A stretch of DNA of 64,000 nucleotides, from positions 1 through 64,000 of the forward strand of contig NZ_WHPF01000006.1 of NCBI RefSeq assembly GCF_013106755.1, read 5' to 3'. Shown piece after piece: positions 1 through 64,000 of the stretch; the first letter of the stretch is position 1; each line of letters opens with the position of its first letter. The DNA comes from Limnovirga soli (GTDB lineage Bacteria > Bacteroidota > Bacteroidia > Chitinophagales > Chitinophagaceae). Under the pieces are notes generated by a model, which saw only the letters and a program-made list of their open reading frames with translations, was not told the DNA's origin and ran no database searches. A program made the translations under genes and the position numbers.

Positions 1-78
1 CCGCCAGGTACTATGCAAATAAGTGTGTAAGTACTACGTTCAATCACTCACCGATAAAGCCCAATAATGTATCCAACC

Positions 79-98
79 GTACAAGAGTGCGACGCAAG
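79..98 (+). repeat. Dispersed intergenic repeat, type I core
   Basis: Perfect type I core gtacaagagtgcgacgcaag followed by the common tail taaagctgc. It lies about 70 nt upstream of the SDR gene. Confidence 0.85.
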
Positions 99-167
99 TA
101 AAGCTGCGGTATAAACTACTGCCCGGCCAATAAGGCTTTTAAGCGCAGCGCTTATTATCTTTACAGC

Positions 168-926
168 ATGAACAAAATTATATTGGTTACAGGTGCTACT
201 TCGGGTTTTGGGAAAGCCATTGCTGAGCAATTTGCCGCCAATGGCTGGGATTGTATTATTACCGGCCGCAGGGCAGAGAAATTAACGGCCCTTAGCGAAC
301 AACTGGTGCTTAATTATGGTGTTAAAGTATTGCCACTGGTGTTTGATGTGCAGGACAGACATGCAGTTTTTGCCGCGTTAACTAGCCTTCCCACCGAATG
401 GAAGCAGATAGATGTATTGGTGAATAATGCCGGACTTGCATTGGGCCGCGATAATTTTGAAACCGCATCCATTGACGATTGGGATACCATGATTGATACC
501 AATGTGAAGGGCTTGCTATATGTATCGAAAGCTGTACTGCCCTATTTTACCGCACACAATAAGGGGCATATTATTAATATTGGTTCTACGGCTGCCAAAG
601 AGGTTTATGCCAATGGCAATGTATACTGCGCCACCAAATCGGCCGTGGAAGCCATTAGCAAAGCACAACGTATTGACCTGTTGCCACATCGTATAAAAGT
701 AACTGCCATACACCCCGGCGCAGTGGATACCGAATTTTCGCTGGTGAGGTTTAAAGGCGATGCTGCCAAAGCAAAAGCAGTGTATGATGGTTACCAGCCC
801 TTGGTAGCGGAGGATATTGCTGCTACTGTTTTTTATTGCGCCAATTTACCCGAACATGTATGTATTAACGACCTGGTAATTACCTGTACAGCGCAGGCTA
901 ATTCGCTTACTACTTTTAAAGGATAA
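168..926 (+). CDS. SDR-family NADP-dependent dehydrogenase, YdfG-like
   Basis: A 252-residue short-chain dehydrogenase. The Rossmann motif TGATSGFG lies at residues 8-15, NNAG at 86-89, and the catalytic Ser140, Tyr153 and Lys157 are present. Phrases such as LVNNAGLALG, DTNVKGL, HIINIGSTA and EFSLVRFKGD match the E. coli YdfG family, which oxidises L-allo-threonine, L-serine and 3-hydroxy acids with NADP. It is cytoplasmic with no signal peptide. The ATG at 168 gives the full Rossmann start. It is a single gene; a type I repeat core sits 70 nt upstream, and the next gene is convergent. Family assignment is firm; the actual substrate is inferred. Confidence 0.88.
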   Translation: MNKIILVTGATSGFGKAIAEQFAANGWDCIITGRRAEKLTALSEQLVLNYGVKVLPLVFDVQDRHAVFAALTSLPTEWKQIDVLVNNAGLALGRDNFETASIDDWDTMIDTNVKGLLYVSKAVLPYFTAHNKGHIINIGSTAAKEVYANGNVYCATKSAVEAISKAQRIDLLPHRIKVTAIHPGAVDTEFSLVRFKGDAAKAKAVYDGYQPLVAEDIAATVFYCANLPEHVCINDLVITCTAQANSLTTFKG

Positions 927-931
927 AACCA

Positions 932-2011
932 CTAATTAGCATGCAGGTGCTGTGTTGGCGGGGTGGCCATACGGTTCTCGTAACCGGGTGGTGCAAAACG
1001 GGGATCTTGTATTAAAACAGAATCGGTTAGGGTGTACATAAAAGCGCTTAGCTGTCCAATTTCAAAATTGGACAATGGTATGCCATGTAACAGCAAAGAA
1101 TCGGTAGTGGGGCCCTTTACTACTGCCGTGCGATAAAAATTAAGCACACTTAACAAAGAAACAAAACGGCCATCGTGGCCATAGGGAAAACTTAGCTGCA
1201 CATTGCGTAATGTGGGTACTTTAAACAATAAAGAATCTTTTGCATTGCCGGTAATCTTCATACGGCCAATATCCTGTAAATAATCATCCATTGGCAGCCC
1301 GGCATTACGATAGCTTAGATCGGTAAATAAGGGCGGTGTATGGCAGCTGATACATTTTTGCTGAAACATATTATACCCCAGCCGCTGTGGCAGGTTAAAA
1401 CTGTCTTCCCCACGCATTACCCTATCATATTTACTATTGGCACTTACCATCATTACTACAAACTGGCTTAATGCTTTGGTTAGTCGTTGGGTATTGATGA
1501 TTTCATCGCCAAAAGCGGCTTTAAACATGCGGCGGTAGGCGGTATCGGCTTTTAATTTGGCCAGCACATTGTCAAGGGTTTCGGCCATTTCGTTGGGGGC
1601 GGTAATGGGTGCCAGTGGTTGCAGGTCTAAATGATTGATGCCACCATCCCACATAAACTCTTTTTGCCAGGCCATATTTACCAATGTAGGGGCATTGCGT
1701 TTGGTAAAAGTATAATTATAGCCATGGCTTAGGTTATGATCGTAGGTGGTAAATGCGGCAAATTGCTGGTGGCAGGCTGCGCAGGAAAAATTACCATCCT
1801 TGCTTAAGCGGCCATCGTAAAACAGTTTTCGCCCAAGTTGAAACCCTTCCTGGGTTAAAGGGTTTTGTTTAAAATTATATACCGGTTTGGGCCAGCCTTT
1901 TGGCACTACAAATGCCAGCGGATGAGTTTGTGGTACCGCTGTAAATTTTACCCAGCTTACACTGCATAAACCGGCCAGTAAAATAAATAATATGGTATAG
2001 GCTAATTTCAA
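932..2011 (-). CDS. Di-heme cytochrome c peroxidase/MauG-family protein, MbnH-like
   Basis: A 359-residue exported protein with an N-terminal hydrophobic segment (residues about 3-20) and two c-type heme sites, CAACH at 77-81 and CISCH at 220-224. This is the layout of the bacterial di-heme peroxidase/MauG family. Its start overlaps the stop of the upstream MbnP-type gene by 4 nt, so the two are translationally coupled. In methanotrophs, MbnH is a MauG-like di-heme enzyme that oxidises a tryptophan of its partner MbnP to kynurenine to build a copper site; the pairing here suggests the same role in the periplasm. The family call is firm; the specific MbnH function rests on context. Confidence 0.85.
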   Translation of the reverse strand: MKLAYTILFILLAGLCSVSWVKFTAVPQTHPLAFVVPKGWPKPVYNFKQNPLTQEGFQLGRKLFYDGRLSKDGNFSCAACHQQFAAFTTYDHNLSHGYNYTFTKRNAPTLVNMAWQKEFMWDGGINHLDLQPLAPITAPNEMAETLDNVLAKLKADTAYRRMFKAAFGDEIINTQRLTKALSQFVVMMVSANSKYDRVMRGEDSFNLPQRLGYNMFQQKCISCHTPPLFTDLSYRNAGLPMDDYLQDIGRMKITGNAKDSLLFKVPTLRNVQLSFPYGHDGRFVSLLSVLNFYRTAVVKGPTTDSLLLHGIPLSNFEIGQLSAFMYTLTDSVLIQDPRFAPPGYENRMATPPTQHLHAN

Positions 2012-2742
2012 GGGTTGGGTATAATGCTAAACATGTGCTGGTAATTATCCGCCATTTGAACAGCCAGTGGGCCAGGTTCATGACAAATGGGATGTTGTGC
2101 AATTTGCAAAGGCTGCAGGGCAATAAACCATTGCAGTATGTTTACCTGAATTGTAATGGTACCATTGTTTTTTATAACCATTGGCTGGGGCAAGTTTAAT
2201 ACAACCGTTCTTACCGTTTGCTGCTGTGGTTTATAGCCACCAACATGATAACTAAATGCATGTTGGGGCGTTTTGGCTACAGGGGCATTGCCTTCCAGTT
2301 TGGCCATGATATAGCCGGAGTTCCATGTCCAGAACATGCCTTTTGCCGGGTCCAGTGCACCTGTTTGTACACCACTTACATTCTTTACACTATCCACCCC
2401 CACCATAAATTGTATGGACTGGATCGTGTTGAGTGTGGTAGGTAACTGCAATTGTTTGGAATTACTATCGGCTTCGTTGATTAGGAAGTAATCATTGGCG
2501 TATTGCTGTTCACCATCGCCTTTTAATACCAAATTGGAGATATAATATTTAAACCCGCTGATAGTAAATGATTCGCCGGCCGCATTGGTGTAAAAGCTAT
2601 CTGGTTGTAATGGTGTATTTCCAACTGTATGTACCCATTGTATGGTGCAGGAATGCCCTGAAGGCTGCTGTGCATGCACAATTGTTATCTGCAAAATTAG
2701 CAGTACAACCAAACAGCCAACATATTTGAAACAATACCTCAT
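2008..2742 (-). CDS. MbnP-like copper-binding exported protein
   Basis: A 244-residue exported protein with a signal peptide (residues 1-24, ending VHAQ). The segment FTISGFKYYISNLVL (59-73), the WTWNSGY element (138-144) and the C-terminal DNYQHMF stretch are typical of the MbnP/MbnP-like family. W138 and W140 are conserved tryptophans; members of this family bind copper through a kynurenine formed from Trp by the partner di-heme enzyme, though which Trp is used here cannot be told. It is the first gene of a two-gene operon with the MbnH-like gene. No methanobactin synthesis genes are in the window, so a general periplasmic copper role is more likely than methanobactin handling. Confidence 0.8.
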   Translation of the reverse strand: MRYCFKYVGCLVVLLILQITIVHAQQPSGHSCTIQWVHTVGNTPLQPDSFYTNAAGESFTISGFKYYISNLVLKGDGEQQYANDYFLINEADSNSKQLQLPTTLNTIQSIQFMVGVDSVKNVSGVQTGALDPAKGMFWTWNSGYIMAKLEGNAPVAKTPQHAFSYHVGGYKPQQQTVRTVVLNLPQPMVIKNNGTITIQVNILQWFIALQPLQIAQHPICHEPGPLAVQMADNYQHMFSIIPNP

Positions 2743-2800
2743 GATGGGTACAAATATATTTGATTGTAGGCTGATATTATAGGACTGTTTATTTAGGCAT

Positions 2801-2849
2801 TTGCTAATTGGCTGTTAACTAAAAGCTAAGGGCTAACAGCTAAAAGCCC
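2801..2849. repeat. Degenerate gctaaaagc / gctaacagc repeat
   Basis: Short alternating units of the type gctaactaaaagctaa-gggctaacagctaaaagcc form a low-complexity, partly palindromic tract. Similar tracts occur at 56821-56852, 57465-57506 and 57619-57678, each close to a copy of the dispersed intergenic repeat. Confidence 0.5.
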
Positions 2850-2871
2850 TATGACGAATAGCATTACTACA

Positions 2872-2891
2872 GTACAAGTGTGCGACGCAAG
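2872..2891 (+). repeat. Dispersed intergenic repeat, type I core
   Basis: Core gtacaagtgtgcgacgcaag with upstream gcattac (2861-2867) and tail caaagct. It lies between the end of the Gfo/Idh/MocA gene and the start of the MbnP-like gene, antisense to both. Confidence 0.85.
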
Positions 2892-2927
2892 CAAAGCTAC
2901 ATCTGGCTCTCCTGCCCGGCCCATCCA

Positions 2928-4037
2928 TTATTTAAACATCACCGTTTTACCTGTTTTGGCCGATTCCCTTGCGGCATCTAAAATTTTTACTACCATCATA
3001 TTGGTTTTTAAAGCATACACACCATTTTCGGGCACTTCAATTTTCTTTCTTATCACATCTGCCAGGTATGCAAAAGGATCGGTATAAACGGGCACATCCG
3101 CAGCACTCACCTGTATGGTTTGTTCGGGTACAGATTCTTTATTCCTAATGCGCATGGTATTATTGTTTACGGTTATGGCATAGCCTTTTTGACCGTACAC
3201 TTCCATATCTTTCCGTCCAAAGGGCCAGTTCCACGAAGCCTGAATAATGCATTGTGCCGCCGGATAGGTAAGAACAATGGTGGCTTCATCGTCTACTTTG
3301 GGATAAATAAGCGGCTTATACTGTTGGGTGATAGCCGTTACAGAAATGGGCGCTTCGCCCTTCATTAAATAGGTAATTAAATTGGCGCCATAGCAACCAA
3401 AATCTACCAATGCTCCCCCGCCATTTTGCACAGGATCTGTTAACCAGTTAAAAAACTCGTTGGATACCCCAATTTCTTTGGGGCCCTGGTGACCATCATG
3501 AATAATCACTTTGGTAATATTGCCCATATAATTGCTGTCGTTAACCAGCTGATAGGTTTTTACCGTGGAGGGATACCAGGAAGTTTCGAAATTGGTGAGC
3601 AGGAATATATGGTTTTGCTGTGCCAGTTGCTGCATCCTCAAGGCATCGGCGTAATTGGTAGACAATGGTTTTTCTACCATTACATGTATACCACGCGGCG
3701 CACAGGCTTCTACTACTGCGGTATGCTGATAAATAGAGCCAAATGCAGCTACGGCCTCTGGTTTAACTGCCTCCAGCATGGTGGCTAAATCGGTAAAAAA
3801 TAGTGAGGCCGGCAAGTGGTATTTGGTAGCATAACTTTGTGCCAATGCTGTGTTGGGTTCGTAAATGCCTACCAGAGAAATATCGGTTTTATCCTTGCGC
3901 TCAAAAATCCATACGGCATGGCCATGGGTAAGTCCGGCAATGGCTAAACGTACCGGCGCAGTTGATTGTGCGTTTGCCATAAATAGTGCCGCATTACACA
4001 AAATAGTTAGCAGCAGACAGTAAAGATATTTTTTCAT
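2928..4037 (-). CDS. Exported Gfo/Idh/MocA-family oxidoreductase
   Basis: A 369-residue NAD(P)-dependent sugar dehydrogenase-type protein. A signal peptide (residues 1-24, ending ANAQ) precedes the Rossmann domain, which begins VRLAIAGLTHGHA (29-41). The family EKP motif is at 122-124. The dinucleotide loop is the G-x-x-x-G variant rather than GxGxxG. I chose the ATG at 4037 because the longer reading frame starts with TTG and adds six residues ahead of a good signal peptide. Exported members of this family are common in Bacteroidota and mostly uncharacterised; a role in sugar or uronate transformation is only a guess. It stands alone between two repeat-bearing spacers. Confidence 0.82.
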   Translation of the reverse strand: MKKYLYCLLLTILCNAALFMANAQSTAPVRLAIAGLTHGHAVWIFERKDKTDISLVGIYEPNTALAQSYATKYHLPASLFFTDLATMLEAVKPEAVAAFGSIYQHTAVVEACAPRGIHVMVEKPLSTNYADALRMQQLAQQNHIFLLTNFETSWYPSTVKTYQLVNDSNYMGNITKVIIHDGHQGPKEIGVSNEFFNWLTDPVQNGGGALVDFGCYGANLITYLMKGEAPISVTAITQQYKPLIYPKVDDEATIVLTYPAAQCIIQASWNWPFGRKDMEVYGQKGYAITVNNNTMRIRNKESVPEQTIQVSAADVPVYTDPFAYLADVIRKKIEVPENGVYALKTNMMVVKILDAARESAKTGKTVMFK

Positions 4038-4132
4038 TAAAGCATGTTTTAGCAATCGAAATAAAAATGGTGACTATCTGTTTTTAAAGATACATCTTTA
4101 TTGGCCCGGCAATAAAATAAGCAGCAGCTTTA

Positions 4133-4152
4133 CTTGCGTCGCACACTTGTAC
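4133..4152 (-). repeat. Dispersed intergenic repeat, type I core
   Basis: Minus-strand core gtacaagtgtgcgacgcaag followed by taaagctgctgc. It sits in the spacer between two minus-strand genes. Confidence 0.85.
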
Positions 4153-4227
4153 CGTAGCATTGGATGGAGCTTTTAAAGGCAAAGAAGATGAAGAAAGGGT
4201 TGGGAACAAAGCTTCATCTGGCAAATC

Positions 4228-4752
4228 TTAGTGAAAACTATTTTCCAATAATCTATAGAAAGCCAAAAAATGTTGTTTGTTCGTTTCTTTAATTAGCGGC
4301 TGTATGGATTGTTTCATTGTATTGAGGCAGTTTTTTTCCTTGCCTTCACAATTAATAGCTATTTCACCTGCAATTATTTTAGCCCAATTGGTTAAAAAAG
4401 ATTTATCAATTATTGGGTTGCCTGAATATAAAAACGCAATTAAATCATTAGGTTTTTTTTGAAAAAATTCATTGCCGGAATAACCTATCGCTTCTGATAA
4501 TGCGCCATCTGAACTGAAAGCCATTTTTGAAACCAAATAAATATAAAATGGCCTTGTGCTATTGTTCTTTGTAAAAAGGCTATCAATAATTGACAATGTT
4601 TTTTCGTCGTCCTTTGCTTTAAACTTCTTATTATAAAAATCTTTTGCCGCAGTTGATACTTGTTGATTATCCAAATATAATTGTATGTTAACAAGTGCCT
4701 GACCATTAGCATTACTACAACATAATAAAAAGATAAAAATGAATATTTTCAT
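4228..4752 (-). CDS. Small exported protein of unknown function
   Basis: About 174 residues, not recognised. The ATG at 4752 opens a signal peptide (MKIFIFIFLLCCSNANGQ), so the product is probably periplasmic or surface-exposed; an upstream in-frame Met at 4761 is possible. The mature part is Lys- and Asn-rich, with a Cys pair late in the chain (INCEGKEKNC). The gene is visibly more AT-rich than its neighbours and has repeat copies on both sides, which may mean it was acquired. No function can be proposed. Confidence 0.6.
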   Translation of the reverse strand: MKIFIFIFLLCCSNANGQALVNIQLYLDNQQVSTAAKDFYNKKFKAKDDEKTLSIIDSLFTKNNSTRPFYIYLVSKMAFSSDGALSEAIGYSGNEFFQKKPNDLIAFLYSGNPIIDKSFLTNWAKIIAGEIAINCEGKEKNCLNTMKQSIQPLIKETNKQHFLAFYRLLENSFH

Positions 4753-4899
4753 AATGTACAAAATAAATCTAAACTATGAAGCGACAATACGTTTAAGGAC
4801 TGGTTTAGCGCTTATCAAATTACTCTTTTGTATTTAAATTTTTTGCCTTGGTTTAAAAGTAATTGGTTGCTGATAAAGTTGCTGCCCATAGCACGGAAC

Positions 4900-4919
4900 G
4901 TACAAGTGAGTGACACAAC
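4900..4919 (+). repeat. Dispersed intergenic repeat, type II core
   Basis: Core gtacaagtgagtgacacaac preceded by ggaac, followed by agcagatgac. It lies in the spacer downstream of leuB. Confidence 0.85.
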
Positions 4920-4954
4920 AGCAGATGACACTAGAGAAAGAGCCGACTAACAAT

Positions 4955-4991
4955 AAAAATCCCCGCTACCATTATGGCAACGGGGATTTTT
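4955..4991 (-). terminator. Rho-independent terminator after leuB (bidirectional)
   Basis: Perfect 11-bp stem aaaaatccccg / cggggattttt with a 15-nt loop. It ends the minus-strand leucine genes, 15 nt past the leuB stop, and has T runs on both strands. Confidence 0.8.
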
Positions 4992-5006
4992 GCATTATGA
5001 ATTTAA

Positions 5007-6080
5007 TTACAAATGGCTTAATACCTGCTCGCCCATGGCATCGGTGCCCAATATCATTTCGGGGGCAGTGGTGGCATCGGCTATATCACGGGTGCGATAA
5101 CCAGCTTTTAATACCTGGTCTACTGCATGAATAACCAGTTCTGATTCTGCCTTCATACCAAAGGAAATATCGAGCAATAATGCGGCTGATAAAATAGAAG
5201 CCAGCGGATTGGCTACGCCCTTACCGGTAATATCATGCGCAGAACCATGAATAGGCTCGTACACACCGGTACCATCGCCAATGGAAGCAGAAGCAAGCAT
5301 ACCCATTGAACCGGCAATTTGCGAAGCTTCATCGGTAAGAATATCGCCAAACAAGTTGGCAGTAACTACCACATCAAAGCGACAAGGGTCTTTAATTAAC
5401 AGCATGGCGGTAGCATCCACAAACTGGTATTCAACTTCCACATCAGGATATTCCAAGGCCAGCTTTTGAATTTCTTCTCTCCATAAACGACTGGTTTCTA
5501 AAACATTGGCCTTATCTACTGAACATAATTTTTTACGTCTTGTACGGGCAGCATCAAAGGCTTTTCGGCCAATGCGCTCTACTTCAAAACGGCTGTATTC
5601 TGCCACATCGTAAGCAGTGTCGCCATTGTTTTTACGGCCTTTATCGCCAAAATAAATATCACCGGTTAATTCGCGGAAGAACAGAATATCTGCACCTCTA
5701 AGAATTTCTGGCTTAATGCTGGATGCCGCCAATAATTCATCAAATAATTTTATGGGGCGCAGGTTGGCATACAGGCCCAACTCCTTACGCATTTTTAATA
5801 AACCTTGCTCTGGACGCACTTTGGCAGAGGGATCGTTATCGTATTTAGGATGACCTACTGCACCAAACAAAACAGCATCAGAGGCTTTCATTTTTGCCAA
5901 AGACTCTTCAGGCAATGGATTACCGGTAGCTTCTATGGCCACATGACCAATTAAAGCTTCATCGTACGTAAACTCGTGACCAAATTTTGCAGCCACTTTA
6001 TCTAACACTTTTTTACCTACTGCTGTAACTTCCTGGCCAATACCATCGCCGGGAACAATAAGAATTTTTTTGTTTGCCAT
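5007..6080 (-). CDS. leuB: 3-isopropylmalate dehydrogenase
   Basis: A 357-residue cytoplasmic enzyme that oxidatively decarboxylates 3-isopropylmalate to 2-oxoisocaproate with NAD in leucine synthesis. Visible family signatures are ILIVPGDGIGQEV at the start, RELTGDIYFG in the middle, and DGTGVYEPIHGSAHDI near the NAD site. The ATG at 6080 is preferred over an upstream TTG (6101) because it gives the usual N-terminus. It is the last gene of the leuCDAB cluster, 94 nt after leuA, and is followed by a strong terminator. Confidence 0.95.
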   Translation of the reverse strand: MANKKILIVPGDGIGQEVTAVGKKVLDKVAAKFGHEFTYDEALIGHVAIEATGNPLPEESLAKMKASDAVLFGAVGHPKYDNDPSAKVRPEQGLLKMRKELGLYANLRPIKLFDELLAASSIKPEILRGADILFFRELTGDIYFGDKGRKNNGDTAYDVAEYSRFEVERIGRKAFDAARTRRKKLCSVDKANVLETSRLWREEIQKLALEYPDVEVEYQFVDATAMLLIKDPCRFDVVVTANLFGDILTDEASQIAGSMGMLASASIGDGTGVYEPIHGSAHDITGKGVANPLASILSAALLLDISFGMKAESELVIHAVDQVLKAGYRTRDIADATTAPEMILGTDAMGEQVLSHL

Positions 6081-6174
6081 ATATGTTGTTTGTTGAAGCA
6101 AGACCCATTAGCAAAAAGCAAGTGGTCTTATAAACTATAATTGAAAATACTTACTTAAAAATATCGGCCACTGG

Positions 6175-7719
6175 CTAAATTATATTCAGCATTTTTTGGG
6201 TGGCTATAATTGCTGAAACAGTTTGGTCACTATCAAGACCTCTTGTTTTAAACTCTTTCCCTTCCTTACTCCAGGTTATAATGGTTTCGCATAAAGCGTC
6301 AGATTTACCACCCGGCGGAATACGCACTGCATAATCAGTTAGTTGTGGCAGGCATATTTTTTTATCGGCATAAACTTTTTTCAGGGCATTCATAAATGCA
6401 TCGTATTGTCCATCGCCCTGTGCATGTTCTTCAAATACTTCGCCATCAATTTTAATACGCAGGGTTACCGAAGGCCTTAAATCTTTAGAATGCGTTAGTA
6501 CATAATTTTCTACGGTTACATTCTCCTCAACTGCACTATAGCTATCCAATACATCAGAAATGATATAAGGTAAGTCAGCCTGCGTAACCACTTCTTTTCT
6601 ATCGCCCAGTTCAATAATACGCTGGGTAACTTTTTTAAGATCTGCATCAGATAATTGAATACCCAGTTCGTTCAGGTTATTTTCTATATTGGCTTTGCCG
6701 CTGGTTTTACCCAGTGCATATTTACGCTGGCGGCCAAAACGTTCGGGCATTAAATCGTTATAATACAGGTTGTTTTTCTTATCTCCATCGGCATGTATGC
6801 CGGCGGTTTGGGTAAATACATTTTCGCCAACCACGGGTTTGTTGGCAGGTATCATAAAGCCTGAAAAGTTTTCAACCAGCTTGCTTACCTTATACAACGA
6901 TTGCTCTTTTACTGAAGTGGTTACATTTTTTACATAATCATTCAACACGGCAATGGCGCTGGCAAGTGGTGCATTTCCGGCTCTTTCACCCATGCCGTTT
7001 ACCGTTAGGTGCAAACCGTGGGCACCTGCTTTTACCGCTTCCAGCACATTTGCGGTACCCAAATCATAATCGTTATGGGCATGAAAATCAAAATGAATAC
7101 CGGGGTAGCGGTCTACCAGTTCCTTTACATAATTAAATGCTTCTTCGGGTATTAGTACGCCCAATGTATCGGGTAATAAAATTCTTTTAACGGGTTGTGT
7201 TACCAAAAAATCCAGGTATTGCAATACATACTCTTTTGAGTTGCGCATACCATTGCTCCAGTCTTCCAGATACACATTGGTATCTATTCCATTTTTTAGG
7301 GCCAAAGCAATTACGGCACCTACTTCTTCAAAATGCTGTTCCGGGGTTTTCTTTAACTGATGGGTTAAATGGTTTAAAGAACCCTTGGTTAACAGGTTCA
7401 TTACTTTGGCACCTGCTTCCAGCATCCAGTTAACTGAGGTTTCGCCATCCACAAAAGTGAGCACTTCTACCCTGCCAATAAAACCGTTATTATTGGCCCA
7501 TTCAGTAATTTTTTTAACGGCTTCAAATTCGCCTTCCGAAACACGGGCTGAGGCAATTTCAATTCTGTCTACCTGTACTTCGGTAAGTAATAATTGCGCA
7601 ATCGTTAATTTTTCTGATGCGGAGAAGGATACACCACTGGTTTGTTCACCATCCCTTAAAGTGGTATCCATTATTTCTAAATGCCTTGAAGAAGTTGCCA
7701 TCGTTAGTTGTGTAACCAT
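6175..7719 (-). CDS. 2-isopropylmalate synthase / citramalate synthase-type enzyme
   Basis: A 514-residue acyl-CoA condensing enzyme of the HMGL/IPMS family. DTTLRDGEQ at residues 18-26 starts the catalytic TIM barrel, FDFHAHNDYDLG holds metal-binding His residues, and NGMGERAGNAPL is the family GxGERxG-type signature. A C-terminal LeuA-type regulatory domain covers roughly residues 385-514, so feedback control is expected. Its length and the EIMDTTLRDGEQTSGVSF opening resemble the long Bacteroidota and CimA-like subfamily rather than classic LeuA. In the leu cluster it most likely makes 2-isopropylmalate, but citramalate synthase (isoleucine route) is a real alternative. An ATG at 7701 may be the true start. 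Confidence 0.88.
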   Translation of the reverse strand: MVTQLTMATSSRHLEIMDTTLRDGEQTSGVSFSASEKLTIAQLLLTEVQVDRIEIASARVSEGEFEAVKKITEWANNNGFIGRVEVLTFVDGETSVNWMLEAGAKVMNLLTKGSLNHLTHQLKKTPEQHFEEVGAVIALALKNGIDTNVYLEDWSNGMRNSKEYVLQYLDFLVTQPVKRILLPDTLGVLIPEEAFNYVKELVDRYPGIHFDFHAHNDYDLGTANVLEAVKAGAHGLHLTVNGMGERAGNAPLASAIAVLNDYVKNVTTSVKEQSLYKVSKLVENFSGFMIPANKPVVGENVFTQTAGIHADGDKKNNLYYNDLMPERFGRQRKYALGKTSGKANIENNLNELGIQLSDADLKKVTQRIIELGDRKEVVTQADLPYIISDVLDSYSAVEENVTVENYVLTHSKDLRPSVTLRIKIDGEVFEEHAQGDGQYDAFMNALKKVYADKKICLPQLTDYAVRIPPGGKSDALCETIITWSKEGKEFKTRGLDSDQTVSAIIATQKMLNII

Positions 7720-7813
7720 TATTTACTGTTATTGGATGGTTACCGGTTAATTTCCTTATTGAAAAATAATATAGCTATTGTTGTACTTAGCTGTTGTTGT
7801 ATTACTGGTCTTT

Positions 7814-7833
7814 GTTGTGTCACTCACTTGTAC
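7814..7833 (-). repeat. Dispersed intergenic repeat, type II core
   Basis: Minus-strand gtacaagtgagtgacacaac, preceded on that strand by gccataaatgagaaa. It is inverted relative to the type I copy 55 nt away, inside the leuD-leuA spacer. Confidence 0.85.
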
Positions 7834-7887
7834 TTTCTCATTTATGGCAGCATTCATTTTTTTTGTATTGCTGCTATACCTACTGCA

Positions 7888-7907
7888 GTACAAGAGTGCG
7901 ACGCAAG
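7888..7907 (+). repeat. Dispersed intergenic repeat, type I core
   Basis: Core gtacaagagtgcgacgcaag with tail taaagag, in the leuD-leuA spacer. It forms an inverted pair with the neighbouring type II copy. Confidence 0.85.
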
Positions 7908-7922
7908 TAAAGAGTAGAACAG

Positions 7923-7954
7923 TACAAAAGCCGGGTAAAAAACCGGCCTTTGTA
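7923..7954 (-). terminator. Hairpin after leuD, possible attenuator
   Basis: An imperfect 12-bp stem (tacaaaagccgg / ccggcctttgta, one mismatch) lies just past the leuD stop. The minus strand has only a short T run in the loop region and none after it, so termination may be partial, letting leuA be read through. Confidence 0.45.
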
Positions 7955-7965
7955 TAAATGTGCCT

Positions 7966-8562
7966 TTAAATAAGTCTTGCTCCTGAAAAATTTCTAATTT
8001 CTTCTCTCATGGCCTGCAGATAATCTATATCATCAAAACCATTTAACATGTTGTGTTTTTTGTATCCGTTTATATCAAAAGATTCCTGTTCGCCGCTGGC
8101 ATCAATGGTAATGGTTTGGGCTGGAAGATCAACTGTTAATGATGCATTTGAATTTGCTTCTATAGCAGTAAAAATTTTATCAAGAAAAGCTGGTGAAACG
8201 GTTACTGGTAGTATGCCAATATTTAATGCATTGCCTTTAAATATATCAGCAAAAAAACTGGAAACCACGCAACGGAAACCATAATCGTAAATAGCCCATG
8301 CCGCATGTTCGCGGCTGCTGCCACTGCCAAAGTTTTTACCAGCCACTAAAATTTTACCAGTATAAATTGAATTGTTTAATACAAAATCCTGTTTGGGACT
8401 ATCATCGTTATTATACCGCCAGTCTCTGAAAAGATTGTCGCCAAAACCTTTACGCTCGGTTGCTTTTAAAAAACGAGCGGGAATAATTTGATCGGTATCT
8501 ACATTCTCTATTGGTAATGGTACTGCTGTACTTTGTAATACGGTAAATTTATCGTAAGCCAT
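7966..8562 (-). CDS. leuD: 3-isopropylmalate dehydratase, small subunit
   Basis: 198 residues forming the swivel domain of isopropylmalate isomerase, which with LeuC converts 2- to 3-isopropylmalate. IENVDTDQIIPARFLK (18-33) and NFGSGSSREHAAWAI (76-90) are the substrate-loop signatures of the family. The ATG at 8562 gives the standard start. It follows leuC by 70 nt in the same direction. The spacer after it holds two dispersed repeats and a weak hairpin, which could lower expression of leuA and leuB relative to leuCD. Confidence 0.95.
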   Translation of the reverse strand: MAYDKFTVLQSTAVPLPIENVDTDQIIPARFLKATERKGFGDNLFRDWRYNNDDSPKQDFVLNNSIYTGKILVAGKNFGSGSSREHAAWAIYDYGFRCVVSSFFADIFKGNALNIGILPVTVSPAFLDKIFTAIEANSNASLTVDLPAQTITIDASGEQESFDINGYKKHNMLNGFDDIDYLQAMREEIRNFSGARLI

Positions 8563-8632
8563 ATGATGAAACTTTATGCTGTAAGCCTGCGCCTGCAGCT
8601 TTTATTAAATTGAAATAGTGAATAAAATGCGT

Positions 8633-10042
8633 TTATGCTTCCAGTAATTCTCTTGGGTCGGTTACATAACCTGTAACTGCTGCTGCGGCTGCCACTAATG
8701 GGCTTGCCAGTAAAGTGCGGCTACCCGGGCCCTGGCGACCTTCAAAGTTTCTGTTACTGGTACTAACTGCATATTTACCTGCGGGAATTTTATCATCGTT
8801 CATCGCTAAACAGGCAGAACAACCTGGCTGACGTAACAAGAATCCAGCTTCTGTAAGAATATCCAGAATACCTTCTTCTTTAATTTGAGCTTCAACAATA
8901 TGTGAACCGGGAACAATCCATGCCGTAATATGATCAGCTTTTTTACGTCCTTTTATAATAGACGCAAATGCCCTGAAGTCTTCAATACGTCCATTGGTAC
9001 AACTACCAATAAATACATAATCAACCTTTTTGCCTATCATAGGTTCATCTTCGCCAAAACCCATATAGGATAATGATTTGGCATAAGTAGATGCACCACC
9101 TTCCACATCGGCTGCTTTGGGAATGCTTTTAGATATACCGATGCCCATACCGGGGTTGGTACCATAAGTAATCATGGGTTCAATATCGGCTGCATTAAAA
9201 TGATATTCCAGATCGAAAGTAGCACCTTCATCTGTTTTCAATGTTTTCCAGTACGCAAGTGCTTTATCCCAAGCTTCGCCTTTTGGTGCTTTTTCACGGC
9301 CTTTAATATAATTGAAAGTAGTGTCGTCTGGGGCAATCATACCACCACGGGCACCCATTTCTATACTCATATTACACACTGTCATACGGCCTTCCATGCT
9401 CATGTTTTCAAATACATCGCCGGCATATTCTACAAAATAACCGGTTGCACCACTTGCAGAGATTTGAGCAATAATATATAGAATAACATCTTTAGGTGTA
9501 ACGGCTTTACTTAGCTGGCCATTTACATTGATGCGCATTTTTTTGGCTTTGGGCTGCATAATACATTGTGAAGAAAGTACCATTTCAACTTCTGAAGTAC
9601 CAATACCAAAGGCGATAGCACCAAAAGCACCATGGGTAGAAGTGTGTGAATCGCCGCACACAATGGTCATGCCTGGTAGCGTGATACCATTTTCGGGGCC
9701 TACTACGTGAACAATACCATTTTTAGGATTACCTAAACCCCAGTGTGAAATACCATATTTGGCAGAATTACTTTCTAAGGCTTTTAATTGTTTTGAAGAT
9801 AACGGATCTTCAACCGGAAGATGCTGATTAATGGTAGGTGTGTTATGGTCGGCAGTGGCAAAAGTATGTTCCGGAAAAAGCACAGAAAGATTACGGCTTT
9901 CCAAACCCAAAAAAGCCACCGGACTTGTTACTTCATGAATAAAATGACGGTCGATAAAAAACACATCCGGACCATCTTCAATTTTGCGTACCACGTGTGC
10001 ATCCCACACTTTATCAAACAATGTACTTACAGCATTACTCAT
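8633..10042 (-). CDS. leuC: 3-isopropylmalate dehydratase, large subunit
   Basis: A 469-residue aconitase-family catalytic subunit. The three 4Fe-4S ligands are visible: C348 in FIGSCTNGR, and C408 and C411 in PGCSACLA. Substrate-loop motifs [12 protein letters not shown] (130-141) and DHNTPT (65-70) are intact. It is the first gene of the minus-strand cluster leuC-leuD-leuA-leuB, with the cluster promoter expected in the long AT-rich region upstream. No leader peptide with leucine codons or T-box was recognised there. Length matches the family. Confidence 0.96.
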
Positions 10043-10612
10043 TCTTCAATTGTTTAAAATATTATTTAACAGAATTCTAAAAGGCGATTGCAAATTTCCT
10101 AAAAAATTCACTAATAATAAGCTTCACTTAATAATTATTTAAAATAATTTCCCAAATGAAAATGCTTGTTTTTTGAAGCGAGGGATGTGACGGCTAATTA
10201 GCTGTTTTGCGAAATTTTGAATTTATAATAGACTGATATTCATATACATATAATACGTATATCAGAAAAAATATTGATAAGCGTTTATTGTTTTTAAGGT
10301 TTTATGGCAATGTTTATTAACAAAACAACTGGCAGCAATCAATAATTTTACCACAAAATTTCATACTTACAATTGATAGTTAGCGCTTTATGTAAAATTG
10401 CAGTCATTTACAAGACACATAAAAGTGTGTTGCTTGGATTGAATTTATAGTAATAAAAAAGCAGCATAGCATTGTTGCCGCACAAGAGTGCGACGCAAGT
10501 AAAGCCTCCTATTTAATCAGTTGCTGACACAACAATTGACCTTAAAAATCTACTACCATTTTTTAAAATAAGCCGGATTTTAAACATAACTTCCGCCTCT
10601 GAAAAAAAGCAT
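10043..10612. other. Long AT-rich divergent intergenic region
   Basis: 570 nt between leuC (minus) and the SGNH hydrolase gene (plus). It is strongly AT-rich and must hold both promoters, but no clear Bacteroidota TTTG / TAnnTTTG pair was found. It contains one type I repeat (10480-10499) and, 27 nt after it, a degenerate tgacacaaca that may be a decayed type II core. No open reading frame of note. Confidence 0.5.
10480..10499 (+). repeat. Dispersed intergenic repeat, type I core
   Basis: gcacaagagtgcgacgcaag (one base off the consensus gtac start) with tail taaagcc, preceded by agcattgttgcc. Confidence 0.8.
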
Positions 10613-11296
10613 ATGAACAGTAAACTAATTTTGGTTCTTTTATTCTTAGGAGGGATTGTAATAATGGCATTTAAAGCTGATACCGGTGGCAAGAAGAAAG
10701 TAGTTTTTTTTGGCGATTCAATTACTCAGGCCGGCGTACAGCCCAAAGGTTATATAACTGTTTTGGCGAATATGCTTAGCAATGATCATATTACCAATTA
10801 TGATTTGGTGGGTGCTGGTATTGGTGGTAATAAAATATATGATTTGTACTTAAGAATGGAAGATGATGTTATTAGTAAATCGCCTGATATTGTGGTGGTA
10901 TATGTTGGCGTAAACGATGTATGGCATAAGAAAACCTCTGGTACCGGAACCGACGCAGACAAATTTGAAAAATTTTACCGCGCTTTAATTGCGAAATTAC
11001 AGGCTGCCGGCGCAAAAGTAATTGTTTGTACACCCGCCACTATTGGTGAAAAAAACGACAACAGTAATGAACTTGACGGCGATTTAAATAAATACAGCAA
11101 TATCATTCGCAGCATGGCGGCTGATTTGCATATTCCGCTTGTTGACCTGCGGAAAGCGTTTTCAGATTATGAAGTAGCTAATAACAGCGCAAATACAGAT
11201 AAGGGAATACTTACCAGCGATGGTGTACACCTGAACGATAAAGGCAACGAAATGGTAGCCAAATTAATGTGGGAAACCATCAAAACCGTTCAATAA
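10613..11296 (+). CDS. SGNH/GDSL-family hydrolase (exported)
   Basis: 227 residues. A hydrophobic N-terminus (residues 3-20) suggests export or membrane anchoring. The SGNH blocks are visible: nucleophile Ser36 in FFGDSIT, the block III Asn in GVNDVW, and the catalytic pair Asp203 and His206 in TSDGVHLND. This family includes esterases, lipases and carbohydrate deacetylases, and the short form here is typical of acyl-esterases acting on sugars or peptidoglycan. The substrate is unknown. It is a single gene, convergent with the sigma-factor pair, which ends only 2 nt beyond its stop. Confidence 0.85.
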   Translation: MNSKLILVLLFLGGIVIMAFKADTGGKKKVVFFGDSITQAGVQPKGYITVLANMLSNDHITNYDLVGAGIGGNKIYDLYLRMEDDVISKSPDIVVVYVGVNDVWHKKTSGTGTDADKFEKFYRALIAKLQAAGAKVIVCTPATIGEKNDNSNELDGDLNKYSNIIRSMAADLHIPLVDLRKAFSDYEVANNSANTDKGILTSDGVHLNDKGNEMVAKLMWETIKTVQ

Positions 11297-11298
11297 AA

Positions 11299-11934
11299 TT
11301 AATCATCCAGTTCTTTAATCAATACATCCAGCTGTTGTATATGGTTGCCATACAGCTTTTTAAGGTACCAGCGGGTAAAATAGTACATACCTATACAAAG
11401 GCCAATGATATATACCAGTAAAAAGGCAATAACCCATGGCAGTTTACTCATAGTAATCACCAACGGTTCATTGGCTGATGGGTTATATAATGTAGCATCG
11501 TTATAGCCCAACAGGAAGGATACGCCCAGGCTTATAGGTATTAAGGCCATGGTAAGTTGAAAATACCTTTTTACAAATTCTTTTAAAATACCAGCCATTT
11601 GCTGCAGGTTTACCTTAACAGGCAAAATACTGCCAGTAAGCTTATTTATTTTTTTAAGCAGCGCAAAGAGTACTACTATAAACAGTACAAAAACAAAGGC
11701 AAAAATACCAAAGTACATACGAATGGAAGGGTATTTGGTTTGTATACTTATAATAGCAAAAGCGACTAAAAAAGTAATGCAAAAACCAATTTCTATCCAT
11801 AAACTTCTTTTAAGTTTACCGGTTATGGATTTTGTTTTTTTACCCAGCATTTGGCTAAAATCCAGTTCAGATTTTACCACCTGCATCAGGGGCTGTTTAT
11901 CCTTCCATAATATTTTTAGTTCATCCAATTCCAT
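11299..11934 (-). CDS. Membrane protein downstream of an ECF sigma factor, putative anti-sigma
   Basis: 211 residues with about four hydrophobic segments (near residues 48-65, 75-92, 127-145 and 165-187) and a charged cytoplasmic N-terminus starting MELDELKILWKDKQ. It lies 11 nt after the ECF sigma gene and is surely co-transcribed with it. Such sigma-adjacent membrane proteins in Bacteroidota often act as anti-sigma regulators, but no zinc-binding HxxxCxxC anti-sigma domain is present, so the role is inferred from position. The N-terminal LKxLWK element is common in this family. Confidence 0.65.
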   Translation of the reverse strand: MELDELKILWKDKQPLMQVVKSELDFSQMLGKKTKSITGKLKRSLWIEIGFCITFLVAFAIISIQTKYPSIRMYFGIFAFVFVLFIVVLFALLKKINKLTGSILPVKVNLQQMAGILKEFVKRYFQLTMALIPISLGVSFLLGYNDATLYNPSANEPLVITMSKLPWVIAFLLVYIIGLCIGMYYFTRWYLKKLYGNHIQQLDVLIKELDD

Positions 11935-11945
11935 TAGAACAATAT

Positions 11946-12440
11946 TTATGTAAACTGGTAATGTTTTTTACTTTCTTCTTTCAATTTTACTTTTAACCGG
12001 TTCATTTTAACGGCTACATTATTAGCGCTTATTCCCAGCATTTGTCCAATTTCATCATAGCTGTAATCTTCCAGATATAGCATCACCAGGGCCTTATCTA
12101 TTTTAGAAAGTGTTGCAATGGCTTTGTACATGGCCTGCATTTGTTCCTCTATATCACTTTTCTCCTCTACAAAATCTGGCAGTATTTCGGTGCTAAAAAC
12201 CTGTGGCTGACGTTTTTCCTTGCGGTAAAATGAAATTGCAGTATTCAAAGCCACACGGTACAGCCATGTAGAAAACTTTGCCTCCCCCCTAAAACTATCA
12301 AATGCATGCCATGCCTGCAGGGTCACCTCCTGAAAAAGGTCTTCCCTTTCAGCCACATCGTTCATATACAGGTTACAAACCTTATGAATAATGTTCTGAT
12401 GCGTATTTAAAAGGTTGATAAAAGTACTGGCCTCAGGCAT
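11946..12440 (-). CDS. RNA polymerase ECF sigma factor
   Basis: 164 residues. Region 2 is clear (VAEREDLFQEVTLQAW, then FSTWLYRVALNTAISFYRK), and region 4 is the helix-turn-helix containing LVMLYLEDYSYDEIGQMLGI and NNVAVKMNRLKVKLKE. It directs transcription of an unknown stress or envelope regulon and is probably held in check by the downstream membrane protein. The start at 12440 gives the usual ECF length. A type III repeat core lies 136 nt upstream in its promoter spacer. Confidence 0.9.
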   Translation of the reverse strand: MPEASTFINLLNTHQNIIHKVCNLYMNDVAEREDLFQEVTLQAWHAFDSFRGEAKFSTWLYRVALNTAISFYRKEKRQPQVFSTEILPDFVEEKSDIEEQMQAMYKAIATLSKIDKALVMLYLEDYSYDEIGQMLGISANNVAVKMNRLKVKLKEESKKHYQFT

Positions 12441-12575
12441 TAAAAGCTTTTAAACAAAAGATAGTAGAAATCTACTTTATTAAAAAATTCTGTTTATCAG
12501 TAGCGTAAAAACAATAAATATTACAAAACAATTTATTTTTTATGTAGGCGGCATTTGAATATGCAGGTGGCTTTA

Positions 12576-12599
12576 CTTGCCACGCTCGGTTCGGGGTTC
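12576..12599 (-). repeat. Dispersed intergenic repeat, type III core
   Basis: On the minus strand it reads gaaccccgaaccgagcgtgg then caag, followed by the type I tail taaagcc. This mixed structure links the type III core to the same element family. It lies between the ECF sigma gene and the YqaE-like gene. Confidence 0.75.
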
Positions 12600-12644
12600 T
12601 GTTTTCATGGCATCAAAAAAAGCATAGGGTATTGGGCATAAAAA

Positions 12645-12671
12645 AACAGCACCTATAAGATGCTGTTTTGG
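12645..12671 (-). terminator. Terminator after the YqaE-like gene
   Basis: 9-bp stem aaaacagca / tgctgtttt with a T run on the minus strand (A run 12642-12648), 12 nt past the stop of the YqaE-like gene. Confidence 0.7.
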
Positions 12672-12683
12672 GGTAATAAATAT

Positions 12684-13109
12684 TTATAGTATAACAATCA
12701 ACGCATAAATAATGCCTGGTAAGAAAAAGAATAATGTAAGTAATAAATCCAACCAAAACTTGCCATTTATGGCATTTTCGTGTAAATACACTGCCAATGG
12801 TGGCAATAGAATGGCTAAAATTACCAGTAAAAGGGTATTCTCACTTGTATCAGCATTCCCGGCTTTCTTATCTTTTTTATACTGCTTCATTTGCTTTTTT
12901 GCATCGGCAAGTCTTTCCTTTTTATCTTGTTTAGATAAAGACTTAAACTCACTCAGGGCATTGTCAGCAGCAGCCTGGTCGGTTGTAACGGTGGTAGCAG
13001 GTTGTTCATCAGGTACAACATTATCCAGCGTTATTGCAAACGTAGCTGGCACAAAAAGCAAGATGGCCATTAAACCCAATACAATCGATTTAAGTTGATT
13101 TCTTTTCAT
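12684..13109 (-). CDS. YqaE/Pmp3-family membrane protein with exported N-terminal extension
   Basis: 141 residues. An N-terminal signal-like segment (about 7-25, ending ATFA) is followed by a charged Lys/Asp-rich linker with short KDKKERLADAKKQMKQ helix (about 60-80). A C-terminal YqaE/Pmp3 module of about 52 residues then has two membrane spans (LLLVILAILLPPLAVYL and LLLTLFFFLPGIIYALIVIL). Stand-alone Pmp3 proteins are about 50 residues and link to membrane potential and salt stress; this longer form is common in Bacteroidota. The exact role is unknown. It has its own terminator. Confidence 0.8.
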   Translation of the reverse strand: MKRNQLKSIVLGLMAILLFVPATFAITLDNVVPDEQPATTVTTDQAAADNALSEFKSLSKQDKKERLADAKKQMKQYKKDKKAGNADTSENTLLLVILAILLPPLAVYLHENAINGKFWLDLLLTLFFFLPGIIYALIVIL

Positions 13110-13208
13110 AGATAAAATTTAAAATTGTGGTGAATAGAAAGCAAAGTAAACAAATATTAACAAGTACATTTCTTATCAGTAAATTATGTAAATAAAATAC
13201 TTTAATGT

Positions 13209-14495
13209 TTAACCAGCCTGTAAATGATTGTACTTTCTTTTAAAATAAATGGCGCCAATGACAGTACCAATTATTCCTATTACAGTTATTATCATTACGG
13301 CATCAGTAAAAAATGCTGTCCACGATAATGTAACGCCAATAAACTCTTTTAAAAACAAAACAAATGCACTACCCAAATAACCAAAAGCATCAGCTATATA
13401 CATAATAAAACCCACATTACTTTTTATACGATAGGTGGCAATCATACGCTCAAAATACAAAGCATTAAAGGGTACATAAGCCAGGTATAATCCGGTGCCA
13501 ATACTGGTAATCCATATAACAGGATTTACGAGCTGATACATAAATAAAACAGTTACAATTAAGGCCAGGGCATAACCTGCAATTATAATCACATGGTTAA
13601 TCATAAAAGCCCTGATATTATTTTTTACCAGGACCAGGCAGCTCATAATTGCCAGCACGATTAACGATACATAGGTTTCTGATACGGTAAAAATAGCAGC
13701 ATTGTTGCCATAGCCAAGTTCTGTCCATAATTCATTGGCAAAATTATCCCTGAAATCCCGCAAAATGGTAAGCAAAACATAAGTAATAACAATGATAACA
13801 ATACCCGGCAAAAAAGTACTGATAAAAGATCGTCGTTCTTCTTTGGTCATGGGTTTACGTACACTGCGCAGGGCAATATCTTTTTCATCTGGCGGTGGTA
13901 TATGGTTTAGTAACCAGGTAAATAAAAACATTGGTAATACAAAAAAACCGCCAGCCAAAAAAGGCATCCAGAATTCGCTAACATGCCAGTTTAGCAAAAT
14001 GCTTTTACCCACCGTTTTTACAACTCCTGAGGAGAATATAAAACTGATTGAAAGCACTGCTCCCATAAATTCGGTGGCTTTGCGCCCTTCTAAAAACCCA
14101 AATACCAAACCCCAAACCATGCCTAATGGAAACCCATTTAATAATAAAAACACAATACTATATGGCGCCGGTGTTATAGCAAATAACAGCAAGGATAACC
14201 AGGCCAACAAAATCAGTTTTACAATGGTATTGGCTCTTTTTTCGGGTTGCATGCCGCTGATAAAACGGATACCATAAAACTTACTTAGCATATAGCCTAT
14301 TAACTGTGCTGAAACCAGCCATATTTTATAGTCGAACCCCAGAAATTGAATACCATCGAAAGTACCAACCGTAAAGGGTTTACGAAAAGCATACATGGAA
14401 AAATACACACCAAATGAAGTAACTGCGGCAAACAAGGATAAAGCCCATGGCGGGAATTGCTGCAACTTACGTTGTAATACGGCTGAGGTATACAT
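13209..14495 (-). CDS. DUF5690-family MFS transporter, possible phosphonate carrier
   Basis: A 428-residue polytopic inner-membrane protein with about 12 hydrophobic segments. The N-terminus (FGVYFSMYAFRKPFTVGTF, about 28-46) has the MYAFRKPF signature of the DUF5690 branch of the major facilitator superfamily, related to organophosphate:phosphate antiporters. It is the last gene in a minus-strand block that otherwise encodes 2-aminoethylphosphonate degradation, with a repeat-bearing 186-nt spacer before it. From context I infer uptake of 2-AEP or another phosphonate. The fold is firm; the substrate is inference. Confidence 0.75.
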   Translation of the reverse strand: MYTSAVLQRKLQQFPPWALSLFAAVTSFGVYFSMYAFRKPFTVGTFDGIQFLGFDYKIWLVSAQLIGYMLSKFYGIRFISGMQPEKRANTIVKLILLAWLSLLLFAITPAPYSIVFLLLNGFPLGMVWGLVFGFLEGRKATEFMGAVLSISFIFSSGVVKTVGKSILLNWHVSEFWMPFLAGGFFVLPMFLFTWLLNHIPPPDEKDIALRSVRKPMTKEERRSFISTFLPGIVIIVITYVLLTILRDFRDNFANELWTELGYGNNAAIFTVSETYVSLIVLAIMSCLVLVKNNIRAFMINHVIIIAGYALALIVTVLFMYQLVNPVIWITSIGTGLYLAYVPFNALYFERMIATYRIKSNVGFIMYIADAFGYLGSAFVLFLKEFIGVTLSWTAFFTDAVMIITVIGIIGTVIGAIYFKRKYNHLQAG

Positions 14496-14611
14496 AAAAG
14501 TATAGTAGTAATGTTAGTAGCGTGAATGTAGCTAAATTTTATATGGACAGTATAATAAAGATGTCTTTTGAATTGTTTAAAACCCTTTTGCTGGACATTG
14601 ACCAGAACCCT

Positions 14612-14628
14612 GCAGTGTGCGACGCAAG
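14612..14628 (+). repeat. Dispersed intergenic repeat, truncated type I core
   Basis: gcagtgtgcgacgcaag followed by taaagccc; the gtacaag start is replaced by ccctgcag. It lies between the FAD oxidoreductase and DUF5690 genes. Confidence 0.75.
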
Positions 14629-14681
14629 TAAAGCCCAATTCTTAATCAACAGCCTGGTACAAAATCGCCTTTTAGGTAATA

Positions 14682-15911
14682 CTAACCACTTCGCTTTTGG
14701 GAACGTGCCAGCGCACATTGCTGCAACCATTCATCACTAAAGGGATCAATAACACCAAATCTTTCCAAATTAAATGCACTTATATCAAAAGGACTTTGTT
14801 TGCCGGCAACCAGCTCAGCCAGCGCCAATCCCACACCGCCGGCGGTTGAAATACCTGCGCCTACGCAGCCTGCCGCCGCAAACAGTTGTTCAACACCGGG
14901 TACTTTACCTATGCTTAAATTATTATCGGGTGTATAGCCCGAAAAGCCTGCGATATAATGCTTTAAACCAATATCGTAAATGCCGGGAAAAAATTTGGCC
15001 AGCTGGTGCATTACTGCTGCAAGATCTGCCATCCCACCATCGGCACTAAAAGAATAATTGCTAATATCATCTGGAATTTTATCAGGGGAAACTACCAGCG
15101 ATTGTGGCTCCCTAATACCAAATAACAAACTGCCTCCTTCGGGCCGGGCATATGCCTGCGCATCGGGTAACAGCGCAATGGGTTGGGTTACCGGAAACAA
15201 GTTATGCCTTTCGGTAATCCAATATTGGCTACGTACGGGTGCCAACGGCAAACCTACCCCCACCTGCTTGCCCAATAGCGGCGACCAGGTACCCGTAGCA
15301 ATAACCACAGCATCGGCATAAAAATTACCGGCACTTGTGCTTACACCTGTAACAATATTTTGTTGTTGAATTAAACCGGTAACCGCCACCCCTTGCCGAA
15401 TATTGGCGCCTTGCATTTTAGCACAACGCGCAAAGAATGTACCCAGCAGGTAGGGGTCGCAATAACTTTCTGTAGGCATAAAACCCGTAGCCAGTACTTC
15501 ATCAGTTTGCAGCCAGGGAAGTTTTTGTTTGGCAGTATTGTTATCAATGTATTCAGCTGTATCACCAAATTCTGCAGCAATTTGCATCAACTGCTTCAAA
15601 TCGTTTACCGAGTTTTCGGAGGCAGCAATATGTAATACGCCTGTTTGTTTTATATCCAGGCTTTCCTGTAATTGTTTTTCCATAGCAGCAATTGCTGCGT
15701 AGGTTTCTAATGAAAGTGGTATAAAATGCTGTTTGCTGCGTATACGGGTAAGTAAGGCCGCAGCCCTGCTGGTAGCAGCATTGCAAATTTCATTGCGCTC
15801 TAACACTAACACTTTACGGCCGGGATTATTCCGGGTATAATAATAGGCAATAGCGCAACCAAATATACCACCGCCAACAATAATTACATCTGCCTGTTGA
15901 GCTGTTGTCAT
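14682..15911 (-). CDS. FAD-dependent amine/glycine oxidoreductase of the phosphonate locus
   Basis: A 409-residue DAO-family flavoenzyme. The N-terminal FAD-binding motif is DVIIVGGGIFGCAIAYYY (8-25), and the C-terminal CVGAGISTAGGVGLALAELV is the second FAD contact. Family members oxidise glycine, sarcosine or other secondary amines. The stop of phnW lies 8 nt upstream, so the two are co-transcribed. DAO-type enzymes recur in 2-AEP catabolic clusters and are thought to act on 2-AEP or its N-alkyl derivatives. A second option is oxidation of the glycine formed by PhnZ. The cofactor and family are clear; the substrate is inferred. Confidence 0.8.
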   Translation of the reverse strand: MTTAQQADVIIVGGGIFGCAIAYYYTRNNPGRKVLVLERNEICNAATSRAAALLTRIRSKQHFIPLSLETYAAIAAMEKQLQESLDIKQTGVLHIAASENSVNDLKQLMQIAAEFGDTAEYIDNNTAKQKLPWLQTDEVLATGFMPTESYCDPYLLGTFFARCAKMQGANIRQGVAVTGLIQQQNIVTGVSTSAGNFYADAVVIATGTWSPLLGKQVGVGLPLAPVRSQYWITERHNLFPVTQPIALLPDAQAYARPEGGSLLFGIREPQSLVVSPDKIPDDISNYSFSADGGMADLAAVMHQLAKFFPGIYDIGLKHYIAGFSGYTPDNNLSIGKVPGVEQLFAAAGCVGAGISTAGGVGLALAELVAGKQSPFDISAFNLERFGVIDPFSDEWLQQCALARSQKRSG

Positions 15912-15919
15912 ACCGCTTA

Positions 15920-17008
15920 TTATTTTGCCGACAATTCTTTTATGGCTTCCAGTAATGCCTTAACATCATCAGGATAAATCTGGCCAATATTGCCAATCCT
16001 GAATGCATCTGTCTTACTCAGCTTACCGGGGTAAATCACAAATCCCCTGTCATTTAACTGATTGTAAAAATCTGCAAAATTAAAAGAAGGGTCTGCAGGA
16101 TATAAAAATGATGTAATAATATGCCCTTGAATTTCCGGTTGCAGGTATTGAATATATCCTAAAGCGGCCATCCCTTCATCCAGCACTTTTTTATTGGTTT
16201 TATACCTGGCTTCCCTTGCAGCAATGCCTCCCTCCTCTTCCAATTCCCTCATGGCTTGCCTGAAAGCAAGTATGCTTAAAGTGGGCGGCGTAAACCTAAA
16301 CTGTCCATTGGTTTCCAATCCATACCATTGGTCATAAAGGTCAAGACTTAAGCTTCTGGCCTGCCCCTTGCATTTGTTCAGTTCTGCGCTTTTACATAAA
16401 GCAAAAGAAAAACCGGGTACCCCTTCAATACACTTATTTGATGATGAAACAAGATAATCAATCTGCATGGCTTTCATATCCATTTCCACACCGCCAAAAC
16501 TACTCATAGCATCCACAATAAATACTTTGTTAAGCGTTTTACACACATGGCCTATGGCTGTTATCGGGTTAAATAATCCAGTTGTTGTTTCGCTATGTAT
16601 ACAGGCAACATGTGTAATCTCTTTATGTTCCTGCAAAAAGGCATCTGTGGCTGCAGCTGTAACTATTTCATCCTCATCAAAACGTAAAACATGGTGTATA
16701 ATTCCATGAATATTGGCCATTTTCACAATACGTTCTCCGTATGCTCCATTCACTAATATAAGCAATACATCATTTTTACCAACGGCACTGCTAATTACGC
16801 TTTCTACGCCAAATGTGCCAGAACCCTGTACAATTACACACTCGTAGCCATCCTCTTTACTCACATGCGCCAGGGCAAGTAAACCATTGCGAATATCTTT
16901 CACCGCCTGTACAAAAACGTGGTCTCTAGATCCTACATCTTCCAGCATAGCCTGCTTAACAGTATCAGAAGTGGTAAGCGGACCAGGGGTAAACAATAAT
17001 TTTCTCAT
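15920..17008 (-). CDS. phnW: 2-aminoethylphosphonate:pyruvate transaminase
   Basis: A 362-residue class V aminotransferase that transfers the amino group of 2-AEP to pyruvate, giving phosphonoacetaldehyde and alanine. The start KLLFTPGPLTTSDTVKQAM and DVGSRDHVF are PhnW signatures, D166 (VDAMSSFGG) contacts the PLP ring, and K192 (SSSNKCIEGVPGF) is the Schiff-base lysine. Length matches the family. It follows phnY after a 213-nt spacer that holds a type I repeat, so it may have its own promoter. It feeds PhnY directly. Confidence 0.95.
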   Translation of the reverse strand: MRKLLFTPGPLTTSDTVKQAMLEDVGSRDHVFVQAVKDIRNGLLALAHVSKEDGYECVIVQGSGTFGVESVISSAVGKNDVLLILVNGAYGERIVKMANIHGIIHHVLRFDEDEIVTAAATDAFLQEHKEITHVACIHSETTTGLFNPITAIGHVCKTLNKVFIVDAMSSFGGVEMDMKAMQIDYLVSSSNKCIEGVPGFSFALCKSAELNKCKGQARSLSLDLYDQWYGLETNGQFRFTPPTLSILAFRQAMRELEEEGGIAAREARYKTNKKVLDEGMAALGYIQYLQPEIQGHIITSFLYPADPSFNFADFYNQLNDRGFVIYPGKLSKTDAFRIGNIGQIYPDDVKALLEAIKELSAK

Positions 17009-17069
17009 ATGTCAAGGTATTCTAATAATTAATTAAATTTTTGTAGCCAAACTAGTGCCCAAAGCCAGT

Positions 17070-17104
17070 CATTACTTGCGTCGCACACTTGTACTGTAGT
17101 AATG
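17070..17104 (-). repeat. Dispersed intergenic repeat, type I, with inverted arms
   Basis: Minus-strand core gtacaagtgtgcgacgcaag (17075-17094) bounded by perfect 6-bp arms cattac (17070-17075) and gtaatg (17099-17104). It is the best example of possible terminal inverted repeats in the family and lies between phnY and phnW. Confidence 0.85.
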
Positions 17105-17221
17105 CTATTCAGCTGTAAACAGCCATAACACTTAAATTTATTCTGCCAATTTGCATGAATAACAAAAAGAAAACTTAGTAAAACAAGTATAGATTCAGCT
17201 TATATAAAAAGCTAATTCTCA

Positions 17222-18691
17222 TTACCAGGGCATAGAAAATGTTTTTACAAAAGTGAAACATTTCATGGCTTCAATTACGCCTTCCTTCACTCCAAGCCCT
17301 GAATCCTTTATGCCACCAAATGGAGAGCTTTCAATACGATAACCCGGTACTTCATTAATATTTACCGTACCCACTTTAAGCTCTTTTATAAAGCGAATGG
17401 CGTTTTGCATATTGTTGGTAATAATACCGCTTGATAAGCCATATGCGGTAGAATTACTTAAAGCAATGGCATCATCAATATCAGTAAAGCTAAGTATGGG
17501 TGCTAATGGACCAAATGATTCCTGCATCACCATGTCTGCATGGCGAGGCACATCAGTAATTACAGTTGGTTGCATTAGTGCCCCTATACGTTTTCCACCC
17601 AGTACAACTTTGGCACCCTGTTCAACAGCTTTGTTTACTACAGTCTCCAAATAAATTGCCGATGCCTCATCAATTACAGTACCTACAACTGTTGCCGGAT
17701 CAGCGGGATCACCACAGAGATAACTCTTTGATTTTTCTACAAATTTTTCAATAAAAGCGTCTTTTATTTTTTCGTGTACCAATATGCGCTTAACGGCAGT
17801 ACAACGCTGACCACTATTACGGTAAGCGCCTTCAGCTGCGAGGTGAACGGCAGTATCCAGATCAGCATCCTCCAGAATAATAACCGGATCGTTACCTCCT
17901 AATTCCAGAATCACTTTTTTATAACCCGCGGTTGTTGCAATTCTTTTACCAACTGGTACACTACCGGTAAAAGAAACAATTTCTACCCTTGGGTCTTTCA
18001 CCAACGGCTCTGCAATTTCACTGGTTGGGCCCAGTAAAGTACTTAGCATGTAAGGTGGCAACCCAGCTTCATATAATAATTCTGTAAACTTAATCGCTGT
18101 AAGGGGCGTTTTCTCGGATGGTTTTAAAATTACCGGTGTACCAACTGCAATTGCCGGAGCAATTTTATGTGCCACCTGATTTAACGGATGGTTAAATGGT
18201 GTGATGCATAAGGCAAGCGATAATGGTTCCCGCATAGTAAATATTTTGCGGGCTTTACCTTGTGGAGAAATATCGCAGGAATAAATATCTCCATCATCTT
18301 TTAAGCTCTCCATTGCTGCAAACATCAGCACATCATGTGCCCTGCCTGTTTCATAAATGGCTTCTCTTATTGCTAAACCAGATTCGGCACTTATAATTTT
18401 TGCAAACTCATCTTTACGCTCCACAAGCAGCTGTCTTGCCTTATCCAGAATACTAAATCTATCGTACCTGCTTAGTTTTTTACCACCTTGTAATGCTGCT
18501 TCAATTGCCTGTTGTGCATGTGCAGCATTGGCCAAAACTACAGTTCCTACCACACGGTTATCATAAGGGCTTTTTACTTCCAGTATTTTCTCTGAAACCA
18601 CTTTTACCCCTGCCACATAACAATTGGTTTCTAATACCGGCAAACCATTTCCCAAGGAAGGGAATTGTGTTGTTATTGTTGTTTCACTCAT
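17222..18691 (-). CDS. phnY: Phosphonoacetaldehyde dehydrogenase
   Basis: A 489-residue aldehyde dehydrogenase that converts phosphonoacetaldehyde to phosphonoacetate with NAD. The active site is intact: Asn167 (TPFNHPLN), Glu263 (LELGGNDP) and the nucleophile Cys297 (NSGQRCTAV). The family alone does not fix the substrate, but it sits 11 nt after phnA and upstream of phnW, the order expected for the PhnW-PhnY-PhnA route. No phosphonoacetaldehyde hydrolase (PhnX) is in the window, so this dehydrogenase appears to be the main exit from phosphonoacetaldehyde. Confidence 0.92.
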   Translation of the reverse strand: MSETTITTQFPSLGNGLPVLETNCYVAGVKVVSEKILEVKSPYDNRVVGTVVLANAAHAQQAIEAALQGGKKLSRYDRFSILDKARQLLVERKDEFAKIISAESGLAIREAIYETGRAHDVLMFAAMESLKDDGDIYSCDISPQGKARKIFTMREPLSLALCITPFNHPLNQVAHKIAPAIAVGTPVILKPSEKTPLTAIKFTELLYEAGLPPYMLSTLLGPTSEIAEPLVKDPRVEIVSFTGSVPVGKRIATTAGYKKVILELGGNDPVIILEDADLDTAVHLAAEGAYRNSGQRCTAVKRILVHEKIKDAFIEKFVEKSKSYLCGDPADPATVVGTVIDEASAIYLETVVNKAVEQGAKVVLGGKRIGALMQPTVITDVPRHADMVMQESFGPLAPILSFTDIDDAIALSNSTAYGLSSGIITNNMQNAIRFIKELKVGTVNINEVPGYRIESSPFGGIKDSGLGVKEGVIEAMKCFTFVKTFSMPW

Positions 18692-18702
18692 AGCATTAGA
18701 TT

Positions 18703-19941
18703 TTAATTGGTTCCATTAACAGTAAAATCAAAAATGTCGAAATTACGTGGATCGCCAGCCGCCTTCATTCTATAGGCTGCATTTAAGGGATGAGAAATAA
18801 TCATTGGAACCATTTCTTCATACCTGCCGCCATGAGATCGCAAAGTACCATCCAGTGCAGATAGATCATGGTATTGAGGTTTTCTACCTACTACTACATC
18901 TCTGCCTGATAAAACCACTAAATCCCCAATTCGATCTTCCGGCTGTTCCAGTACACGAACCGCAGTAGCCCTGTCGTAAACTTCTGTTATACCCGGTTGA
19001 ATGGTTAACCAGTTTTTGATTTCATTTATTTTAGAGGTGTCTGGCACATGCACAACTACATAAGAACCCAAAGCACCATGGTGTTTTACATAAGGATCTG
19101 TAATAGGACATATTACCCTGAAGCCTTCTCCAAATTGTGCTTCCAGCATATCTTCTACAAAAAGCACATTGGGTGTACCATCCTGTTTTACTTTGGCGTT
19201 CATACCATGATCGGCAGTGGCACCTACAACAGCACCCAAAGCAATCATTTTACCAATTTCTGCATCCATTGCTTCGTAAAAAGCCAATGATTCTTCGGCT
19301 TCAGGTGCATAGGTATGCTGCATATAATCTGTAAGCGACAGGTATAGAAAATCGGCCATTCCTTGTTCAATTAGGGCAACACCGGCACGCAGTACAAAAA
19401 GGCTGGCATCCGCACTATAAATGGCAGGTGTGGGAAACCCAATCACTTCTTCGGCATTTTCGATACCATGGGTTTCTATTTTTGCCAGGTTGGCCTTTTC
19501 TGCAGAAAAAGCAATTCCGTTTAATTTGAACGATAAAATATCTCTTAGTTTTTCCTTAGCTGTAACCACCCCAACCTTACGACCTGCATTGGCAGCAGCA
19601 GCTAATAAAGTTTCGGCACGTAAATATTCTGATGAGTTCATCATTACTTCCTGATCGATGGCGGCATTATAAAAAAAGTTGCCGCTAATACCATGAACGG
19701 CTGGTGAAACGCCCGTTACGATAGAAGAATTATTAACATTGGTAAAAGAAGGTAATGCACCGCGTACCATGCCGCGATACCCATTCACTGTCATTGCTTT
19801 TAGATTTGGCATCCGGTTATGGGCCGAGGTAATATCCAGGTATTCATCTGCAGAACCATCAATACAAATAACCACAATTGGTTTAGCTGCGGGCTGATAG
19901 GTTTTTCCATTTACCGAAAAAGCATTCGTTGAAATAGTCAT
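18703..19941 (-). CDS. phnA: Phosphonoacetate hydrolase
   Basis: A 412-residue alkaline-phosphatase-superfamily zinc enzyme that splits phosphonoacetate into acetate and phosphate. VICIDGSADEY carries metal ligand D28, and PSFTNVNN holds the catalytic Thr67. DYMQHTYAPE and GATADHGMN supply further Asp/His ligands. There is no signal peptide, so it acts in the cytoplasm. It lies 49 nt after the PhnZ-like gene and 11 nt before phnY, clearly in one operon. Together with PhnW and PhnY it completes mineralisation of 2-AEP to phosphate. Confidence 0.94.
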   Translation of the reverse strand: MTISTNAFSVNGKTYQPAAKPIVVICIDGSADEYLDITSAHNRMPNLKAMTVNGYRGMVRGALPSFTNVNNSSIVTGVSPAVHGISGNFFYNAAIDQEVMMNSSEYLRAETLLAAAANAGRKVGVVTAKEKLRDILSFKLNGIAFSAEKANLAKIETHGIENAEEVIGFPTPAIYSADASLFVLRAGVALIEQGMADFLYLSLTDYMQHTYAPEAEESLAFYEAMDAEIGKMIALGAVVGATADHGMNAKVKQDGTPNVLFVEDMLEAQFGEGFRVICPITDPYVKHHGALGSYVVVHVPDTSKINEIKNWLTIQPGITEVYDRATAVRVLEQPEDRIGDLVVLSGRDVVVGRKPQYHDLSALDGTLRSHGGRYEEMVPMIISHPLNAAYRMKAAGDPRNFDIFDFTVNGTN

Positions 19942-19990
19942 GTGTATATATTTATTATTAGAACTGTTTTAATTTTAATCATTTGAATAA

Positions 19991-20569
19991 TTACTGGTCA
20001 TTCAAATAGGAATTTATTAGTTTATTAAAATGTTGCAAGGGTAAAATTTCAGCATTGGCATCTTTGGCCATTTCATCCCATAGTCTTACCCGAATAATAT
20101 CATCAAAAAAAGGATGTTGTTTAAAAATGAATATTTCTTCTTCGGACATGGGGCCACCCTGAAAAATTAGTGTTTGCTTACTGGCCGGCGAAAGTCTTGC
20201 TGCATACTCATTATCTGTTGCAACAAGGTATCTTTTGGCATCTACATGTTTGCTTACCATAGTGCAGATGCGTTCTGAAAATCCGTTTTGCTTTAAATAC
20301 TCTGCCCCTATCGCTTCATGATTTAACACTCCAAAAGTTCCCATAGCTTCGGTTTGCTGTATGTGTTTTAGGAGATGGCCAATATCATGCAGAAAGGCGC
20401 CAAGTATAAGTTCCATATCTGCGCCTTCACTCATAGCCTGCATGGCACATTGTACCATATGCGAGGTTTGTGAAACGGGCTCACCATCATAATCTTCGCT
20501 GCCATATTGCCCAAACAACTGCATTATTTCAGCGGCAATGATACTGTTATTAATTTGCGATTTATTCAT
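19991..20569 (-). CDS. phnZ: PhnZ-like HD-domain mixed-valence diiron oxygenase
   Basis: A 192-residue HD-domain protein that keeps all key PhnZ residues: Tyr27 and Glu30 (the substrate-sensing YDGE loop), and ligands His37, His61, Asp62, His65, His84, His108 and Asp165. PhnZ cleaves 2-amino-1-hydroxyethylphosphonate to glycine and phosphate with oxygen. AKRYLV and QGGPMSEEE also match. Its usual partner PhnY* (an Fe/2-oxoglutarate hydroxylase) is not in the window, so the hydroxylated substrate may be taken from outside or made elsewhere. It starts 8 nt after the phosphatase-like gene. Family firm, substrate likely. Confidence 0.85.
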   Translation of the reverse strand: MNKSQINNSIIAAEIMQLFGQYGSEDYDGEPVSQTSHMVQCAMQAMSEGADMELILGAFLHDIGHLLKHIQQTEAMGTFGVLNHEAIGAEYLKQNGFSERICTMVSKHVDAKRYLVATDNEYAARLSPASKQTLIFQGGPMSEEEIFIFKQHPFFDDIIRVRLWDEMAKDANAEILPLQHFNKLINSYLNDQ

Positions 20570-20577
20570 GAGTGCCC

Positions 20578-21657
20578 TTACTGTTTGAAAATTGAAAAAA
20601 TGGGGGCAGCAACAGGATGGGCAGGAGTAAAATTAAAACCTAATAAAGCAGCAAATGTTGCAGCCAACTGCCTTTGTTGCAAAGGCGTACTGTTTTTTGC
20701 TTCTCCGGCTGCCTTGGTATCTGGCCCAATAGCTGCAATCCATATTTGATCAGCATCAGGAATTTCTTCACCATGGGAAGTCCATTGTGCTTTTATCTTA
20801 TCTCCACGACCATGATCGCAAGTGATGAGTAAAGTGGTTTTATCCTTGTATTCGGGCATAGATTGTATGATATTCCAAATATCCGCTATCATGGCATCTT
20901 CAGCATGAGCACTTTTGATGTATTGATCGTAAATACCCGCATGGGCCATATCATCTGTTTCATCGAAAGCGATATACAACACTTTTGGTTTGTATGCCTT
21001 AAAATATTCACGTGCTGCGAAATAGGTAATTACATCAGGGCGAACACCAATGGGCCTTGTGGTTAGAAACTGCATATCATTAATCAACTGCAATTGCTTG
21101 TTTGGGAAATTAATGGTATCAACATCGGCGTTAACATATATGCCACTGCGCCATTTATTAAGTATATAAGGAAATACATCCCAGGTAGTAAATGCAGCTA
21201 CCTTATCTGAATAGCCTTTTTGTTTATTGATGAATTCAAGAACGTTTTCGTTTTTGTTTTTTATTTTATCGTTTGAGTTAACAGCCGTATCAGGATATCC
21301 GGTAAAAATTTCGTTGTATCCGGGATAGGAAAACTTGTACGGGTTAGCTACATTAACATTACTACCCTGATTTCTGTTACCATATAGCTGACCATGACTG
21401 GCAATTGTTTTCCAGAAAAAGGGAAATAATTTTTGTCTGCGTTCTTCGGCTGTGGAAGCCCAAAAACTGGTGGCCATTTCTGCAGAATCCTGCGTAAATT
21501 TTTTATTGCTCATGATGGCAGGATCTACCCCGCCAAATACTTCCTGCCAGCGCATACCATCTAATGTAACGATGACCAGGTTTTCTGTTTTACGGTCTTG
21601 TGCTAATAATACGAAACAAGAAAAACAGGTTAATATTGAAGTAATTATATATTTCAT
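20578..21657 (-). CDS. Exported alkaline-phosphatase-superfamily hydrolase
   Basis: 359 residues with a signal peptide (1-20, ending LLAQ). Metal-site elements are visible: Asp33 in VTLDGMRW, candidate nucleophile Ser110 in KFSYPGYNE, DETDDMAHAG, and the Asp/His pair in TCDHGRGD. It belongs to the sulfatase/phosphodiesterase branch. It heads the operon that continues to phnZ, phnA and phnY, with an 8-nt gap to phnZ. I infer that it works in the periplasm or outside to release phosphonate or phosphate from esters (phosphonolipids or glycans), supplying the cytoplasmic enzymes. A general phosphoesterase or sulfatase remains possible. Confidence 0.78.
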   Translation of the reverse strand: MKYIITSILTCFSCFVLLAQDRKTENLVIVTLDGMRWQEVFGGVDPAIMSNKKFTQDSAEMATSFWASTAEERRQKLFPFFWKTIASHGQLYGNRNQGSNVNVANPYKFSYPGYNEIFTGYPDTAVNSNDKIKNKNENVLEFINKQKGYSDKVAAFTTWDVFPYILNKWRSGIYVNADVDTINFPNKQLQLINDMQFLTTRPIGVRPDVITYFAAREYFKAYKPKVLYIAFDETDDMAHAGIYDQYIKSAHAEDAMIADIWNIIQSMPEYKDKTTLLITCDHGRGDKIKAQWTSHGEEIPDADQIWIAAIGPDTKAAGEAKNSTPLQQRQLAATFAALLGFNFTPAHPVAAPIFSIFKQ

Positions 21658-21754
21658 GCCAGTTGTTTTGCTATGAGATTTTCACAGGTTAATAAGATCG
21701 CAGGCATCTTTTAATACTGCTTTGCTAATGCTTTTGCTGCATAGTATTGGTACA

Positions 21755-21774
21755 GTACAAGTGAGTGACACAAG
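21755..21774 (+). repeat. Dispersed intergenic repeat, type II core
   Basis: Core gtacaagtgagtgacacaag, preceded by gcatagtattggtaca and followed by gaacgatgcc. It lies between susD and the phosphatase-like gene. Confidence 0.85.
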
Positions 21775-21831
21775 GAACGATGCCAATTGATTAATAAGCT
21801 GACTAAAAAAGAATTGAAACGGTATAACATG

Positions 21832-21868
21832 AAAAAGAGGCGAAGCTGAAACAACTTCGCCTTCTTTT
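21832..21868 (-). terminator. Terminator after susD
   Basis: Stem aaaaagaggcgaag / cttcgccttcttttt (one mismatch) lies 14 nt past the susD stop with a minus-strand U run. It separates the SusCD transcription unit from the phosphonate operon downstream. Confidence 0.75.
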
Positions 21869-21881
21869 TATGCAACAACAT

Positions 21882-23465
21882 TTATTTGATGATCCACATT
21901 TCTGCATTGATATCATCCTGACCGCCATATTGACTAGATAAAGCAGCAGCAAGATTGGTACCATTTACAGTTAACTCGTTAGATGGATACTGATACCTTT
22001 TAGGAATTACACCACCATTACCAGAACCTGAACCTGCATCAAATGAAGGTATACCAGTTCTACGCCATTGGTAGTATGCCTGTAAGCCAGAGTTGCGGGC
22101 ATATGCCAGGTATTTTTGTGTAAGTATCTGGGCTAAACCATCGGCGTTATTGCCTTTATATTTTACACTTGACTGGTTAAAATAACCGTCGAAACTAAAT
22201 GGAACTGTGTAGGTAATATTTGAACCACCCAAACCCTGGAAATAAACTGTATTATCACCATCTATAATACCATAGAAATCGAACATTGCAGTAGTACCTT
22301 TTTTATACCATGCTTCAGCATCACCGGTAATCCATCCGCGGTTGATAGCTTCTGCTATGCAGAAACAAACTTCTGGATAGCTTACAATAAGTGTTGGCTC
22401 AGCAGCATAGCCAGTATAATAGTGATGGTAGTTATACAATGATAATTTACCTTCTCCAGACTGTGTTGCCAATGTACTAACATCCTCACCTGATTTCGCA
22501 CCTACAAATGAGCTATATGAAGTATCGCTAAAGCCAAGACCACGGGCAGGCTCGGCCAATACCATTGCACGAATATCATGCAGGTTACCTAAGGTAGATA
22601 ACAGCGTTGCAGCAAGGTTTAAACGGCCTGCATTATTACCATAGTTAGTGATATTATCCGGGTAATAATTGTAGGTTGCATTATACTCGTACTGCAGATT
22701 ATCATCGTTACTGGTAAATATTGGATATTGACTTGGGTTGTTAAAAATGGTAGCAAATTGTTGTTTAACATTAAGATCTGCATCATCTGCACGTTTACTT
22801 AATTCAATTAATACACGCAATTTGTAACTGTTTACAACTTTTTGCCATTCTACCAATGCGTCGCGGCCATTAGAACCACTGAAAGGAGCATTGATTCTTT
22901 CTTTATAATAGAAATCACCAGAGAATTCAAGAAAACCATTGCCTAAGAAATCGTTCAACATAATATTAGCAGAATCTAACCATGCCAAAGATTGTTTGAA
23001 GATTTCTTTTTGAGAATCGTAAACGGGAGCCGGATTGTCTAAGCCCTGTAATGCCGCACTCATTGGTAAATCGCCCACTTTCTCGGTCATATTTACGAAG
23101 AAATATGCACGGAAGAAAAGGCCTAATGCATGATAAGGATTGTTATCAGAACCAGCAAGTCTTCTTGCTTCAGACTCCATTGCCAATACATTTCTTAAAG
23201 TACCATAATTTAAATTGGCACTACCGCTCCAGTATTGGTTTTGACCATAGTAGGTATAATTGGAAACAATAAACTGGCAGGCTTTATCTTCATCACCACC
23301 AGGATATACAATCATATCATTTAAAATAACCGGCAATACCAAAGATGGTGGAACCTGCAGTGGCAGGTTTGAATTTTTTGAGTAGTCCTCAAACTTTTTC
23401 GAACAGCTGGTGACAAGCACTACCGCTGTAAGAGCAAGTATTATTTGGAATTTTACTGATTTCAT
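21882..23465 (-). CDS. SusD/RagB-family outer-membrane lipoprotein (SusD-like 2 type)
   Basis: About 527 residues. From the ATG at 23465 there is a lipoprotein signal peptide ending LVTSC, so the protein is anchored in the outer membrane. The upstream Met (23531) would overlap susC and spoil the signal. The helical (TPR-like) body and the C-terminal QWRRTGIPSF, RYQYPSNE and DDINAEMW elements are those of the nutrient-binding SusD-like_2 group. It pairs with the SusC porin upstream (52-nt gap). Its ligand is unknown; position next to phosphonate genes suggests a phosphonate-bearing molecule, but a terminator lies between. Confidence 0.9.
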   Translation of the reverse strand: MKSVKFQIILALTAVVLVTSCSKKFEDYSKNSNLPLQVPPSLVLPVILNDMIVYPGGDEDKACQFIVSNYTYYGQNQYWSGSANLNYGTLRNVLAMESEARRLAGSDNNPYHALGLFFRAYFFVNMTEKVGDLPMSAALQGLDNPAPVYDSQKEIFKQSLAWLDSANIMLNDFLGNGFLEFSGDFYYKERINAPFSGSNGRDALVEWQKVVNSYKLRVLIELSKRADDADLNVKQQFATIFNNPSQYPIFTSNDDNLQYEYNATYNYYPDNITNYGNNAGRLNLAATLLSTLGNLHDIRAMVLAEPARGLGFSDTSYSSFVGAKSGEDVSTLATQSGEGKLSLYNYHHYYTGYAAEPTLIVSYPEVCFCIAEAINRGWITGDAEAWYKKGTTAMFDFYGIIDGDNTVYFQGLGGSNITYTVPFSFDGYFNQSSVKYKGNNADGLAQILTQKYLAYARNSGLQAYYQWRRTGIPSFDAGSGSGNGGVIPKRYQYPSNELTVNGTNLAAALSSQYGGQDDINAEMWIIK

Positions 23466-23517
23466 ATAAAATATTTTTTGCTTTAATTTATTAATAGAGC
23501 CAATAAACAAAGTGAAT

Positions 23518-26500
23518 TTAGAATACAACATTTATGTTAATACCATAGCTTCTGGTAGTTGGTGTTTGGAGATCATATTCTCTGTTAATACCACCAAACA
23601 ATGTACGACCAGGATATTGATCAACATCAATATCATGAAATGCTTTAGGGAAGAAGTAGAGCAGATTTCTACCTACCAATGAAATATCTACTTTATTAAT
23701 AAATGATTTACCCAACACTTTTGAAGGCAAAGAATAAGTAATAACTACCTGACGAAGTTTAGCGTAGGTTTTGCTTACCATAGTGTGCTGAGGATCGTTA
23801 TAAAAGCTACTTACATAATCCTGAATCCACTGTGTAGCAGTAGCATTTGGTGCAAATTGTAAATCTTTGTAGTTGGTAATTACACCGGTAACAGGATCGT
23901 ATTGAATACTGGCACCATTAGAAATTTGTACACCATCATTACCCAGCATTGGAGATCCGTCTGCATTGTATGCACCAGCATAGCCTGCATCGCCCCAATG
24001 TTGAGATTCGTATAAACGGGCATCGCCAATCACACCTTCAACGGTATTTTGACCACGGCCACCTTCAGTAAGTTTACGCAAAACACGGTCTTGTATTTTA
24101 CCACCTACCATTCCATCAAACTGGAAAGAGAAGCTAAAAGATTTGTATGAGAATTTGTTATTAATACCCCAAGACCAATCAGGATCGGCGTGACCTAAAT
24201 ATTGGGCTTTAGGTAAATACATTGGGAAACCAGATTCATCATGAATTACTTTACCATCGGGAGTTAATGCTTCATAGCTACCAAAAAGCTGATCAACACG
24301 GTCTCCAATATGATAAGGATATCCAGTACCATTTGACACTTCTGTTACGCCACCTGCAAATGCAGTAAACACCTCTTTATAGCTGGCCCAGTTTACCAAT
24401 ACATCCCATGTTAAACCATTTTTGGTTTGAACCGGAGTACCAGTAATTGAAATTTCTCCACCTGTTCTTTTTGTTGCACCACCATTAGTAGTAAAATAAC
24501 CAAGACCACTAGTTTCAGATAATGACTGATTAGAAATGTTTGGACCATCCTTATATTGGAAATAAGTAGCATTCAAACCCACACGGTTTTTAAGGAAACG
24601 GGCATCAAAACCAAACTCATAGTTGCTTCTTGAAGATGGTTTGATATCTGTATTGATTACATAATTTGGAGAACTGGCCTGTGTTTGGTTATTATAACCT
24701 GGGTATGTTGCATATGGAGGTGTTGACAAACCAAAACTTGGTCCATCATATGGAGTAAAATAGTTATTACCATATCCTACAGGGCTACCTACACCAAGGC
24801 TCTGAAATGCTGTACCAACATAAGAACTTGCACCACCGCCTTTTACATTTGCGTAACTACCCCTAACTTTTAAGAAGGAGATAGCTTTTGGCAAACTAAT
24901 ATAATCAGACAGCGCAGAACTTAAAGTTACTGAAGGATAGAAACCTGAATTATGACCTACTGGCAACGCAGAAGTTTTATCCACACGGCCTGTTGTTGAA
25001 ACAGTGAAATACTTCTTATAGGTAAGATCAACTGAGTAGTAGGCACTTAACATCAACAAATTTGAACCATAAGAGTAAGCCCTGATTGGTTTTAAAGTAT
25101 TGGCAAAAGTGTAAACATTAGGTATAATCAATTGATCGGTACTTACATAACTTGAAGTAAATTTCATGCTACGGGCAGTTCCACCACCAAATGCGCTAAG
25201 AGAAAATCCACTGTTTGCCACATTTTCCTTATTAAACCTTACAATCAAATCTGTATTATTTTCCCAAAGATCACGACGGTCTTCACGGTAGTTACCATGA
25301 TTATGTTCATCACCATAAGGGTGGGCAGAGAATGGTAATTTTTCAGATCTTAATACGTTGTATGTAGTTACATTAGAACGTAACATCACATCCAGGCTCT
25401 TATTAAATTTATAGGTTAATGCTCCCCAACCATAAATATCATTTTTGTAATGGCTTCTTAACCACTCATAACTACTGAAATAAGGATTATGGTAACGCTT
25501 ATATTCAACAAAGTTTGATTGAATACCTTCTTTACCCGGCTGCCAGTAATTAACAATATTTGGGTCAAGTACATTCCAGTCAGCACCTGTCCAAACATCT
25601 ATATTATATATAATACTGTTTGGTCCATACACCGCATCCGGGATATTTGGTGTAAACTGGCGGTTATAATTTAAACTACCTTCTACTTTAAATTTGTCAG
25701 TAACATCGTAGCTACCTAAAATATTAAAGTTAATAGCGTTTAATTGTGTATTAGGTGTAATACCTGTTTGGTGTGTATTAGAAACAGACATACGAACCGA
25801 AGAACGGTCGTTAGCTGTTGAAAAGTTAACATTATTGGTGGTTAGTAATCCAGCCTGTAAAAAGTTCTCCAGGTTATTTTTACCACGTGCCACCCATGGA
25901 GTTGGCTGAATATGACCTGTATAGGTTTGGCCATTGGCAAAAGTGGTTACATAATTTTGGGTTGGGTCATAAGGACCATCATATTGAGGCAGTAACAATC
26001 CGGCATCTAAGCGGGGGCCCCAAACATCATAGTCTTTATCATTTACACCAGATCCTGAACCATTGCTATTGTAGTCGCCAAAAGCATATTTTTGGTTATC
26101 ACCACCACCATACTGGTTTTGCACCTTAGGTATAGCAATAAAACCTTTATTAATTTGCGTACTGCTATTTACTTCTACGGTAAAGCCTTTGTTATTTTTC
26201 TTACCTCTTTTAGTAGTAATTAAAATAGCGCCATTAATACCGCGGCTACCGTACAATGCAGCAGCTGTAGGCCCTTTCAATACTGTATAAGTCTCAATAT
26301 CATCGGGGCTGATATTCCAGGTATCTGAATTAATTGGGATACCATCTACTACATAAAAATTCAGCGGAGATCCGCGAAGTAATACTGTTGGGGAAGCCAA
26401 TAATTCCTGGTTTATACCAACATTTAAACCTGCTACTTTACCCACTAAACCGTTAACCGGGTTAGATTCACGGGCTTTAAGCAAATCACTGCCTTTTACT

Positions 26501-26892
26501 TCCTGTACTGAGTAACCCAGGCGCTTGGTTTCTTTTCTAATACCCAAGGCCGTTACTACTACATCATTTAATTGTGAGTTACCAACAGACAACGCAATTT
26601 GCAGGTAATCACTTCCGGTAACTTTTACCTGTTGTTCATCATAGCCAACATAAGTTACCATAATAACATCACCTTTTTGAGCTGCAATAGAAAACTCTCC
26701 ATTGGCATCAGAGATTGCAGATTTAGATGAGCTCTTTATAAAAAGAGAAGCTGCAGCTATCGGACTTTTTGAAGCTGCATCTACAACTTTACCCCGCAGG
26801 GTAAACCCCTGGGCATTGGCGCCCAGAAACAAAAAAAGGGAACAGCATATTAAAATGCATCCCTTTAACAATGAATGTAATTGTTGGATCAT
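23518..26892 (-). CDS. SusC/RagA-family TonB-linked outer-membrane transporter
   Basis: 1124 residues. A signal peptide (1-27, ending GANAQ) is followed by a carboxypeptidase-like domain (about 30-105), a TonB box region near QLNDVVVTALGI, a plug domain with SPTVLLRGSPLNFYVVDGIP (about 167-186) and the family motif ALYGSRGINGAILITTKRG. The rest is a 22-strand barrel ending YGININVVF. It imports large ligands with SusD using TonB energy. No anti-sigma FecR gene or hybrid two-component regulator adjoins it, unlike many polysaccharide loci. It is first in its operon, and a candidate promoter lies just upstream. Confidence 0.95.
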   Translation of the reverse strand: MIQQLHSLLKGCILICCSLFLFLGANAQGFTLRGKVVDAASKSPIAAASLFIKSSSKSAISDANGEFSIAAQKGDVIMVTYVGYDEQQVKVTGSDYLQIALSVGNSQLNDVVVTALGIRKETKRLGYSVQEVKGSDLLKARESNPVNGLVGKVAGLNVGINQELLASPTVLLRGSPLNFYVVDGIPINSDTWNISPDDIETYTVLKGPTAAALYGSRGINGAILITTKRGKKNNKGFTVEVNSSTQINKGFIAIPKVQNQYGGGDNQKYAFGDYNSNGSGSGVNDKDYDVWGPRLDAGLLLPQYDGPYDPTQNYVTTFANGQTYTGHIQPTPWVARGKNNLENFLQAGLLTTNNVNFSTANDRSSVRMSVSNTHQTGITPNTQLNAINFNILGSYDVTDKFKVEGSLNYNRQFTPNIPDAVYGPNSIIYNIDVWTGADWNVLDPNIVNYWQPGKEGIQSNFVEYKRYHNPYFSSYEWLRSHYKNDIYGWGALTYKFNKSLDVMLRSNVTTYNVLRSEKLPFSAHPYGDEHNHGNYREDRRDLWENNTDLIVRFNKENVANSGFSLSAFGGGTARSMKFTSSYVSTDQLIIPNVYTFANTLKPIRAYSYGSNLLMLSAYYSVDLTYKKYFTVSTTGRVDKTSALPVGHNSGFYPSVTLSSALSDYISLPKAISFLKVRGSYANVKGGGASSYVGTAFQSLGVGSPVGYGNNYFTPYDGPSFGLSTPPYATYPGYNNQTQASSPNYVINTDIKPSSRSNYEFGFDARFLKNRVGLNATYFQYKDGPNISNQSLSETSGLGYFTTNGGATKRTGGEISITGTPVQTKNGLTWDVLVNWASYKEVFTAFAGGVTEVSNGTGYPYHIGDRVDQLFGSYEALTPDGKVIHDESGFPMYLPKAQYLGHADPDWSWGINNKFSYKSFSFSFQFDGMVGGKIQDRVLRKLTEGGRGQNTVEGVIGDARLYESQHWGDAGYAGAYNADGSPMLGNDGVQISNGASIQYDPVTGVITNYKDLQFAPNATATQWIQDYVSSFYNDPQHTMVSKTYAKLRQVVITYSLPSKVLGKSFINKVDISLVGRNLLYFFPKAFHDIDVDQYPGRTLFGGINREYDLQTPTTRSYGININVVF

Positions 26893-26917
26893 AAGTGTTA
26901 GTTTAGTTAAATGTATG

Positions 26918-26952
26918 CAAATCTACCCTTACAAAAATGCCTGACAGCCAAA
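26918..26952 (-). promoter_or_regulatory. Candidate Bacteroidota promoter for susCD
   Basis: On the minus strand, TTTG (26949-26952) and TAGATTTG (26918-26925) match the -33 TTTG and -7 TAnnTTTG elements with a 23-nt gap, ending 25 nt before the susC ATG. The spacing is at the upper end of the usual range. Confidence 0.4.
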
Positions 26953-27109
26953 ATAATATTAACAAATAGTAAAGTAATTGTAAACATTTATAACGTAACA
27001 ATTATTTAAAATACAGAAATACTAAACTTTCTAAAAAAAACCTATCATATAAAATGCATCCAAATGTTACCAAATTGTTGCCCCGGCTATTGAAAATTAA
27101 GCAACTTTT

Positions 27110-27129
27110 CTTGCGTCGCACTCTTCAAC
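27110..27129 (-). repeat. Dispersed intergenic repeat, type I core (variant)
   Basis: Minus-strand gttgaagagtgcgacgcaag with tail aaaag; the gtac start is altered to gttg. Confidence 0.75.
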
Positions 27130-27483
27130 TGCATAAATCCTAATCAGCCAAAAAAAAGCACTATTTATTAACCTCACTAATTACTACCCAAGAGCAGGAC
27201 TTTTTTACCAAAATATATTTATCAATAGCTTTTGCAAATATGAACTAGGTAAAATGTGCAGGTTTTAAGAAGGAAAAAAATCAAATCCAATAATTTATGC
27301 AAACAAATAAATAGTAAACCTCTCTTTAACAAACGGTGTAATTTTTGACAAAAATCTTACACTAAAACCCTTTGTATTTAAATTTAATTATATACATTTA
27401 AGTTACAGTTCAAACATTAATTTTTTTATATATATAATCAGATTTTTATATATATTACATCAATAAAATATCATTCAACCCCC

Positions 27484-27888
27484 ATGATAAATACGGTATT
27501 ATGCATAGATGATGACTTTACCACTCAGTTTCTTACTAAAATATTATTAAATGATGCAGGCATAGGCGGCAATTTTGTAACAGCCAATAATGGCAGAGAA
27601 GCGCTTGATTATTTACATAACCTGCTTTCAAAAAACATTAATGATAAAAATGTACCTCAACTAATATTACTTGATTTAAATATGCCAATTATGGATGGTT
27701 GGGAATTTTTGGATCACTATTCAAAAAATTATGCCAATAAATTGCCCCTGGTAAAGGTGTATATAAACAGCTCCTCTATCGATCCCAAAGATTACGAAAA
27801 GGCCAAAACATATAGTTGTGTAAAAGATTTTATTTCCAAGCCCCTTAATGAAAATTTTGTACATGTGTTGAAAGCTACCTTGGAATAA
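27484..27888 (+). CDS. Single-domain response regulator (CheY-like)
   Basis: 134 residues consisting only of a receiver domain. The acidic pocket is DDD (9-11), the phospho-acceptor is Asp64 in LLDLNMPIMDG, and the conserved Lys119 is in FISKPL. There is no output domain, so it acts by protein contact or as a phosphorelay intermediate. It lies 377 nt upstream of a giant PAS histidine kinase on the same strand, which is its likely partner, though the spacer argues for separate promoters. The start at 27484 gives a standard beginning (VLCIDDD). Confidence 0.88.
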   Translation: MINTVLCIDDDFTTQFLTKILLNDAGIGGNFVTANNGREALDYLHNLLSKNINDKNVPQLILLDLNMPIMDGWEFLDHYSKNYANKLPLVKVYINSSSIDPKDYEKAKTYSCVKDFISKPLNENFVHVLKATLE

Positions 27889-28265
27889 TAGATATCATCC
27901 TGCTCACAAAAAACTAATCAGATAATCCTTTTTTTTAGCGGGTAAGGCATTAAACGAAAAATATTGTTGAATAACCATTTAACCTTTATTAATATACCCT
28001 ATTGCATTTATATTTTTTGACGATAAAAGCGATGCAGATGAAAGGATTGCGACGCAAGGAAGATGCCATTTGGGTAAAGGCTGGTATCAGCAAAAAAAAT
28101 TAATTAATTACTGATATAAAGCATAGTTTTTAATAAAAATCCTGAGTAAATTTATATGTTAGGCTAAAAGAATAAAATATAGAAGTATAAGCCTTTTGTT
28201 TTTCAAAGGGTGTATAACTTTTAATATTTGCCTGTGCGATACCAGGCATCAAATCAACGATTACT
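27889..28265. other. Spacer between response regulator and histidine kinase
   Basis: 377 nt, AT-rich. It holds one degraded type I repeat (28037-28058) and no recognisable gene or clear terminator. Confidence 0.5.
28037..28058 (+). repeat. Dispersed intergenic repeat, degenerate type I core
   Basis: gatgaaaggattgcgacgca then ag, followed by gaagatgcc. Only the gcgacgcaag end is conserved. Confidence 0.65.
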
Positions 28266-31200
28266 ATGCCCGAAAAAATTGAATTACTTACCAGGCGTAA
28301 CAGGTATTATGCTGTAAACAGCAAAATAAACACTGCTATTCTCCGAATAAAAGACAAGTACCTTTTATTGAATGAGATTTGCCGTATTACCACCGAAGAT
28401 GGAAATTTTAGAATGGCTTGGGTAGGACTTAAAAATTCATCAGCCTTTTTTGAACCTTTTGCATGGAGCGGACATGAAGCTGGTTATTTATCTATTATCA
28501 AAATTGCATCCTGCAATTTTGATCCAAATAGCAATGAATCTCATGTTTTTGACAGAAAAGAATACCTGATAAGCAATGATATTTTGGCCAACAAAGAAAA
28601 AAATAAATGGTGGGCTGCAGCAGAAGAAAGAAATTATAAATCATTTATTGCATTACCCATTATACTACAGGAAGAAACTACTGGCATTTTTATCATCTAT
28701 TCAGAACAGTTAAATTACTTTATAGATGATGAAGAAATAAAGCTACTAAATTCTATCGCCGAAAATATCTCCTACGCGCTGGAAGCAATTGAAACTGCTC
28801 ATTCAAATAAACAATACCAAATTGCGCTACAGGAAAGGGAATCGCATTTGAAATTATTAATTGAAAATTTAAATGCGGGCCTGGTAGTACACGATGCCAG
28901 CGCTGCCATTATATTATGGAATAATAAGGCAATTGAACTATTAGGTTTAACCACCAATCAGATGTTTGGCAAAACGCCAGTGGATGAGGCATGGCACTTT
29001 ATTCATGAAAATGGCACTAAAATGGCAATAAATGATTACCCGGTTATGCAGGTAATAAACACATTGGCGCCATTAAATAATTTGGTTTTAGGTATTGTAA
29101 AGACAATCAATGAGAAACCAGTTTGGGTATTGGTAAATGCTTATCCGGAATTTACCCAGCAAAACGAATTAAAGCAGGTTGTGGTAAATTTTGTAGACAT
29201 TACTGCCCGCAAAGAAGCTGAACTGGCATTAATCCAATCTGAAAACAAACTATTTGCCTTTTTTAATTCTTCCAAAGACGCTATAGTTTTATTAGATAAG
29301 GAATATTCCATTTTATCGTTTAATAATAAGGGTAATGAAATTATAGAATTGGTGTTTCAAAAACCAATGACCATTGGCGGTAATATAATAGATTTTGTGC
29401 ACCCTGGGGTAAGGGAGGATTTTAAGATACATTTTCAAAAAGCTTTTGAAGGACAGGAAATTCACACTGAACGTTTTTTGCCCTTTCCAACCTTATCCAA
29501 ATGGTGGTCGTTTACTTATACACCTATACACAGCTCAGCGGGTGAAATATTTGCTATTGGACTAATAATAAGTGATATTGATGCCACCAAAAGAGCAGAA
29601 GAAGCACTTAGGCTAAGTGAAGAAAAATACAGGATGATTGTAGAAACAACATCAGAAGGTATTTATATGATAGATAAAGATGGCTATCTCACTTTTGTAA
29701 ATGAGCAATTACCCAAAATGTTAGGGTATTCTAAGGACGATGATATCATTGGTTCTCATGCATTCAGGTTTTTGAAAAAAGACCTTATCCCATTAGCCAC
29801 TGAAAGGCTGGAGAAAAGAAAAGAAGGCATATCAGAATCGTACGACCTTACCCTTGTAAAAAAGGATGGCTCCTTTATAACCGCCATGCTTTCATCCAAC
29901 CCCATTTTTTATGAGGGGGTTTATCAGGGTGCATTGGTGGTAGTAAATGACATTACCGACCGTAAAATAGCCGAAGAGTTACTAAGGGAATCAGAACAAA
30001 TGTTTGCTACGGCATTTAAAGGCAGTCCAATTGCCATTTCAATTACATCACCCATTGACGGTACGATTTATGACGTAAACGAGGTGTTTTTAAAAGATTC
30101 CGGGTATACCAGAGAAGAATTAATTGGCAATACTACGCTTAGCCTTAACTTTTACTCTAAAGAAAGCGACCGTAATTTCATCTTATCTTCCATTCAAACT
30201 AATGGATATTTATATAATTATGAATGCTTATTTAAACCCAAGAACAATCAATTACTTACCTGCCTTCTTTCATCAGTAAAAGTTAGTATTAAAGGTAAGC
30301 CACTGGTACTGTCTTATGTGGTAAATATTACCGATAGAAAAAATATAGAAACAGAATTACGTACCAGCGAAGAAGAGAATAAAGCCATTGTAAATGCCAT
30401 TCCCGATCTATTATTCAGATTGGATAAAGAGGGGATTTTTATTGATTTCAGGGCCAGCAAATACGAAGAACTTTTAGCGCCACCTACCTTTTTCCTGGGC
30501 AAACATATCAGCGAAGTATTACCAAAAAACATAGCTGATAAAGCTATGCAAAGTATTGAAAAAGCGATTTCCACAAAAGAAATGGCTGCATTTGAATACG
30601 AAGTACAAATAGATGGTAAAAACAATTTCTATGAGGACAGGATTGTGGCTCTTTCCAACGGAGAAGTTTTATCATTTATAAGAAACATCACCGAACGCAA
30701 AACCAATGAAAGCCAGCTGATAGAATCTGAACAAAAGTTTTCTCAGGTTTTTAACAGCAGTCCTGTTCCTATTACGCTGAGTGCTTTGGATGGTACTTTT
30801 GTAGATATTAACAGAGAGTTTATTCTCCAATCAGGGTTTACAAGAGAAGAAATAATTGGGCATACTTCACTTGAATTAAATTGCTTTGTTGTTCCGGAAG
30901 AACGCAGTAACATGATAAATGAAGTGCAACAACATGGTAGTATGTTAAACAGGGAATTTCTGTTCCGTAAAAAAAATGGAGAAATTATCAATGGCTTAAT
31001 GTCTGCAACCATAGTACATATCACAGGCGTTCCCTACTTATTATCATTTATAATTGATATTACAGAGCGTAAAACAGCGGAAAAAGAATTACTAAAACTT
31101 AACGATACACTTAACAAAAAAACTTACGAACTGGCCACATCCAATCAGGAACTCGAAAGGTTTGCCTATATAGCATCACACGATTTACAGGAACCATTGA

Positions 31201-31832
31201 GAATGATTACCGGATTTTTACAACTTTTTAAAAGCAAATACGACCATAAGGTAGATGAACTGGGCGATCAGTATATTCAGTTTGCCGTAAATGGCGCAGA
31301 AAGGATGAAAAACCTGATAAAAGATCTGCTGGAGTATTCGCGTATTGGCACTAATAAAGAAGCAGCCATTGTTACAGATTTAAACCAAACAGTACAGGAA
31401 GTACTACAGCTTTTTAGCAGCACAATTGAAGAAGAAAAAATACAAATCACAGTGCCCGCATTGCCAACTATTTTGGCCAACAAAACCCAAATGGCTCAGT
31501 TGTTTCAAAACCTTATTGGCAACTCCATTAAATACCGCAAAAAAGAAAACGCAATCATCCAAATCGAATACACCAATAACACCGAAAATCATTTATTTAA
31601 AATCTACGACAACGGTATTGGTATAATGCCCAACAGCATACATAAAATATTCAATGTATTTCAAAGGGCACATAGCGAAACATCCAAATATCCCGGCACC
31701 GGTATAGGTTTATCTATTTGTAAAAAAATTGTAGAATTACATGGCGGCAAAATCAGTGTAGAATCTGTTTATGGTAAAGAAACTTCTTTCTTTTTTTCCA
31801 TTCCAAAACAGTATACGCAGCAATTGCAGTAA
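28266..31832 (+). CDS. Multi-PAS hybrid-free sensor histidine kinase
   Basis: 1188 residues, cytoplasmic (no clear membrane segment). A GAF-like domain (about 30-175) is followed by roughly six PAS/PAC repeats (about 190-940; each ends in a TDRK/TERK-type boundary). Then come a HisKA domain with His972 in YIASHDLQEP, and an HATPase domain with NLIGNSIKYRK (N box), YDNGIGI and GTGIGLSI. It lacks a receiver domain, so it probably passes phosphate to the small regulator upstream. Tandem PAS domains suggest sensing of several small ligands or redox signals; the stimulus is unknown. It is a single gene, convergent with the nuclease gene. Confidence 0.92.
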   Translation: MPEKIELLTRRNRYYAVNSKINTAILRIKDKYLLLNEICRITTEDGNFRMAWVGLKNSSAFFEPFAWSGHEAGYLSIIKIASCNFDPNSNESHVFDRKEYLISNDILANKEKNKWWAAAEERNYKSFIALPIILQEETTGIFIIYSEQLNYFIDDEEIKLLNSIAENISYALEAIETAHSNKQYQIALQERESHLKLLIENLNAGLVVHDASAAIILWNNKAIELLGLTTNQMFGKTPVDEAWHFIHENGTKMAINDYPVMQVINTLAPLNNLVLGIVKTINEKPVWVLVNAYPEFTQQNELKQVVVNFVDITARKEAELALIQSENKLFAFFNSSKDAIVLLDKEYSILSFNNKGNEIIELVFQKPMTIGGNIIDFVHPGVREDFKIHFQKAFEGQEIHTERFLPFPTLSKWWSFTYTPIHSSAGEIFAIGLIISDIDATKRAEEALRLSEEKYRMIVETTSEGIYMIDKDGYLTFVNEQLPKMLGYSKDDDIIGSHAFRFLKKDLIPLATERLEKRKEGISESYDLTLVKKDGSFITAMLSSNPIFYEGVYQGALVVVNDITDRKIAEELLRESEQMFATAFKGSPIAISITSPIDGTIYDVNEVFLKDSGYTREELIGNTTLSLNFYSKESDRNFILSSIQTNGYLYNYECLFKPKNNQLLTCLLSSVKVSIKGKPLVLSYVVNITDRKNIETELRTSEEENKAIVNAIPDLLFRLDKEGIFIDFRASKYEELLAPPTFFLGKHISEVLPKNIADKAMQSIEKAISTKEMAAFEYEVQIDGKNNFYEDRIVALSNGEVLSFIRNITERKTNESQLIESEQKFSQVFNSSPVPITLSALDGTFVDINREFILQSGFTREEIIGHTSLELNCFVVPEERSNMINEVQQHGSMLNREFLFRKKNGEIINGLMSATIVHITGVPYLLSFIIDITERKTAEKELLKLNDTLNKKTYELATSNQELERFAYIASHDLQEPLRMITGFLQLFKSKYDHKVDELGDQYIQFAVNGAERMKNLIKDLLEYSRIGTNKEAAIVTDLNQTVQEVLQLFSSTIEEEKIQITVPALPTILANKTQMAQLFQNLIGNSIKYRKKENAIIQIEYTNNTENHLFKIYDNGIGIMPNSIHKIFNVFQRAHSETSKYPGTGIGLSICKKIVELHGGKISVESVYGKETSFFFSIPKQYTQQLQ

Positions 31833-31871
31833 TTTTTTTTGTTACAGGCAATAGTAATAATGGCATCGCTG

Positions 31872-31891
31872 CTTGTGTCACTCACTTGTAC
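31872..31891 (-). repeat. Dispersed intergenic repeat, type II core
   Basis: Minus-strand gtacaagtgagtgacacaag, preceded by gccataaatgtggaac and followed by cagcgatgcc. It forms a head-to-head inverted pair with the type III copy 55 nt away. Confidence 0.85.
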
Positions 31892-31892
31892 G

Positions 31893-31945
31893 TTCCACAT
31901 TTATGGCGACAATGCCAGCTGTTGGAAAAAAGATGCCATAAATGA
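31893..31945. repeat. Inverted repeat between two dispersed repeat copies
   Basis: catttatggc (31899-31908) and gccataaatg (31935-31944) are perfect 10-bp inverted arms, made of the shared upstream flanks of the type II and type III copies. A cruciform or RNA hairpin is possible in this convergent gene spacer. Confidence 0.6.
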
Positions 31946-31946
31946 G

Positions 31947-31969
31947 GAACCCTGAACCGAGCGTGGCAA
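31947..31969 (+). repeat. Dispersed intergenic repeat, type III core
   Basis: gaaccctgaaccgagcgtgg then caa, preceded by gccataaatgag and followed by ttgctgatgcc. Both flanks match those of the neighbouring type II copy while the core differs. Confidence 0.8.
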
Positions 31970-32013
31970 TTGCTGATGCCCAATGTACTTCAGCTGGGTA
32001 CATACACAAATAA

Positions 32014-33048
32014 CTACACTTTTTTAAGCATAATCAAATAGGTGGGAAAATGATCGCTATAACCGCCGCGATAGGTATTACCATCCCATGTTCTCATTGG
32101 ATAGCCTTTGTATTTACCAATATTTTCAATTAAAAACTCTTTATTAAAAATATGCTGCTTATAAAAAAAGAAACCGTTTTGCTCTTTATTTAACCAGGAG
32201 GAGGAAATGATGATTTGATCGAACAAACCCCAGGCATCCTGATAAGCCAGTGTACCAATGCCTTTTTTGTACATTTCTACCCATGGGTTATAAAAACCAC
32301 CGGCACTTACTTTTTCCATATCGCCTTTGGCGCCCATTACCCTGGTAAGCGATGGGCTAATGGGGTCGTCGTTCAGATCGCCCATTACAATTATTTTGGC
32401 ATTCAAATCAGTTTTTTGAAGGGAGTCGATAAAGTCCTTGCCCACCTGTGCAGCTGCGGCACGTGCAGGGGCACTTCGCTCCTCCCCGCCCAACCTAGAA
32501 GGCCAGTGGTTTACAAAAACATGTACGGTTTCTCCGTTTAATTTGCCCTTAACCCATAACACATCCCGGGTAAAAAAAGATTCTTTAGAACCGCTTGGCA
32601 GGCGTACAAACAATTTACGACTATCTTCTACCACAAAGTATTTGGGATTATATACCAACCCAACATCCACACCACGAAGGTCTTTAGAGTCGTAATGCAC
32701 ATAATGGTAGTTTCGGTTTTTTATTTGTGGGTTTGCTATCAAATCATTTAAAACGGTATCATTTTCAATTTCAGCAACACCTAATAAAGCCGGGCCATCG
32801 GGGTTAACCTCGGTGCCAATTTGTGCAATTACCGACGCCAGGTGCTGTATTTTGCTGGAATAAATCTTACTATTATAATTTTTATCGCCAAGTGGGGTAA
32901 ATTCATCATCATTTACAATTGGGTTATCTATCGTATCGTAAAAGTTTTCCAGGTTATAAAAAGCTACAATGGCTACTTTATATTGTTGCTTTTGAGCAGT
33001 GGCAAACATGGATAAAAAACAAAGAAGCAAAAAATAAATATACCTCAT
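32014..33048 (-). CDS. Exported endonuclease/exonuclease/phosphatase-family enzyme
   Basis: About 344 residues from the ATG at 33048, which starts a signal peptide (MRYIYFLLLCFLSMFATAQ). EEP-fold markers are FYNLENFYD, the metal-binding Glu in GVAEIENDTVL, VNHWPSRLGG, VMGDLNDDP and the final YSDHFPTY (catalytic His). Secreted members of this family degrade nucleic acids or phosphoesters. It is divergent from a TonB receptor and DUF5689 lipoprotein with a short shared promoter region (33049-33173), so the three probably form one system for extracellular DNA or phosphorus use. The substrate is inferred. Confidence 0.85.
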   Translation of the reverse strand: MRYIYFLLLCFLSMFATAQKQQYKVAIVAFYNLENFYDTIDNPIVNDDEFTPLGDKNYNSKIYSSKIQHLASVIAQIGTEVNPDGPALLGVAEIENDTVLNDLIANPQIKNRNYHYVHYDSKDLRGVDVGLVYNPKYFVVEDSRKLFVRLPSGSKESFFTRDVLWVKGKLNGETVHVFVNHWPSRLGGEERSAPARAAAAQVGKDFIDSLQKTDLNAKIIVMGDLNDDPISPSLTRVMGAKGDMEKVSAGGFYNPWVEMYKKGIGTLAYQDAWGLFDQIIISSSWLNKEQNGFFFYKQHIFNKEFLIENIGKYKGYPMRTWDGNTYRGGYSDHFPTYLIMLKKV

Positions 33049-33173
33049 ATACACAGTTATAACACAAACATACAACTTGAGAAGTGAGGCAATATTAATT
33101 ATTGATTATAATTTATGCTGGCTGGTATATATACATTAACATGCCTATTTTTGTCGCCGACCAAAACAACCTT

Positions 33174-35747
33174 ATGCGAAAATTGATATTAGGGGCGATT
33201 AGCTGCTTAGCTATAAGCATTTGCGTAGCACAAACCAGCCCTACTCAAAACAAAGACTCAACAGGCCGGTTAGATTCAACCATTCTGGACGAGATAAAAG
33301 ACAATGTACTGGACAATATTCCGGTAATTTCTCTGGACGATAATGATCAAACTGATGTTAACTCGCAAAACATTTCCTCTGTTTTAACGGCAGGCAGAGA
33401 TCCATTTTTCTCAGCTGCTTCGTTTAACTTTTCTCCTGCCAGATTTAGAGTTAGGGGCTATGATGCAGATTTATCGGGTACTTATATGAATGGGGTACCG
33501 ATGGACAATCTGGATAATGGTTTTACCCCCTTTGGTTTATGGGGAGGTTTAAATGATGTAATGCGCAACAGGGATGTATCCTTAGGCTTGCGATATAATA
33601 CATTTTCATTTGGTGATATAGGAAGCACAACCAATATAGATTCCCGTGCCAGCAAGCAACGTAAAACAACCAGCTTTAGTTATGCCAGTTCCAACAGAAG
33701 TTATGATCATCGCTGGATGTTAACCCATAGTACTGGTATTAATAAAAAAGGCTGGGCATTTACTGTATCAGGCAGCAGGCGTTGGGCAGATGAAGGTTAT
33801 GTACCCGGCACTTATTATAATGGCTGGAGTTATTTTGCTGGTGTAGACAAACGTTTTGGTCAAAAACACCTGCTATCTCTGGTATCATTTGGCGCACCAA
33901 CTGAAAATGGCCGTCAGGGCCCTGCGGTACAGGAAATGATGGATTTGGCTGGCAGCAAATATTACAACCCTTACTGGGGCTACCAAAATGGCAAAAAAAG
34001 AAATGCCAATATAGGTAAAACATTTCAGCCGGTTACCATACTTACACATGATTTCAGGATAAACAACAATACATCGCTGATTACTGCAGCAGGATATACA
34101 TTTGGTAAAAGAAGCGTATCGGGTATTGACTGGTATAATGCACCAGACCCAAGGCCGGATTATTACCGGTATTTACCCAGCTATCAAACAGATCCCTACC
34201 AAAAAGATCAGATTACTGACCTTTTACAGAATAATGAAGCTGCCCGCCAGCTAAACTGGCAAAATTTTTATGATGTAAACAGAGATCATACCGCTACTAT
34301 TGCCAATGCCAATGGTATTGAAGGAAATAATGTTACCGGTAAACGCTCACTATATATAGTACAGAACAGGGTTACCAATACCCAGCGATTTAATTTTAAT
34401 ACCGTTATAAATTCCAGGATAAGCAATAATGCAGATTTTTCTGGTGGCCTTTCTTTTCAGATGCAGCGCAATAATTATTACCAACAGGTAGAAGATTTAC
34501 TGGGTGGTGAATTTTATGTAGACCTTAACCAGTTTGCTGAAAGGGATTTTCCTAATAATAACGACGCAGTACAAAACGACCTGAATAACCCAAACAGAAT
34601 TTTACATAAGGGAGATAAATATGGCTACAATTATGATATTGATGTAACAAAAGCTGCTGCCTGGTGGCAAACTGTTTTTAAGTTTAATAAAATAGACTTT
34701 TTTATATCCAGCGAAATTGCACAGAACAAATTCTGGAGGGTTGGTAATGTAAAATCAGGTTTATTCCCTGACAATTCTTTTGGCAAATCTCAGGTACAGG
34801 AATTCATCAATTATTCGGTAAAAGCAGGTTTAACCTACAAAATAAATGGCCGCAATTATATTTACGGGAATGCATCCTATATTACCAGACCACCGTATTT
34901 TGAGAATGCATACATTTCACCTAGGAAAAACGATATTGTACAGGCCAACCTGAAAAGCGAAACCATAGAATCAGTGGAAGGTGGTTATATATTAAATGCA
35001 CCAAAATTAAAATTGAGATTAAGTGGGTATTATACCAACTTTAAGGGCGGTTTTAATGTACTTACCTTCTATCATGAAACCTATAGAAACTTTGTTAACT
35101 ATGCAATAAGCAATATTGACAAAGTGCATTTTGGCGGCGAGTTTGGTTTTGAAGCAAAAGTGGTTAAAAATGTAACACTTACAGGTGCAGCAGCCGTGGG
35201 TAGATACTATTATAACAGCAGACAAAATGCGGTAACCACCCTGGATAATACTTCCACTATATTGGATAACCAATTGGTGTATAGCGAAAATTTCAGGGTA
35301 GCTTCTACACCTCAGGAAGCGTATAGTTTGGGGCTTACTTACCGTTCTCCAAAATTTTGGTTTGTAAGCTTAACCGGTAATTATTTTGATCAGATGTGGC
35401 TTGATTTCAATCCCATCCGCAGAACATACCCGGCGATTGAAGGTATTGATCCCAAGAGCAATGAATGGAGAAGCATTATTGATCAAACCAGGTTTAATTC
35501 ACAATATACTGTTGATTTTTTTGCAGGCTACTCATATAAACTACCAAAATCAATACACCCGAAAAGGGCTACATTTTTGGTGTTTAATGCTGGTATAAAT
35601 AACCTGCTGAATAACCAGAATATTGTAACTGGTGGATATGAACAATTGCGTTTTGATTTCGATACACGTAATCCGAATCAATTTCCTCCAAAATTGTTTT
35701 ATGCCTATGGTTTAAACTATTTTGTAAGTGTAACCATACGTTATTAG
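33174..35747 (+). CDS. TonB-dependent outer-membrane receptor
   Basis: About 857 residues from the ATG at 33174, which gives the signal peptide MRKLILGAISCLAISICVAQ; the longer form begins 72 nt upstream without one. A plug domain with FRVRGYDADLSGTYMNGVPM is followed by a long barrel with many aromatic beta-strands and the C-terminal NYFVSVTIRY. There is no SusD partner and no carboxypeptidase-like domain at the N-terminus. The next gene is a DUF5689/lamin-tail lipoprotein after a 119-nt spacer with a repeat. It takes up an unknown ligand, probably a product of the divergent nuclease. Confidence 0.88.
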   Translation: MRKLILGAISCLAISICVAQTSPTQNKDSTGRLDSTILDEIKDNVLDNIPVISLDDNDQTDVNSQNISSVLTAGRDPFFSAASFNFSPARFRVRGYDADLSGTYMNGVPMDNLDNGFTPFGLWGGLNDVMRNRDVSLGLRYNTFSFGDIGSTTNIDSRASKQRKTTSFSYASSNRSYDHRWMLTHSTGINKKGWAFTVSGSRRWADEGYVPGTYYNGWSYFAGVDKRFGQKHLLSLVSFGAPTENGRQGPAVQEMMDLAGSKYYNPYWGYQNGKKRNANIGKTFQPVTILTHDFRINNNTSLITAAGYTFGKRSVSGIDWYNAPDPRPDYYRYLPSYQTDPYQKDQITDLLQNNEAARQLNWQNFYDVNRDHTATIANANGIEGNNVTGKRSLYIVQNRVTNTQRFNFNTVINSRISNNADFSGGLSFQMQRNNYYQQVEDLLGGEFYVDLNQFAERDFPNNNDAVQNDLNNPNRILHKGDKYGYNYDIDVTKAAAWWQTVFKFNKIDFFISSEIAQNKFWRVGNVKSGLFPDNSFGKSQVQEFINYSVKAGLTYKINGRNYIYGNASYITRPPYFENAYISPRKNDIVQANLKSETIESVEGGYILNAPKLKLRLSGYYTNFKGGFNVLTFYHETYRNFVNYAISNIDKVHFGGEFGFEAKVVKNVTLTGAAAVGRYYYNSRQNAVTTLDNTSTILDNQLVYSENFRVASTPQEAYSLGLTYRSPKFWFVSLTGNYFDQMWLDFNPIRRTYPAIEGIDPKSNEWRSIIDQTRFNSQYTVDFFAGYSYKLPKSIHPKRATFLVFNAGINNLLNNQNIVTGGYEQLRFDFDTRNPNQFPPKLFYAYGLNYFVSVTIRY

Positions 35748-35779
35748 TATTTGGTAAGCTGCTGAATAGTATTGTTAGC

Positions 35780-35799
35780 GATGAAGAGTGCGACGCAAG
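35780..35799 (+). repeat. Dispersed intergenic repeat, type I core (variant)
   Basis: gatgaagagtgcgacgcaag with tail aaaagct, between the TonB receptor and the DUF5689 gene. Confidence 0.75.
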
Positions 35800-35866
35800 A
35801 AAAGCTATATTAATAAAAAAAGTTTGGCCCAAAAAAAGGCCGTAAAATATTTAAAGCCCCCTCACT

Positions 35867-37894
35867 ATGCAAATAAGAAATTGGAAGACTAAAAGAACAC
35901 TTAGCTGGTTGAGTTTATTTGTTTTTATAATTACCCTGAGTATAATTGTGGTTTCGTGTAACAAAAAATTTGATGAGCCACCATCATATGTTGGCCCGAA
36001 TATTACCCCTGATTTAGCCATTAGCGATTTAAAAGCCATGCACACAAATGGTGGGCTGGAATTAATTACTGAGGATAAAACCATTGGCGGTGTAGTTGTT
36101 GCAGATGACCTGAGTGGTAATTTTTATAAAACAATTGTAATACAGGATGAAACCGGTGGTATACAAATTAAACTGGACGGCTTTGATTTATATACCCAAT
36201 ACCCAGTTGGCCGTATGGTGTATATTAAGGTAAAGGGACTTTATCTTGGCGATTATAATAAATTGTTACAACTGGGTGGTGGCATTGATAATACGGTAAG
36301 TCCTGCCAGACTTGGCTATCTAGCTTCTACCCTATTTGATCAATACATCATTAAGGGCAGCCTTAACAATGTAATAACACCTAAAGTAGTAAAGGTGGCC
36401 GACCTGAATGATAGCTATCAAAATACCCTTATTCAACTGGATAATTTTGAATTTGCTACAGGCGATACGTCCAAACAATTTGCGGATGTTACTTTAACTG
36501 CATCTGCAATAAACTATACCATAAAAAGTTGCGGTGGTGAAAGCATTATTTTAAGAAATAGCAGTTATGCAGATTTTGCCGGTTATGACCTGCCAAATGG
36601 CAATGGTAGTATTTTGGCTATTTACACCGTTTTTGGTTCTACCAAACAATTGAATATCCGCGACTCATCTGACGTTAAATTTTATAATACCCGTTGCGGC
36701 GGTGGTGGTGGAGGCGGTGGCGGTACCGGTTCTATTATCAGTATTTCAGATTTAAGGGCTTTATACACAGGTACCGAAGTTAGTTTAGGTTCTTATCAGG
36801 TTAAAGGCATTGTGATTTCTGATGCAGGTAGTAAAAACATTTCTGCCGGCAATATCATTTTACAGGATGGCGCCAAAGGCATTGCCCTTTATTTTGGGAG
36901 TAGCGCTGCAACCAGCAATTTCCTGATTGGAGATTCATTGGTGGTGGATATTACCGGTGGTACATTAAAACAATTTAGTGGTTCGCTGGAAGTGGTACTA
37001 CCTTCTTCCTCTTTACCAAATACCAAGGCGGGTACAGGTAAAACAGTTACGCCACAAACGCTTACTGTATCGCAGTTTAACAGCGCCATGCCAGATATTG
37101 AATATACGCTGGTTAAATTTGTTGATGCTACCGCCAGCGGCAATGCCACTTATAGCGGCAATAATACGTTAACGGATGCCTCGGGCTCAACTACCATGTA
37201 TACTAAAACAGGCTCATCTGGCGCCACTTTTGGGGGTGACGCCTTGCCTACAACTGCTAAAACATGGGTTGGTTATGGTAGTATGTTTAACAGCACCAAA
37301 CAATTCTCCATCCGCAATACAGCCGATGTTACCGATGGTGGCAGCAATGGCGGTGGTGGTGGTGGAGGCGGTGGAACCGGCACTGCAGACCTTATTTTCT
37401 CTGAGTATATTGAAGGTTCTTCCAATAATAAATACATTGAAATTTATAATGCAGGCAGTGCTGCAGCCGATTTGTCCAGGTATATAGTAAAACTATATGC
37501 CAATGGTACAACTACTGCCACCAATTCTGCCAAATTAGATACTTTGGTAGGTAGCAGTACCCTTGCACCTGGTGCTATATTGGTGCTGAAACAACCAAGT
37601 GCTGTACTTGCTTTACCAGGTGGTGTTACCGCATTTAGCAGCAGCGTTTGTAATTTTAACGGTGATGATGCGCTTACCATTGAGAAAGATGGTACAGTTA
37701 TAGATGTTTTTGGAACAGTTGGTACCGACCCAGGTACCAGTTGGACAGTCGCAGGCAGTACCAGTGGTGCAGCAGATAAAACCGTGCGCCGCAAATCTAC
37801 CGTTACTGCGGGAAATACAGATTGGGCCAGTTCATCTGCCAATGAATGGGATTTAGCTTCTACTGATGATGTATCCAATCTGGGTAGCCGATAA
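35867..37894 (+). CDS. Surface lipoprotein with two DUF5689-type domains and a lamin-tail domain
   Basis: 675 residues. The lipoprotein signal ends at Cys31 (IIVVSC). Two related DUF5689-like OB-type domains (about 40-275 and 288-490) are joined to a C-terminal lamin-tail domain (about 508-640; LIFSEYIEGSSNNKYIEIYN) by two poly-Gly linkers at about 278-286 and 495-504, encoded by ggt/ggc runs. OB and lamin-tail modules are typical of secreted nucleases and DNA-binding surface proteins in Bacteroidota. With the TonB receptor and secreted nuclease it likely binds extracellular DNA. No nuclease catalytic domain is evident in this protein itself. Confidence 0.82.
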   Translation: MQIRNWKTKRTLSWLSLFVFIITLSIIVVSCNKKFDEPPSYVGPNITPDLAISDLKAMHTNGGLELITEDKTIGGVVVADDLSGNFYKTIVIQDETGGIQIKLDGFDLYTQYPVGRMVYIKVKGLYLGDYNKLLQLGGGIDNTVSPARLGYLASTLFDQYIIKGSLNNVITPKVVKVADLNDSYQNTLIQLDNFEFATGDTSKQFADVTLTASAINYTIKSCGGESIILRNSSYADFAGYDLPNGNGSILAIYTVFGSTKQLNIRDSSDVKFYNTRCGGGGGGGGGTGSIISISDLRALYTGTEVSLGSYQVKGIVISDAGSKNISAGNIILQDGAKGIALYFGSSAATSNFLIGDSLVVDITGGTLKQFSGSLEVVLPSSSLPNTKAGTGKTVTPQTLTVSQFNSAMPDIEYTLVKFVDATASGNATYSGNNTLTDASGSTTMYTKTGSSGATFGGDALPTTAKTWVGYGSMFNSTKQFSIRNTADVTDGGSNGGGGGGGGGTGTADLIFSEYIEGSSNNKYIEIYNAGSAAADLSRYIVKLYANGTTTATNSAKLDTLVGSSTLAPGAILVLKQPSAVLALPGGVTAFSSSVCNFNGDDALTIEKDGTVIDVFGTVGTDPGTSWTVAGSTSGAADKTVRRKSTVTAGNTDWASSSANEWDLASTDDVSNLGSR

Positions 37895-37917
37895 TACTTG
37901 CTAAACTCAAATTTACT

Positions 37918-37943
37918 AAAGCCCCTTCTTGGGGCTTTTTTTT
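37918..37943 (+). terminator. Rho-independent terminator after the DUF5689 gene
   Basis: 8-bp stem aaagcccc / ggggcttt with loop ttctt and a run of T after it, 24 nt past the stop. Confidence 0.85.
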
Positions 37944-38282
37944 GTAGCAAGCCACTAACAATAGCAAAAACACCAGCCAATCAGGTTAAAAACCATTTTG
38001 AATAATAATAAACACTGTTCAACAGCAGGAATAGGCTAACTAGGCAACCCTACGCATTAATAAAGCGTTTCTTATTCATTATCAAGCTATTTGGGGTATT
38101 TTTTTATATAAATTTTGCCTTCCAAACAAAATTTGGCAGCTAAAGATGTACTGTATTAAAAAAAGATTAACTTTAAAATGAAGGAACTGTAAGAACACCG
38201 ATGTTTTAACCCTATCCTGTTTTTAGAACACTCCTTTTAAACGGTAATATCAAACTAAGAAAGGAAATCTGCCAACAGGAAA
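37944..38282. other. AT-rich upstream region of the second histidine kinase
   Basis: 339 nt containing no recognisable gene or dispersed repeat. It presumably carries the kinase promoter, which I could not locate. Confidence 0.4.
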
Positions 38283-40139
38283 ATGAATGATACAATGATT
38301 GATTTCCAATACTTGTTTGAAAATTCAGCAGAACTTGAACTAATTCTCTCCAAAGAATTAACCATACTATCTGTAACAAACGGATTTCTGTCGTTAACCC
38401 ATACGCAAAAACTGCAAATAATTAATCAACCCTTCCTTTCATTTTTACAATCAAAACCGGATAGTGAATCGAATGTAAACCTGCTTCATAGGCAATTAAA
38501 ACATGCCATTCACCAACAAACAAACATTCAAATTCCAGTAGCAACGTATCATTTTAAACAAAACCAGTTTCATCAACAATTTCATTGGCAAATAACTATT
38601 ACGCCGGTTGTAAATCATCATAAGGAAGCGGTAATTAAGTTACAAATCCATAATCATGTACCACAGGTATCGGCTAACAGTATAGATAACTTGTCTCTAA
38701 CGGCAATTTTAGATAAAAGCCTTAACGAAATTTATATTTTCGATGTATTTACCCTGCAATTTGAATATGTAAATGAAGGCGCCCTTAAAAACCTTGGTTA
38801 TACCCGACAGGAAATGTTACACCTCACCCCTGTACATCTAAAACCAAAATACAACGAAGCTTCTTTCAGGGAGATGTTGGAGCCACTAAAAAAAGGTGAA
38901 TCAGATAAACTGGTAATTGAAACTGTTCACAAACGCAAAGACAATACACTATATGATGTACAGGTACATCAACAACTTATTTCTATCAATAACCAATTAA
39001 AATATCTTTCCATTGTACTAGATATTACCGAGGACAAAAAGAATCAAATTACCCTAAGAAAACTATCAAAAATTGTTGAGCAAAGTCCGGCCTCTATTGT
39101 AATTACCAACTTAGATGGCAATATAGAATATGTTAACCCTGCTTTTTCAAAACTTACTGGCTATACCTTTAAACAGGCTTATGGCAAAAATCCTAAAATA
39201 TTAAAAACACAATTTACACAACCCGGTACACATGCCCATATGTGGAAACTAATAAAACAAGGTAAAGTATGGCATGGCGAGTTTTGCAATAAAAAGAAAA
39301 ACGGGGAACTCTATTGGGAGTCTGCCACTATTTCTCCCATTATCAATTCGCAAGGTAATATTACCCATTATGTAGCCGTAAAAGAAAATATAACCGAACG
39401 CAAAAAAGTAGAGCGGGAAAAAGAAAAAATGATTGTTGACCTTATCAAAACCAATAACGAGTTAGATCAGTTTACCTTCATCGCTACCCACAATTTAAGG
39501 GCACCCTTATCTAATTTACTAAGTATCGTAGACCTGCTAAAAACCGATACCATTCAAGACGAAAGAACCTTAAAATTGATAACAGGTTTTAAAGAGTCTA
39601 CAAAAATGTTAGATGCCACATTAAACGACCTGCTTAAAATATTGCTGATTAAAAACGATTTGGATATTAACCTAAAACCTATCTCCTTAACAGAAGCTTG
39701 TCAATATGCCATCAGGTCTATCAGTCAACTAAATAACAATGGAGATATTATTTTGGAAACAGATTTTTCTGCGGCAGATACGGTTATGTTTTACCAACCT
39801 TATCTGGAAAGTATATTCCATAACCTGCTTACCAATTCCATCAGGTATTGTTCGCCGGAGCGGAAATTACATATCTCCATTCGTTCTGAACTGTCAAAAA
39901 AAACAACCTTTGTGTACTTTACTGATAATGGACTGGGTATAGACCTGGAGAAAAATAAAGACAAAGTATTTGGCTTGTACCAGCGCTTTCACAGTCATCA
40001 AAACACCAAGGGACTAGGCCTGTATATGACCAAATCTCAAATGGTTAGCCTGGGTGGCAATATAGAGGTAGAAAGCCAGGTAAACCAGGGCGTAACTTTC
40101 ATCCTCAGTTTCTCCAACAAACACTTGCCTGCTCTTTAA
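38283..40139 (+). CDS. PAS-domain sensor histidine kinase
   Basis: 618 residues, soluble. Three PAS-like regions (about 5-125, 135-255 and 258-385; the third with ITNLDGNIEYVNPAF and ENITERKK) precede a HisKA domain with His403 in FIATHNLRAPLS. The HATPase domain follows, with NLLTNSIRYCSP (N box), FTDNGLGIDL and TKGLGLYM. The THN-type H-box is typical of Bacteroidota PAS kinases. There is no receiver domain and no adjacent regulator; it is an orphan kinase, and its signal is unknown. Confidence 0.9.
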   Translation: MNDTMIDFQYLFENSAELELILSKELTILSVTNGFLSLTHTQKLQIINQPFLSFLQSKPDSESNVNLLHRQLKHAIHQQTNIQIPVATYHFKQNQFHQQFHWQITITPVVNHHKEAVIKLQIHNHVPQVSANSIDNLSLTAILDKSLNEIYIFDVFTLQFEYVNEGALKNLGYTRQEMLHLTPVHLKPKYNEASFREMLEPLKKGESDKLVIETVHKRKDNTLYDVQVHQQLISINNQLKYLSIVLDITEDKKNQITLRKLSKIVEQSPASIVITNLDGNIEYVNPAFSKLTGYTFKQAYGKNPKILKTQFTQPGTHAHMWKLIKQGKVWHGEFCNKKKNGELYWESATISPIINSQGNITHYVAVKENITERKKVEREKEKMIVDLIKTNNELDQFTFIATHNLRAPLSNLLSIVDLLKTDTIQDERTLKLITGFKESTKMLDATLNDLLKILLIKNDLDINLKPISLTEACQYAIRSISQLNNNGDIILETDFSAADTVMFYQPYLESIFHNLLTNSIRYCSPERKLHISIRSELSKKTTFVYFTDNGLGIDLEKNKDKVFGLYQRFHSHQNTKGLGLYMTKSQMVSLGGNIEVESQVNQGVTFILSFSNKHLPAL

Positions 40140-40207
40140 GCATAAAAGCCGCCATCCAATATTTAAAACCAATATTGTTTCAGCTACAGCAAATCTAATG
40201 CACATCC

Positions 40208-40227
40208 GTTGTGTCACTCACTTGTAC
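40208..40227 (-). repeat. Dispersed intergenic repeat, type II core
   Basis: Minus-strand gtacaagtgagtgacacaac followed by ggatgtgcat. It overlaps an in-frame GTG that would otherwise extend the next gene upstream. Confidence 0.8.
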
Positions 40228-40279
40228 GGTTAGATTCGCTATTGGGCTTTTATCAAAACAACCATTAAAGCGCCGGCTA

Positions 40280-40356
40280 TTATTTAGCCTACCTATATCC
40301 GCAGAAGAAGGCAATTATTTGGAAAGGGTATTTAGTTCGGTTATTTTTGAGTTGAA
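40280..40356 (+). repeat. Cassette-type repeat, copy A
   Basis: Contains ccgcagaagaaggcaattat, ttggaaagggtatttagttc and tatttttgagttg. It matches copies B and C and ends about 25 nt before the start of the small gene that follows. Confidence 0.65.
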
Positions 40357-40381
40357 GTCAACCGAAACACACGCTCTACTA

Positions 40382-40945
40382 ATGACACTAACACCCAGCC
40401 ATATTGAATTTGAAAATTTTTGTAACCAACTCATTGGTTTTACAATTACTAAAGTTGAATATTCAGAAATTGATTATGAGCCGACTAGAGCTATACCTTA
40501 TTATCCAACACAATTTCAAAACTTGCACTCAGTTGACTTTTCAATTTTCTTACATACGGACAAAAACAATTTGATTGAAATTTATTGGGATGGACAATTT
40601 TTTGAGTATGGTATTGGAGTTAAACTAGATGAAAAGTCAGACTTTTCAGGTTTCATAACGTGGGATGTATCTGAAAGTGAACTTTGGAAAAAGTTTATAG
40701 GTACAACGATTACTGATATAAAAATTTCATGGGTGAGAGTTAACTCAAATGAACAAAAGTCAGGTAAAAAAGAGAGTTTTATTTATCCGCAAGACATCTC
40801 ATTAATGTTTACAAACCACAAAAAAGTATTTATTAGTGCCGCGGGTTTTCTGGAGGAAGGAGACTCAGAAGTTTACGGAATGCTGGATAACTTATCAGTT
40901 ACAGACAACGAATATTTAGCTAGACAGGTTAAAATGATAACATGA
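40382..40945 (+). CDS. Small protein of unknown function (island gene 1)
   Basis: 187 residues from the ATG at 40382. A longer reading frame begins at a GTG (40211), but that stretch runs through a type II dispersed repeat and copy A of the island repeat, so it is probably not coding. The product is soluble, acidic and rich in aromatic residues, with alternating strand-like segments (FSIFLHTDKNNLIEIYWDG and ITDIKISWVRV). I do not recognise a domain; the size and composition resemble immunity or other accessory proteins. It is clearly AT-rich compared with its neighbours, which suggests acquired DNA. Confidence 0.6.
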   Translation: MTLTPSHIEFENFCNQLIGFTITKVEYSEIDYEPTRAIPYYPTQFQNLHSVDFSIFLHTDKNNLIEIYWDGQFFEYGIGVKLDEKSDFSGFITWDVSESELWKKFIGTTITDIKISWVRVNSNEQKSGKKESFIYPQDISLMFTNHKKVFISAAGFLEEGDSEVYGMLDNLSVTDNEYLARQVKMIT

Positions 40946-40982
40946 TTAAGAAGGGAGGTGCTGACACTAGGCAAGTAAGCAA

Positions 40983-41067
40983 GGAGGATTTGTTCCCCTG
41001 CTACCGACAGCGGCAGAAGAACACATTTTTTGGAAAAGGTATTTAGTTCTTCTATTTTTGAGTTGAG
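40983..41067 (+). repeat. Cassette-type repeat, copy B
   Basis: Contains cccctgctaccgacagcggc, agaagaacacattttttgga, aaaggtatttagttctt and tatttttgagttgag. It lies between island genes 1 and 2. Confidence 0.7.
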
Positions 41068-41125
41068 CATCATTTGAATTTATTTCTTAAAACTTTTATT
41101 AAAATAAGTCTTCTAAATATCTAAT

Positions 41126-41590
41126 GTGACAATAAAAAACTTTAAACTCCTTTTTATCTTTTCATGTACATCATTTTGTATTACGACTTATGCTCAATCT
41201 GTCGTTTCAAATGATTTTGATAGCTGTAAAGTTTTTGCTATTAGTTATTCAGCTATGTATAGAATGAGAATTTATCCAGAAAATTTGATTTACGATTTTA
41301 ATGATACATCTTTTATTGTTGACAAAGCAAGTGCTGAAAAAGTTTTAAATGTTATTTATACATTTCAAACTCGAATAGTAAAACAAGATAATAATAAGCC
41401 GTTTCAAAATATGTATCGCGTTGACTATAGATTGTTGTTTTTATTTTACAAAGAACAAAAAATAAACTTAGTTGGCTTTGGTGCAAATGGACTAATGGCT
41501 ATTAATGACACTGTTTATAAGTTTGACAAGAATATATTAAAGACATTGACAACAGTTATTCCAGGTTTAAAACCAACAATACGTTTATAA
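41126..41590 (+). CDS. Small exported protein of unknown function (island gene 2)
   Basis: 154 residues starting at a GTG (41126) that gives a signal peptide (about 1-23, FKLLFIFSCTSFCITTYAQ). An ATG two bases earlier is out of frame and stops at once. The mature protein has no recognised domain. It is AT-rich like its two island neighbours. The island repeat B lies 58 nt upstream and copy C lies 45 nt after its stop. The function is unknown. Confidence 0.55.
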   Translation: MTIKNFKLLFIFSCTSFCITTYAQSVVSNDFDSCKVFAISYSAMYRMRIYPENLIYDFNDTSFIVDKASAEKVLNVIYTFQTRIVKQDNNKPFQNMYRVDYRLLFLFYKEQKINLVGFGANGLMAINDTVYKFDKNILKTLTTVIPGLKPTIRL

Positions 41591-41635
41591 TACATTCAGA
41601 TAAAATCAAACAAACGAACGCCCAGTCTAGTAACC

Positions 41636-41714
41636 AAGGGGGGATTTCGTCCCCTGCTACCAAAAGCGGAATAACGCATTTTTTTTGGAAAGGGTTTTTA
41701 GTTCGCTATTTTTG
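41636..41714 (+). repeat. Cassette-type repeat, copy C
   Basis: Contains ggggatttcgtcccctgcta, accaaaagcggaataacgca and ttttttttggaaagggtttt, then tagttcgctatttttgag. A short ggggatttcgtcccc stem-loop is at its left end. Confidence 0.7.
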
Positions 41715-41731
41715 AGAAAGGCTCAATTATT

Positions 41732-42271
41732 ATGCAAGACACAAACATCTATATAGAAAAAATAGGCAGTTCTACAAGACAAATAGACTTTGTTGAGCTT
41801 AACCAACTCAAAAAAGACATTTTATGGATATTTGATGAAAATGGTAGTGATTTACATAACGCATACGTTCCAGACTATTCTTTTACGCTACCTTATTGGG
41901 AATATGCATCAATTAACGGGAAATACTTGTATGATGATGATAAGAATTTTTATAGAGAAGGAGCCCTTATCATCATTTTATGCATGTTGGCTGAATATGT
42001 GGACATTCAAGGTGGTAGTCAATTAGTTTTTGGTGACCATAATTTAAACGATATTCTAAACTATATCAATTTGTTTAAGCCAGAAAATGAAAATCAAAAT
42101 TCTCTTAAAGAACTAGTAATCTTGGGAATTTCAATATCAGTAACAATTACAAAAGAGGATATTGCGAAAAATGAAGATTTTGAGCATTCAGACTTAGACA
42201 AATTTCTTTCCTCTTTGAAGTGGGTGGACAATACATTCATACAGGCGTATTACAAATCAAAACTAACTTGA
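41732..42271 (+). CDS. Small protein of unknown function (island gene 3)
   Basis: 179 residues from the ATG at 41732, placed 18 nt after island repeat C. It is soluble and acidic, with an internal hydrophobic helix (EGALIIILCMLAEYVDIQGG), and no recognised domain. Its base composition matches the other island genes. It may be an accessory or immunity-type gene, but nothing in the sequence proves this. Confidence 0.6.
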   Translation: MQDTNIYIEKIGSSTRQIDFVELNQLKKDILWIFDENGSDLHNAYVPDYSFTLPYWEYASINGKYLYDDDKNFYREGALIIILCMLAEYVDIQGGSQLVFGDHNLNDILNYINLFKPENENQNSLKELVILGISISVTITKEDIAKNEDFEHSDLDKFLSSLKWVDNTFIQAYYKSKLT

Positions 42272-42590
42272 ACTTCGTCTATTTCCCTGCTGCTGCCCGT
42301 CCCCACCATCAGCTTTCGCTTTAACATTCGCTTCGGTAAAGCTCCACTTACAATCCAACTGTACAAGAGTGCGACGCAAGTAAAGCCCAATAGCTGATGA
42401 ATGTTTGGCATATAAAAATGCCTTTAGCAATAAACAAATAAGCCCAATTTTTTATTGGCGCCAACGCGTAATAGAATTAACCATTTCAACCGGTGAATAT
42501 TGGTAAAACACAGTACTTTCGTGCCGTTAATACAATCTATTTTACAGCCCGGTACCAGCCATTGTTACCTGCTGTTTTAACCGAAAATAT
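42272..42590. other. Spacer between the island and the M20 peptidase
   Basis: 319 nt. It begins with a partial island-repeat-like stretch (ccctgctgctgcccgtcc near 42290), then a perfect type I repeat (42361-42380). Nothing else is recognised. Confidence 0.45.
42361..42380 (+). repeat. Dispersed intergenic repeat, type I core
   Basis: Perfect gtacaagagtgcgacgcaag with tail taaagccc. Confidence 0.85.
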
Positions 42591-43967
42591 ATGAATATGG
42601 AAGCTTGGAAAACCTACCAGGAACAACACAAAGACCGTTTCCTGAACGAATTGCTGGAACTTTTGCGCATACCCAGCGTAAGTGCCCGTACCGAAAACAA
42701 GGATGATATGATTGCCTGCGCCAACCTGGTAAAACAACGTTTACTGGAAGCAGGTGCAGATAGTGTAACCATTTACCCCACCGCCGGCCACCCCATAGTA
42801 TATGGCGAAAAAATGATTGATGCCGGCAAACCCACCGTTTTGGTATATGGCCATTACGATGTTCAACCCGCAGACCCACTGGAGCTTTGGAACAGCGGCC
42901 CTTTTGAACCCGTAATTAAAGATGGTAAAATTTTTGCCCGTGGTGCCTGCGATGATAAGGGCCAGTTTTATATGCATGTTAAAGCATTGGAAACCCTTAC
43001 CAATACCAATAGCCTGCCCGTTAATGTAAAATTTATAATTGAAGGCGAAGAAGAAATAGGCTCACCCAACCTGGGCATATTTGTAAAAGAACATACCACC
43101 TTGCTAAAAGCCGATGTAATTTTAATTAGCGATACGGCCATGCTTAGCATAGATAACCCCAGCATTGATGTGGGCGTACGCGGTTTAAGTTATATTGAAG
43201 TAGAAGTTACCGGCCCCAACCGCGATTTGCACAGTGGTGTTTACGGTGGCGCAGTAGCCAACCCCATTACCATACTGGCACATATGATTACCAGCCTGCA
43301 CGATGAAAATAACCATATCACCATTCCGGGTTTTTATAACGATGTAGTTGAATCATCGGCCGAAGAAAGAGCGGAACTTGCCAAAGCACCTTACGATGAA
43401 GCTGCCTATAAAGAAGAATTAGGCGTTACCGCTTTATGGGGCGAAAAAGGTTACTCAACCAATGAACGTACCGGTATAAGACCTACCCTTGAATTAAATG
43501 GTATTTGGGGGGGGTATACCGGCGAAGGCTCTAAAACCGTATTGCCCTCAAAAGCACATGCCAAAATAAGTTGCCGACTGGTGCCCAACCAAAAGCACGA
43601 AGTAATGACGGAGCTGATTATTAACCATATCATAAGCATTGCCCCAGCCGGCGTTACTGTAAAAGCAGCACCGCACCATGGCGGCGACCCTTACATGACA
43701 CCGGTTGACAGTATTGAATACCGCGCTGCGGCCAAAGCCATTGAAACAACTTTTGGCAAAGCACCTATTCCGGTTAGAGGTGGTGGCAGTATTCCTATCA
43801 CCGCTTTATTTGAAGCAGAACTGGGTTGCAAAGTGGTATTTCTTGGTTTTGGGTTAGACAGCGACAACCTGCATAGTCCCAATGAAAAATACGACCTGGT
43901 AAATTTTTATAAAGGCATAGAAACCATCCCTTATTTTCATGCATTTTTTGCTGAAATGAAGCAATAA
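42591..43967 (+). CDS. M20-family dipeptidase
   Basis: A 458-residue zinc-dependent peptidase of the M20A dipeptidase (CNDP-like) group. Metal ligands are visible: His88 and Asp90 in VYGHYDVQP, Asp121 in GACDDKGQ, and the Glu154/Glu155 pair in EGEEEIGSPN. The small dimerisation domain lies around residues 205-320 (SYIEVEVTGPNRDLHSG). There is no signal peptide, so it acts in the cytoplasm to split dipeptides. Met3 is an alternative start. It is a single gene followed by a strong bidirectional terminator. Confidence 0.93.
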   Translation: MNMEAWKTYQEQHKDRFLNELLELLRIPSVSARTENKDDMIACANLVKQRLLEAGADSVTIYPTAGHPIVYGEKMIDAGKPTVLVYGHYDVQPADPLELWNSGPFEPVIKDGKIFARGACDDKGQFYMHVKALETLTNTNSLPVNVKFIIEGEEEIGSPNLGIFVKEHTTLLKADVILISDTAMLSIDNPSIDVGVRGLSYIEVEVTGPNRDLHSGVYGGAVANPITILAHMITSLHDENNHITIPGFYNDVVESSAEERAELAKAPYDEAAYKEELGVTALWGEKGYSTNERTGIRPTLELNGIWGGYTGEGSKTVLPSKAHAKISCRLVPNQKHEVMTELIINHIISIAPAGVTVKAAPHHGGDPYMTPVDSIEYRAAAKAIETTFGKAPIPVRGGGSIPITALFEAELGCKVVFLGFGLDSDNLHSPNEKYDLVNFYKGIETIPYFHAFFAEMKQ

Positions 43968-43986
43968 AATACCTGTATTTATACAT

Positions 43987-44020
43987 AAAAGGCTTTCATG
44001 TATTTGCATGAAAGCCTTTT
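43987..44020. terminator. Bidirectional terminator between dipeptidase and esterase
   Basis: Perfect 14-bp stem aaaaggctttcatg / catgaaagcctttt with a 6-nt loop between two convergent genes. Confidence 0.88.
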
Positions 44021-44046
44021 GTTTTCTTATACCAAACATTTCAACT

Positions 44047-45144
44047 TTATCCCGTAGGTGCCCAATTAAAAGTCCGGTATACCATTGGGGTATTTTTGTG
44101 GCCCGGCAATAGAATGGTCATTTGGCTTTTCTTGCGTCGCACACTTGAACTGCAGTAATTAGTGGCAACTTTTAACAGCCCATCACCATGTGGCGATTGA
44201 TAGCTACCCGCTTTTATTATTTGCGAAGCATCTATCTGTTGTATTAATTGAAACAGAAAATCTGCCATTAACTGCAGTGTAGTGTCTTTATAAGGTGCAA
44301 ACTTTAAACCCAGGTCATGTTTTGCAGATTGATAACCGTGAATGGTGGTAGTTAAACCTAAATTGGTTGCCCTGGTAAATATGGGCAGGCTGCCATACAA
44401 TAACATTTCATCGTTGTTTTTATTATAGCCTATATTCCATGGTACCGTTACATCACCCCTAGATTGTACGCAACCAATGGGTGGATCGTTGTTTTCCATC
44501 CACGACGTATCGGTTATAGCACCCCATAATGAATAAACCCCTGCCACAGCACTGGTATTGGGTAATTGATTGGTATTACCCTCAATATCAGCATTGGAAC
44601 TTATGCCAAGTGCGGAAGCCCGGTTTGCTTTAATATAGGCTTTGGTAATGGCAGCAATAGCCCCCGCCGAAGCCCCGGAAACAAATATTTTATTGGTGTC
44701 TATGGCATACGCAGCTGCATTGGCTTTGGCAAACCGGATAAACCCATTATAATCCTGTACCGCTCTTATTAAAGCAGATTGTAATGCTTTGGGGGCGGTA
44801 ATATCCATACCCAGCCTATAATCAATGGAAGCAATTACAAAACCTTTTAAGGCAAGGCGTTGGCAAAAAGCTACAATAAAAGAATCGTTACGACTACCAT
44901 TTCTAAAACCGCCACCATGCGCAAATACAATCATGGCGCGTTGTACCGCAGTATCATTATCCGGCAGGTAAATATCGGCCTGCAATTCTGTTGATTGTGC
45001 CTGGTAATTAAGGTTATTGCCATAGCTTAAGGTTTGCATATGGCTACCCGTAAAAACATCATCTTTATACCGCTGCAATAATTGCTGGCTATTGGCTTGC
45101 AACTGAATAAATAATAGTAAAACCGGTATTAGTGTTTTTTGCAT
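44047..45144 (-). CDS. Exported alpha/beta-hydrolase (carboxylesterase type) with a repeat-derived C-terminus
   Basis: About 365 residues from the ATG at 45144, which opens a signal peptide (MQKTLIPVLLLFIQLQANSQ); a TTG/ATG upstream is less likely. The oxyanion motif FAHGGGFRNGS and nucleophile elbow SGASAGAIA match the BD-FAE/lipase group. The C-terminal region (about residues 325-365) is odd: at CSSSVRRKKSQ the frame runs straight through a type I dispersed repeat (44131-44150) and then continues to the stop. This suggests the repeat inserted into the gene end and changed its natural C-terminus. The esterase fold precedes it and is probably intact. Confidence 0.8.
   Translation of the reverse strand: MQKTLIPVLLLFIQLQANSQQLLQRYKDDVFTGSHMQTLSYGNNLNYQAQSTELQADIYLPDNDTAVQRAMIVFAHGGGFRNGSRNDSFIVAFCQRLALKGFVIASIDYRLGMDITAPKALQSALIRAVQDYNGFIRFAKANAAAYAIDTNKIFVSGASAGAIAAITKAYIKANRASALGISSNADIEGNTNQLPNTSAVAGVYSLWGAITDTSWMENNDPPIGCVQSRGDVTVPWNIGYNKNNDEMLLYGSLPIFTRATNLGLTTTIHGYQSAKHDLGLKFAPYKDTTLQLMADFLFQLIQQIDASQIIKAGSYQSPHGDGLLKVATNYCSSSVRRKKSQMTILLPGHKNTPMVYRTFNWAPTG
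44131..44150 (-). repeat. Dispersed type I repeat inside the esterase reading frame
   Basis: Minus-strand gttcaagtgtgcgacgcaag followed by aaaagcc. It is the only copy that sits well inside a credible coding frame. Confidence 0.8.
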
Positions 45145-45194
45145 GATGCATAGATTTCCCCACAAACTTAACTGTAAACCGGCGGTTAATCACA

Positions 45195-45222
45195 CAAAAA
45201 AATCCTGCCATTAGGGGCAGGA
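45195..45222 (-). terminator. Terminator after rfbD
   Basis: Minus-strand hairpin tcctgcc / ggcagga followed by a run of T, 26 nt beyond the rfbD stop. Confidence 0.75.
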
Positions 45223-45247
45223 CTGAAACATATTTTTACTATAAAAT

Positions 45248-46120
45248 TTACAATTTTGCCAAACAGGCTTCCAGGCTTTCTCTCCAATTGATGGCTGGTG
45301 TAGCATAGGTTTGCTGAATTTTAGTTTTATCCAATACTGAATATCCGGGCCTTTTTGCCGGTGTGGGATATTGTACGGCATTTATGGGGTGTACATTACA
45401 ATCCAATTGCTTTATATCCCTGATGGCCGTAGCAAATTCAAACCAGGAAATCTCACCCTCATTGGAGTAATTATAAATTCCGGGTACAAAGCTGTTACTA
45501 TTGGCCTGGCAGGCGGCTGCAATTTGTAAAATAACGGCTGCCAGATCTTTGGCATAGGTTGGTGTACCCCGCTGATCGCTAACTACATTAAGGTCTTTAC
45601 GATCTTTCATTAAACGCAACATGGTTTTTACAAAATTGTTACCAAATTCGCTGTATACCCAAGCGGTGCGTATAACCATGGTGAGCGGATTATTTTCTAA
45701 TGCCAGCTGCTCTCCCATCCATTTGGTATAGCCGTAATAATTGACGGGATCGGTTTTGTCATCTTCCTTGTATGGTGCAGTGGCGCTACCGTTAAACACA
45801 TAATCTGTAGAAATATGAATAAGTTTAGTGCCATATTGCTTGCAGGCATTGGCAATATAACCACAGGCGGCAGCATTTATTTTATAGGCATTTTCCTGAT
45901 CAGTTTCAGCTTTGTCTACAGCAGTATATGCAGCAGCATTAATAAAATAAGCAGGCTTACAATGCCCAAATAATTGTAATAGCGCTGTTTCGTTTGCTAT
46001 ATCAAGGGAATCTCTGTCAGAAAATTGAAATTCGAATTGGGGGAATTGTTCGGCTGCGGCCTGTAATTCGCTGCCCAACTGGCCATTTTTGCCTGAAACA
46101 ATAATAACGGGTTTTTGCAT
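45248..46120 (-). CDS. rfbD: dTDP-4-dehydrorhamnose reductase
   Basis: A 290-residue extended SDR enzyme making dTDP-L-rhamnose from the 4-keto sugar. The NADPH motif GKNGQLGSEL (10-19), STDYVFNG (104-111), the catalytic Tyr129 and Lys133 (YYGYTK), and the final ILDKTK-type substrate region (VLDKTKIQ) are visible. It lies 230 nt downstream of the UDP-glucuronate decarboxylase-type gene, with a terminator and a type II repeat in between, so it is a separate unit in a polysaccharide precursor region. No rfbA, rfbB or rfbC is in the window. Confidence 0.9.
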   Translation of the reverse strand: MQKPVIIVSGKNGQLGSELQAAAEQFPQFEFQFSDRDSLDIANETALLQLFGHCKPAYFINAAAYTAVDKAETDQENAYKINAAACGYIANACKQYGTKLIHISTDYVFNGSATAPYKEDDKTDPVNYYGYTKWMGEQLALENNPLTMVIRTAWVYSEFGNNFVKTMLRLMKDRKDLNVVSDQRGTPTYAKDLAAVILQIAAACQANSNSFVPGIYNYSNEGEISWFEFATAIRDIKQLDCNVHPINAVQYPTPAKRPGYSVLDKTKIQQTYATPAINWRESLEACLAKL

Positions 46121-46225
46121 AGTTGGTGGTTTTATATTGGGTGGCTACTGCAGTAAATTTGGGAACTATTTCGGCTGCATGACTATGTCGCTTTTGTTTA
46201 TGTACAGTTGCATAGTGTGCTGAAC

Positions 46226-46245
46226 GTACAAGTGAGTGACACAAG
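46226..46245 (+). repeat. Dispersed intergenic repeat, type II core
   Basis: gtacaagtgagtgacacaag, preceded by gcatagtgtgctgaac and followed by gatgttta, between rfbD and the decarboxylase gene. Confidence 0.85.
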
Positions 46246-46308
46246 GATGTTTAATGGATATGCTAATGCCTGTAACCCCTTATCTAACTGCATTTAATGA
46301 TTAGAAAC

Positions 46309-46347
46309 AAAAAAAACTCCGTAACATGCAAGCATAGTTACGGAGTT
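46309..46347 (-). terminator. Terminator after the UDP-glucuronate decarboxylase gene
   Basis: 11-bp stem aactccgtaac / gttacggagtt with a minus-strand T run, 6 nt beyond the stop. Confidence 0.82.
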
Positions 46348-46353
46348 GGTATT

Positions 46354-47340
46354 TTATTTTCTTGATTCAAATTCTTTGGGTTGTTTTACCAGTTCTTCTT
46401 TAGGTAAAGATTTAAAATATTCGTAAGTAATTCTTAAACCTTCGGCCCTGCCTACTTTGGGTTCCCATCCAAGAATTTCCCTGGCTTTGGTAATATCGGG
46501 CTGGCGTTGTTTTGGATCGTCTACCGGCAATGCTTTGTGTATGAGTTTTACATTGGAACCGGTAAGTTTCAGCACTTCTTCTGCAAAGTCTTTTAATGAA
46601 ATTTCGTTGGGGTTACCAATATTTACGGGGTAAGCATAATCGCTTAACAGTAAACGGTAAATACCTTCAATCAAATCATCAACATAGCAGAAAGAACGTG
46701 TTTGGCTACCATCGCCAAATACGGTTAGGTCTTCGCCTCTTAATGCCTGACCAATGAATGCAGGTAGTGCACGGCCATCATTCAGTCGCATACGTGGCCC
46801 ATAGGTATTGAATATACGCACTATACGTGTTTCAACGCCATGGAAGGTATGGTATGCCATGGTAATGGCTTCCTGAAAACGTTTGGCTTCATCATATACG
46901 CCGCGTGGACCGATAGGGTTTACATTACCCCAGTATTCTTCGTTTTGCGGATGTACCAATGGATCGCCATAGATTTCGCTGGTTGAAGCAATAAGCATTC
47001 TTGCATTTTTTGCTTTAGCCAAACCAAGACAGTTATGTGTACCCAATGAACCCACTTTAAGGGTTTGAATGGGGATTTTTAAATAGTCGATAGGGCTGGC
47101 AGGAGAAGCAAAGTGCAGTATATAATGCAGTTCGCCCGGGATATGTATATATTTCGACACATCCTGATGATAGAATTCAAAATCGGCCAGGGGAAACAGG
47201 TGCTCGATGTTTTTAAGATCGCCGGTAATAAGGTTATCCATACCTATAACATGATAGCCTTCTTTAATAAAACGATCGCACAGGTGAGAACCGAGGAAAC
47301 CGGCAGCACCGGTAATAAGCACTCTTTTTTTTGTTGACAT
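46354..47340 (-). CDS. UDP-glucuronate decarboxylase-type SDR epimerase
   Basis: A 328-residue extended SDR with NAD motif GAAGFLG (11-17), catalytic Tyr149 and Lys153 (GVYDEAKR), and the UXS hallmarks [11 protein letters not shown] (76-86), [13 protein letters not shown] and [10 protein letters not shown]. It converts UDP-glucuronate to UDP-xylose for surface glycans. The DegT aminotransferase gene lies 11 nt upstream and is co-transcribed, so the pair makes an amino or pentose sugar nucleotide. The assignment over other epimerases is good but not certain. Confidence 0.9.
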
Positions 47341-47351
47341 AGTATTTGGAT

Positions 47352-48482
47352 TTATTGGTTTACATATTCTAAAACAGCAGCTGTTATATATTGTAACTGC
47401 TCTTCATCCAGCTCGGTATGAATAGGTAATGATATTACGCGTTCGGTAAGCCAATCAGTAACGGAAAGTTGTGTTGCTGCAAGGTTAAATGAAGCAAACA
47501 TTTGTTGGCGGTGGCCGGGTACAGGATAATAGATCATTGATGGAATATTTTTCATAGCGAGATATTCATTCAGCCCATCTCTGTTTACACCCTCTAAAGT
47601 TAAGGTATATTGGTGAAATACGTGCTTAGAATTTTCTGAGCGATAGGGTGTGGTAATTTTTGGATGATTGGCAAAGGCGGCATCATAATAATCGGCGGCC
47701 TTTCTGCGGGCAGCAATATAGTTATCCAACTCTCTTAACTTGATATTTAAAATAGCTGCCTGAATTGTATCCAATCTGGAATTACAACCCACTACATCGT
47801 GGTAATAACGTTTGCTTTGTCCATGATTTGCTACCATTTTCATTTTGGCTGCTAGGGCATCATCATTGGTGCAAATGGCACCACCATCGCCATAACCCCC
47901 TAAATTTTTTGAGGGGAAAAATGAAGTAGTTCCAACATGGCCAATGGTGCCTGTTTTTTTGGATGAGCCATCTTTAAAATAATAATCGGCACCAATGGCT
48001 TGTGCATTATCTTCAATTACATAAAGGTTATGTTCATTGGCTATTTGCATGATTTCTTCCATATTGGCGGGCTGCCCATATAAGTGGACCGGCACAATAG
48101 CTTTTGTTTTTGGCGTAATGGCTTTACGTAAAGCTACTGCATCCATACAAAATGTACGGGCATCTACTTCAACAAAAACTGGTGTTAAACGTAGCAGTGC
48201 TACCACTTCTGTGGTGGCTATATAGGTAAAAGAAGGTGTAATTACTTCGTCACCGGGTTGCAGGTCCAAAGCCATCATTGCAATTTGTAAGGCATCTGTA
48301 CCATTGGCACAGGGTATTACATGGGTTGCGCCCAAATAGGCTGATAAATGTTGTGCAAAATCCTGTACGGGTTTGCCATTAATAAATGCGGTACTTTCCA
48401 AAACTCCAATAACAGCAGCATCAATTTCGGGTTTAATTTTCTGGTACTGCGTTTTTAAATCCACCATTTGTATAGGCCTCAT
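47352..48482 (-). CDS. DegT/DnrJ/EryC1-family sugar aminotransferase
   Basis: A 376-residue PLP enzyme that aminates a keto-sugar nucleotide for surface polysaccharide. Motifs are [11 protein letters not shown] (59-69), [23 protein letters not shown] (157-167) and the PLP Lys192 in [14 protein letters not shown]. The sequence resembles the WbpE/WlbC-like (3-amino-3-deoxy) subgroup. It is first in a short operon with the decarboxylase-type gene. The exact sugar is unknown. Confidence 0.88.
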
Positions 48483-48663
48483 ATATCAAAAATTTGTGGG
48501 GCAAAACTACACTAAAAATAGGTGTAAACCATTTTCATTAGCATTTGATACATGCGTAAATACGTTAATGGTTTTAGTTAAAAGGTAAGGCTTCCTTTTG
48601 TGTTTTTCTGCTTTTTAAAGCAAAACATAAACCTGCATTTTATTGCTGCTACATGTTTTGGAA

Positions 48664-48683
48664 GTACAAGAGTGCGACGCAAG
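48664..48683 (+). repeat. Dispersed intergenic repeat, type I core
   Basis: gtacaagagtgcgacgcaag followed by gatgctgcc, in the spacer after sprA. Confidence 0.85.
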
Positions 48684-48727
48684 GATGCTGCCACTTATGC
48701 AATTGTCTGGTTCAAAAAATGTATTTA

Positions 48728-51700
48728 TTATGGAGTTGATGGTGCCAAAGAAATACGTATTTGTACGCCTGCCCTTGTATTGGTAACTGGTGCAGAAGTA
48801 GATATATATGGAACAACACGTTGCTGATCGAAAAAGAGTTTCAGGTTTACACGACTGCTCATTACCATATCTACAGAAGGTTGAATGCTTACCACTTTTT
48901 GTCCACCTGTACTATAAGCATTGGCCTGGTCTAAGCGGCTATTGCTTTGTATATCATCCCGCATAGACAGATCGAGGTTTAGGTTAATATCGTTGCCTGC
49001 TTCGGACTCTTTTAAGAAAGGAAATTTAAATGGCAGGTGCACCCCTTTTTGCCTTAGACTGCCACCAAAACTCCATTCGGTGCTGCGTACTTCGCTTAAT
49101 TGAAAATCTATAAGGCTTAAACTGAGTTGCCTGCTCTTTTTAAATTCGAAGCGGAAATTGGTTTGATTGGTAGTGGTTACATCAATACCAAATAAGGGGG
49201 CAAAAGACTCTTGTATGGTGATATTTGGCAAAAGGAAAAATGGTATATAATTACCTGAAATGGTATCAAGAAATGCCGGTGCCCCATAATGAAAAGGATC
49301 GTAATACAACAATGCACTGGAATAGGCATTCATACTTAAAGTAGATGAATAGGCATGCGTTAAACTGATATTACTAAACACATTGGCAATAGCCTGCACT
49401 TTTGACAAACCCGTATAGGTAACCCTCCAATTGGGCAATGGTTTAATACCGCTAAACGGATTTGATTTAATATTGGGATTAGACTGTTTGATTAGGCTAA
49501 CTGATAATGGATCTTTACCCGTATAAGCAGCCAGAAATGCAGGAATAAGCACATCCTGTGCATAACGGCCATAACCCAAAGGATAACCATCTGCTGATAC
49601 TTGCGAACCCGCAGCTTTATAATAAGGATTACTATTGGCCAACCTGCCGGCAATTACTTTACGATAATCCTGGAACTTATTAAAGGTTTGCGATACCTCA
49701 GTAGGTTTATATTTTTGGAAAAGCGTTTTATAACTAATGTACGATACACTAAAGCCACCAGAAGCCAATGGATTAAGGTGCTGGGGATTACCCAGGTTTA
49801 GTGTATCCTTAAATAACTCAGAATAATTTTTTGAGAAGGTTTTATCAAGATTAATATCTATCACAAATTCCTTGATAGGCTCTAATTGCGCTGTTAGGCT
49901 TAATCGCTGATCGAAAGTTTGGTTAAAGAGTAAATTAAAGGAACTATCCCTGGTAATTACCCCCTGCGATGCTTTTTTATTAAGCCAGGCACTATCCGGT
50001 TGTTTACCCAATACATAATCTAAACCGGGCTGATAGGTTTTCCAGTTTTGACCCAAAATTTTTGTACTATCGGTAAAGCCGGGTAATCGGGTATTATAGT
50101 TTTCGCTATAATTCACAGAAACTCTTTTAACCATTGTAACCACCTGCACGGCAGATTTTAGCACACCGGTTGGGCCATTGTGTTCTTTATTATTTCGATC
50201 CTGCTTACGTTTATTTCTTTTTTGCAGACGCCATTTGCGCAATGCAGTTTTTTTAGCTTTGCCTTTAAGGTCTTTAATTACTTCGGGTCGTGGTTTAATA
50301 ATGATGGTGGTGTCGGTTTTATTACCATTATTATCTTGCTGTTCATCTGCATTTTCAGCAGGCTGGTTCATTTTTTCTAACCATGCAGATTTACTGTATA
50401 ACCGGGAAAAGTCAAATTCGGCATTTAGTGCGTTTTGCTGACTGTTCTCAATAATGTTACCCAGGTTTTTTGCCAATAAACTGGCACCAACCCAATTATA
50501 AGTAGTAGTATAACTATAACGGGCCGTAATCCAATCAGTTAAAGGCAATTTTGATAACGGAAAATTATAACTAAGCACACCCCTTTGTTGGTATAAGGTA
50601 TTACGACCACCCTTGAATAAATTGTTTTTAACGGAATCTTTTTTGGACTGAGTATCCAGCAGCCCGGCAGGTTCATCGATGCGGGCAAAATTAGAAGCAC
50701 TAAAATCGAGGTTAACGCTACGGCTTAGATCCCAGCGCATATTATAAAAGCGATCGAAAGTGAAATATTTGTCGTAGGTGGTATCAACCCTTTCTACTTT
50801 ATTATCAAAAGTGTTTACAATACGTGGAGTGTATTTACCAAACTGGCGGTTAACATCAGCTCTGAAACTGATAAGGGAAGGAATAGGATTAATATTAAAA
50901 TCTCTGGCCAATGCAAACCATGGGCTCTTGTTTCTGATAAGCTTTTTAAATGGCTCAATAAATTTAGAACTGGCGCTATAGGTATAGCCCAAACCTGCTC
51001 TTTGTTTGGTAACACTATTTAATAATATTACAGGATTGATCTGTTCTATTTTTGTAAAAGAGTAACTAAAATCAAAATTGCTGATACTCCATAATTTGGG
51101 CCGTTTACCTGTTTGCCCAAAACGCATATTGGTAAAATTAAGCGTTGTAATTGTGGTTTGGTCTAATGCCACCTTTTTGATAGAATCTCTTTTGGCCCCG
51201 CCATTATCCAGTTTGTATTGATATTTCACATCCAGATCATAGGGATCGTATTTTGGTGTAAGTACATTTTTATTAATACTGGCATACACAGGAATACTAA
51301 TACCAGCTTTCTTAGGTAAGAGTTTACCAGCATCCAATGTCAAAGCGGCATCAAATTGTAAAAGGTTATCACGGGCTCTTTCATTTGCTCTTTGTTCAAT
51401 GGTACCAAAACCTTGCGTGTACGTATTTGCAGAAACAGATAAAGAACCCAGGTCTGCCAATTGAATATCAACTCTACCCAATGCAGCCCATCCCCCATTT
51501 TCATCAATCCGCGAAAGCCTCAATTCATTTACCCAAACTTCAGTTGAAATGGGGCTAGCGGAATTGTTATTTTCTATACCAATTAAAAAGCCCTGCACTT
51601 CGCCCAGGTTTGGATTACCTAATACTGAAATGGTTTTAGTACCCTGTAATTCTCTATAAATGGTACTAAGTGAACCACCGTTACTATTTCGCCTGAGTTT

Positions 51701-54700
51701 TAATTGTACCAATTCGTTTAGAATGATATCCAGGTTATTATCAGTAGGCCAAATTTCGGCAGCTGTAGCTGTGGCACTTGGCTGAGTAATTTTTAGCGGA
51801 ATTTTTATTTCATAATAATTATTCAAAAAATCCTGGCCAATACGAATAACTGCATTTACCTGACCATCCTTTACATCTGTCTGTCCAATTACTGACTCTG
51901 CATGTAAAAACATAGATAGTTGTCCATACTGACGCATATCCAGGTTGAGTGTTTTAAATACAGCCCTTGCATCCCCTTTTCCAAGATTGCTTATTTTAAG
52001 ACTCATGGATTGCTCATTCTGCAAAAGATTTACGCCATTATTACCCAATAACTGCACTCTTTCAATACCCGGAGGAATTTTGTAAGGTATGGGCTGACGA
52101 CTACTATTCTCTTCGAGGTTAACAGCCAAAACATTCATTGTGGCATTACTCGATACCTGAGTATATGAACCAATTGTGTCAAGATCATAGGTAAAAGTTC
52201 TCCATTGGTTACGCACCAAATCAAAACTGGCAAAACGCATTACTACGGAATCTTCAAAATCTGTAGCATACATCCTTATAAAACGAATAGATTTGAAATC
52301 TGGAATCTTACCCACTTTACCCGTGTAATTCTTTATAGGTATCCTGAACAAATACCATGTTTCCGGTTTTGAAGATCCATCAGCCAATCTTGGTGTAATT
52401 ACTTTAGAATCGGTAATATATTTGGTAATACCGGTTGCCATTCCTGGTTGCAGGTCAATTTGGTATTCATAATACTCTTCTGTTTCACTCAATGTATTAT
52501 CCCTGTTCAGGTCTTCATTATCCGGGTATAATGTTGCGGCAGGTGAAAACTGAGAATTGCCTGTTGACACTGGAGAATTACCCTGTGGATTATTGTAGTT
52601 TTTATACCGCCCCAATATATCAGTAGCAGCAGCATCATAGGATGCATCACGATACCATTTATAATCATCCCCTGCAGGGTCATTCACTGCCTTTTGATAA
52701 ATGGCCGATGTAGTACCAAAATTGGTAGCCAATTCACCTAAATATTGTGCCTGTTTTACTTTTTCATTTTCATCATCAAGCCCATCAAATCCCACATCCT
52801 GATAAGGCCTGTCGGCAGGGTCATTACTAAATGCCTGGGTAACCTGAAATGGATTTACCGGCGTTGTTCCCCATTTACTGTCAGTAGTATTTACTGCTGC
52901 AGGTTGTGTAGGTGTATTTAACCCATTCTCATAAAAACGTAACCCATCCTTTAATACATCCTCACTTATATTTCCCAGGTTAATAACTAACTTACCACCA
53001 GCACTATTTGGATTTTTCAGGAAGGGGTCCTGCATCCAAAATTCCATAAACTCAATATTGCCGGTTTCAAAATCCGTCTGATCAATGTTACGCATAATAC
53101 CCGCCCATCGTTGTCTCGGGTTTTTCAACTTTCCATTGCCATCAATATCGGCCACATCGCTGGTAAAATTATAAGGGCCTGGTTCTGTTGGATAATAGGC
53201 CAAATCAAATGTCGCATTCAATACATCGGTAATATTGGTGGTACGTTGTGGAAACAATTCATTGGTGTACACTGCTCTAATTCTGGGATCACTTAAAGCG
53301 GTAAGGTTACCCTTTAAAGGATTGCTTGGGTTAGATTTGTCCTGCAAAATTGGCTCAATGTTATACCAGGCCATTTTTGCCCTGCTCTTTCCATAATCCA
53401 GGTTATTACTTAAGCTTGCTTCAGGGAATTTAGTGCCTTGCGGTGTAGATGCCAATACCCAAGAAACAAAAGGAAACCTCAAATCAATACTACTGGTTGT
53501 ACCCTCAAAATCATCAATATAAATCAACCCTTCATTTCCCTTACCAATTTGTTTTGGGTGACCAGGTTTTAACACAGCGGCCTCACCATAAGCATTAATA
53601 TTACTTACCGTTTTTGAATTGTAAAACGGAAGTTTATTAATCAATCGGGTTAAACCTGGCAGTTCAGCTCTGTAATTAAAGTCAACACCGTACATGGTAT
53701 TTTGAATCGGGTCTTCACCATAATTTACCTTAGTAAAAAAGGGTCTTTCCGTAAGTTTTTGCATTGTAGCACCAACCGTTAGATTTTTATTAGCCACATA
53801 ATCTAACCTTAAACCCATAAAACTTCGCTGCTGAATACCAAAGCTTGCGTTGTTTTCATACTGCACATTAACAGGTACACCAGAATTAATAATCGCCTGA
53901 TTAATAATCTTTAAAGTACCTAGGTTATAATCAATTACAAAATCTACATTCTCCTGTAATACCTGACCACCTGCGGTTACAGAAACCGAACCAGGCGGTA
54001 TATTAAATCCTCCCAAATAAATATCGGTAGAAGAGCTACCCTTTACTGTTCCCTGTATATAAAACCGGTCAAGATTGGCATAGGTTTGCGCAATGGCTTT
54101 AATAGAATCATATAACTGCGGAAACAAATATTTATCTTTTACATCCTGAGGCTGGTCTTTTAAGGCGGTACTTTCCAAATAATTACCAAATGGTTGTAAA
54201 ACCGGAAATATAATTTTACCCATCTGGCTATTTACAGTGAAACTGTCTACAAAGTCGTATTGCCCGTCTGGTAAAGGGTCGTTACGGTTATTTAACCGGT
54301 CCAGGTTTAAGATGGTTAGCAAGGGCTTACCGGAATAATCAGGATTTGTTTCCGGCAAATATCTTTTCATACCTCCACTTGGCTCAAGATACAATACATT
54401 CAGGTTAAAGTTTTCACGCTGAACACCTGATACATCAAGGGAATACACATTCTTCATCATCAAATCCCATAACGGAAGTTCAACTCTTTGGGAGGTAGCT
54501 TTTAATAATTTCAGAAACAATACTTTTTGTACACCCTGTGTAGAATCCAACGTCACATCCTGAGAAAACTCCCCCACCTGGTACACTTTACCATTGTAAG
54601 TGTATTGGTAAGCCACCGCCAATACATCATCTGGCTGCAACTGCTGGTTTAACGAAATAAAACCCACCTGAGGATTAAAATAATATTCACTTGGGTCTAA

Positions 54701-55987
54701 CTTTCTGGCAAATGTCTTCTCAAAATCATTTACTGGAGATAACCCCTTTGCTAATAAAATTGAATTAATCAATGCAGGATTCCTGTTATTGGTAGCATCC
54801 CCAGCTAAAAAGGAGTAAAGGTCATTACCCCCGTTTTGTGGCAAAGTGTTACTCGTAAGGGAATGTACAATTGGGTTGTAAGGCTGTGGCTCTGCTAAAT
54901 CAGTAAAACCAACAATACTTCTGGTGTTAATGGTTGATCCATTTCTATTCGTTAGCCACACTTCCAAACGCAATATCTGTACCTGGCTGGTTACCACCGG
55001 CAGGTTGGCCATGGCTTTGTCGTAATTATCCTTAAAATATTGCCCCAACAAAAAGTGGCGGTTTTCTTCATAATCGTCAAGACGCTTATTTATTTTTTGG
55101 TTTAAGCCACCACCTTGCAGGGTTAAAGATTGTTTTTGCGAACGCTGACTAGCCAATGCAGCCGTTACATATAATTTACCAAATTGTAAAGAGGTTTTTA
55201 TACCAAATAAACTTTGAACGCTCGACATTAATGAACCCTTGCTTTGAAAAGAAATATTACCGGCTTCCACCGATTTTAATATCTCATCATCCATCCCTTT
55301 ATAATCCAGCTTTAACTGATTCTCAAAATCAAAATTGGCCAGGGTATTATAACTAATGGGTAGTTTTAATTTATCACCAATACTGGCATTTACGTTAATG
55401 TTAGAATTCATTTTAAAATCAAAGCCACCATTCTTTCTGGCCGATTCAGGCAATGTGGGGTTCTTTACATTTTGCCCATCATAGCCTGCCGTTAAATCCA
55501 CCGACCCCTGTGGTTTAATATCCACTTTTAAACCTCCTGGTGCAACACCAAAAATCCTATCAAATAATTTATCGTATACCCTGGGTTTTGGCCGGGCAAT
55601 TTTTCTGTTTAAATCAAATAAAGTTCGGCTGCGTGAATTAAAATATTCTTTCTCTGCCTGTGCCGATTGAATTTTCAGGTACTCATCAAAAGTTAGTGTG
55701 GTAGGTTTACGGTAAAGCGTATTACCTATTTTCTCAACAATATAATATTCATTGGTTTTGGGATCGTATTCAATGGTTTGTTTTATAAAACCAGTGTCTT
55801 GCAGGTCAAAAGGATTATTAGACTGCCACGAAAAGCGGTCGCCACGCCTGTCTTTTATAGGAAACCGTAAAGAATCCTTTGCAGCACGGCGTGTAGTGTC
55901 AACTTTTTGGGCTACTGCCTGCAGGGTTAATGCAGTTACACAATAAGTAAACAATAAAAGAAATATGATTCGAAAAATCTTATACAA
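48728..55987 (-). CDS. sprA: Cell-surface protein SprA, type IX secretion translocon
   Basis: A 2419-residue outer-membrane protein, the length expected for SprA (Sov), which forms the giant beta-barrel pore of the type IX secretion system and is required for gliding in Flavobacterium. A signal peptide (1-27, ending VAQ) leads into DTGFIKQTIEYDPKTNEYYI and the PQGSVDLTAGYDGQ start typical of SprA, then repeated N-terminal SprA domains. The C-terminal end GVQIRISLAPSTP is barrel-like. It follows ruvA by 41 nt, the order seen in other Bacteroidota. No other T9SS core genes (gldKLMN) are here, so secretion of CTD-tagged cargo is expected but encoded elsewhere. Confidence 0.96.
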   Translation of the reverse strand: MYKIFRIIFLLLFTYCVTALTLQAVAQKVDTTRRAAKDSLRFPIKDRRGDRFSWQSNNPFDLQDTGFIKQTIEYDPKTNEYYIVEKIGNTLYRKPTTLTFDEYLKIQSAQAEKEYFNSRSRTLFDLNRKIARPKPRVYDKLFDRIFGVAPGGLKVDIKPQGSVDLTAGYDGQNVKNPTLPESARKNGGFDFKMNSNINVNASIGDKLKLPISYNTLANFDFENQLKLDYKGMDDEILKSVEAGNISFQSKGSLMSSVQSLFGIKTSLQFGKLYVTAALASQRSQKQSLTLQGGGLNQKINKRLDDYEENRHFLLGQYFKDNYDKAMANLPVVTSQVQILRLEVWLTNRNGSTINTRSIVGFTDLAEPQPYNPIVHSLTSNTLPQNGGNDLYSFLAGDATNNRNPALINSILLAKGLSPVNDFEKTFARKLDPSEYYFNPQVGFISLNQQLQPDDVLAVAYQYTYNGKVYQVGEFSQDVTLDSTQGVQKVLFLKLLKATSQRVELPLWDLMMKNVYSLDVSGVQRENFNLNVLYLEPSGGMKRYLPETNPDYSGKPLLTILNLDRLNNRNDPLPDGQYDFVDSFTVNSQMGKIIFPVLQPFGNYLESTALKDQPQDVKDKYLFPQLYDSIKAIAQTYANLDRFYIQGTVKGSSSTDIYLGGFNIPPGSVSVTAGGQVLQENVDFVIDYNLGTLKIINQAIINSGVPVNVQYENNASFGIQQRSFMGLRLDYVANKNLTVGATMQKLTERPFFTKVNYGEDPIQNTMYGVDFNYRAELPGLTRLINKLPFYNSKTVSNINAYGEAAVLKPGHPKQIGKGNEGLIYIDDFEGTTSSIDLRFPFVSWVLASTPQGTKFPEASLSNNLDYGKSRAKMAWYNIEPILQDKSNPSNPLKGNLTALSDPRIRAVYTNELFPQRTTNITDVLNATFDLAYYPTEPGPYNFTSDVADIDGNGKLKNPRQRWAGIMRNIDQTDFETGNIEFMEFWMQDPFLKNPNSAGGKLVINLGNISEDVLKDGLRFYENGLNTPTQPAAVNTTDSKWGTTPVNPFQVTQAFSNDPADRPYQDVGFDGLDDENEKVKQAQYLGELATNFGTTSAIYQKAVNDPAGDDYKWYRDASYDAAATDILGRYKNYNNPQGNSPVSTGNSQFSPAATLYPDNEDLNRDNTLSETEEYYEYQIDLQPGMATGITKYITDSKVITPRLADGSSKPETWYLFRIPIKNYTGKVGKIPDFKSIRFIRMYATDFEDSVVMRFASFDLVRNQWRTFTYDLDTIGSYTQVSSNATMNVLAVNLEENSSRQPIPYKIPPGIERVQLLGNNGVNLLQNEQSMSLKISNLGKGDARAVFKTLNLDMRQYGQLSMFLHAESVIGQTDVKDGQVNAVIRIGQDFLNNYYEIKIPLKITQPSATATAAEIWPTDNNLDIILNELVQLKLRRNSNGGSLSTIYRELQGTKTISVLGNPNLGEVQGFLIGIENNNSASPISTEVWVNELRLSRIDENGGWAALGRVDIQLADLGSLSVSANTYTQGFGTIEQRANERARDNLLQFDAALTLDAGKLLPKKAGISIPVYASINKNVLTPKYDPYDLDVKYQYKLDNGGAKRDSIKKVALDQTTITTLNFTNMRFGQTGKRPKLWSISNFDFSYSFTKIEQINPVILLNSVTKQRAGLGYTYSASSKFIEPFKKLIRNKSPWFALARDFNINPIPSLISFRADVNRQFGKYTPRIVNTFDNKVERVDTTYDKYFTFDRFYNMRWDLSRSVNLDFSASNFARIDEPAGLLDTQSKKDSVKNNLFKGGRNTLYQQRGVLSYNFPLSKLPLTDWITARYSYTTTYNWVGASLLAKNLGNIIENSQQNALNAEFDFSRLYSKSAWLEKMNQPAENADEQQDNNGNKTDTTIIIKPRPEVIKDLKGKAKKTALRKWRLQKRNKRKQDRNNKEHNGPTGVLKSAVQVVTMVKRVSVNYSENYNTRLPGFTDSTKILGQNWKTYQPGLDYVLGKQPDSAWLNKKASQGVITRDSSFNLLFNQTFDQRLSLTAQLEPIKEFVIDINLDKTFSKNYSELFKDTLNLGNPQHLNPLASGGFSVSYISYKTLFQKYKPTEVSQTFNKFQDYRKVIAGRLANSNPYYKAAGSQVSADGYPLGYGRYAQDVLIPAFLAAYTGKDPLSVSLIKQSNPNIKSNPFSGIKPLPNWRVTYTGLSKVQAIANVFSNISLTHAYSSTLSMNAYSSALLYYDPFHYGAPAFLDTISGNYIPFFLLPNITIQESFAPLFGIDVTTTNQTNFRFEFKKSRQLSLSLIDFQLSEVRSTEWSFGGSLRQKGVHLPFKFPFLKESEAGNDINLNLDLSMRDDIQSNSRLDQANAYSTGGQKVVSIQPSVDMVMSSRVNLKLFFDQQRVVPYISTSAPVTNTRAGVQIRISLAPSTP

Positions 55988-56028
55988 TGTACAGTAAGAT
56001 CTGGTTAGGTAGAAGTATTTGCGATAGG

Positions 56029-56619
56029 TTATAAATTTTTTAAAGCTTGTTTAATAAATTCCTCCAAAGAAAGCGATTCTTTGGCAGACAAGGAAACTTT
56101 TTTAACAGCCGATTCGGCCATGGGTCTGGCTATACCTAGTCCTACAAGTGCCTGAACAACATCCTGTTCAACCGATCTGAAATGATTTGCACCCGTACTT
56201 ACACTCAACTCTGTTTGCACTTTAGCCAGTTTATCTCTCAATTCCAATACCAGTCGCTCTGCTGTTTTTTTCCCAATACCTTTAACGCCTTCCAGCTGTT
56301 TTGTATTGCCCTGTACAATTGCTTTCATTATTTCATCGGGGTTTAAACCGCTCAACATCATACGTGCGGTTGAAGCGCCTACACCCGAAACACTTATTAA
56401 TTGCAAAAAAAGTTCCTTCTCCGTCTGTTCAAAAAAGCCAAATAAAGTTTGCCCATTTTCGGTAATGTGCAAATAAGTAACCAGTTGCCCCTCCTCTTTA
56501 TTGCTAATAAAAGAATAAGTATGCAAACTAATCTGCAATTCATACCCAACTCCATTCACATCTACAATTACCTGCGAGGGCGATTTTCTGGCAAATTTGC
56601 CTCTAACAAATGCTATCAT
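56029..56619 (-). CDS. ruvA: Holliday junction branch-migration protein RuvA
   Basis: 196 residues. The N-terminal OB-like domain (1-65, MIAFVRGKFA, VGYELQISL), helix-hairpin-helix motifs (SGVGASTARMML near 81-92 and VKGIGKKTAERLVLELRDKL near 111-130) and the C-terminal domain (about 150-196) are all present. It binds Holliday junctions and loads RuvB. It is first in the operon with sprA (41-nt gap). A TAATTTTG element (minus strand, 56634-56641) resembles a -7 box, but no well-spaced -33 partner was found. Confidence 0.95.
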   Translation of the reverse strand: MIAFVRGKFARKSPSQVIVDVNGVGYELQISLHTYSFISNKEEGQLVTYLHITENGQTLFGFFEQTEKELFLQLISVSGVGASTARMMLSGLNPDEIMKAIVQGNTKQLEGVKGIGKKTAERLVLELRDKLAKVQTELSVSTGANHFRSVEQDVVQALVGLGIARPMAESAVKKVSLSAKESLSLEEFIKQALKNL

Positions 56620-56731
56620 AAATACGATATTACCAAAATTATAGTTTCAGGGCAACAAACAGGTTAAATTAATAATAATAAAAGGCCTAATACCAGTTGT
56701 TTAATCAGCTGCACCGCTATGGGCATCGCCG

Positions 56732-56751
56732 CTTGTGTCACTCACTTGTAC
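56732..56751 (-). repeat. Dispersed intergenic repeat, type II core
   Basis: Minus-strand gtacaagtgagtgacacaag, preceded by ccgaac and followed by cggcgatgcc. Confidence 0.85.
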
Positions 56752-56894
56752 GTTCGGTAAAGTGGGCAGCAGTTAGTACTGAAGCATTTTAGCATTGGGG
56801 TTTCCCAATACAAACTGGAAGCTAATACAATCGGTTATTAGCTAAAGGCAAATAACTATCAGCAATAGTTTGGTGTTCTTAAATTGTAGTATTT

Positions 56895-56912
56895 ATACCC
56901 TATGCAGGGTAT
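56895..56912. promoter_or_regulatory. Palindromic operator-like site
   Basis: ataccct-atgc-agggtat, a perfect 7-bp inverted repeat 45 nt upstream of the DUF4440 start. It could bind a dimeric repressor; no regulator gene is adjacent. Confidence 0.3.
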
Positions 56913-56957
56913 GATACACAACCCTTTCAACTATTACCTTTCATAAAATTATCAAAT

Positions 56958-57452
56958 ATGAAATCAATGCAAAGTTTTATGGTTGCCCTAATAATGGTGG
57001 CCTTAATTTCCTGTAATAACGAACCCGCTGCCGATACTACTTCAGCAGCCCCTGCTTTTAGTTTAGATTCAGCAAAAGCGGCTATTGCTGCCAGTAATGA
57101 TGCATTTATGGCCGCATTTACCAAAGGGGATTCTACCGGTGTTGCAGCTTGCTATGCTACTGATGGCAAAATAATGCCTGCTGGTATGCCTGCTATAGAA
57201 GGACAAGCCGGTATCAGCGGTTTTGTAGCCGCATCTGTACACATGGGTTTAAAAGATTTTAAACTTAGCACCAGCAATGTTTGGGGTGGCGAAGAACTGG
57301 TTGGCGAAGAAGGTACATATACCCTTACCGCTGCAGATGGAACAGCTGTTGATAATGGTAAATATATTGTTCTCTGGAAAAAAGAAAACGGCGCCTGGAA
57401 AATGTTCCGCGATGTTTGGACAAGTAATGTACCGCCTGCACCAGTAAAATAA
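56958..57452 (+). CDS. DUF4440/SnoaL-like lipoprotein
   Basis: 164 residues. A lipoprotein signal ends at Cys19 (VALISCNN), so it is membrane-anchored. The SnoaL/NTF2-like fold is indicated by AIAASNDAFMAAFTKGDSTGVAACYATDGKIMP (read in parts) and by GKYIVLWKKENGAWKMFRDVW. Members bind small molecules or act as ketosteroid isomerase-like enzymes; the role here is unknown. It has its own terminator. Confidence 0.8.
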   Translation: MKSMQSFMVALIMVALISCNNEPAADTTSAAPAFSLDSAKAAIAASNDAFMAAFTKGDSTGVAACYATDGKIMPAGMPAIEGQAGISGFVAASVHMGLKDFKLSTSNVWGGEELVGEEGTYTLTAADGTAVDNGKYIVLWKKENGAWKMFRDVWTSNVPPAPVK

Positions 57453-57464
57453 GATGGTTTTAGT

Positions 57465-57506
57465 TAGTGGCTTTTAGCTGTTGGCTATTAGCTTTTAGCC
57501 AATAAC
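57465..57506. repeat. Degenerate gctaaaagc-type repeat
   Basis: tagtggcttttagctgttgg followed by ctattagcttttagcc, a palindrome-rich run like those at 2801-2849 and 57619-57678. Confidence 0.45.
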
Positions 57507-57553
57507 ATTCGTCTATACTACATCACAATAGTAAAACAGCTTAACACATATTT

Positions 57554-57592
57554 ACACCCGAAAACGGCAATTTGGTTTTCGGGTGTTTTTTT
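57554..57592 (+). terminator. Rho-independent terminator after the DUF4440 gene
   Basis: 11-12-bp stem acacccgaaaac / gttttcgggtgt then a T run. Confidence 0.85.
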
Positions 57593-57693
57593 GTTCTTTT
57601 TTAGACTAAAAAAGGTGAAAGCTAATGAAAATTGTTAGTTGTATAAAGCTAATGGCTAGCAGCTAAGGCTAATTGCTGAACTATGTTATAGCC

Positions 57694-57713
57694 GTACAAG
57701 AGTGCGACGCAAC
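57694..57713 (+). repeat. Dispersed intergenic repeat, type I core
   Basis: gtacaagagtgcgacgcaac followed by ggctgctt, in a convergent spacer next to a degenerate gctaa tract. Confidence 0.85.
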
Positions 57714-57751
57714 GGCTGCTTCATAGGTATTCATTTGCCGGGCTAATAAAA

Positions 57752-58753
57752 TCATTGACCTGCATATACCAACAAAGCCAAACCGGCAATAAATAATAAA
57801 AACATAGCTGCCAACAATCCATTAGTTGAACGGGGTGCATCTTTAAACTCTTTCCAGATAAAAACACCCCACAATGCGGCTATTAAAGTAGCACCTTGTC
57901 CCAGTGCATAGGAAATGGCCGGCCCGGCTTTACCAGCCGCAATTAAATTAAACTGATTGCCAATACCCCATATTAAACCGCCCAAAATACCCACCATATG
58001 GGTGCTCCACTTACCTTTAAAATAATCTGCATAAGTAACTGGCGGGCCCTGAAAAGGCTTTTTCATTAACAGGGTATTGAAAATTAAATTGCTACACACA
58101 ATGCCGGTGGCAAAAATAAATACAGCAGTATAGGGTGTCATTTTCCCAATAGCAGGCTGTTCAAAATTGTCCAAATCCATAGAAGCAGCAATAAAACGGT
58201 AAAAGAACGACATGAGTAAACCCGCCAGCAATGCCACCACAATACCTTTTGACGATACTTTTTGTTGGGTGGCAGCGGCTTTTTTATAGGCAATAGCATT
58301 TAATACAATGGCAATAGTTACGAGTATTACACCGGCAAAAATAAAGGTTGCATCGCCTTTTTGGGTAGCCATATAGTTTACCAACACTCCCAAAACCAGG
58401 GCCAGCCCAATGGCTACTGGAAAAGCAACGGCCATACCTGCCATAGCAATTGCGGCAGAAAATAAAATATTGGCTGCATTAAAAATTATACCTCCAATAA
58501 ATGCACTAATAATATTGGCTGTACTGGCCTGTGCCAGATCGTTGGTAAAATGGCGGCCCTGATCGCCATAACTGCCTAAGGTAAATGCTGCAAGTGTAGC
58601 ACAGAGAAAAATACCCAGCACATAATCCCAGTAAAACAATTCGAAACGCCAGGTTTTGCTGGCCAGCTTTTGGGTATTTGCCCAGGAGCCCCAGCATAAC
58701 ATGGTGATGATACAACAAAAAACAGCTACCGGATAAGATTGAACTATAAACAT
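57752..58753 (-). CDS. GRP-family sugar transporter
   Basis: 333 residues with about ten membrane helices, starting VFCCIITMLCWGSWANTQK, a signature of the glucose/ribose uptake (GRP, RhaT-related) family. Repeated glycine-rich helices (IGGIIFNAANILF, GILGGLIWGIGNQFN) are typical. It takes up a sugar across the inner membrane by proton or sodium symport. It lies 27 nt after the ADP-ribosylglycohydrolase gene and downstream of ribokinase, which makes ribose the likely substrate. Confidence 0.85.
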   Translation of the reverse strand: MFIVQSYPVAVFCCIITMLCWGSWANTQKLASKTWRFELFYWDYVLGIFLCATLAAFTLGSYGDQGRHFTNDLAQASTANIISAFIGGIIFNAANILFSAAIAMAGMAVAFPVAIGLALVLGVLVNYMATQKGDATFIFAGVILVTIAIVLNAIAYKKAAATQQKVSSKGIVVALLAGLLMSFFYRFIAASMDLDNFEQPAIGKMTPYTAVFIFATGIVCSNLIFNTLLMKKPFQGPPVTYADYFKGKWSTHMVGILGGLIWGIGNQFNLIAAGKAGPAISYALGQGATLIAALWGVFIWKEFKDAPRSTNGLLAAMFLLFIAGLALLVYAGQ

Positions 58754-58780
58754 AGTAAAGTCATTTTTGGATAGTTTACA

Positions 58781-60328
58781 TTATTGTTTGGCGGCACGCA
58801 TATTTTGTTGCATACCATCTATAGGCGCATTGGCATAAATAATTACGTCGTCGGTTTTAAAATAATCGGCACCTGTACGGTTCAGTATTTTAAATACCAC
58901 CGTATGTTTGGCATTGGGCAAATCGTAATTCCAGCAAAGCTCGTGGCGGCGGGTAGTAAAGCTGGAGGGTAATGCCGGTTGTTCTACCAGTTTATCATCA
59001 ATATACAAGGCAGTATTAAATGCAAAACTATTGGTACTGGCCCACTGGGCAGTTTCGCCCCTTAATACAAAACCGGTGCCTTCAAAAGAAAAGCTGATTT
59101 CGTTATTTGCCTGGTTAACCTGCGGTGTAATTTTTGCCACCGGGTATAATGAAGGAAAGCTTTTCTCAAACGCAACTGCTACAGGCTTTTGCAGCTTTAT
59201 TAACACACTGGTTTCGGTTTGTTTACCACCATTGTTTTCTATATTTTGAATGGCATGTTTATAGCCGGTAGCATATACATTATTCAGGCTCATAGTGGTA
59301 TATTTAAAATCAATATCCTCCGCCTCGTGCAAACCCATTTTCCAATAGTCCGGAATTTTATTATAACCCACTATGGCTCCCAAAATACCACCAGCGCTGG
59401 ATGGATTACAATCTGCATCCTGACCGCAACGCGTAGCAATTTCAAGGGTTTTGGTAAAATTCCCATTACCATATAATAACCCGATAATTACATAGGCCGC
59501 ATTTACTTTGGCATCAATATTAAAGGGTGCAAAAACACCATCGGGGCAGCCAATATCGTTGGCCCATTTTCTTTGTACTTCCAGCCAGGTAGCTTTCCAA
59601 TCAGCAGGATATTTTTTATGCAGGGCAATTACATCCTGCATACATTTATAAAACTCGCTTTGTGCAGGTATGGTTTTTAATGCCTCAGTAACTATATAAT
59701 TTATATCACTTGAAACAAATGCCAGTGAGTACATGGCTCCAACATATACACCGCCATACCAGCCATCACCATAATTCATAATATGGCCAATCTTGTCGCT
59801 GATGGCAGAAGCGGTATTAGGCATAGCCGGACTCATCAATCCGGCAAAATCGCTTTCAATCTGATAATCTATACAATCTGCATGGGGGTTATTTTTCCAA
59901 AAGCCGCTTTGTGGTGCTTTAATACCATTTAGCAAATTATACCGGGCGGCCTGGTTGGCATGCCATAATGCATAACCTGCATGTGCAAAGGCATTGGCAA
60001 ATGAATCTACCGGTGCCAGTAACCCATATTTTTCAAAAACGTCAACAAAAGTCAGGTCCATATACAAATCATCATACAGGCCGGGATTATTAATCATGGC
60101 ATCTTTTAAATAACCATTATACCATTTCAGCGGTTGATAATCCCCAATAAAAGTACCCTGAAACCTAAACTCATAAGGTCCGCCAAACGTAACCCCAATG
60201 GTTTGTCCAGCCCAGCCGCCCATAATTTTGTTTTTCAATTCCTCTTTAGACAAGCTAACAAAACCAGATTGTGCTTGTACGGCAGATGCAAACAATACAA
60301 ACACTAAAAGCTTAATAACAGATTTCAT
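58781..60328 (-). CDS. Exported ADP-ribosylglycohydrolase-family enzyme
   Basis: 515 residues with a signal peptide (1-19, ending VQAQ). The ARH-type fold is shown by IMGGWAGQTIGVTFG (35-49), the metal-binding DDLYMDLTFVDVFE (about 86-99) and the second metal cluster GQDADCNPSSAGGILGA (about 307-323), which hold the magnesium ligands. The C-terminal part (about 370-515) looks like a beta-sandwich, perhaps carbohydrate-binding. Export is unusual for this family and suggests hydrolysis of an external N- or O-glycoside, possibly freeing ribose. It lies between ribokinase (98-nt spacer with a repeat) and the sugar transporter. Confidence 0.82.
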   Translation of the reverse strand: MKSVIKLLVFVLFASAVQAQSGFVSLSKEELKNKIMGGWAGQTIGVTFGGPYEFRFQGTFIGDYQPLKWYNGYLKDAMINNPGLYDDLYMDLTFVDVFEKYGLLAPVDSFANAFAHAGYALWHANQAARYNLLNGIKAPQSGFWKNNPHADCIDYQIESDFAGLMSPAMPNTASAISDKIGHIMNYGDGWYGGVYVGAMYSLAFVSSDINYIVTEALKTIPAQSEFYKCMQDVIALHKKYPADWKATWLEVQRKWANDIGCPDGVFAPFNIDAKVNAAYVIIGLLYGNGNFTKTLEIATRCGQDADCNPSSAGGILGAIVGYNKIPDYWKMGLHEAEDIDFKYTTMSLNNVYATGYKHAIQNIENNGGKQTETSVLIKLQKPVAVAFEKSFPSLYPVAKITPQVNQANNEISFSFEGTGFVLRGETAQWASTNSFAFNTALYIDDKLVEQPALPSSFTTRRHELCWNYDLPNAKHTVVFKILNRTGADYFKTDDVIIYANAPIDGMQQNMRAAKQ

Positions 60329-60369
60329 ATTGGTTTATTTAATGTACTAAGCTGCAGTAGTACTATGGT

Positions 60370-60407
60370 GCATTACTTGCGTCGCACTCTTGTACGCCAG
60401 GTAATAC
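60370..60407 (-). repeat. Dispersed intergenic repeat, type I, with imperfect arms
   Basis: Minus-strand core gtacaagagtgcgacgcaag (60376-60395) flanked by gcattac (60370-60376) and gtaatac (60401-60407), inverted with one mismatch. It lies between rbsK and the ADP-ribosylglycohydrolase gene. Confidence 0.85.
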
Positions 60408-60426
60408 TATGCAGCTTTATGTTGGT

Positions 60427-61338
60427 TTATAAATTCTCTACTTCATTTAAATACGGTGCCGATGCCTGCGCACCTAAGCGGGTTACCGCAATAGCAGCAG
60501 CTTTAACGGCAAATCGCACAGCAGCAGTTATATCACTACCATTAGCCAGTGCAACTACCAGGGCGCCATTAAATACATCGCCGGCAGCAGTAGTATCTAT
60601 GGCAGTTACGGGTATGGCATCAATAAAAACAAATTGACCATTGGTAAATAGTAAAGCCCCTTTTGCACCCATTGTAATAATTATATTGGCAACCCCTTTT
60701 GCGTGTAAAATATGTGCGGCAGTCTCAGCATCTGCAACGGTATTAACTAGTATGCCTGTTAATAAAGCAGCTTCATGTTCATTTGGGGTTATAATGCTGA
60801 TGTTTTGCAGTAATACATCGCTTAAAGGCATGGCTGGTGCAGGGTTAAGCACTACAATTTTGTTGGCAGCACTGGCAATAGCAGCTACATATTCTACAGT
60901 GGCCATGGGAATTTCAAGCTGCAATAACACCATGTTGGCCCCGGTTACCAACGCTTGCTGCGCTTTAATATCATCCACCGTTAAAGCAGCATTGGCCCCT
61001 GAAGCTACTACAATGCTGTTTTCGCCTTTATCATCTACAGTAATCATGGCAACACCAGAAGGATGTGCAGCATCGGTAAGCACGCCTTGTGTATGTATGC
61101 CTTCTGCATTAAACAATGCAAGTGCCTGTTTACCAAAAATATCGTTGCCTGTTTTTGCAATAAAATCAACATCACCACCCAATCTGGCAGCGGCCACAGC
61201 CTGGTTGGCACCCTTACCACCGGCATTCATAAAAAAAGTGCCGCCAATAATGGTTTCACCTGGTTTGGGTATATGCGCCGATTTTATTACCATATCGGTA
61301 TTGGAGCTGCCCACTACCAGTATTTTTTTACTGCTCAT
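60427..61338 (-). CDS. rbsK: Ribokinase
   Basis: A 303-residue PfkB-family kinase that phosphorylates ribose to ribose 5-phosphate. N-terminal SSNTDMVIKSAHIPKPGETI, the GGKGANQAVAAARLGG signature (40-55) and the catalytic Asp254 in DTTAAGDVFNGAL are intact. It is first in the minus-strand set that continues to the exported glycohydrolase and the sugar transporter, which together suggest a ribose or nucleoside scavenging pathway. The ATG at 61338 is the natural start. Confidence 0.94.
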   Translation of the reverse strand: MSSKKILVVGSSNTDMVIKSAHIPKPGETIIGGTFFMNAGGKGANQAVAAARLGGDVDFIAKTGNDIFGKQALALFNAEGIHTQGVLTDAAHPSGVAMITVDDKGENSIVVASGANAALTVDDIKAQQALVTGANMVLLQLEIPMATVEYVAAIASAANKIVVLNPAPAMPLSDVLLQNISIITPNEHEAALLTGILVNTVADAETAAHILHAKGVANIIITMGAKGALLFTNGQFVFIDAIPVTAIDTTAAGDVFNGALVVALANGSDITAAVRFAVKAAAIAVTRLGAQASAPYLNEVENL

Positions 61339-61647
61339 ATGCTTTATTTAGTCAATCGTTATACTTTCTAAAAATATACTATTTTTTATATCCATGCACT
61401 TTTAAAGGGTAATGTAACTACACATATTTTTTTTGTATTTGTGTGGGCGTAAATTTTAGAAAGTTGGGTATTTATTTTATGCACTATGATAAAAAACGCA
61501 TCTTTTCCCTTGTATATAAGCTGCATAGCATTACCTGTAGTACAAGAGTGCGACGCAACGGATGTTAAATGCTTAATAAAAAGCAGAGCCAATAATACCC
61601 TACCTGTTACAATAGCAGGTTATAGAAGTATTGCTTAATTTTAAAAT
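61339..61647. other. Divergent intergenic region, rbsK and transglutaminase gene
   Basis: 309 nt, AT-rich, with one type I repeat (61540-61559). No other feature was recognised. Confidence 0.5.
61540..61559 (+). repeat. Dispersed intergenic repeat, type I core
   Basis: gtacaagagtgcgacgcaac, preceded by agcattacctgta and followed by ggatgttaaatgc. Confidence 0.85.
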
Positions 61648-62670
61648 ATGGGGGTACAATTTTTTAGACTTTTAACTTGTCTGGTTTTTGGATGCATAGG
61701 ATCAATCTGTGTTACTGCGCAGACAAATAAAAATCCCCTGCCTAAACTGGCCGCCGAAATAACTGCAGGTGATAGTACCGATAAACAAAAAGTTCGGTCT
61801 ATTTTTAACTGGGTAACCAGCCATATTGATTATAATGTTGCCATTTTTAACCGTAGCAGCCGCAACCCGCAACGCGATTATAGTATGGAGGAAGACGATG
61901 ATTCCACTGCCCCATTACAACCCTTAAATATTCGGGTGGCATTAACAGTACTGGAACGCGGAACAGCCGTTTGTGATGGTTATGCCAGGCTGTTTAAAGT
62001 GCTATGCGATTATACCAAAATACCCTGCGAAATTATTACTGGATATGGCAAAACTAATATAAACCGTACAGGAACACAATTTAGAAGTAATCATAAATGG
62101 AATGCTGTTTTTTTGGATAGTGCCTGGCACTTATTGGATGCCACCTGGGCCAGCGGTTATATTAATTACCGCAACGAATTTGAAAGAGCCATAAACTATA
62201 ATTATTTTCTTACACAACCAGCTCAATTTGCCGAAGACCATTACCCCGAAGAACAAAAATGGATGTTGCTGGATTCTTTTGCGATAATGAAAGAGTTTAA
62301 TGCTACCCCTTTTAAAACAGGCGCTTTTAATAGAAATTATATTGCCGGTTTTACCCCCGTGAACGGCATTATAGAAACCCATGTGGGAGATAGTATTGTA
62401 GTTAGCCTGCAAAATAACCGCACCAAAAAACTATTATGGGCTACAGATATTGCCAATATTGATTCATCTACCATTTTTATTTTGCAATGTTGCGGGGCTG
62501 GCAAACCGGTGAATACCATTCAGGGTAATACCGTGAGTTATACTTATCATGTTACAAACGCCCATATGCAATGGCTGAATATTATTTATAATGATGAATT
62601 GTTAATGCGCTATCGCATTAAAATAAATGAGGGCGCTGGTACAATACAAAAGCCAAATCAATCCCCATAA
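61648..62670 (+). CDS. Exported transglutaminase-like protein
   Basis: 340 residues with a signal peptide (about 1-24). The transglutaminase-core triad is Cys109 (GTAVCDGYARLF), His149 (NHKWNAVFLD) and Asp164 (WHLLDATWASG). This fold covers peptidases and crosslinkers; the exported, stand-alone form is common in Bacteroidota with no proven substrate. The C-terminal half (about 235-330) looks like a beta-rich domain. It is followed 45 nt later by the NUDIX gene on the same strand. Confidence 0.85.
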   Translation: MGVQFFRLLTCLVFGCIGSICVTAQTNKNPLPKLAAEITAGDSTDKQKVRSIFNWVTSHIDYNVAIFNRSSRNPQRDYSMEEDDDSTAPLQPLNIRVALTVLERGTAVCDGYARLFKVLCDYTKIPCEIITGYGKTNINRTGTQFRSNHKWNAVFLDSAWHLLDATWASGYINYRNEFERAINYNYFLTQPAQFAEDHYPEEQKWMLLDSFAIMKEFNATPFKTGAFNRNYIAGFTPVNGIIETHVGDSIVVSLQNNRTKKLLWATDIANIDSSTIFILQCCGAGKPVNTIQGNTVSYTYHVTNAHMQWLNIIYNDELLMRYRIKINEGAGTIQKPNQSP

Positions 62671-62715
62671 AAGACATTGTGCATTTTGATATAGAAAAAA
62701 AATTAATTTACGGGT

Positions 62716-63315
62716 ATGAAAGAATATCCCAACCCCTGGAAAATAATTGACCAGCATATTGCCTATAACAATAACTGGATTACCGTAACCCATTTTAATG
62801 TATTAAATCCATCTGGCGGCAAAGGCATTTATGGAAAAGTGCATTTTAAAAATATTGCCATTGGTATTGTACCTATTGATGAAGATGGCAATACTTACCT
62901 GGTAGGGCAATACCGTTTTCCAATTGACCAGTATAGCTGGGAAATACCCGAAGGCGGCGGCCCATTGGAAGATGATCCACTCTACTCAGCACAAAGGGAA
63001 TTACATGAAGAAACCGGCTTACAAGCCAGCAACTGGTATAAAATTCTTGACCTGCATGTGTCAAATTCAGTAAGTGATGAAGCCTGTATTGTTTATGTAG
63101 CTACCGGGCTTACACAATTGGCTGCCATGCCCGAAGAAACCGAGGATATTACCGTAAAAAAAATACCATTTGATGAGGTATATCAAATGGTACAAAGAGG
63201 TGACATAACTGATGCCATTACTGTATCAGCTATACTGCAAACCAAGATTTTATTGTGCGAGAAAAAAATAACACTAAAATCTTTTAGCCAAAGCCTTGTT
63301 GCCGAAATCCAATAA
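62716..63315 (+). CDS. NUDIX hydrolase, ADP-ribose pyrophosphatase-like
   Basis: 199 residues. The Nudix box runs about 80-102 (GGGPLEDDPLYSAQRELHEE then TGL), with the first Glu of the motif shifted or replaced by Asp86. QYRFPIDQYSWEIPEGG upstream is typical of ADP-ribose/NDP-sugar pyrophosphatases (NudF type). It splits nucleoside diphosphate derivatives. Its last 42 nt overlap the 3' end of the convergent thioredoxin gene. A link with the ADP-ribosylglycohydrolase set nearby is possible but speculative. Confidence 0.88.
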   Translation: MKEYPNPWKIIDQHIAYNNNWITVTHFNVLNPSGGKGIYGKVHFKNIAIGIVPIDEDGNTYLVGQYRFPIDQYSWEIPEGGGPLEDDPLYSAQRELHEETGLQASNWYKILDLHVSNSVSDEACIVYVATGLTQLAAMPEETEDITVKKIPFDEVYQMVQRGDITDAITVSAILQTKILLCEKKITLKSFSQSLVAEIQ

Positions 63316-63747
63316 CTGTGCATCATCAATATAACCAACAGAAATGGCTACGGGGTTACCATCACCATCTGCAACAATAAGTGTTGGATAACCTTCTATT
63401 GCAAATTTTCTGGCTAAATCGGGGCCAACAGATTTTTCGCCGTCAACTGTAATATTAATAAAGTTCTTATTAAAAAATGCCGCTACTTTGGGGTCGGAGA
63501 AAGTATTCTTTTTTAACATTTTGCAGGGTCCGCACCAGGTAGCATAAATATCCAGAAATATTAATTTTTTTTGTGCTTTGGCTTGTTGTAAAGCCTTGTT
63601 CCAATCCTGTTCAATAAATAGAATGCCCTTTTCAGCAACAGGTTTTATTTTGGGGTGTATATCCTTTTTGGCTGCAAATGCTGCCAATGTTATAACGGCC
63701 ACAATGCTTACGGCCAGCATGGTTACAAACAGTTTATTCAATTTCAT
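63274..63747 (-). CDS. Exported thioredoxin-fold protein
   Basis: About 157 residues from the ATG at 63747 (MKLNKLFVTMLAVSIVAVITL, a signal or anchor segment). The active site is WCGPCK (Cys75 and Cys78 counted from the upstream Met at 63756). LIFLDIYATWCGPCKMLKKN and YPTLIVADGDG mark the thioredoxin fold. It likely reduces or oxidises periplasmic disulfides. Its 3' end overlaps the NUDIX gene by 42 nt on the opposite strand. Confidence 0.88.
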   Translation of the reverse strand: MKLNKLFVTMLAVSIVAVITLAAFAAKKDIHPKIKPVAEKGILFIEQDWNKALQQAKAQKKLIFLDIYATWCGPCKMLKKNTFSDPKVAAFFNKNFINITVDGEKSVGPDLARKFAIEGYPTLIVADGDGNPVAISVGYIDDAQLLDFGNKALAKRF

Positions 63748-63901
63748 AGTAATCAATTTTTACTCAGGTACGAAATAACAATCTTTCCCTTACAATAATA
63801 ACTGATTTATTAATGCTTTAACGTTTAGCATGTTAAATTTTACTGGCATGTACATTGGCGCAGGTTCAATATATTTGAGGATTAAGTTTTAATATTTATA
63901 T

Positions 63902-64000
63902 ATGAGCCATCCCATTAAAACCGCCATTGTAGGTTTTGGCGCTGCAGGTAAGTTTATGCATGCTCCTTTTATTGTTACCCAACCTCAGCATTATGAAGTA
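63902..64000 (+). CDS. Gfo/Idh/MocA-family oxidoreductase, 5' fragment
   Basis: The first 33 codons of a gene cut by the window edge. It starts at ATG 63902 and reads IKTAIVGFGAAGKFMHAPFI, the NAD-binding opening (GFGAAG) of cytoplasmic Gfo/Idh/MocA proteins of the YdgJ type. No signal peptide is seen. The rest lies outside the window. Confidence 0.8.
   Translation, partial: MSHPIKTAIVGFGAAGKFMHAPFIVTQPQHYEV

Follow-up and report, generated by a model that had tools for sequence, protein, structure and literature searches.

The nine-gene block at 13209–26892, on the minus strand of the window (the whole 64,000 nt stretch of DNA analysed herein), appears to constitute a locus for phosphonate utilisation whose architecture follows that of a polysaccharide utilisation locus (PUL), a reading to which we assign a probability of roughly 70 %. 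It draws on the gene families themselves, on their recurrent linkage in other genomes, on the mutual exclusion of catabolic modules in SusCD loci and on a recurrent hairpin behind susD. In a Pfam domain search none of the nine genes matched a CAZyme family; having no CAZyme with SusCD, the locus lies outside the definition of a PUL, yet it is PUL-like in build, with phosphonate enzymes in the CAZymes' place. All nine open reading frames proposed by an earlier, sequence-only reading were found at their proposed positions. SusC and SusD overlap by 14 nt, followed by gaps of 224 nt (SusD to the phosphatase-superfamily gene), 8 nt (to PhnZ), 49 nt (PhnZ–PhnA), 11 nt (PhnA–PhnY), 213 nt (PhnY–PhnW), 8 nt (PhnW to the FAD enzyme) and 186 nt (to DUF5690). 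As much of this gene set recurs in other genera, albeit in varying order, a chance grouping of the nine genes is unlikely.

The outer-membrane components comprise a SusC-type TonB-linked transporter (23518–26892, 1124 aa), which scores 422 bits against TIGR04056 (cut-off 368), and a SusD-like surface lipoprotein (21882–23531, 549 aa as called), which carries PF12771 (E-value 6 × 10−56). These adjacent genes, one matching a SusC/RagA subfamily model and the other bearing a SusD domain, classify as a SusCD pair. For SusD, a later ATG start gives an N-terminus that, by eye, harbours a lipobox-like VTSC.

Amongst the catabolic enzymes, PhnW (2-AEP:pyruvate transaminase, 15920–17008) scores 496 bits against NF010006 (cut-off 296) and 485 bits against TIGR02326 (cut-off 401), PhnY (phosphonoacetaldehyde dehydrogenase, 17222–18691) 665 bits against TIGR03250 (cut-off 636), and PhnA (phosphonoacetate hydrolase, 18703–19941) 496 bits against TIGR02335 (cut-off 408). 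With three co-located genes above curated cut-offs, the complete route from 2-AEP to acetate that had been proposed previously holds at the level of predicted family. The 192 aa product of 19991–20569, a candidate PhnZ-type HD mixed-valent di-iron oxygenase, is described as PhnZ-like because it just misses TIGR03276 (209.1 bits, cut-off 214.6) but matches solved PhnZ (PDB 4mlm) over nearly its full length (3 × 10−43, residues 7–191 of 192), with TmpB a weaker match (2 × 10−31). Its YDGE aligns with the YIGE of PhnZ, a YxxE motif in which we take both Tyr and Glu to have roles in PhnZ-type oxygenases, and its HDIGH aligns with HDLGH. For a PhnY*-type dioxygenase (PF05721), which might feed PhnZ, the genome contains four matches, all of them outside this locus.

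The FAD amine oxidoreductase (14682–15911; PF01266, 3 × 10−60) is 41 % identical over 99 % of its length to a plasmid gene of Azospirillum B510 that lies some 0.9 kb from phnW, whilst the other 24 plasmid records among the matches listed (of 1262) stand at around 30 % or less. PbfC was characterised from this same strain (PMC10590968). Against TIGR03364, the family given for PbfD1, the enzyme reaches 61 bits for a cut-off of 285. It is thus predicted to be PbfC-like, acting as an N-methyl-AEP dehydrogenase, a point missed in the previous reading. Neither a PhnX-like nor a PbfD gene exceeds its cut-off anywhere in the window's genome on profile searching.

The exported enzyme (20578–21657, 359 aa) possesses a signal peptide by eye, and passes general Pfam cut-offs only, and these narrowly (Metalloenzyme, PF01676, 29.7 bits; Phosphodiest, PF01663, 26.1 bits). 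Its relatives in seven other PhnA loci show 46–66 % identity, and the metal-ligand motifs (DG, D...H, DHG and H), as read from the alignment, are invariant in all eight aligned proteins. The predicted structure, of modest quality (pLDDT 67.6), matches PafA (Z 21.0, rmsd 3.5, 283 aligned residues) and the phosphonate monoester hydrolase 2w8s (Z 18.4). Fold and metal-ligand motifs place it, with model-level support, in the alkaline-phosphatase superfamily, as a candidate periplasmic phosphonate or phosphate ester hydrolase. A substrate call from the fold was rejected, with PafA, sulfatases and phosphonate monoester hydrolase all within approximately 3 Z units. The DUF5690 major-facilitator carrier (13209–14495, 428 aa) matches PF18943 at 562 bits and is modelled with a pLDDT of 87.6. 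The best match on a second look was the glucose-6-phosphate transporter SLC37A4 (Z 33.1), ahead of other MFS carriers at Z 28–32; NorA, a galactonate symporter and URAT1 nevertheless lie within 2 Z units of this OPA carrier, and the fold is common to MFS carriers of other substrates. The name DUF5690 was not found in the literature searched, and the protein is considered here a candidate inner-membrane aminophosphonate importer. One strong match to a GntP permease is located elsewhere in the genome.

Taken as a pathway, SusD and SusC would bind an aminophosphonate-bearing ligand and import it across the outer membrane; the periplasmic phosphatase-superfamily enzyme may release the aminophosphonate from its ester, and the DUF5690 carrier would bring it into the cytoplasm. 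There, PhnW (with 2-AEP) and the PbfC-like enzyme (with N-methyl-AEP) would generate phosphonoacetaldehyde, which PhnY would convert to phosphonoacetate and PhnA to acetate and phosphate; PhnZ could convert (R)-1-hydroxy-2-AEP to glycine and phosphate. The ligand itself may be a phosphonate ester, such as a lipid head group, which the esterases near related loci make plausible, with free aminophosphonates as the alternative: PF04185 phosphoesterase relatives occur in 18, and GDPD relatives in 3, of 73 related cassettes by tblastn, the domains of two representatives of either family having been checked. That the ligand is a macromolecule, as suggested previously, is conjecture.

The linkage of SusCD to phn genes was approached from four starting points, namely PhnA, the phosphatase, SusC and PbfD. 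In the main counts, SusC and SusD were sought using only the window proteins, and distant pairs, such as that of L197, were therefore missed. From SusC, phn genes were present in 29/40 loci vs 0/20 loci with weaker SusC-like proteins; six of the remainder end at contig ends, four have flanks present without phn genes (L258, L264, L280 and L289), and L291, also without, extends only some 1.5 kb beyond susD. Within the weaker set, the window SusC has no tblastn match above 70 bits in L303, and L305 contains two generic aldehyde dehydrogenase matches at around 30 % to PhnY. Loci selected by the phosphatase, 80 in number (the best-ranked from at least 529 relatives) and leaning towards phn genes because the query alignment was built from PhnA loci, contained SusCD in 43/52 cases with phn genes vs 3/28 without, and DUF5690 in 48/52 vs 3/28; Fisher p values for such linkage ignore shared ancestry. 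The PbfD search found 33 genomes, and the 25 contexts examined held SusC plus SusD in 12, DUF5690 in 20 and a PhnX-like gene in 18; for the 20 that were newly collected, the figures were 10, 18 and 16. From PhnA, SusCD was absent from 22/35 other loci and one more starts within susD, although some of these lie on short contigs; a SusCD of the window type is therefore no requirement for the enzymes. PhnA-type proteins at 153–199 bits occur in eight genomes of the family; the five such loci checked (L095–L099) lack the cassette and are excluded from these counts. In the two congeners the loci end at contig ends, and no confirmation comes from them. The absence of linkage in relatives, which the previous reading had named as grounds for abandoning the connection, was thus looked for and did not occur, and comparative sequence supports SusCD being genetically tied to phosphonate catabolism.

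It could still be argued that SusCD is a separate transcript, an accidental neighbour unrelated to the phn genes, given that many genomes carry phn genes without SusCD and that a terminator-like hairpin follows susD. This hairpin (21838–21862, minus strand) has an 11 bp stem with a T-rich tail and a predicted energy of −17.5 kcal/mol, in agreement with the terminator posited earlier; as the terminator scan that located it gave 14 sites in all vs 16.8 in shuffled sequence, it stands on its own strength and on conservation. Similar hairpins occupy 44/58 gaps between susD and the next gene in relatives vs 4/153 other gaps. Such conservation fits separate tuning of susCD, with a fully separate transcript being putative. 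The linkage, however, recurs from several starting points, and SusCD stays whilst the modules beside it change, leaving coincidence very improbable; a chance neighbourhood was ruled out by the linkage counts.

The window represents one version of a widespread Bacteroidota cassette, ordered SusC–SusD–phosphatase–PhnZ–[module]–DUF5690. In most copies examined the module consists of a PhnX-like phosphonatase and PbfD, for example in culturable Pedobacter and Mucilaginibacter strains, whilst here it is PhnA–PhnY–PhnW–PbfC. Across 73 unique SusCD–phn loci (eleven repeat loci having been removed, and the window not being among them), 13 contained PhnA only, 48 a PhnX-like gene only, 12 neither and none both, at matches above 70 bits; requiring at least 40 % identity for PhnX-like alters this to 13/39/21/0. 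PbfC and PbfD likewise never occur together in these loci (9/50/14/0). The partnerships are not fixed, as L281 pairs PbfC with a PhnX-like gene, and PhnA stands beside PbfD in some loci that lack SusCD (L060, L062 and L065). A quick SusC tree shows at least six changes of module label, gains and losses not being distinguished. On this comparison the wider cassette seemingly accepts either of two modules, PhnWYA being one, a point that the sequence-only reading had missed; SusCD, the phosphatase, PhnZ and DUF5690 would form the recurrent uptake frame, in which PhnA–PhnY–PhnW–PbfC replaces the PhnX-like enzyme and PbfD usual in relatives. Because PhnY–PhnA stands in the place of PhnX-like, the TIGR03351 PhnX-like enzymes may, if this is true, act on phosphonoacetaldehyde. 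Of the families typical of most relatives, PhnX-like (TIGR03351), TIGR03364 FAD and Phn-HD (TIGR03276), the window shares PhnZ only.

The same tree, a quick one with long-branch warnings, places the window SusC in an 80-row clade (SH-aLRT 99); 68 of the rows, the window's among them, derive from phn-bearing loci. Identity to the window SusC is 67–81 % for many phn-linked SusCs from other genera and 37–59 % for others, whilst paralogues within its own genome reach at best 31 % over some 650 residues, or up to 45 % over 250. The phn-linked SusCs of L150 and L176 lie outside the main clade, so SusCD was seemingly recruited more than once. Joining these strands gives a broader proposal, for which the odds fall just short of even: widespread, dedicated outer-membrane import of phosphonate conjugates in Bacteroidota, with a specialised SusC clade, a periplasmic esterase for phosphonates, a new kind of aminophosphonate carrier in DUF5690 and a slot for the C–P-cleaving module that was swapped repeatedly whilst the uptake frame stayed constant. 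In certain environments phosphonates are an important source of organic phosphorus, and such a clade, if real, would explain how Bacteroidota gain access to phosphonates too large for porins, would predict a function for DUF5690, and would make the import system the phosphonate counterpart of the PUL.

Among the nearest described systems is the phosphate utilisation system (PUS) of Flavobacterium, whose SusCD-like pair, PusCD, lies beside phosphatases and is also co-localised with phosphonate-degrading enzymes; the latter receive a one-sentence mention, which of two uses of the word phosphonate in the main text is the only one to concern degradation (PMC8115612). The window has the gene content of a PUS, SusCD being co-located with phosphatase and phosphonate enzymes, although PUS is defined by expression on Pi depletion and the window is known from its genes. 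General scavenging of organic phosphorus is possible, if less likely: SusCD and the phosphatase would handle ordinary phosphodiesters and phosphomonoesters, with phn genes co-located as phosphate-starvation genes. PusCD is indeed induced by Pi starvation and stands beside PMEs, PDEs and phosphonate enzymes (PMC8115612), and the GDPD and PF04185 neighbours noted above are phosphate-ester enzymes. The phosphatase family is also found away from phn genes (28/80 loci of the best 80), with SusCD–phosphatase pairs free of phn genes at L185 and L197, and at L186 and L204 near contig ends. An OmpR-type regulator with PhoB as its best model (240 bits, under the 296 cut-off) occurs in 13/80 phosphatase loci, 8 of them with phn genes, and a PhoR/PnpS-like kinase in 10/80, again 8 with phn genes; this fits general phosphate control near some cassettes. 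Set against this, phosphonate genes are present in 43/46 phosphatase loci with SusCD, in a set that leans towards them, the weaker SusC-like loci hold none, and susC is often immediately preceded by a gene for an HTH-cupin regulator (20/40 SusC loci). By tblastn the window has no trace of the XRE-cupin regulator; its orthologue lies on another contig of the genome (C76), 76–77 % identical to the SusC-linked regulator of two congeners and, by eye, beside a beta-galactosidase-like gene.

Returning to phosphonate utilisation, the window's catabolic enzymes are those of the PhnWYA pathway with its PbfC/PbfD accessory FAD enzymes, PbfC reportedly being common in the FCB group (PMC10590968) and phnY–phnA association being reported from Bacteroidetes (PMC12366243); the text of the latter mentions neither TonB nor SusD, unlike the arrangement here. 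The named 2-AEP transporters AepXVW, AepP and AepSTU (PMC8316502) are different proteins and not SusCD pairs.

SusD homologues are usually glycan binders, and SusCD pumps normally serve sugar uptake in Bacteroidota. A phosphonoglycan utilisation locus, in which SusCD imports a glycan that the phn enzymes strip of its phosphonate decorations, would accord with this, and with an alpha-L-fucosidase adjacent to PhnA in L082 (a locus without SusCD) and a GH1 beta-glucosidase in 4/80 phosphatase loci, including the cassette-bearing L151 and no other such locus. It is improbable, however, in view of the lack of any CAZyme family in the nine genes, of other glycoside hydrolases on visual inspection of the listed clusters of recurrent neighbours, and of phn genes beside the 58 % identical SusC of L264, which has a different neighbouring gene set. 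A comparable pair in Maribacter forsetii (P177_RS04595/04600), proposed by its authors for laminarin uptake, has neighbouring proteins, detected by proteomics, that are reported as an alkaline phosphatase, an FAD-dependent oxidoreductase and a phosphonatase-like hydrolase (PMC11345257). By gene names only, these resemble the PhnX-like/PbfD set, which, were phosphonate import correct, would caution against taking every SusCD pair for a glycan importer.

By coordinates and profile searches, the minus-strand cassette at 13209-26892 contains the nine genes listed in the sequence-only reading (SusC, SusD, an exported phosphatase, a PhnZ-type HD protein, PhnA, PhnY, PhnW, an FAD enzyme and DUF5690), within a genome of 5.48 Mb. 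As PhnW, PhnY and PhnA each exceed their curated cut-offs, the predicted route from 2-AEP via phosphonoacetaldehyde and phosphonoacetate to acetate and phosphate is, as had been claimed, complete on paper. The HD protein scores slightly below the TIGR03276 cut-off (209 against 215 bits) and matches the solved structure of PhnZ (PDB; 3e-43) better than TmpB (2e-31), which makes it, by homology, a PhnZ relative. For the FAD enzyme, the match on Azospirillum sp. B510 plasmid pAB510a (41 % identity over 99 %) lies approximately 0.9 kb from a phnW; the remaining 24 of the plasmid records listed, out of 1262, reach about 30 % identity. Since PMC10590968 describes PbfC as characterised from this same strain, we read the enzyme as PbfC-like, and thus as a predicted N-methyl-AEP dehydrogenase.

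The association of SusCD with phn genes was assessed from four starting points, namely PhnA, the phosphatase, SusC and PbfD. With the own genome counted in each sample, PhnA exceeds the TIGR02335 cut-off in 7 of 395 genomes across Bacteroidota and in 31 of 394 within the family, but in neither of the two congeners that the latter sample includes. SusC and SusD occur together in 12 of 35 other PhnA loci, with one further locus starting within susD. Amongst named genomes, a phosphatase scan using an alignment of eight PhnA-locus proteins yielded at least 529 relatives, and the loci of the best 80 were retained; 52 harbour phn genes, and SusCD accompanies 43 of these, compared with 3 of the 28 that lack them. 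SusC itself finds a match (E ≤ 1e-120) in 133 of 394 family genomes. From the matches listed, 40 loci were fetched, mostly from the upper part and omitting those in the PhnA set and some others; phn genes are present in 29, versus none of 20 loci in which the SusC-like match is weaker (15 from the own genome, 5 at about 36 % identity). The other 11 comprise six truncated at a contig end (L255, L260, L261, L221, L227 and L229), one with about 1.5 kb after susD (L291), and four not linked to phn genes (L258, L264, L280 and L289). At E ≤ 1e-60, PbfD (TIGR03364) is found in 33 of 395 Bacteroidota genomes, in 32 of them above cut-off, and the 25 contexts covered include DUF5690 in 20, a PhnX-like gene in 18 and SusC plus SusD in 12; five overlap with the PhnA or SusC sets, and the 20 new to the survey give 18, 16 and 10, respectively. 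On the counts from all four starts, the proposed linkage is, by gene context, real, and amongst named genomes it extends to Sphingobacteriaceae, Saprospiraceae and Leadbetterellaceae.

Some loci depart from this arrangement. One genome (G713) carries the clade SusCD alone at L258, with PhnA-PhnY-PhnW at another place (L081), whilst SusCD with only a short PhnZ match (L277) or no phn gene (L280) apparently marks decaying cassettes. Distant PhnA-like proteins (L095-L099; 29-33 % identity, under cut-off) lack the cassette.

A frequent order in relatives, with many variants, is SusC, SusD, phosphatase, PhnZ, PhnX-like, DUF5690 and PbfD, at times preceded by an HTH-cupin regulator. This PhnX-like/PbfD version (L157, L201 and many of L134-L213) is commoner than the window's PhnA version in the sets examined. 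On TIGR03351 the HAD protein examined reaches 206.5 (cut-off 218.9), and on phosphonatase 146.5 (cut-off 220); in alignment it retains the FDxAGTT start and a lysine at the position of the Schiff-base lysine of phosphonoacetaldehyde hydrolase. The relatives' FAD protein reaches 432 on TIGR03364 (cut-off 285), the family to which PMC10590968 assigns the tested PbfD1. Both genes are absent from the window, and the own genome has nothing above the TIGR03351 or TIGR03364 cut-offs; in their place, PhnA-PhnY-PhnW-PbfC sits between PhnZ and DUF5690. The window DUF5690 is closest to some copies from PhnX-like/PbfD cassettes (69-77 %) and one Ferruginibacter PhnA copy (78 %), with only 39-48 % identity to those of 12 other PhnA loci.

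Among 73 unique loci that combine SusCD with phn genes, 13 have PhnA alone, 48 PhnX-like alone, 12 neither and none both; the same loci include 9 with PbfC only, 50 with PbfD only, 14 with neither and none with both (naive Fisher, ignoring shared ancestry: 6e-8 and 8e-6, respectively). In a quick maximum-likelihood tree built from 106 SusC rows, an 80-row clade (SH-aLRT 99) comprises 55 PhnX-like/PbfD members, 13 of PhnA type, among them that of the window, and 12 others, several of the latter from contig-cut loci. The PhnA-type label requires 7 changes, at least 6 on well supported branches, gain and loss not being distinguished, and it thus appears that a single uptake frame has changed its cleavage module repeatedly. 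Such exchange argues that PhnX-like and PhnY-PhnA use the same predicted intermediate, phosphonoacetaldehyde. More broadly, the finding is of an uptake frame that is widespread and whose C-P cleavage modules are exchangeable. One hybrid cassette (L281) combines PhnX-like with a PbfC-like FAD enzyme, which suggests separate exchange of the two module parts.

The terminator proposed after susD corresponds to a hairpin that recurs in relatives. With gaps taken between tblastn hits, a hairpin of -12 kcal/mol or better plus a T-rich tail occupies 44 of 58 gaps from susD to the next cassette gene, compared with 4 of the 153 remaining gaps, all co-directional and 50-320 nt long, and on this comparison its position is a recurrent property of the cassette. 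Window-wide, terminator-like sites are no more numerous than in shuffled sequence. Most simply, the hairpin would be a partial terminator that keeps susCD more strongly expressed than the enzymes.

The phosphatase is probably periplasmic, since inspection by eye shows a signal peptide and it lacks a lipobox. Its model (pLDDT 67.6, pTM 0.76) adopts a predicted alkaline-phosphatase-superfamily fold, matching PafA (Z 21.0), sulfatases (18-20) and a phosphonate monoester hydrolase (18.4), a fold blind to the choice between phosphonate and phosphate esters. Relatives of a beta-propeller PF04185 phosphoesterase and of glycerophosphodiester phosphodiesterase accompany 18 and 3 of 73 cassettes, respectively (domains verified on two proteins per kind), which points to lipid-head-group-like esters as candidate substrates. 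L185 and L197 have SusCD and two tandem phosphatases without phn genes (L185 also GDPD genes), and are perhaps phosphodiester loci. A glycosyltransferase-like gene (MJ1255 family, below cut-off) recurs together with a metallophosphoesterase-like gene (by eye) at L157 (277-2174) and in some 15 further phosphatase loci, adjoining both the cassette and phosphatases without phn genes.

The HTH-cupin regulator lies beside 21 of 35 PhnA loci. Its own-genome orthologue is unlinked (contig C76, 194417-194980; L100, L132) and 76-77 % identical to the SusC-linked regulator of congeners, making regulation in trans possible. Of the 80 phosphatase loci, 13 include a response regulator whose best model is PhoB (240 bits, below the cut-off of 296) and 10 a PhoR/PnpS-like kinase, eight of each with phn genes and nine loci having both; the regulator sits a few genes past the cassette (L157 19093-20886 and 12 other phosphatase loci). 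This pair may represent phosphate control or only a shared chromosomal neighbourhood, and its presence favours the rival explanation that SusCD serves general organic-phosphorus scavenging, as a phosphate utilisation system. According to PMC8115612, Flavobacterium PusCD complexes likewise co-localise with phosphatases and phosphonate-degrading enzymes. PUL-like phosphorus loci are already known, and the present locus is a variant of them. The functional link between SusCD and phosphonate catabolism is well supported by genomic context, and SusCD uptake of conjugates or macromolecules is plausible. In PMC11345257, a strongly expressed Maribacter forsetii SusCD pair was proposed for laminarin; its expressed neighbours include an alkaline phosphatase, an FAD oxidoreductase and a phosphonatase-like hydrolase, which match the PhnX-like/PbfD cassette by name alone, and the rise of the pair on sugars versus casamino acids could reflect phosphorus demand. 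Literature searches, which did not extend to subscription journals or preprints, brought up among the papers listed no account of the cassette or of an exchange of its modules.

DUF5690 is an MFS carrier (model pLDDT 87.6), the top match in a second fold comparison being the glucose-6-phosphate transporter SLC37A4 (Z 33.1), with other MFS carriers near. Three more distant PhnA loci (L060, L062 and L065) include an MFS protein, GlpT-like by eye, and at L146 (6336-8582) and L149 (4812-6851) a second TonB receptor, siderophore- or heme-type, lies inside the phosphonate cassette.
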